From a virus, in the IMG/VR virus record IMGVR_UViG_3300033149_006229, positions 1 to 21,940 of that record: 21,940 bases of DNA. The stretch is one strand, 5' to 3'. The notes below the pieces were generated by a model. That model saw only the letters and a program-made list of their open reading frames with translations. It did no database searches and was not told the origin of the DNA. A program made the translations under genes and the position numbers. Of this stretch, positions 1-21,940 are shown one piece after another; the stretch's first letter is position 1, and every line of letters starts with the position of its first letter.

Positions 1-1
1 A

Positions 2-151
2 TTTGAAAAGCATACTCATTACACTACTATTATCCAGCAGTTACATAATTTAACAAACGGTAAGGTAAATCAAAAGAATGAACAATCTCCCTCTTCCACC
101 AAAAAAGACGAAGCCATTAAGCCCAGAGGAAGCCTCAACATTATTGAATAG
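2..151 (+). CDS. C-terminal end of an unidentified gene upstream of the terminase (partial)
   Basis: A reading frame is open from the first complete codon of the window to a TAG at 149-151, giving 49 residues of hydrophilic, lysine-, serine- and glutamine-rich sequence (for example TNGKVNQKNEQSPSSTKKDE). Its start lies outside the window. By position it could be the end of a small terminase subunit, which usually precedes the large subunit, but no helix-turn-helix or other diagnostic motif is visible in what remains. It overlaps the terminase by 74 bases if that gene starts at 78, or by only 8 bases (TTGAATAG) if the terminase starts at the TTG at 144. Coding status and function are both uncertain. 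Confidence 0.4.
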   Translation, partial: FEKHTHYTTIIQQLHNLTNGKVNQKNEQSPSSTKKDEAIKPRGSLNIIE

Positions 152-2582
152 ATGGCGAAAAGATCCCAAGACATACATCGATGAGGTTTTGGGAATTGAG
201 GCAATATGGAAATTACAAGCCGATGTATTAAATGTTTGCCCCATCGCTATCAAAGAGCATAAACCGATTTATATAGCCTCCGGGCAGTCCCTGGGCAAAG
301 ATTATATCTGCTCGGCAATTTCTTTGTGGTTTCTGCATTGTTATTGTCCGTCGATAGTTATCCAGACAGCTCCCACCGACCGCCAGGTCAAAAAAATAAT
401 GTGGGGCGAAACACTGGCACGATGGCATAACAAAAAGATAGATTTAGGCGGTCAAGCTTATACGAATCCTTATTTAGAAATAGTAAAAGATAATTGGTAT
501 CTTATCGGATTTACCACTAAAGAGACAGGTGCGAGTAAAGAAGGAGGCGGAGGTAAATTTCAAGGTTTCCATAAAGAGACAGGTGCGAGTAAAGAAGGAG
601 GCGGAGGTAAATTTCAAGGTTTCCATTGTCTTTCAGAAGATACAGAGATTTTGACAAAAAGGGGATTTAAGACGATTGACGAGATAGATTTAAATGATTT
701 TGTTTTATCTCCAAAGATAGGGGAGACAAAAGCAGAATGGAGACCAATACAAGCTATACATAAATATCCTTATGAGGGGAAATTAAATGTTATAGATAAT
801 AAGAGTATAAGTTTTGCAGTAACAGATGAACATAGATTTCCTTCAAAGTATGGGTTAACTTGCAAAAAGTGGGAACTTAAAAAATTTTCCGAACTAAAAA
901 AACAATTTGTTATTCAAAAGAAAATATCTTGGACAGGTAGGAAATTTAGAGTGCCTAAAGAATTTCAAGAGTTATCTGTTAATGAATTTGCTGAGTTTAT
1001 AGGTTTTTGGACAGGAGATGGAGGAACAAGACAACATCATAAGACTAAACGATTTTATGAAGTTATCTTTTATCAAAAAAAAGAAACTAACTTTGATTAT
1101 CTTAAGGGTCTTTTAAGACATTACAAGTGGAGCAAAGGCAAAGATTATTTTTGCATCAGCAATAGAAAAATGTGTGAATGGTTGCTGAATAATATAGGCA
1201 GATATGGCAAAGACAGGATAATCCCTCGTTTCATATTAGATGCCACTCCCGAAATAATAGAAAGATACCTTGAAGGTTTGTGGAAAGCAGAAGGAAGCTA
1301 TATAAATGATGAAAAGAAACAAATATACAATACTTCTAAAAGGCTTATGGATGGGGTTCAGGAGTTACTTTTGAAGCTGGGAAAACCTGCCAAATTATCA
1401 ATAAATCATCAAGGTAATGAGCTACATAATACTTGTTATTGCATTAGTTATACTTCATTAAAAGATAATACCACTATCAAAAAAAAAGAAGTCAAGAAAA
1501 TAGATTATTTTGGTAGAGTATGGTGTATATCTACAGAAAATCAAACATTTATAGCCAGAAGAAATGGAAAATGTTTTGTCAGTGGCAACAGTCCTAATTT
1601 ATGCGTAATAGCCAGCGAGGCTCAGGCAATAGAGGATAATATTTATGACCAGATAGATGCAATTACCACCAGCGAGAATATCCTTACTATTTATATAGGC
1701 AATCCAGATAATATAGTTTTCAATTTTTCCTGCCTTGATAATCCAAATTATAAACAACGCAGAACCGTAATTCCCGGACTTGCCAGCTATGAATGGGTTG
1801 AAGATAAACGTAAACGCTGGGGCGAAGATGACCCACGCTGGATAGGCAGAGTATTAGGGCAGATACCGGAGCAGGCAATAAATAAAGTTTTTTCAGAATG
1901 GCTTATCCGGCACATGTGTGCAAGGAAAGATTTATTGGCTTTCAGCGGATTAAATGCCGGTGTGGCTGTAGATGCGGCAGCAGAAGGAATAGATGACAAT
2001 GTTTTTATCTCCGGTAAGAACGGCGATATTTTAAACGTTTATACGAAAACTTTGATGTCTCCCACCGAAATAGCACATCAGGCAGTTAAGATGTGCAAAG
2101 AAATAGACGGAAATTTTATCATTTTGGACTGCGACGGCGTAGGAATCGGACCTTATCAGGAATTGAAGAAAATGGATGATAGCTTTTTGCAGGGCATAAA
2201 AATAGTTAAATTCCACGGTTCTGCCAAAAGCGAAGTAACCGAAAAAGATAGAATTATTTATGAGAATATGCGGGCTGAAGCCGCATTTGTAACTCAGGCA
2301 AGGGCAAAAGCAGGTAAAGCAAGCTTGGATATCAACGACGCCGAATTATTAGAAGATTTAGGCGAAGAGGAATATTTTACCAACAAACGAGGTTTATTGC
2401 AGATTGAACCCAAAGAAGATATTAAGGAGCGCTTAAAACGTTCTCCGGGTAAAGGCGATGCCTACAAAATGCTGCAATGGGCTTTTGAAAAAAACTTTAA
2501 AAAGCGTATTTATTTTGCCAATACTTTTCCGCGGAGAAAACAGGAACAGGCAATAACCGAATACGCAATACTTGATTACTAA
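78..2582 (+). CDS. terL: Phage terminase large subunit interrupted by an intein
   Basis: ATP-driven motor and nuclease that packages phage DNA into the prohead. The 834-residue precursor has an N-terminal ATPase with a Walker A-type loop ASGQSLGKD at residues 67-75. A Walker B-like strand, NLCVIASEAQ, lies at 507-516; it keeps the catalytic Glu514 but has Ser513 where Asp is usual. The C-terminal nuclease shows acidic residues typical of terminases: Asp632 in VAVDAA, Asp684 and Asp686 in LDCDG, Asp794 in KGDAY. A 321-residue intein occupies residues 184-504 and sits immediately before Walker B. After splicing the protein would be 513 residues, or 495 without the duplicated 18 residues just before the intein, a normal terminase length. 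I chose ATG 78; its Shine-Dalgarno (GGTAAGG, about 12 bases upstream) is weak. TTG 144, preceded by AGAGGA, is an alternative that would give a short overlap with the upstream frame. Confidence 0.93.
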   Translation: MNNLPLPPKKTKPLSPEEASTLLNRWRKDPKTYIDEVLGIEAIWKLQADVLNVCPIAIKEHKPIYIASGQSLGKDYICSAISLWFLHCYCPSIVIQTAPTDRQVKKIMWGETLARWHNKKIDLGGQAYTNPYLEIVKDNWYLIGFTTKETGASKEGGGGKFQGFHKETGASKEGGGGKFQGFHCLSEDTEILTKRGFKTIDEIDLNDFVLSPKIGETKAEWRPIQAIHKYPYEGKLNVIDNKSISFAVTDEHRFPSKYGLTCKKWELKKFSELKKQFVIQKKISWTGRKFRVPKEFQELSVNEFAEFIGFWTGDGGTRQHHKTKRFYEVIFYQKKETNFDYLKGLLRHYKWSKGKDYFCISNRKMCEWLLNNIGRYGKDRIIPRFILDATPEIIERYLEGLWKAEGSYINDEKKQIYNTSKRLMDGVQELLLKLGKPAKLSINHQGNELHNTCYCISYTSLKDNTTIKKKEVKKIDYFGRVWCISTENQTFIARRNGKCFVSGNSPNLCVIASEAQAIEDNIYDQIDAITTSENILTIYIGNPDNIVFNFSCLDNPNYKQRRTVIPGLASYEWVEDKRKRWGEDDPRWIGRVLGQIPEQAINKVFSEWLIRHMCARKDLLAFSGLNAGVAVDAAAEGIDDNVFISGKNGDILNVYTKTLMSPTEIAHQAVKMCKEIDGNFIILDCDGVGIGPYQELKKMDDSFLQGIKIVKFHGSAKSEVTEKDRIIYENMRAEAAFVTQARAKAGKASLDINDAELLEDLGEEEYFTNKRGLLQIEPKEDIKERLKRSPGKGDAYKMLQWAFEKNFKKRIYFANTFPRRKQEQAITEYAILDY
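518..626 (+). repeat. 54-bp perfect tandem duplication ending at the intein N-junction
   Basis: The block 519-572 is repeated without any mismatch at 573-626; with one flanking base the match is 55 bases at a period of 54. It encodes KETGASKEGGGGKFQGFH twice (residues 148-165 and 166-183). The second copy ends exactly where the intein's first Cys codon (627-629) begins. The duplication stays in frame. It is unlikely to be part of the ancestral terminase, since one copy alone joins smoothly to the Walker B segment. It may be a real repair scar or an assembly artefact, because 55 is a common assembler k-mer length. Confidence 0.95.
627..1589 (+). mobile_element. Intein with LAGLIDADG homing endonuclease, inserted in terminase
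   Basis: Self-splicing protein element of 321 residues (precursor residues 184-504). Block A begins with Cys184 (CLSEDTEILTKRGF). Block B contains TDEH, with Thr249 and His252 activating the N-junction. Two dodecapeptide motifs follow: FIGFWTGDGG with acidic Asp314, and YLEGLWKAEGS with Glu405. Both acidic residues are kept, so the homing endonuclease may be active. The C-terminal splice region reads VWCISTENQTF, then RNGKCFVSGN, with Asn504 and Ser505 as the +1 nucleophile. The usual penultimate His is Gly503, as I recall for a number of phage inteins ending in SGN. The segment is visibly richer in A and T and in AGA codons than the flanking terminase sequence, which fits later arrival. The insertion point is at a conserved ATPase motif, the usual preference of inteins. 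Confidence 0.93.
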
Positions 2583-2598
2583 AAAAACGAGGTGAAAA

Positions 2599-2874
2599 AT
2601 GGCGACTATAGCGGCTCATCCTTTTATTTCTGCGTTTGTGGCTGCTTCTACGGCTGCGGCAGGAGCCCAAGCTTATCAGGCAGGAAAAGTTAAAAAATCC
2701 CCTTCTATTCCCACTATTCTTACGCCTTCACCGACAGAAATCAAAGAGGAAGAAGTCAAAGAAAAGGAAAAAACAAGAATACGCAGAGGGGCAGTCCAAT
2801 CAACGATTCTTACCAGCGCCCGGGGAATATTAGAACCTGCAACCGTAAAGCGCAAAGTTCTTTTAGGGGAATAA
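2599..2874 (+). CDS. Small conserved phage protein with C-terminal LLGE motif
   Basis: 91 residues, starting at ATG 2599 behind GAGGTG. The N-terminus (about residues 8-27, ISAFVAASTAAAGAQAYQAG) is alanine-rich and hydrophobic and could insert in a membrane. The middle is a charged Glu/Lys linker (about 46-60). The C-terminus, RRGAVQSTILTSARG then ATVKRKVLLGE, matches a pattern I recognise from small proteins coded beside the terminase and portal of many podoviruses (an ILT..RG stretch followed by LLG). Their function is not firmly established; they are usually listed as virion or head-associated hypothetical proteins. It sits between terminase and portal with a 3-base gap to the portal gene, consistent with co-translation. 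An overlapping frame at 2636 is a shadow of this gene. Confidence 0.8.
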   Translation: MATIAAHPFISAFVAASTAAAGAQAYQAGKVKKSPSIPTILTPSPTEIKEEEVKEKEKTRIRRGAVQSTILTSARGILEPATVKRKVLLGE

Positions 2875-2877
2875 CCT

Positions 2878-4494
2878 ATGAATATAGAAAATCTAATCAG
2901 ATTGTTTGAGAGATTAAAAAGTGCCCGTGCTACTCATGAAAGCCATTGGCAGGAAATAACCGATTATTTTCTGCCGACAAAGGCTACTATTACCAAGCAA
3001 AGAACTCCTGGGCAAAAACTGCGCATAGATAAATATGATTCTACACCTGTGGATAGTCTGCAGGTATTTGCCGCCGGATTGCATAGTTATCTTACTAATC
3101 CGGCCTCTCGCTGGTTTAATCTCGGCATAAGAGAAAAAGAATTAGCTCAGATTAAGGAAGTCAAGGATTTTTTAGCTGTCTGTCAGGAGGAATTATTTCG
3201 GGCTATCAACAACTCCAATTTTAACCAGCAGATACACGAAGGATATATTGACTTCGGCAGTTTCGGAACAAGCTGTATTTATGAGGAAGAGGATTTATTT
3301 GATGATATAAGATTTTTTGCCCGCCCCCCGGCTGAAATATTTATTATGGAAAATGCCCGGGAAGAAATAGATATGCTTTATCGCTACTGCTCTTATACCG
3401 CAAGGCAGGCTTACGAAAAATGGGGCGGCAATGCAGGCGAGAAAGTATTGGCGGCTATCGAAAGTAATAAATATGACGAAAACTTTGATTTTCTGCATTT
3501 GGTTATGCCCAGATACGAAAGGATAGCCGGAAAATTAGACAGTCTGAATAAGCCTTTTGCCTCTTTATATATCGAAATATCGCAGAAAAAACTTGTATCT
3601 CAAAGCGGATATGATGAATTTCCGTTTTTTGTGGCGCGGAATTTAAAATTATCCGGTGAGCCCTGGGGATATTCGCAGTGCATGATAGCCCTGCCTGACG
3701 CCAAGACTTTAAATGCTATGACAAAAACCCTGCTTAAAGGAGCGCAGAAACAGGTTGACCCGCCTATCGTTGTGCCTAATGACGGTTATTTGCTGCCTTT
3801 CCGCATTACTCCCGGAGCCGTGAATATAAAATCCGAGGACACAAAGGAAAAGATTGATGTGCTTAATTTCGGCGGCAATCTTCCTATCGGACTTGAAATG
3901 CAAGAAATTTATCGCACCCAAATCAGGCGGGCTTTGTTTGTAGATTTATTCTTATTCTTTGCTACCCTGCAGAGAGACCCGCAGAAGATGACGGCCACGG
4001 AAGTAAGAGAGCGCATAAACGAGAAAATGCTTATATTAGGTCCTATTTTAGGCAGGTTGATGAATGAACTTTTAGATCCGCTCATCCACAGGACGTTTAA
4101 TATCCTTATGCGCAACGGTAAACTGCCGGAGACGCCGGAGATATTGATAGGCAAAGAATATAAAATCGAATATATCTCGCCATTGGCAAAGGCTCAGAAA
4201 CTATCCGACGCACAAAGCATCAACGATTTTCTTCTGACATTAAAGGGTATGGCGGAAATCAATCCGGAAGTGATAGATAATCTTAACTTTGATAAAACAG
4301 CTCAGGAATTAAGCGAAATTTATAACGTCAATCCGGAAATTTTAAGAAGCGACGATGAAGTGCAGGCAATAAGAGAACAGAGATTGCAGGCTCAGCAGGC
4401 AATGCAGCAGATGGAAATGTTGAAGGCAGGAGCAGGGGCAGCGGTAGATTTATCCCAAGCAGATAAAAACCTAAAAGAGGAGGTGAAGAAATAA
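2878..4494 (+). CDS. Portal (head-to-tail connector) protein
   Basis: 538 residues, the usual length for podovirus connectors of the T7 gp8 type. The portal ring sits at one capsid vertex, nucleates assembly, serves as the DNA channel for the terminase and later holds the tail. Family hallmarks are visible: an N-terminal helix with HWQEITDYFLP (about residues 23-33), then DKYDSTPVDSLQVFAAGLHS followed by WFNLG, the standard opening of the Pfam head-to-tail connecting protein family. The C-terminal 60 residues are Gln-, Ala- and Met-rich (QEQRLQAQQAMQQMEMLKAG) and likely form the helical barrel or crown of the ring. It follows the LLGE protein by 3 bases and ends at the start of the Bbp19-like gene, so the three are probably translated together. 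Confidence 0.93.
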   Translation: MNIENLIRLFERLKSARATHESHWQEITDYFLPTKATITKQRTPGQKLRIDKYDSTPVDSLQVFAAGLHSYLTNPASRWFNLGIREKELAQIKEVKDFLAVCQEELFRAINNSNFNQQIHEGYIDFGSFGTSCIYEEEDLFDDIRFFARPPAEIFIMENAREEIDMLYRYCSYTARQAYEKWGGNAGEKVLAAIESNKYDENFDFLHLVMPRYERIAGKLDSLNKPFASLYIEISQKKLVSQSGYDEFPFFVARNLKLSGEPWGYSQCMIALPDAKTLNAMTKTLLKGAQKQVDPPIVVPNDGYLLPFRITPGAVNIKSEDTKEKIDVLNFGGNLPIGLEMQEIYRTQIRRALFVDLFLFFATLQRDPQKMTATEVRERINEKMLILGPILGRLMNELLDPLIHRTFNILMRNGKLPETPEILIGKEYKIEYISPLAKAQKLSDAQSINDFLLTLKGMAEINPEVIDNLNFDKTAQELSEIYNVNPEILRSDDEVQAIREQRLQAQQAMQQMEMLKAGAGAAVDLSQADKNLKEEVKK

Positions 4495-4770
4495 GTGACC
4501 GATGAAGCGACAGAAAAACAATTAGAGAAAATCAGGCAATTAAAAAAGGCGTATATCGAAACATTCAACACAGGTGCAGGACCGAGCGTTTTTAAAGATT
4601 TGGCACGCAAGGGATATTTGAACAAAACGACATTTTCCAAAAGCGCAGAGGAAATGGCTTTTAGAGAAGGTCAAAGGTCGATGGTGCTGCATATTCAGAA
4701 TATGCAGAAAATTGATATTGAGGCAACTAAACAGACATTGGAAAAACAAAAGGAGATTGAAAATGAATAA
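4495..4770 (+). CDS. Bbp19-like small phage protein
   Basis: 91 residues with a GTG start directly after the portal stop codon. A strong AGGAGGTG at 4478-4485 inside the portal gene decides the start. The core pattern, a Tyr-x-x-x-Phe near residue 20 followed by GPSVFKDLARKGYL, then EGQRSMVLHI around residues 57-66, resembles the Bbp19-like phage domain, found between the portal and scaffold genes of podoviruses. The role is not known; the position implies something in head assembly. Its end overlaps the next gene by 8 bases (ATGAATAA), a coupling arrangement. Confidence 0.75.
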   Translation: MTDEATEKQLEKIRQLKKAYIETFNTGAGPSVFKDLARKGYLNKTTFSKSAEEMAFREGQRSMVLHIQNMQKIDIEATKQTLEKQKEIENE

Positions 4771-5665
4771 ATACGATAAAATCAATCCGATAAGGACAAT
4801 TGATTCCGTAATGAAGTTTTTATTGAAACCGCTATTAAATAACAGAGGCGAAATTGATGCCGGTAGCGATGATGGCGGCGGAAATGGCGGTGATGGCGGT
4901 GATGGCGGTGATAGCTGGCGGACAAATTTACCGCCTGAAATAAAAGACCATCCGTCTTTGCAGAGTTTTAAGACTCCTGCCGATGTTGCCAAAAGCTGGG
5001 TAGAAGCGCAGAAACTGATAGGTGCGGATAAGATAATTATGCCCTCAAAAGACGCAAACGACGAGGAATGGAACGAAAGGGTTTTTAATAGATTAGGCAG
5101 ACCTAAAACACCGGACGAATATACCCTGCCTACCGATTTGGAAATACCGAAAGAATTGCCGCTTGATGAAAACCTAATGAAAGGCTTTAAAAATATAGCC
5201 CATAAAATGGGTTTACTGCCCCGGCAGGTCAATGAGGTTTACCGCTGGTATATGGGCAATTTAATAACACAGTTTAATGAATCTAATAAAAAATTAAAAG
5301 AGGCTATGTCGGAATCGGAAACAAAATTAAGAACCGAATGGGGCGCAGCCTATGATCAGAATGTTAATTTAGCCCGCAAGGTGCTTAATAAATTCGGAAC
5401 GCCGGAAGTGGTTGAAAATCTTATCGGCGGAAAAGGCAATGACCCGGCGCTGATAAAGATGTTGGCTGAAATAGGCAAAGTATTAAGCGAGGATCAGCTG
5501 GCAGGTAAGCCGAAAACTTTAACCATGACGCCCGATGAGGCAGCAGCCGAAGTCAGCAAGATTAATAACGATAAAAATCATCCTTATTGGATAGCAGATC
5601 ATCCGGAGCACAAAGCCGCAGTCGATAAAATGAACGCCTTAATGGCTATGGTGCATCCGGCATAA
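4763..5665 (+). CDS. Capsid assembly scaffold protein
   Basis: 300 residues from ATG 4763, preceded by AGGAG at 4751-4755. A longer in-frame start at 4712 has no ribosome site and would overlap the previous gene deeply, so I reject it. Scaffold proteins guide capsid subunits into a prohead and then leave. The sequence has a Gly/Asp-rich flexible stretch (about residues 35-49), then a pattern common in podovirus scaffolds: LQSFKTPADVAKSWVEAQKL, KIIMPSK, a Trp-containing segment and NRLGRPKTPDEYTLP. The C-terminal part is charged and helical, ending in ADHPEHKAAVDKMNALM, suited to binding capsid protein. The position between portal and capsid genes is classic for a scaffold. Confidence 0.82.
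   Translation: MNKYDKINPIRTIDSVMKFLLKPLLNNRGEIDAGSDDGGGNGGDGGDGGDSWRTNLPPEIKDHPSLQSFKTPADVAKSWVEAQKLIGADKIIMPSKDANDEEWNERVFNRLGRPKTPDEYTLPTDLEIPKELPLDENLMKGFKNIAHKMGLLPRQVNEVYRWYMGNLITQFNESNKKLKEAMSESETKLRTEWGAAYDQNVNLARKVLNKFGTPEVVENLIGGKGNDPALIKMLAEIGKVLSEDQLAGKPKTLTMTPDEAAAEVSKINNDKNHPYWIADHPEHKAAVDKMNALMAMVHPA
4886..4912 (+). repeat. Three tandem 9-bp units coding Gly-Gly-Asp
   Basis: The 9-base unit GGCGGTGAT occurs three times in a row inside the flexible N-terminal linker of the scaffold gene. Changes in copy number would keep the frame and only alter linker length, so this is probably slippage in a tolerant region with no regulatory role. Confidence 0.9.
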
Positions 5666-5672
5666 GTAAATT

Positions 5673-5714
5673 AAACAATTAGAGGATAAGGCCGTAAGCC
5701 CCTGATAATTGTTT
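5673..5714 (+). other. Hairpin 1 of the capsid leader
   Basis: A perfect 9-base outer stem (AAACAATTA with TAATTGTTT) encloses AGG/CCT and GGC/GCC pairs, with an ATAA bulge on the 5' side and the five-base loop CGTAA. Several stacked stems in 42 bases are unlikely by chance. The hairpin is not followed by a long run of T, so it is a poor intrinsic terminator. Confidence 0.75.
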
Positions 5715-5725
5715 TACAAAGGACA

Positions 5726-5750
5726 ATTCGCTTAAATAAAAAAAGCGAAT
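5726..5750 (+). other. Hairpin 2 of the capsid leader
   Basis: A perfect 8-base inverted repeat, ATTCGCTT (5726-5733) with AAGCGAAT (5743-5750), closes a nine-base A-rich loop. No T run follows, so it looks like an RNA structural or processing element more than a terminator. Confidence 0.7.
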
Positions 5751-5833
5751 CCAAGAAGTAAGATTGGCCCCGGTAACGGATAAGCTAAATCGAATCAAAT
5801 TTATTTAGTTTTATTTAAAACAGGAGGCTAATC

Positions 5834-6703
5834 ATGGGTGATATATCCACTGCTTTTGTAAAGCAATTTAGCAACAACATTATGCTTTTGAGTCAGCAGA
5901 AAGGCTCAAAACTGCGTAATGCGGTATTGACGAAGAACGGCATCGTCGGCGAAGATTGGTATATAGACCAATTGGATGCCTCGACTGCCAGAACGAAAAG
6001 CACACGTAACTCTGATGTGGAATATTCCAACAGCGATTATCAGAGACGCAAACTTTCGCCGGTTACTCTTTACGATGCGAAGCTTATCGATAAAGAGGAT
6101 AAGGTGAAAATGCTGGCAGATCCTACCAGCCCAGAGGCATTAAGTATTGCTTATGCTATCGGCCGGGGAATCGATGACCAGATAATCACCGCAGCCTTTG
6201 GAACAGCCTATACCGGCAAAGACGGCACCGGAACCGAAAGTTTCAGCTCTGATAATGTCGTAGCTGTCGGCGGTGCAGGTTTGACAGTCAACAAGCTTCT
6301 CGATGCTAAAAAAATACTCGACAACTATGATGTTGATCCCGATGAACCCCGTTTTATCGCAATTACCGGCACGCAGTTGCAGGATTTACTGAAAACTACA
6401 GAAGTTAAATCGGCCGATTACAACACCGTTAAAGCATTGGTGCAGGGTCAGGTTGATACTTTCTGCGGTTTCAAGTTTATCCTTGTTTCTACTTCTTTGC
6501 TTGATACCGATACTAACGGTTATCGCCGAGTTATCGTTTGGGCAAAAAACGGACTTGGAGCCGGTTTTGCCAACGAGATGAATAACAGAATCGATGTTCT
6601 GCCGGCAAAACACTATGCAACTCAGGTTTATGCCTCTGTGGATATCGGCGCGACTCGGGTAGATATGGATAAAGTTGTAGAAATAAAATGTTCGGAAGCA
6701 TAG
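5834..6703 (+). CDS. Major capsid protein
   Basis: 289 residues behind the strongest ribosome site in the window (AGGAGG, 6 bases before ATG). The opening, FVKQFSNNIMLLSQQKGSKL, and the following WYIDQLDAS plus a stretch of Asp/Ser residues leading to SPVTLYDAKLIDKEDKVKML, match the phage capsid family found in marine and environmental podoviruses with T7-like tails. Later segments include AYAIGRGIDDQIITAAFGTA and, near the C-terminus, KHYATQVYASVDIGATRVD, typical of the HK97-fold P and A domains. It follows the scaffold gene after the structured leader. It is the only intact gene here that ends in TAG. Confidence 0.9.
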   Translation: MGDISTAFVKQFSNNIMLLSQQKGSKLRNAVLTKNGIVGEDWYIDQLDASTARTKSTRNSDVEYSNSDYQRRKLSPVTLYDAKLIDKEDKVKMLADPTSPEALSIAYAIGRGIDDQIITAAFGTAYTGKDGTGTESFSSDNVVAVGGAGLTVNKLLDAKKILDNYDVDPDEPRFIAITGTQLQDLLKTTEVKSADYNTVKALVQGQVDTFCGFKFILVSTSLLDTDTNGYRRVIVWAKNGLGAGFANEMNNRIDVLPAKHYATQVYASVDIGATRVDMDKVVEIKCSEA

Positions 6704-6745
6704 AAAATTAAAAATAAATGATTTAGATTTCAAGGGAGGTTAATT

Positions 6746-7174
6746 ATGGCTACTGCTTATGGAGCAAACAAAACTAAGGCCTTGACGCCGACCGGCGCAA
6801 ATATTCTTGAACCCGGTCAGCTCGGCGGAAAAGTCAGAGTAATGACTGATACTTATGAGGCCTCGTCATTAGCGGCAGGTTCGACTATCTATATGGGCAA
6901 CACTTTGCCGGTAGGGGCAAGGATATTAAACGTTATTCTTGCTTTTGACGCTTTGGGCAGCGCAACTATTTCTGTCGGCGATTCTACTACCACCGATAGA
7001 TATATTGCGGCAACAGACGTTTCCTCAGCGGGTATGGTAGATATGGCCGAAGGCAGTAAAATAGACGGTTTGCTGTATGAGATAACTTCTACGACCAGAG
7101 ATATCATTCTTACTACAGCATCCGCGGCTATTACCGGCACCGTGCATTTGATAGTGTTTTATACCGCAGAATAA
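6746..7174 (+). CDS. Probable capsid decoration or head-associated structural protein
   Basis: 142 residues, starting at ATG 6746 behind GGGAGG. It lacks charged clusters and is rich in Gly, Ala, Thr and Ser, as virion beta-sandwich proteins are. The pattern AAGSTIYMGNTLPVGARILN followed by LGSATISVGDS is one I associate with proteins coded immediately downstream of podovirus capsid genes. Those are detected in virions and probably decorate the head, but an assigned role is not certain. It is followed by a strong hairpin terminator, so it appears to close the head-gene transcript together with the capsid gene. Confidence 0.6.
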   Translation: MATAYGANKTKALTPTGANILEPGQLGGKVRVMTDTYEASSLAAGSTIYMGNTLPVGARILNVILAFDALGSATISVGDSTTTDRYIAATDVSSAGMVDMAEGSKIDGLLYEITSTTRDIILTTASAAITGTVHLIVFYTAE

Positions 7175-7182
7175 AGTTAATC

Positions 7183-7209
7183 GGGAGAGACTTTAAATTA
7201 GTCTCTCCC
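7183..7209 (+). terminator. Hairpin terminator after the head genes
   Basis: A perfect 10-base stem, GGGAGAGACT with AGTCTCTCCC, closes a seven-base loop (TTAAATT). It is followed by C and a T-containing but imperfect tail (TTACTTTG). The stem is the strongest in the window. It lies 8 bases after the decoration gene stop and before the accessory island, so it likely lowers read-through and keeps capsid transcripts in excess over downstream genes. Confidence 0.7.
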
Positions 7210-7235
7210 CTTACTTTGTATCTTGTGAGGTCATT

Positions 7236-7400
7236 ATGCCAAAAGCATTTGAAAACTGTGTATCCGGCGGAGGCCGAGTCAGAACCGTGACAGGACCGAA
7301 TAAACTGCTCGGTCTGAAAAAAGGTCAATACCGCCATATCTGCTTCTTGAAAGGCAAAAGCTTTCTCGGAGAAGTTAAAACCAAACAAAAGGAGAGTTAA
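7236..7400 (+). CDS. Small basic phage protein, 54 residues
   Basis: ATG 7236 follows GTGAGG at 7225-7230 and the frame runs to TAA 7398-7400, just before the next gene's ATG at 7403. The protein is basic and compact: CVSGGGRVRTVTGPNK, then KKGQYRHICF, then KGKSFLGEVK. This pattern (GGRVRT near the N-terminus, a Tyr-Arg strand, and a final GEVK) resembles small hypothetical proteins I associate with environmental phages near head genes; function is unknown. The two Cys residues could bind metal or be incidental. Good ribosome site, spacing and codon use support it as real despite its size. Confidence 0.7.
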   Translation: MPKAFENCVSGGGRVRTVTGPNKLLGLKKGQYRHICFLKGKSFLGEVKTKQKES

Positions 7401-7402
7401 TT

Positions 7403-7774
7403 ATGAATAAGTTTAAAAGATTGCTTTTAGCGCTGATATTGGTGATTTTTATGATCGCACCTTGTTTTGCTCAGGCTCGTTATGGCTTGACGGTTACTCC
7501 GGTTGCAACCGATACTGCAAGCGCATTGGGAGCCGGAACCTGGGTATATGGGATTGGTATTTATGCCTCAAGCGCAGCTGCTGCCATAGGCATTTATGAT
7601 ACTGCTACTCTTGGCGCGGCAAGCAATACCAATGTAAAAGGCGAAGCAGGTCAAGCGACTCAGTATGTATCGACTACCGTATGGTTTGAAAAACCCATAT
7701 ATTTTTCTACTGCGGTTACGGCAATAGTCAACAACGGCGTAGGATTTATTTACAGCGGTCCGGAGCCTAATTAA
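7403..7774 (+). CDS. Exported phage protein with Sec signal peptide, structural-type domain
   Basis: 123 residues starting at ATG 7403 behind GGAGAG. Residues 1-25 form a textbook Sec signal: basic FKR, the hydrophobic run LLLALILVIFMIAP, then CFAQA with cleavage expected after residue 23 or 25. No lipobox is present. The mature part has no Cys and is rich in Ala, Gly, Ser and Thr. It contains GIGIYASSAAAAIGIYDTAT and a C-terminal EKPIYFSTAVTAIVNNGVGF, resembling beta-sandwich domains of phage head or tail accessory proteins (a 'Pi.F...' strand near the end). A signal peptide on such a domain is odd, since virions assemble in the cytoplasm. It may act in the periplasm or outer membrane. It stands between the 54-residue protein and the O-antigen ligase-like gene. 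Confidence 0.75.
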   Translation: MNKFKRLLLALILVIFMIAPCFAQARYGLTVTPVATDTASALGAGTWVYGIGIYASSAAAAIGIYDTATLGAASNTNVKGEAGQATQYVSTTVWFEKPIYFSTAVTAIVNNGVGFIYSGPEPN

Positions 7775-7806
7775 AATTAAAAAAATCGGAGCGAGGAATA
7801 TAATGA

Positions 7807-8895
7807 ATGAATGAAAAAAGACTGTTTGATACAGCTCTAAAAGCATTCCTATTCCTTTCTCCGATTTTCTTTTTTAAAGATTTTAGGCTAAGTTTCGCGC
7901 AAGGATTATTTTTTGTTTTTGCGTCTTTTGTATTATTCGCTATAGCCTTGACTATAATTCCAAAGCGGCAATTTCAATCAGGTTGGCTTGGTTTGATTCT
8001 GCTTTGGGCGTTCATTGATATATTTGCCACTTATAACCCTAATCCGGCAGCGGTATGGTTTAATTTCTGGCTTGCCTGTGCAGGATTTATCTATATCTTT
8101 GCAGGTATGCTGTTATTTTATACAATCTATTGTTATGCAGATAGACCGGAGATATATATAAAACCGATTTTGGCTGTGTGTATTTTGAACTTGATTTTAA
8201 CTATAGCGCAGATAACCGGCCATGATTTTATGTATAAATATGCACCAAGTATATGCGGGTTTATGGGGATAAGCTCACAACTAGGTCAGTATTCGGCTTT
8301 AAGTCTGCCTATTGTATTTTTTATAAACCCTTGGCTGACTTTGATACCGATAATCACTTTGGCTTGTGCTAAATCAATCAGCGCTATTTTGGCCGGTTTT
8401 GCCGGAATGATATTTTTGACCTGGAAACGACAGATTAAAGTCGGCATAGTCATCACAATAGGGCTTATTTTGGCCATAATGGGCGTTTTAAGGCACGATT
8501 ATGTGTTAAATAAGTGGAAATGCAGGCCGATAGTCTGGGAGCGTGTATTAAGGCTTTCTATGGAAAAACCGTATTTAGGGCACGGATACAGAAGTTTTAA
8601 TAATGCCGATATAGGCATTGGCTATACGGATTTTACCAGAGTTCATAATGATTGGCTGCATACGGCAGAAGAGCTAGGCTGGCCGATGGTAATATTTGCA
8701 GGGGGATTTTTGATAAACCTCTGGCGTAAATTCAGGGCAAAGCAAAATAAAGATAAATTTACCTATTTTTTAACTGCCTCAATATTGATAATTCTGGTTA
8801 ATTGTTCGGGGCAAACACTTTTGAGATATGCGAATATTGCGGGAACTTTTATTGTATTATTAAGTTTTTTAATGATTAAACTTAACGAGGTGTAA
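7807..8895 (+). CDS. O-antigen ligase/polymerase-like membrane protein (Wzy_C superfamily)
   Basis: 362 residues, almost wholly hydrophobic, with roughly ten membrane segments. The loop in the last third carries the superfamily signature: RPIVWERVL (Arg240), then YLGHGYRSFN (residues 256-265), then HNDWLHTAEELGW (His280). In WaaL and Wzy enzymes the matching Arg and His lie in the periplasmic loop and serve transfer of lipid-linked glycan onto lipid A core or a growing chain. The length is somewhat short for the family (about 400). I chose ATG 7807, about 10 bases after GAGG; ATG 7803 gives only three codons. Its end, AACGAGGTGTAA, contains the ribosome site of the tail tube A gene, so it is well woven into the operon. 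Substrate is unknown. A tail-gene neighbourhood suggests surface-glycan alteration during infection (inference). Confidence 0.85.
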   Translation: MNEKRLFDTALKAFLFLSPIFFFKDFRLSFAQGLFFVFASFVLFAIALTIIPKRQFQSGWLGLILLWAFIDIFATYNPNPAAVWFNFWLACAGFIYIFAGMLLFYTIYCYADRPEIYIKPILAVCILNLILTIAQITGHDFMYKYAPSICGFMGISSQLGQYSALSLPIVFFINPWLTLIPIITLACAKSISAILAGFAGMIFLTWKRQIKVGIVITIGLILAIMGVLRHDYVLNKWKCRPIVWERVLRLSMEKPYLGHGYRSFNNADIGIGYTDFTRVHNDWLHTAEELGWPMVIFAGGFLINLWRKFRAKQNKDKFTYFLTASILIILVNCSGQTLLRYANIAGTFIVLLSFLMIKLNEV

Positions 8896-8896
8896 A

Positions 8897-9463
8897 ATGC
8901 CGAGTAGCGCAACGCAGACAAGTATATGCAATTTAGCCTTGCGGGCAGTAGGGGCGGCAAGGATAACGTCTATAAACGACAGCGTAGAGTCAGCCCGGGT
9001 TTTAAACGATGTATATACTTTAATTCGGGAAGAGGTCCTTTCCGCACATCCTTGGAATTTCGCTTTAAGGCGGGCTTCTCTTACCCAATTGGATGAGACG
9101 CCTGAATTTGACTATGACTATGCCTATCAGCTTCCTACCGGCTGTTTAAGGGTAATCAAGATGTCGGTAGATAACGCTGAATTTAAAATAGAGGAAGATA
9201 AACTATTGACCGATGAAACCTCGGCCAAAATCCTTTATATTACCAATGTTACTTCTTCGGCGGATTTCAGCCCGGCTTTTGTTAGCGCATTTGCGGCAAG
9301 ACTGGCGGCTGAGATAGCTTATCCTTTAACTAATTCCCAAACATTGGCGGATAGTAAATATTCGGAATATCTTAAAAAATTAAAAACAGCCAAGAGCATC
9401 GACGGTCAAGAAGGCAGCAAAGAACCGATTGAAGATATTAGCTGGATTGACGACAGAAAATAA
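8897..9463 (+). CDS. Tail tubular protein A (T7 gp11-like)
   Basis: 188 residues, close to T7 gp11. This protein binds beneath the portal as the adaptor ring to which the nozzle and fibres attach. The family pattern is clear: ICNLALRAVGAARITSIND, then ARVLNDVYTLIREEVLSAHP, then WNFALRRASL (about residues 11-63). AYQLPTGCLRVIKM follows at about 76-89. The ribosome site GAGGTG lies inside the end of the ligase-like gene, one base before its stop, which suggests coupled translation. The next gene starts 3 bases after its stop. Confidence 0.92.
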   Translation: MPSSATQTSICNLALRAVGAARITSINDSVESARVLNDVYTLIREEVLSAHPWNFALRRASLTQLDETPEFDYDYAYQLPTGCLRVIKMSVDNAEFKIEEDKLLTDETSAKILYITNVTSSADFSPAFVSAFAARLAAEIAYPLTNSQTLADSKYSEYLKKLKTAKSIDGQEGSKEPIEDISWIDDRK

Positions 9464-9466
9464 ATT

Positions 9467-11431
9467 ATGCCAAGAACTACGATTATTCATACTACATTTT
9501 CAAGAGGAGAACTATCTCCTTATTTAGACGGCCGCATTGATATCGAAGCTTATTTCAATGGCGCTAAAACCGTTGAAAACTTTTTTATTTTACCTTACGG
9601 CGGTTTAATGCGTCGGCCAGGCACTTATTACGTGGCTGAGGTTAAGGATAGTTCCAAAGCCACGCGCCTTATTTCTTTTCAATTCTCCACTACACAATCC
9701 TATATTATAGAAATCGGCCACCAATATATGCGTTTTTACAAAGACCGGGGGCAGATCATAGACGGCGGCGATCCTTATGAGATAGCTACTTCTTATGATG
9801 AATCGGATATTTTCGATTTACAGTTCGTTCAGGATAAAGATACGATGTGGATTGTCCATCCTTCGTATAAGCCGCAGAAACTTACCCGCACCGGCCATAC
9901 CAGTTGGACATTAAGCAATTATACTCCTACCGCCGATCCGTTTACCGGTTCAGATGACTATCCTTCCTGCGTTACCATTTTTGAACAAAGATTGATTTTT
10001 GCCAACAGCAATAATGATCCGCAGAAAATATGGACTACCAAATCAGGCGATTATGATGATATGACTACCGGTTCAAATGACGATGATGCAATGACTTATA
10101 TTTTGGGTTCGCAGCAAGTTCATGCGATACGCTGGCTGGCCTCCGGAAAACTTATTTTAATAGGCACATTAGGCGGCGTATTCAGCCTTAGTTCAGGCAA
10201 TAATCAGGATCCGCTTACTCCGACTAATGTTACAGTGAAATTAGAAAGCGCTTATGGAGCGATAGGCAAAATGCCCAAAAAGATAGGCAATCTCCTTTAT
10301 TATCTGCAAAGAAATGCAAAGATACTGCGTGAAATAGGCTATTCTTATGAGATAGATGAATATCAGGCCAATGAGGCAAGTATTTTATCAGAGCATATTA
10401 CCGGCGACGGCATAGTGGATATGGATTATCAGCAGGCACCTTTTAATATGCTGTGGCTTGTGCGGTCTGACGGAGAAATTGCTACCATGACCGTGCAGTT
10501 AGAACAAAAAGTCAAGGGCTGGGCTAGACAGATAACAGAAGGCGATTTTGAAAGCGTGGCAGTTATTCCCGGCGACAGCTCGGATGACGAAGTATGGTTT
10601 ATAGTGAAAAGATACATTGACGGCTCTTATGTCCGTTATGTGGAATATTTAAAGCCCATAACTTTTGATGAGCAGGAAGATGCGTATTTTGTTGATTGCG
10701 GTCTTACGCTGGATAATCCGATAACCATCTCCGGCGCAACAACCGCCAATCCTGTAGTAATTACCGCCACCAGCCACGGATTATCTGACGGCGATACAAT
10801 CACCATAAGAAATATAATAGGAATGACGGAATTAAACGGCGGAGTATATAAAGTCGCCAATAAAACCGATGATACTTTTGAATTACAGGATACTGACGGA
10901 AATGATATCGACGGCACTGGTTACACGACTTATATTTCAGACGGAGAGGCGAGAAAAAGGGTAATTTCGATATCCGGATTAGACCATTTAGAAGGCGAAA
11001 GCGTCTCGATCTTAGGCGATGGAGCTGTTAATCCCGAAGAAACGGTATCCAGCGGAGAAATAACTATTGATAACGCGTCAGGCGAAGTTCATGCAGGATT
11101 GCAATATATATCAACTCTGCAGACCATGCGCATTGAAATAGGCACAGAACAGGGCACGGCACAGAGCAAACTTAAAAAACTCAGCAAAGTAGTCATAAGA
11201 TTATTTGAAAGCGTAGGTTGCAAAATAGGCGATGAAAACAGTCAGGATACAGTAATGTTTCGTTCCACCGATGACGAAACAGATGAGATGATACCTCTTT
11301 TTACGGGAGACAAGACAATACCTTTCAGGGGCGATTGGGGCAAAGATACTTTTGTAGTAGTTAAACAGGAGGATCCCCTGCCTCTTAATATACTGGCTTT
11401 AATAAATTACATAACGGTAGAACATGGCTGA
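9467..11431 (+). CDS. Tail tubular protein B (tail nozzle, T7 gp12-like) with E1-FCCH-like insert
   Basis: 654 residues, shorter than T7 gp12 (about 790). It forms the tail nozzle that closes the DNA channel. The N-terminus is diagnostic: TTFSRGELSPYLDGRIDIEA then NFFILPYGGLMRRPGTYYVA. A middle segment with YLQRNAKILREIGYSYEIDE is also typical. Around residues 425-495 lies a compact segment (PVVITATSHGLSDGDTITI ... GGVYKVANKTDDTFELQDTD) that matches the small beta-barrel called ubiquitin-activating-enzyme FCCH-like, known from phage tail proteins, here probably a surface insert. No clear ribosome site precedes ATG 9467, so translation probably relies on coupling to the tail tube A stop 3 bases upstream. 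Confidence 0.92.
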   Translation: MPRTTIIHTTFSRGELSPYLDGRIDIEAYFNGAKTVENFFILPYGGLMRRPGTYYVAEVKDSSKATRLISFQFSTTQSYIIEIGHQYMRFYKDRGQIIDGGDPYEIATSYDESDIFDLQFVQDKDTMWIVHPSYKPQKLTRTGHTSWTLSNYTPTADPFTGSDDYPSCVTIFEQRLIFANSNNDPQKIWTTKSGDYDDMTTGSNDDDAMTYILGSQQVHAIRWLASGKLILIGTLGGVFSLSSGNNQDPLTPTNVTVKLESAYGAIGKMPKKIGNLLYYLQRNAKILREIGYSYEIDEYQANEASILSEHITGDGIVDMDYQQAPFNMLWLVRSDGEIATMTVQLEQKVKGWARQITEGDFESVAVIPGDSSDDEVWFIVKRYIDGSYVRYVEYLKPITFDEQEDAYFVDCGLTLDNPITISGATTANPVVITATSHGLSDGDTITIRNIIGMTELNGGVYKVANKTDDTFELQDTDGNDIDGTGYTTYISDGEARKRVISISGLDHLEGESVSILGDGAVNPEETVSSGEITIDNASGEVHAGLQYISTLQTMRIEIGTEQGTAQSKLKKLSKVVIRLFESVGCKIGDENSQDTVMFRSTDDETDEMIPLFTGDKTIPFRGDWGKDTFVVVKQEDPLPLNILALINYITVEHG

Positions 11432-11849
11432 TTTCCGGGTAATTTCATTTAGAAAGGAATTATTAGATAAATTTCAATATAACGGAACGGAAGTCAATTT
11501 ATTCGGCAGGCAGATTTTGCCGACTGTGGAATACTATGCGAAATTGGGTAAGGTATATTGCGGAATTGCTGAAGGTAAAACTGTCGTTATAGGCGGCATA
11601 TTTCCGATGTGGAAAGGAGTAGGAAGCGCCTTTTTATTCGTTAATCAAGAGGCTAAAAATTATAAAATCGGTTTATTCAAGGCACTGTTAAAGTATATAA
11701 ATAAACTTATAAAAAAATATAAAATTAAGACATTGATAGCCGAATGTTTTGATGATAATCCGCAGGCGCACAATTTATTAAAACATCTCGGATTTAATAA
11801 AACCAAAGAAATTAAAATATCTGTTTATTTTAAAGGAGCAAATTTATGA
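11424..11849 (+). CDS. GNAT-fold protein, T7 internal virion protein A (gp13)-like
   Basis: 141 residues, overlapping the tail tube B gene by 8 bases. In T7-like phages the gene at this place codes gp13, needed for correct tail and internal-core assembly. A GNAT acetyltransferase fold is suggested by the C-terminal NPQAHNLLKHLGFNK, the usual Asn-x-x-Ala...Gly-Phe motif, and by the preceding strand IKTLIAECF. The acetyl-CoA-binding loop (Arg/Gln-x-x-Gly-x-Gly/Ala) is not evident; the corresponding segment reads KNYKIGLFKALL. I therefore expect a structural role and not catalysis, but the acetyltransferase alternative remains open. Confidence 0.75.
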   Translation: MADFRVISFRKELLDKFQYNGTEVNLFGRQILPTVEYYAKLGKVYCGIAEGKTVVIGGIFPMWKGVGSAFLFVNQEAKNYKIGLFKALLKYINKLIKKYKIKTLIAECFDDNPQAHNLLKHLGFNKTKEIKISVYFKGANL

Positions 11850-12289
11850 GCGGATTGGCAGGAACATTCCTAACTGCTTATTCTCAAATTCAGGCAGGAC
11901 GGGCGCAAGCTTCAATCGAAGAGGCTAATGCCGCACTAGCTTCCCTGCAGGCAAGACAAATCAGGGAAACCGGAGTTTACAAGGAAAGACAATTAAGGCG
12001 CGAAAAAGCAAAAATGTTAGGCAGGCAAAAAGCCTTATATGCAAAAGCAGGCATTGTTCTCAGCGAGGGTTCGCCTTTAGAGGTTATGGCGGATACAGCT
12101 ACGGAATACGAAATGGATATATCTGCTATACGTTACAATACCGCAATTGAAACAGCAAGGCTTGGTTACGAAAGCGCTTTTCGCCGTAGGCAGGCTGAAA
12201 GCTATAAAAGATTGGCTTATTTACGGGCTGCAAGCACGATATTGACAAGCGCTTATGATCTTAGCAGCAAAGTATATGGAAAGTCGTAA
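11846..12289 (+). CDS. Internal virion protein B (gp14-like)
   Basis: 147 residues with ATGA overlap to the previous gene and AAAGGAG as ribosome site. The sequence is highly helical: alanine-rich N-terminus (AGRAQASIEEANAALASLQA), an Arg/Lys helix, then GRQKALYAKAGIVLSEGSPL, a pattern common to podovirus gp14-like proteins (a Gly-x-x-x-x-Ser-Gly/Glu-Ser turn between helices), and a final helix with EMDISAIRYNTAIETARLGY. Such proteins leave the virion first and form a pore in the outer membrane during DNA entry. The order tail tube A, tail tube B, gp13-like, gp14-like, gp15-like supports the call. Confidence 0.82.
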   Translation: MSGLAGTFLTAYSQIQAGRAQASIEEANAALASLQARQIRETGVYKERQLRREKAKMLGRQKALYAKAGIVLSEGSPLEVMADTATEYEMDISAIRYNTAIETARLGYESAFRRRQAESYKRLAYLRAASTILTSAYDLSSKVYGKS

Positions 12290-12426
12290 TGAACGGAACG
12301 CAAAATAAAAAATTTCGCAGGGCAGTTAGGAAATTATGGAAAGAGAAATTTACCGAAACCATAAACAATATGAAATTTATGCAGAGATTAAATTTAGCGT
12401 GGAAAATAATTTTAAAGGACTTTTGA
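12289..12426 (+). CDS. Small basic protein between ejection genes, 45 residues
   Basis: The start overlaps the previous stop (TAATG at 12287-12291) and the frame ends with TGA one base before the next gene's ATG. It encodes 45 residues rich in Lys, Arg, Phe and Trp: KKFRRAVRKLWKEKF, then NMKFMQRLNLAWKIILKDF. The tight fit on both sides, the coupled start and the presence of the next gene's AAAGGA site inside it argue for a real gene. The amphipathic, aromatic C-terminus could bind membrane. Similar short Arg/Trp proteins occur in podovirus late operons, but I cannot name a function. Confidence 0.65.
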   Translation: MNGTQNKKFRRAVRKLWKEKFTETINNMKFMQRLNLAWKIILKDF

Positions 12427-12427
12427 T

Positions 12428-13825
12428 ATGCCGAAAATACCAACCTACACAAGACAAATAGGTTTAACCAAAGAAGTCCCGGGCGTAAAAATGCCTGCCG
12501 CTGCCGGAGGCATAGAAGCAAAGGGCATAGGCGAATTAGGACAGGCTATTACGCAGATAGGGCAGAGAATCCGCAAAGCACGCATTGACGAACAGGAAAT
12601 AAAAGGAGTTTTGCAGGGCAAAAAAAGATTTGATGAAATATTGATTAATGCTACCGAAAATCCCGATATTGCCTTTAACGAAGAATTGCATTATCAGGAA
12701 TTGCAAAAGGCAAAAGAAGAAGCGGTTAATTCAGCCAGCGAACCAGAAGCAAAAAAGAGGATCGGATTAAGACTTGATTTTGATTTGCAGAACGCCCAGC
12801 TGAAAATTAAAAGATTCAGTTATCGAAAATTGATAGAGCAAAAATTAAACAGTCTGGCCGAGTTCAAGGCAGACGCTATTAAACGCTGGACAGCAGAAGA
12901 AAACCCAAAACAAAAGCAGATTATTTTAGCCGAGCTTATTGCAGAATTTAGGAAGAATTACGAGAATAAAGTATTAAGCTATAATGATTATATAAGGAAT
13001 GTCAGAGAAATAAAAGAAAAACTTCCGGAATATCAGGCGGAATGGGATATATACCAAAAGGACCCTGTTTTTACGTTAAATGAACTTCAGAAAGGCGAAC
13101 AGGGGATTTATAAAGGATTACCGCAGGATAAAAGATTGGATTTAATAGAAATGGCAAAAAAACAGATAAATAAAATCAGGGAAGAAGAAAGAAAATTGCG
13201 TATTCAGGTTCAAAATATAAAAGAAAACGAATTGTTAAAAATGAAGATAGACGGGACGCTTACCGAAGATATAATTAGGCAATATCTTGCTGAGGATAAC
13301 GGAATAAGACCGCAGTTTGCGGACAGGCTGATTACTTCCCTGCGGAAGTTAAATAAAGTCAGCAAAGACAAAACTTTTATTAAACTGGCTAAAGATATGC
13401 TTAAGGGCGAAAAGACTATCGAGGAAATAAGATTGGCGTTGATAGCCGAAAACGCCCTGGAAAATTTATCTGATGAGGATTTTGCGATATTACATACTTT
13501 TAATGAGAATATAACAAAAGATGTAGTTGAAAAAATGATGCCTAAAAAGACATTTCTGCAAAGAATTTCTATTTGGACAGATGAATACGCAGGAAAAAGA
13601 GAGGAAATAACGGTCTTATTATTTAAAGAATATATGAAAAAAATTAATGCAGGCGAAGAACCGGCTGCAGCCATAGAAAGCGTTATAAAAATAGGACAAC
13701 ATTTGATAGGGGCGGATATAACTAAATATAAAATAGGCGATAATATTGTTACGCCTTTAGGCATAGCGGTAATCACAGGATTTAATGAGGCAGGGAAGGC
13801 TATCGTAACTATTAAGGGTGAATAA
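12428..13825 (+). CDS. Internal virion protein C (gp15-like ejection protein)
   Basis: 465 residues, mostly charged helix. The N-terminus (TYTRQIGLTKEVPGVKMPAA, then IEAKGIGELGQAITQIGQ) resembles the start of many podovirus internal core proteins, where a Pro/Gly segment leads into a long helical rod. Residues 40-330 are rich in Lys, Glu and Gln with heptad-like spacing. A short compact region near the end reads KYKIGDNIVTPLGIAVITGF. It is shorter than T7 gp15 (747), but placement just before the largest ejection gene fits. It should build, with the next protein, the channel across the periplasm. The next gene overlaps its stop by 1 base (TAATG). Confidence 0.72.
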   Translation: MPKIPTYTRQIGLTKEVPGVKMPAAAGGIEAKGIGELGQAITQIGQRIRKARIDEQEIKGVLQGKKRFDEILINATENPDIAFNEELHYQELQKAKEEAVNSASEPEAKKRIGLRLDFDLQNAQLKIKRFSYRKLIEQKLNSLAEFKADAIKRWTAEENPKQKQIILAELIAEFRKNYENKVLSYNDYIRNVREIKEKLPEYQAEWDIYQKDPVFTLNELQKGEQGIYKGLPQDKRLDLIEMAKKQINKIREEERKLRIQVQNIKENELLKMKIDGTLTEDIIRQYLAEDNGIRPQFADRLITSLRKLNKVSKDKTFIKLAKDMLKGEKTIEEIRLALIAENALENLSDEDFAILHTFNENITKDVVEKMMPKKTFLQRISIWTDEYAGKREEITVLLFKEYMKKINAGEEPAAAIESVIKIGQHLIGADITKYKIGDNIVTPLGIAVITGFNEAGKAIVTIKGE

Positions 13826-16800
13826 TGCCTAAGACTATGCTATTAGAAGAAGCTTTAACGACTATCCCAAAAGAGAAACCTAAAGAATTTCTTTTGGCAG
13901 ATATTATGAAACTAGACAGCCCGGAAATTGAAAAGGCTAAAAAAAGGGGCTTTGGCGATTCGGTTAAATATTTGTTAGGCGAAGGTATTATAAAACCCGT
14001 GGCCAGGGCAGTGGAAACGATTCCCGCGCAAGCCGAAAGGATATTGCAGGCAGGTTTGGATAATGTGCGTGAGATAGCCAAAAGGCAATTAGCGGAGGAT
14101 GGTGTTGTTTTCGGTATTTCGGAAGCGGATTATTTGAATAGAACAGAAGAACAAAAAAGACGCATAGCTTTAAATACTAAAATCGTTGAGAATATGGACA
14201 GAGCCCTTGAAACAAGCAAAAGATTAGAGCGTAACTGGATTGAGATGGCCTATACAGGCTGGGAGGCCGAAGATATCGAGCTAAGCAGAAAATCCGCTGT
14301 GCCGTTTACCAAAGATTATTCGTTTATCAAGATGATGGCGTTAGGAACGCAGGCTGTTCCTATGCTTGGACTCGCGGCCGCTGTAACCTATGCCACTAAA
14401 TCGCCGGTTGCAGGTGCGTCGGTAATAGGTCTGGCCGAAGCCGCAGAAGAATTTGCAATTATAAGAGAAAAAGGAAAGGGAATAGGTCAGGCGAATTTAG
14501 TTTTTGCAGTTGATACAATAATGCTTTCGGCATTAGAAACTATTCCTTTAACCTCTTTTATGAAAGGCGGCAAACTGCCCTTAAGAATGTTCAGGGGAGC
14601 TATTCAGGAAGGCAGCGAGGAAGTTTTACAGGGATTATGGCGTGATAGCATTGCCAAATTAGGATATGACGAAACGAGAAAATTGACGGAAGGATTGATT
14701 GAGGAATTTCTTGCGGGCTTTATAAGCGGAGGAACAATCGGGGCTTTTTCTCCCGGTGTGCCCGAAATAATAAAAAGGGCAAAGGCAGAAGGCATAGATA
14801 TCGATAAAATGAGAGAAGCTATAGCCGAACAGGTTATAAATAACGCCGATGAGATAACGGAAAATTTTCTGGAAAAAGTCTCTAAAAAGCCTGAACCCGA
14901 AGTTAAGCCGACTATTGAAATCCCTGAATTTAAATCTACTGCCGAAGCGCTTGCCTATGGAGAAAGCATAAAAGAACAGCCGGAGATAATAGAAGCTCTT
15001 AAAAAAGAATTGGCTGAAGTGGAAACAAAATCAGCAGAACTCAGGGCAATTCCTGAAGAGAAAAGAACTGATGCGCAAATTCAGGAAGGTTTTAATTTAG
15101 GTCAAAGAAGGACTTTTTTACGAGAGGCATTGGAAGGGGCAGGAATTAAAATTGAGGCAGCAGAAATCAAACCTATTAAAAAACCGACGATTGCTAAGGA
15201 AGAGATAACCAAACCCGAAAAAATTAAGCCTGACCTTACCGGCATTACACCTTTACAAAAACAAATTCAGGCCTTAAAAGAACGCGAGGCAATCGTAGCA
15301 GAGGCAGAATTTGCCCTCGAAGAGATTGACAAAATTCGTAAATATTTCAAAAACCGCATTAGCCGATATAAAGACGTATATTTAAAGGAAGAACTTACAG
15401 GCATACCGAAATATTATATTACTACTAAAGAAGGCGGAATAAAGCCCGATGAAGTATTGGAGGAATTGCGGACACAGTTTAATATCGATTTGCGCGGCGA
15501 AACAGAATTAAAAGAATATTTTCGGAACTTGGAAGAACAACGAAAATCTTTGCTGGCCGAGATAGAAGAGGCTAAACCTAAACTTATTGTTAAACGCGAA
15601 ACTACTCTTTTAAAGGAAAGAATAAAGGCAACCGAACAGGGATTACGTGAGGGCAAAATTCAGACAAAGAAAGAGATTAAGGCTGTGCAGACTGAAATTA
15701 TAAAACTGCTTGAGGCGTCAGAACTTGAGGCAAAGGATATAGCTAAATTCCGCAGAACAATCAAAAATGTTCAAACTCGGGCTGACTTATCTAAAAGAAA
15801 TAAACAAACTGGCAAGACTGTTTTAGAGGAAATAAAAGAGCGAATCAGACAACTCGAAGAATCAGCGCAACGCAGAATTATTATAGAAAATATTAAAAGC
15901 GAAACCCAGAAATCCAAACTCAAAAAATTAAGACCGGAATTTCAGAAGCCTATTTTAAATTTAATTGAAAGTATAGATATTGACCCTCGTTCAGAAAAGA
16001 AAATTAAGAGCCTGCAGGCGACACTGGAATTTTTAGAAGAAAATCCTGACAATCAGATACCGCAAAAGCGCCTCAATGAACTTAAAAGGCTGAACCAAAA
16101 GCCTATCAAGGATTTGACTACGGAAGAATTGCAGCATCTGCACAATTGCATAAATCACTTTATCAAATTGAACGATTTAAAAAACAAAATTATCGTAAGA
16201 AAAAAGATAAAAGAGATTAACGAGATTGTTTATCAGGCAGTTAAAAACTTAAATACCCGGCACGAACAACTGAACGGTTCGCTTGACGGTCTTGACTCAA
16301 TGCAGGAGGAAAAAGAAAGGTCCTTCTGGCAGAAGATATTCGGGGTTGATTCCCTTGGCGCAGAAGATAAATGTATGATTTTAGACGGACAAGATAAGGG
16401 AGTTATCTTTCAGGTAATATACGAAGGGATTGATAAAGGAGTAAATGAGCAGCTTAAGGCGGAGCATACCGCAGAAGATTTTTTTAAGGAAAGATTTAAA
16501 GGGATAAATATAAAGAATTGGAGCAGGGCTTATCAGAAAAAGGAAACTGATATTGAAAAAGTCAGAATAAAGATTAGCGGAGATAGAACCCTTACCATGA
16601 CAAAAGCCGAAAGGGTAGCCTTTATTCTGCATTCCCGGAATATGAAAAACCTGAAGCATTTGGAAAAAGGCGGTTTTGCCTTTGAAAAGACGCCTTCAAA
16701 GATGAATAAGCTGAGCCCTGAAGATATCGATATTATCGTTAATAGCGCAACTGCGCAGGAATTTAGCGTAGCTGATTCCATTGGCGAATATTTAGATACA

Positions 16801-18324
16801 ATTCAAAAGGAAGCAATTAACAAAGTATCTGTCTACCTGGATGGCTTTGAGATAGCGATTGAGCCTGATTATTGGCATGCCAGAACAAATTATCTGGATA
16901 GAATTAAAGAAACGATTATCAAAAAGGGCAATTACACTCAAAAGACATTGGAAGGACTAGGGATTTTTAAAGAGAGGCAGGACGCTTCTAATGCGCTTAT
17001 CTTAGAGGATGCTTTTATCGCACTTTATAAAAGCATAAAACAATCCGCTGCTTATATCGGACTTGCCGCACCTTTACGCAGCGCTAAAACGCTTTTAAAC
17101 AACAATGATTTTTTAATTGCTGCAATAAATGCCGGACAAAAACATTATATAGATTCGCTTAAAGCTTATATAAGCCGGATAGAAGGCGAATCTATTAGAT
17201 TGGAAAATCTTGATAAATTGACGACTGAATGGATTAATAAATTAGATACCGCCATTTTAGGTATTAATCCTTTTGTGGCATCAAAACAGCGGATATCTTG
17301 GTTTCTGGCCGGGACAGAGATGCCCTGGAAAATACTGCGTAAACATCCGCCTAAAAAGCCTACGGCAGAAGAAATCACGGAAATGCGTAAATGGCATCCT
17401 CAGCTGAGAGACAGATTAGATGGAAATGTAACCCGGGAATTAGGAGAAGTAGCGCAGGTAGGCAGAGTAAGGAAATTTTTTACCGGAGAGGAATCAAGTT
17501 TAAGACTGCAGTCTATAAGGGATAACGATACGATGGTTATTACTGCTATCTGGAACGCAGTCAAAGAGGAAATCAGCACAACTCGGCCTAATTTGAAAGG
17601 GGATGCCTTTTTTGAAGCGACAGCCGAAAGAGCATGGGAAGTCATAAGAAGGACTCAGCCTACTTTTCATATCAAAGACCGCTCTACTATCGGAATGAGC
17701 CGATCTTTGCTTTGGAGATTAATGACTAAATACTCCTCTCAGAGAAATAAAAATTGGAGAATAATCAGAAGAGCATTTGAAAAGTATAACTGGAGTGCTA
17801 AAACCGCCAGAGATAAGGCTGATTTAATGGGGAAGCTGTTTACGGTAACGGTAGTTAATTCTTTATGTATAATGTTAATAAATATGATTAGAGGAATGTT
17901 ATTCAAAAAGAAGGATGATGAATTTAAAAAGAAGATATTCAAACAGGCGATTATTGATTTTTTCATAACCCCTTTAAGCAATATTTATTTCTTGGGCGAT
18001 TTCGCTACCGCCTTAATCAGCCAGATAGACAAAGGAACTTTTGCGGGATTTCAAATAGAAAATCCCTTATCCTCGACTATTAACGAAATAGTGAATACTT
18101 TGGCGAACGGAAACCGGGCTATCATTCAGGCTATTACCGGCGAAAAATATAAATCCGGTGAGAAAAAAGGCGAAGAGAAATGGCGCACATCATTGGCAGG
18201 ATTCGCACGAGGAGCTTTTGATATTACCGGCAGGATAATCGGCGTTAATTTGGCAAATATCAGAAAATTTTTCAGCATACCATTTACTTTTAATAAAAAG
18301 AAAAAACGAGGGCGTTACAGATAA
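13825..18324 (+). CDS. Giant internal virion / DNA ejection protein (gp16-like in position)
   Basis: 1499 residues, the largest product here, comparable in size and place to T7 gp16 (1318). Hydrophobic segments lie near residues 172-205 (AVPMLGLAAAVTYATKSPVA), 227-247 and 1338-1358 (LFTVTVVNSLCIMLINMIRG), suited to membrane passage. Residues about 370-800 are Lys/Glu-rich coiled coil. The last 250 residues (RSLLWRLMTKYSSQRNKNW onward to a Gly/Asn-rich end) resemble C-terminal domains of very large polyvalent phage proteins. I see no lysozyme or transglycosylase motif like that at the N-terminus of T7 gp16, so peptidoglycan cutting must be done by another protein or has been lost. The ribosome site is a weak AAGGGTG, with coupling to the previous stop. 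Confidence 0.78.
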   Translation: MPKTMLLEEALTTIPKEKPKEFLLADIMKLDSPEIEKAKKRGFGDSVKYLLGEGIIKPVARAVETIPAQAERILQAGLDNVREIAKRQLAEDGVVFGISEADYLNRTEEQKRRIALNTKIVENMDRALETSKRLERNWIEMAYTGWEAEDIELSRKSAVPFTKDYSFIKMMALGTQAVPMLGLAAAVTYATKSPVAGASVIGLAEAAEEFAIIREKGKGIGQANLVFAVDTIMLSALETIPLTSFMKGGKLPLRMFRGAIQEGSEEVLQGLWRDSIAKLGYDETRKLTEGLIEEFLAGFISGGTIGAFSPGVPEIIKRAKAEGIDIDKMREAIAEQVINNADEITENFLEKVSKKPEPEVKPTIEIPEFKSTAEALAYGESIKEQPEIIEALKKELAEVETKSAELRAIPEEKRTDAQIQEGFNLGQRRTFLREALEGAGIKIEAAEIKPIKKPTIAKEEITKPEKIKPDLTGITPLQKQIQALKEREAIVAEAEFALEEIDKIRKYFKNRISRYKDVYLKEELTGIPKYYITTKEGGIKPDEVLEELRTQFNIDLRGETELKEYFRNLEEQRKSLLAEIEEAKPKLIVKRETTLLKERIKATEQGLREGKIQTKKEIKAVQTEIIKLLEASELEAKDIAKFRRTIKNVQTRADLSKRNKQTGKTVLEEIKERIRQLEESAQRRIIIENIKSETQKSKLKKLRPEFQKPILNLIESIDIDPRSEKKIKSLQATLEFLEENPDNQIPQKRLNELKRLNQKPIKDLTTEELQHLHNCINHFIKLNDLKNKIIVRKKIKEINEIVYQAVKNLNTRHEQLNGSLDGLDSMQEEKERSFWQKIFGVDSLGAEDKCMILDGQDKGVIFQVIYEGIDKGVNEQLKAEHTAEDFFKERFKGINIKNWSRAYQKKETDIEKVRIKISGDRTLTMTKAERVAFILHSRNMKNLKHLEKGGFAFEKTPSKMNKLSPEDIDIIVNSATAQEFSVADSIGEYLDTIQKEAINKVSVYLDGFEIAIEPDYWHARTNYLDRIKETIIKKGNYTQKTLEGLGIFKERQDASNALILEDAFIALYKSIKQSAAYIGLAAPLRSAKTLLNNNDFLIAAINAGQKHYIDSLKAYISRIEGESIRLENLDKLTTEWINKLDTAILGINPFVASKQRISWFLAGTEMPWKILRKHPPKKPTAEEITEMRKWHPQLRDRLDGNVTRELGEVAQVGRVRKFFTGEESSLRLQSIRDNDTMVITAIWNAVKEEISTTRPNLKGDAFFEATAERAWEVIRRTQPTFHIKDRSTIGMSRSLLWRLMTKYSSQRNKNWRIIRRAFEKYNWSAKTARDKADLMGKLFTVTVVNSLCIMLINMIRGMLFKKKDDEFKKKIFKQAIIDFFITPLSNIYFLGDFATALISQIDKGTFAGFQIENPLSSTINEIVNTLANGNRAIIQAITGEKYKSGEKKGEEKWRTSLAGFARGAFDITGRIIGVNLANIRKFFSIPFTFNKKKKRGRYR

Positions 18325-18337
18325 TAAGAGGTGAGAT

Positions 18338-19882
18338 ATGCCCATTACGAGCAGTTTGAATAAAAGGGTTTATGCAGGGGATGATTCCTCAACCGAATTT
18401 TCATTTCCTTATAAATTTTTTGAGACTTCAGATTTAGTGGTTACTAAATATACTATTGCCGATGGCACAGAGGAAACTCTGACCGAAGGCGCCGGATCTG
18501 ATTATACGGTATCCGGCACGCTTGACGATGACGGCAATACTACCTATGAGAACGGCGGAACGGTAACTTTAGCCTCGGCCTTGGGAAGTGAATATAAACT
18601 GATTATAGAGCGGGTATTACCGGTTACGCAGGAATATGATTTTGCCCCTAATTCCAATTTCGCTGAAGATGCCTTTGAGGAAGGCTTAGATAGAATAGTG
18701 GCAATTCTGCAGCAGTTTAAAGAACAGCTTATGCGTTGCGTTAAGGTTGATAAAAGCGTATCAACCGAATTAGAGCCTTTTACATTGGCGGAAATAACCG
18801 AACTTCAAGGAAATATCTCTATCCCCTCTTTTGTGATAAACGACCTTAATACAAAAGACTCTCCGGACGCAGGAGATTATTTTTGTTTAGCTGACAGCGC
18901 AGATAATTATGCCAATAAAAAGATATTGCAGTCGAAGATTATAGATATAAACAGCGAAACAGAAAAGACAAGCCTGCATGCCAACGATATTTTATTAGTG
19001 GAAGATAGTCAGGCAAGTTATATCAAGAAAAAGGTTAAAAGCGGAAATATTTTAATTGTTAATACCTTATCTGAAAAAACCGCTGTCCACGCAGACGATT
19101 TATTTCTCATTGAGGACAGCGAAGCTTCCAATGAAAAGAAAAAAGTAAAAAGTCAAAATACGATTATAATAAATACTTTAACGGAAAAGACAACACTTGT
19201 TAACGATGATTTATTTTTAATAGAGGACAGTGAGGCCTCAAACGTCAAAAAGAAAGTAAAGAAAAGTTCTTTTACAAATAGCCAACTTTTCACCTCATCC
19301 GGCACTTTTACCGCTCCTACTGGTGTTAATATCGTTTATGTAACTATGTGTGGCGGCGGAGGAGGAGGCGGCGGTGCTACTGGCGGTGGCGGAGGCGGCG
19401 GAGGTGCAGGAATAATAGATTTTCCTTATACTGTTACTCCGGGAAATAATTACACGGTTACTATCGGTGCAGGTGGAGCAGGCGGAGGCATACACGTAAA
19501 TGGTAGTAATGGTGGAACTACAACTTTTGGAGAAGCGGGAAGAACGGTATCTGTTAATGGGGGTTCCGGTGGGATAGCTGATGAATATGGTGCAGGTGGA
19601 GCTGGTGGAACAGCTATTTCTGCCGCAGATGGCAATGCTTCTGGTCAAACCGGAGGAACTAACCCACACGAAGCAGGTATAGCTGGAGGAGATGGAGGAA
19701 CAGGAACTGACTCAGTAGGCGGTGGTGGTGGTGGAAGTATCGGCGGATTAGGTGCAACTGCTCTTGGTAATGGTAATGAAGGAGTAGATGCAAGTGTTGG
19801 ATATGGTGGCGGAGGTAGCGGTGCATCAAATCCAGGTTCCGGTGGTGACGGAGCAGATGGATTTGTATTTATTCGGTGGTAA
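18338..19882 (+). CDS. Tail fibre with T7-fibre-like N-terminus, repeats and glycine-rich tip
   Basis: 514 residues behind GAGGTGAG. Residues 1-145 resemble the virion-attachment part of T7 gp17-type fibres: RVYAGDDSSTEFSFPYKFFE, a DYTVSG turn, then YKLIIERVLPVTQEYDFAPN and AFEEGLDRIVAILQQFKEQL. Residues 213-311 hold three copies of a 37-residue unit (DDLFLIEDSEASN.KKKVK), likely a shaft. From about residue 325 the protein turns into a glycine-rich domain opening with GTFTAPTGVNIVYVTM and a Cys, then poly-Gly blocks, closing with GADGFVFIRW. That pattern is known from phage adhesin tips where polyglycine helices pack together. The tip presumably contacts the receptor and sets host range. Confidence 0.87.
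   Translation: MPITSSLNKRVYAGDDSSTEFSFPYKFFETSDLVVTKYTIADGTEETLTEGAGSDYTVSGTLDDDGNTTYENGGTVTLASALGSEYKLIIERVLPVTQEYDFAPNSNFAEDAFEEGLDRIVAILQQFKEQLMRCVKVDKSVSTELEPFTLAEITELQGNISIPSFVINDLNTKDSPDAGDYFCLADSADNYANKKILQSKIIDINSETEKTSLHANDILLVEDSQASYIKKKVKSGNILIVNTLSEKTAVHADDLFLIEDSEASNEKKKVKSQNTIIINTLTEKTTLVNDDLFLIEDSEASNVKKKVKKSSFTNSQLFTSSGTFTAPTGVNIVYVTMCGGGGGGGGATGGGGGGGGAGIIDFPYTVTPGNNYTVTIGAGGAGGGIHVNGSNGGTTTFGEAGRTVSVNGGSGGIADEYGAGGAGGTAISAADGNASGQTGGTNPHEAGIAGGDGGTGTDSVGGGGGGSIGGLGATALGNGNEGVDASVGYGGGGSGASNPGSGGDGADGFVFIRW
18974..19270 (+). repeat. Three 111-bp (37-codon) fibre shaft repeats
   Basis: Units begin at 18974, 19085 and 19196 (the third is incomplete, about 25 codons). The shared protein core is 'hhhhEDS.AS..KKKVK' with an 'N.L.EKT' link between units. 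Similarity is clear in protein and weaker in DNA, so the duplications are old and selected. This is a fibre shaft repeat and not a CRISPR or insertion element. Confidence 0.88.
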
Positions 19883-19898
19883 AACAAGGAGGTTTAAT

Positions 19899-20342
19899 AT
19901 GAAAAAAGTATTTTTAGCATTACTTGGTATACTGCTTGCAACAAGTTTAGTTTTTGCAGCAGCGGATAACAAAACTATTATTTCTTCAACTACGTTAGAT
20001 GATGATCCGACTTCGGTCACATCAAGCACTTTTAATATTCAGGATTACGAAAAAGTTGCTTTTTTCGTTAGCTATGACGAAACAGAGGTTGGTAATTCGG
20101 TTAGCATAGCCATAACGCTTGATGTATCCTATGACGGCTCTAATTGGATTGACGCTTCTTTTTATGACTATGGTGGCGGAACGACATTCCAGACAACCGA
20201 ATCATTAACCGCTGATGGCTGGTATGTTTGCTGGTTCGAACCTGATTTAAACGTGCCATACGTGCGTATGGTGATAACGGCTACCAATACAGACAGCGAT
20301 GATTTAGCGGTAGTAACAGCATATTTAGCAGGTGTAAAATAA
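19899..20342 (+). CDS. Exported phage protein with Sec signal peptide, beta-rich
   Basis: 147 residues from ATG 19899, behind AAGGAGG at 19886-19892. An upstream in-frame start at 19788 lies deep inside the fibre gene with no ribosome site and would hide the signal peptide, so I reject it. Residues 1-22 read MKKVFLALLGILLATSLVFA then AA, an ideal Sec signal, with cleavage after residue 20 or 22. The mature part is acidic and beta-rich, with NSVSIAITLDVSYDGSNWID (about residues 66-85), a 'DGSNW' pattern found in virion structural proteins, and a C-terminal VPYVRMVITATNTDSDDLAV. It sits just after the fibre gene. Possibly a periplasmic or surface partner of the fibre, or an exported decoy; no family can be named. 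Confidence 0.75.
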   Translation: MKKVFLALLGILLATSLVFAAADNKTIISSTTLDDDPTSVTSSTFNIQDYEKVAFFVSYDETEVGNSVSIAITLDVSYDGSNWIDASFYDYGGGTTFQTTESLTADGWYVCWFEPDLNVPYVRMVITATNTDSDDLAVVTAYLAGVK

Positions 20343-20355
20343 AAAGGAGGAGAAG

Positions 20356-20814
20356 ATGGAAAAATTATTGAACGCTTTGCAGGATGTTTTAAAATTGGTA
20401 AATCAAGCTATTGCCGAAGTAACAAAGCTTATCGCTGATTACAATACGATTACAGCAAAGCTGGCAGAAGACAAAGAAGCCTTGACCGCACATTCTCAGG
20501 AACTGGATAAAAGAGAGGCAGAGATTAAAAAAATTGAAAATGTGCAGGGCTTAAAGCAGGAGGCGGAAAGACAGTTAAAAGAGGCAAGAGATGAATTTGC
20601 CAAATTAGGCAGGGAAAGAGACGCTTTTAACGATTATGTTTCAAATAAGAACAGAGAGTTGTCTTTGGCAATCAAGAAAAACGAAGAAGAGACAAAGCAA
20701 TTGCAGGCGGAATGGGAAATATTGAAAAAAGAGCAGGCTATTTTTGAAAAAGAAAAGGAAGAATACAAAGCTAATATTGCAAAAAAGCTCATAGATTTAG
20801 CTGATAAAAAATAA
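20356..20814 (+). CDS. Coiled-coil protein of unknown function
   Basis: 152 residues starting behind AAAAGGAGG. Residues 1-35 form an amphipathic helix (LLNALQDVLKLVNQAIAEVT); the remainder is a long Lys/Glu/Ala coiled coil with heptad spacing (KIENVQGLKQEAERQLKEAR, then EETKQLQAEWEILKKEQAIF). There is no signal peptide, membrane span or Cys. Similar rod-like proteins in phages serve as chaperones for fibres, scaffold-like helpers or spanin partners. The lack of an N-terminal anchor argues against an inner-membrane spanin. Its place between fibre-region genes favours a fibre-assembly helper, but this is only inferred from position. Confidence 0.7.
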   Translation: MEKLLNALQDVLKLVNQAIAEVTKLIADYNTITAKLAEDKEALTAHSQELDKREAEIKKIENVQGLKQEAERQLKEARDEFAKLGRERDAFNDYVSNKNRELSLAIKKNEEETKQLQAEWEILKKEQAIFEKEKEEYKANIAKKLIDLADKK

Positions 20815-20825
20815 AAGGGATAATT

Positions 20826-21098
20826 ATGCCTGAATTAATGGATTATACCTATAAATTCCATAAGCAGGGAGACCATCTGGTCATCTTTCATATTTACAGA
20901 CAAGATTCGTCTTCGTCTTATCCGAGATATTATCAGTATATCAACGCTGACGGAAAATGGTATATAATGCGCGCTTCGAAGTCAGGCGACGTAACTACTT
21001 ACGAATATTATCTGCCAAGCGACTACAGTAATATTGATACTGACTGGACAAACCGGGCAAGCAAAACTTATTCACGGTTCGATGAGGTATTCGGATGA
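20826..21098 (+). CDS. Small aromatic phage protein of unknown function
   Basis: 90 residues behind AAAAGGGA. It is rich in Tyr (about one in seven) and Ser: TYKFHKQGDHLVIFHIYRQD, then SSYPRYYQYINADGKWYIM, then TDWTNRASKTYSRFDEVFG. The alternating pattern suggests a small beta-sheet protein. No family is recognised. The gene ends in an ATGA overlap with the next signal-peptide gene, so the two are translationally linked and may work together in the fibre or host-surface region of the operon. Confidence 0.7.
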   Translation: MPELMDYTYKFHKQGDHLVIFHIYRQDSSSSYPRYYQYINADGKWYIMRASKSGDVTTYEYYLPSDYSNIDTDWTNRASKTYSRFDEVFG

Positions 21099-21940
21099 AA
21101 AAAATATTGTTTACGATTTTACTATGCCTTAGTTTTCCAATTTGCCTATATGCCGAAGATATGGTTATTAATCCTGATACAGGCAATTTAGACATTGTCT
21201 ATGACCAAGCTAAAGAGATAAATACAGATACTTCTAATTTTGACAATAGTCTATCTGCTGCTGATGATACTGTGCAAAAGGCTTTAGATACATTGGATAA
21301 TTTTACCGAAGCCGATACTCTCGACTCTGTAGCAGATAGAGACTCAACTACTGACCAAGCGTTAACTACTGGCGGTATTACCTCAAATGGAAACGTAACA
21401 ATAGCCGATAATTATATACTCTCTCTTGGCGGCGAGGCTACTAATGAAGTCGGAATAAAATTTATAAACGATTACCCTACTATTTACCTTGATAAAGCCT
21501 TAGGGGGCGGAGCTGGTGCTTGGGCAAGGCTTAACATTTATGCCCCGCTGGAAAAAGGTAGCGGAATTGCTGCTTTTGCCGATGTAGGGGAAGATGGCTC
21601 TGGGGGTTGGGCACCTTATTTTCAGATAGTCCCAGATTATGTTAATACTACTGTGCGATTTCAGGCGGATACTCCTATTTTATTTTTCCCCGATGACCAA
21701 TCGGATTGGGCTTATCGCTGGCAGTTTACAACTAGTTCTGATATACCCGAACTTGCTTGTATGGGGGGTAATGATTGTAAAATAACTTCTAGCTCTGGAA
21801 ATATAAACTTTGATGATGAGAACCTAACCACTACGGGCACGGTGACTGCCGACCATATAGTTGAAACGAGTCCTACCCTGTTAAAACTAGACCAGACCAC
21901 GCCGCAGACAATTTCTAACGGAATACCCCTGCTGAATACC
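21095..21940 (+). CDS. Fibre-like protein with Sec signal peptide (partial, runs off window)
   Basis: ATG 21095 overlaps the previous stop by 4 bases (ATGA) and follows GAGG at 21084-21087. The frame stays open to the window end (282 codons), so the C-terminus is missing. Residues 1-20 read MKKILFTILLCLSFPICLYA, a Sec signal with cleavage expected before Glu21. The following part carries fibre-type motifs: residues 47-70 contain NFDNSLSAADDTVQKALDTL, a pattern frequent in phage tail fibres, then a beta-rich part with poly-Gly turns (LGGGAGAW, GEDGSGGW), SSSGNINFDDENLTTTGTVT near residue 231, and a C-terminal LDQTTPQTISNGIPLL. This combines an export signal with tail-fibre motifs. A real exported adhesin, a cargo, or a chance N-terminus are all possible; the signal is too clean for chance. 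Confidence 0.78.
   Translation, partial: MKKILFTILLCLSFPICLYAEDMVINPDTGNLDIVYDQAKEINTDTSNFDNSLSAADDTVQKALDTLDNFTEADTLDSVADRDSTTDQALTTGGITSNGNVTIADNYILSLGGEATNEVGIKFINDYPTIYLDKALGGGAGAWARLNIYAPLEKGSGIAAFADVGEDGSGGWAPYFQIVPDYVNTTVRFQADTPILFFPDDQSDWAYRWQFTTSSDIPELACMGGNDCKITSSSGNINFDDENLTTTGTVTADHIVETSPTLLKLDQTTPQTISNGIPLLNT

What the first reader, a model, noticed from the sequence alone, without database searches (positions are those of the whole stretch)
7403..8895. O-antigen ligase-like enzyme embedded in a podovirus structural operon
Between the head-gene terminator and the tail tube A gene lies a complete Wzy_C/WaaL-type membrane protein with the loop residues Arg240 and His280 and the GHGYRSFN segment, preceded by an exported protein. 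Its last codons contain the ribosome site for tail tube A, so it is integrated into late expression. Temperate phages carry seroconversion genes elsewhere in their genomes. A ligase or polymerase expressed with virion genes suggests that the phage edits host O-glycan late in infection, perhaps to free progeny, block superinfection or decorate virion-associated glycan. The function is inferred from family and place only.
Basis: partly seen in the sequence, partly recalled or inferred. Interest (0 to 1): 0.8.

Follow-up and report, generated by a model that had tools for sequence, protein, structure and literature searches.

The report
Phage exported-protein and sugar-transferase gene pair
Next to their capsid genes, many uncultured tailed phages carry a matched pair of genes, one for a protein exported out of the cytoplasm and one for a membrane enzyme of the O-antigen-ligase family, which probably work together, most likely to attach host sugars to the exported phage protein.

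Summary
Window 7807-8895 encodes a 362-aa multi-pass protein. Its relatives clearly match Wzy_C (PF04932), and its model fits the WaaL ligase structure 7tpg (Z 17.4). It lies between the decoration protein and tail tube A, directly behind an exported protein (7403-7774). Eight other viral contigs keep this order, so it is not a mis-assembly.

The larger finding is that the exported protein and the Wzy_C protein form a two-gene cassette. In 23 of 24 head-region Wzy_C loci a signal-peptide gene lies immediately upstream (22 by a blind heuristic, against 4% of other genes). The exported proteins fall into at least three unrelated families (A, B, C), each matching one Wzy clade exactly. The pairs move between phages as units: the window and its sister L002 carry different cassettes, and family C spans several capsid types. 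The exported gene has a strong ribosome site in nearly all loci; a terminator-like hairpin often precedes wzy.

This fits an enzyme and its cognate acceptor, as in pilin/PglL pairs, better than O-antigen ligation for its own sake. I favour a phage protein O-glycosylation system (about 0.5); surface-glycan editing is the main rival. Catalysis, donor, host and glycosylation are untested. No cultured phage match was found.

The parts
7403..7774 (+). Exported protein (family A), 123 aa: Sec-type signal peptide (about residues 1-24) plus a small beta-sandwich; proposed partner or acceptor of the ligase-like enzyme
   Evidence: conserved signal peptide in 9 family-A loci, strong Shine-Dalgarno, AlphaFold pLDDT 84.5 with 8 strands
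7807..8895 (+). WaaL-fold, Wzy_C-family membrane protein, 362 aa; R240 invariant in 14 of 14 phage relatives, H280 in 11 of 14, H285 in all 9 family-A members
8350..8694 (+). Wzy_C region (protein residues 182-296), including the predicted periplasmic Arg/His loop (about residues 230-291)
7236..7400 (+). Small 54-aa gene (MPKAFENCVSGGGRVRT...), before the cassette here but after it in L002, L003, L005, L039 and L040; shows that the cassette inserts as a unit
7183..7209 (+). Terminator-like hairpin (10 pairs, z -5.4); in 8 other loci a comparable hairpin lies between the exported gene and wzy
5834..6703 (+). Major capsid protein (phrog_3437 / PF19821), left anchor of the locus
6746..7174 (+). 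Head decoration-like protein (phrog_486), left flank of the cassette
8897..9463 (+). Tail tube A-like protein (phrog_394), right flank; its ribosome site lies inside the end of wzy

Best explanation
The two genes are one functional cassette. The phage makes much of a small exported beta-sandwich protein and little of a WaaL-fold, Wzy_C-family transferase in the inner membrane. Most likely the transferase takes a lipid-linked (undecaprenyl-diphosphate) glycan made by the host and attaches it to the exported phage protein in the periplasm, as the O-oligosaccharyltransferases PglL, TfpO and PilO do with pilins, so that late in infection the cell releases or displays a glycosylated phage protein. 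Shown by computation: family, fold, synteny, pairing, co-variation and mobility as a unit. Inferred: catalysis, the host glycan donor, the exported protein as acceptor, relative expression levels, and the purpose (surface masking, superinfection exclusion, or coating or decoy at lysis).
For: Fold: best PDB match WaaL 7tpg_B, Z 17.4 over 326 residues, then SEDS enzymes. Family: Wzy_C in 14 of 14 core relatives. Pairing: exported gene immediately upstream in 22 of 24 head-region Wzy_C loci by heuristic (23 by eye) against 8 of 197 other genes; the Wzy-first loci among these were found by sequence alone. In the MCP-tail tube interval the two co-occur in 10 of 11 Wzy loci (11 by eye) against 14 of 158 Wzy-free loci. 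Co-variation: exported families A, B, C, clustered after removing 24 residues, fall on three Wzy clades (100/100, 100/99, 98/98), 2 changes, the minimum, 0 of 200 shuffles as low; exported A and B are unrelated beyond the signal peptide. Mobility: A and B interleave on the capsid tree with at least 3 forced changes, window (A) sister to L002 (B) at 97/91; family C spans phrog_3437, Mu gpT-like and unassigned capsids. Expression: strong ribosome sites on exported genes, weak on most wzy; hairpins between them. Precedent: 21 of 31 pglL genes lie by pilin genes, their presumed or tested targets (PMC3643930).
Against: No glycosylation evidence of any kind. The PglL_A motif is absent in all 14, although PilO lacks it too (PMC3643930). 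The proposed catalytic His (H280) is replaced by F, F and N in L042, L003 and L005, and the first WaaL Arg has no clear counterpart. L226 has the enzyme without an exported neighbour, and L109 has a family-B-like exported protein without a Wzy in the interval. Within family A the distance correlation of the two genes is weak (r 0.33, p about 0.10). Co-inheritance shows partnership, not that the partner is the acceptor. Host and glycan donor are unknown.
Confidence: 0.5

Rival explanations
1. Surface-glycan editing: the Wzy_C protein ligates or polymerises host O-antigen or capsule units late in infection, changing receptors (superinfection exclusion or release of progeny); the exported protein is a second envelope-acting factor of the same purpose, such as a receptor or glycan binder, not an acceptor.
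For: Known phage Wzy enzymes act this way: D3-type Wzy-beta in P. aeruginosa (PMC4815439) and WzyPh1 in A. baumannii prophages (PMC9241936). The family includes WaaL and Wzy as well as PglL. L028 carries two GT2 glycosyltransferases near the same region and L205 a carbamoyltransferase, so the lineage carries glycan-acting cargo.
Against: The known cases lie in prophages or lysogenic cassettes. The one-to-one match of exported family with Wzy clade and the adjacency in 23 of 24 loci are not expected for an enzyme whose acceptor is a host glycan.
Confidence: 0.33
2. Non-catalytic or altered-function pair: the WaaL-fold protein serves as membrane anchor, chaperone or inhibitor for the exported protein (or of the host ligase), and catalysis is lost in part of the family.
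For: H280 is lost in 3 of 9 family-A members and the first WaaL Arg is not conserved.
Against: R240 is invariant in 14 of 14, the five family B and C members of that alignment keep the HN motif, and H285 is invariant in family A and could serve instead.
Confidence: 0.12
3. Passive moron: two cargo genes acquired together and retained by linkage, without a shared function, or an assembly artefact.
For: The site between capsid and tail tube holds varied cargo in relatives.
Against: At least 3 cassette families, several capsid types, many contigs, and swapping always as a matched pair.
Confidence: 0.05

Closest known systems
PglL / TfpO / PilO protein O-oligosaccharyltransferases with an adjacent pilin gene
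   Same: Wzy_C membrane enzyme next to the gene of an exported protein; the pair is read in one direction and the partner differs between clades
   Different: Phage-borne, in head-gene modules; partner is a beta-sandwich or fibre-like protein, not a pilin; PglL_A motif absent; no glycosylation shown
WaaL O-antigen ligase (PDB 7tpg; CAZy GT121)
   Same: Overall fold (Z 17.4), Wzy_C region, Arg of the periplasmic loop, His motif in most members
   Different: Not in an LPS locus; first catalytic Arg not conserved; constant exported partner; late phage operon
Phage seroconversion polymerases (D3 Wzy-beta, A. baumannii WzyPh1)
   Same: Phage-encoded Wzy-type membrane enzymes acting on host lipid-linked glycans
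   Different: Those sit in temperate or prophage cassettes; here late structural genes and a cognate exported protein
Variovorax phage VarioGold VG_p25 with VG_p26 (PMC9658991)
   Same: Wzy_C protein next to a signal-peptide protein in a phage; closest published arrangement found
   Different: Temperate siphovirus, opposite strand to late genes, read by its authors as a lysogenic O-antigen ligase cluster; pairing not recognised
Pelagibacter HTVC010P-type podoviruses
   Same: Nearest cultured phages by capsid protein (46%)
   Different: No detectable relative of the window, L038 or L126 Wzy proteins, or of three tested exported proteins, in 50,697 phage records

Membership tests
Wzy_C / WaaL superfamily (PF04932) | Sequence match to the Wzy_C profile | tested here: met
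   14 of 14 core relatives match at E <= 0.01 and several exceed the cut-off. The window protein alone is below it (23.9 of 31.7 bits) but is 54% identical to L038, which scores 50.7.
Wzy_C / WaaL superfamily (PF04932) | WaaL-type multi-pass fold | tested here: met
   AlphaFold model (mean pLDDT 60) matches 7tpg_B at Z 17.4, rmsd 4.8, 326 residues, well above the next rows
Wzy_C / WaaL superfamily (PF04932) | Periplasmic loop with diphosphate-binding Args (E. coli R215, R288) and acceptor-activating His (H338) | tested here: inconclusive
   R240 (R288-like, by motif) invariant 14 of 14; His present in the window and 11 of 14; R215-like position not Arg (K189 in the window, by eye). Loop predicted periplasmic by charge. 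Residue equivalences not derived from a residue-level structure alignment.
WaaL O-antigen ligase (function) | Transfers O-antigen to lipid A-core | not testable with these tools
   Needs expression and LPS analysis
PglL-type O-oligosaccharyltransferase | PglL_A motif (PF15864) | tested here: not met
   0 of 14 match in Pfam-A; PilO lacks it too according to PMC3643930. Not filed as PglL.
O-oligosaccharyltransferase (general) | Gene next to an exported acceptor gene (frequent, not obligatory) | tested here: met
   Exported neighbour in 22 of 24 by heuristic, 23 by eye; clade-specific partners. That the neighbour is the acceptor is not shown.
O-oligosaccharyltransferase (general) | Partner protein is O-glycosylated by the enzyme | not testable with these tools
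   Needs mass spectrometry
Phage seroconversion Wzy | Located in a lysogeny-expressed cassette of a temperate phage | tested here: inconclusive
   The gene is in the late structural operon. No integrase was noticed in parts of two longer records, but all records are fragments.

The most novel reading that the evidence does not exclude
Uncultured tailed phages of several capsid lineages carry their own protein O-glycosylation systems: an exported beta-structured phage protein and a dedicated WaaL-fold oligosaccharyltransferase, exchanged as matched cassettes at the capsid-tail junction, which put host glycans on a phage protein outside the cytoplasm during late infection.
Probability: 0.45. Interest if true: 0.88.

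Novelty: new variant of a known kind. Interest (0 to 1): 0.76.

Why it matters
If right, phages would use periplasmic protein glycosylation, a route known to me only from cells, as part of their late programme. The clade-matched acceptors would give a natural panel of small enzyme-acceptor pairs for studying how oligosaccharyltransferases choose targets. Even if the acceptor is host glycan, an envelope-glycan enzyme tied to head genes and to an exported partner in diverse phages has not been described in the literature found here, and it makes late-infection surface remodelling directly testable.

Tried and rejected
Mis-assembly or host fragment: rejected by synteny. Cellular relatives of the Wzy protein in GTDB contigs: none by pattern scan, so its cellular origin is unresolved. 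Cultured-phage relatives of Wzy and exported proteins: none. PHROG family for the Wzy proteins: none in 14; NCBIfam: none. Residue mapping by sequence search against PDB WaaL: no hit. Mirror-tree within family A: weak. Fold of the exported protein: middling matches (Z up to 7.3) to nucleoplasmin-like and viral turret or cement proteins and to uncharacterised phage proteins; no function read from these. Host assignment by capsid relatives in GTDB bins: spread over many phyla, mostly MAG contigs, so not used. L022, L229 and L230 carry Wzy_C-like genes of a separate kind, each followed by a TPR-like gene by eye, and were left out of the pairing count.

Full report
What is there. The window is a 21.9-kb linear fragment from IMG/VR with the late genes of a podovirus-type phage: terminase, portal, scaffold, capsid (phrog_3437), decoration protein (phrog_486), a 54-aa gene, an exported protein, the ligase-like protein, tail tubes A and B and internal virion proteins.

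Family and fold. The window protein alone scores below the Wzy_C cut-off, but all 14 core relatives match Wzy_C, several well above the cut-off. An AlphaFold model made from 8 phage orthologues (mean pLDDT 60) aligns to the cryo-EM WaaL ligase at Z 17.4 over 326 residues; the next matches are SEDS glycosyltransferases. The charge pattern places the R240-H280 loop outside the cytoplasm. R240 is invariant in 14 of 14; the His of the HN motif is kept in 11 of 14 and replaced in L003, L005 and L042; H285 is invariant within family A. The equivalence of R240 and H280 to E. coli WaaL R288 and H338 (residues from PMC3643930) rests on motif position, not on a residue-level structural alignment.

Conserved order. 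Eight further contigs carry decoration - exported protein - Wzy, and where the contig reaches it tail tube A follows, with Wzy at 38-54% identity. In L002, L003, L005, L039 and L040 the 54-aa gene lies after Wzy, in the window before the exported gene, so the exported and Wzy genes move as a block.

The pair. L002, whose capsid is 73% identical to the window's, has an unrelated exported protein and a diverged Wzy at the same site; L126, L133 and L208 share that second type. Exported families A and B align only in the signal peptide, while their Wzy proteins are clearly homologous. A scan with a Wzy alignment alone then brought in loci from phages of other capsid types, among them Mu gpT-like (L212), phrog_9953 (L219, L222) and unassigned (L214, L216, L218). 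Nearly all again have an exported-protein gene directly before Wzy, just after the capsid genes. In 24 head-region Wzy loci the upstream gene is signal-peptide-like in 22 (23 by eye, L038 missed by the heuristic) against 8 of 197 other genes in the same loci. Shared descent means that the binomial p-value there should not be taken at face value. Of the additional Wzy members, L218 does not reach Wzy_C at E 0.01 and was placed by similarity and tree only. In L222 the gene immediately upstream is a small lipoprotein-like gene, with the larger exported protein one gene further up.

Co-variation. Clustered by sequence after removing 24 residues, the exported proteins form families A (9), B (7) and C (5) plus two singletons. 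On the Wzy tree each family is exactly one clade (100/100, 100/99, 98/98), the minimum number of changes. On the capsid tree A and B are interleaved with at least three forced changes, and the window (A) is sister to L002 (B). The pair is therefore exchanged as a matched unit. Within family A alone the distance correlation is weak.

Expression. Exported genes have strong purine-rich ribosome sites (AAGGAGG type) in nearly all loci, L218 being unclear; wzy start regions are weak in most loci, the window and L038 having partial sites. In eight loci a strong hairpin of terminator type separates the two genes (z -1.5 to -6.1), so the exported protein lies on the capsid side and the enzyme on the tail side. 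In the window the hairpin lies upstream of both. This is the pattern expected of an abundant protein and a scarce enzyme, but it is an inference from sequence.

Interpretation. A Wzy_C enzyme whose clade predicts its exported neighbour resembles the pglL/pilin arrangement, where 21 of 31 pglL genes lie beside pilin genes and the ComP pair of A. baylyi was put to an experimental test (PMC3643930). I therefore favour O-glycosylation of the exported phage protein with a host lipid-linked glycan. O-antigen editing remains the main rival, since phage Wzy enzymes of that kind exist (PMC4815439; PMC9241936). The PglL_A motif is absent, so this is not filed as PglL. The closest published arrangement found is VarioGold VG_p25/VG_p26 (PMC9658991), in a temperate phage and outside the late genes.

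Limits. All loci are metagenomic fragments, the host is unknown, signal peptides were called by a simple rule and by eye, the enzyme model has moderate confidence, and no activity is shown. Literature coverage is open-access only, so prior description elsewhere cannot be excluded.

Noticed in passing
window 78-2582: Large terminase gene interrupted by an intein-like insert with a LAGLIDADG endonuclease domain (PF14528). By eye, the terminase of the unrelated phage L212 (270-2618) carries a similar insert.
   Followed up: partly
window 518-626: Perfect 54-bp in-frame tandem duplication in the terminase gene just before the intein; could be real or an assembly artefact.
   Followed up: no
window 19899-20342 and 21095-21940: Two further proteins with signal peptides, the second fibre-like; similar genes at the same place in L207 (7363, 8597) and L204 (7203, 8428). 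Exporting fibre-like proteins seems a habit of this phage lineage.
   Followed up: partly
window 9467-11431; L006 11416-12234; L007 6833-7651: An E1_FCCH-like repeat domain (PF16190) of tail tube B appears inside tail tube A in relatives: a domain that moves between the two tail tube genes.
   Followed up: no
L049, L065, L066, L067, L074, L076, L083, L089 (capsid-tail tube interval): Pelagibacter-type phages carry a conserved 72-78 aa Cys-containing protein with a hydrophobic N-terminus (MKYILVLYMCS...) at the same site as the cassette.
   Followed up: no
L028 13678-18043: Two GT2 glycosyltransferases confirmed by Pfam, plus methyltransferase-like genes, between tail tubes A and B: another glycan cargo near the same site.
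   Followed up: partly
L205 589-1653: Carbamoyltransferase (PF02543, phrog_1601) upstream of the terminase in the L002 phage, possibly glycan-modifying.
   Followed up: partly
L022 6427-7855; L229 3830-5525; L230 1212-2937: A separate kind of phage Wzy_C-like gene followed by a small TPR-like membrane protein; in L229 outside the structural genes.
   Followed up: no
L109 2665-3642: Family-B-like exported protein, 325 aa, between decoration protein and tail tube A without a Wzy gene in the interval.
   Followed up: no
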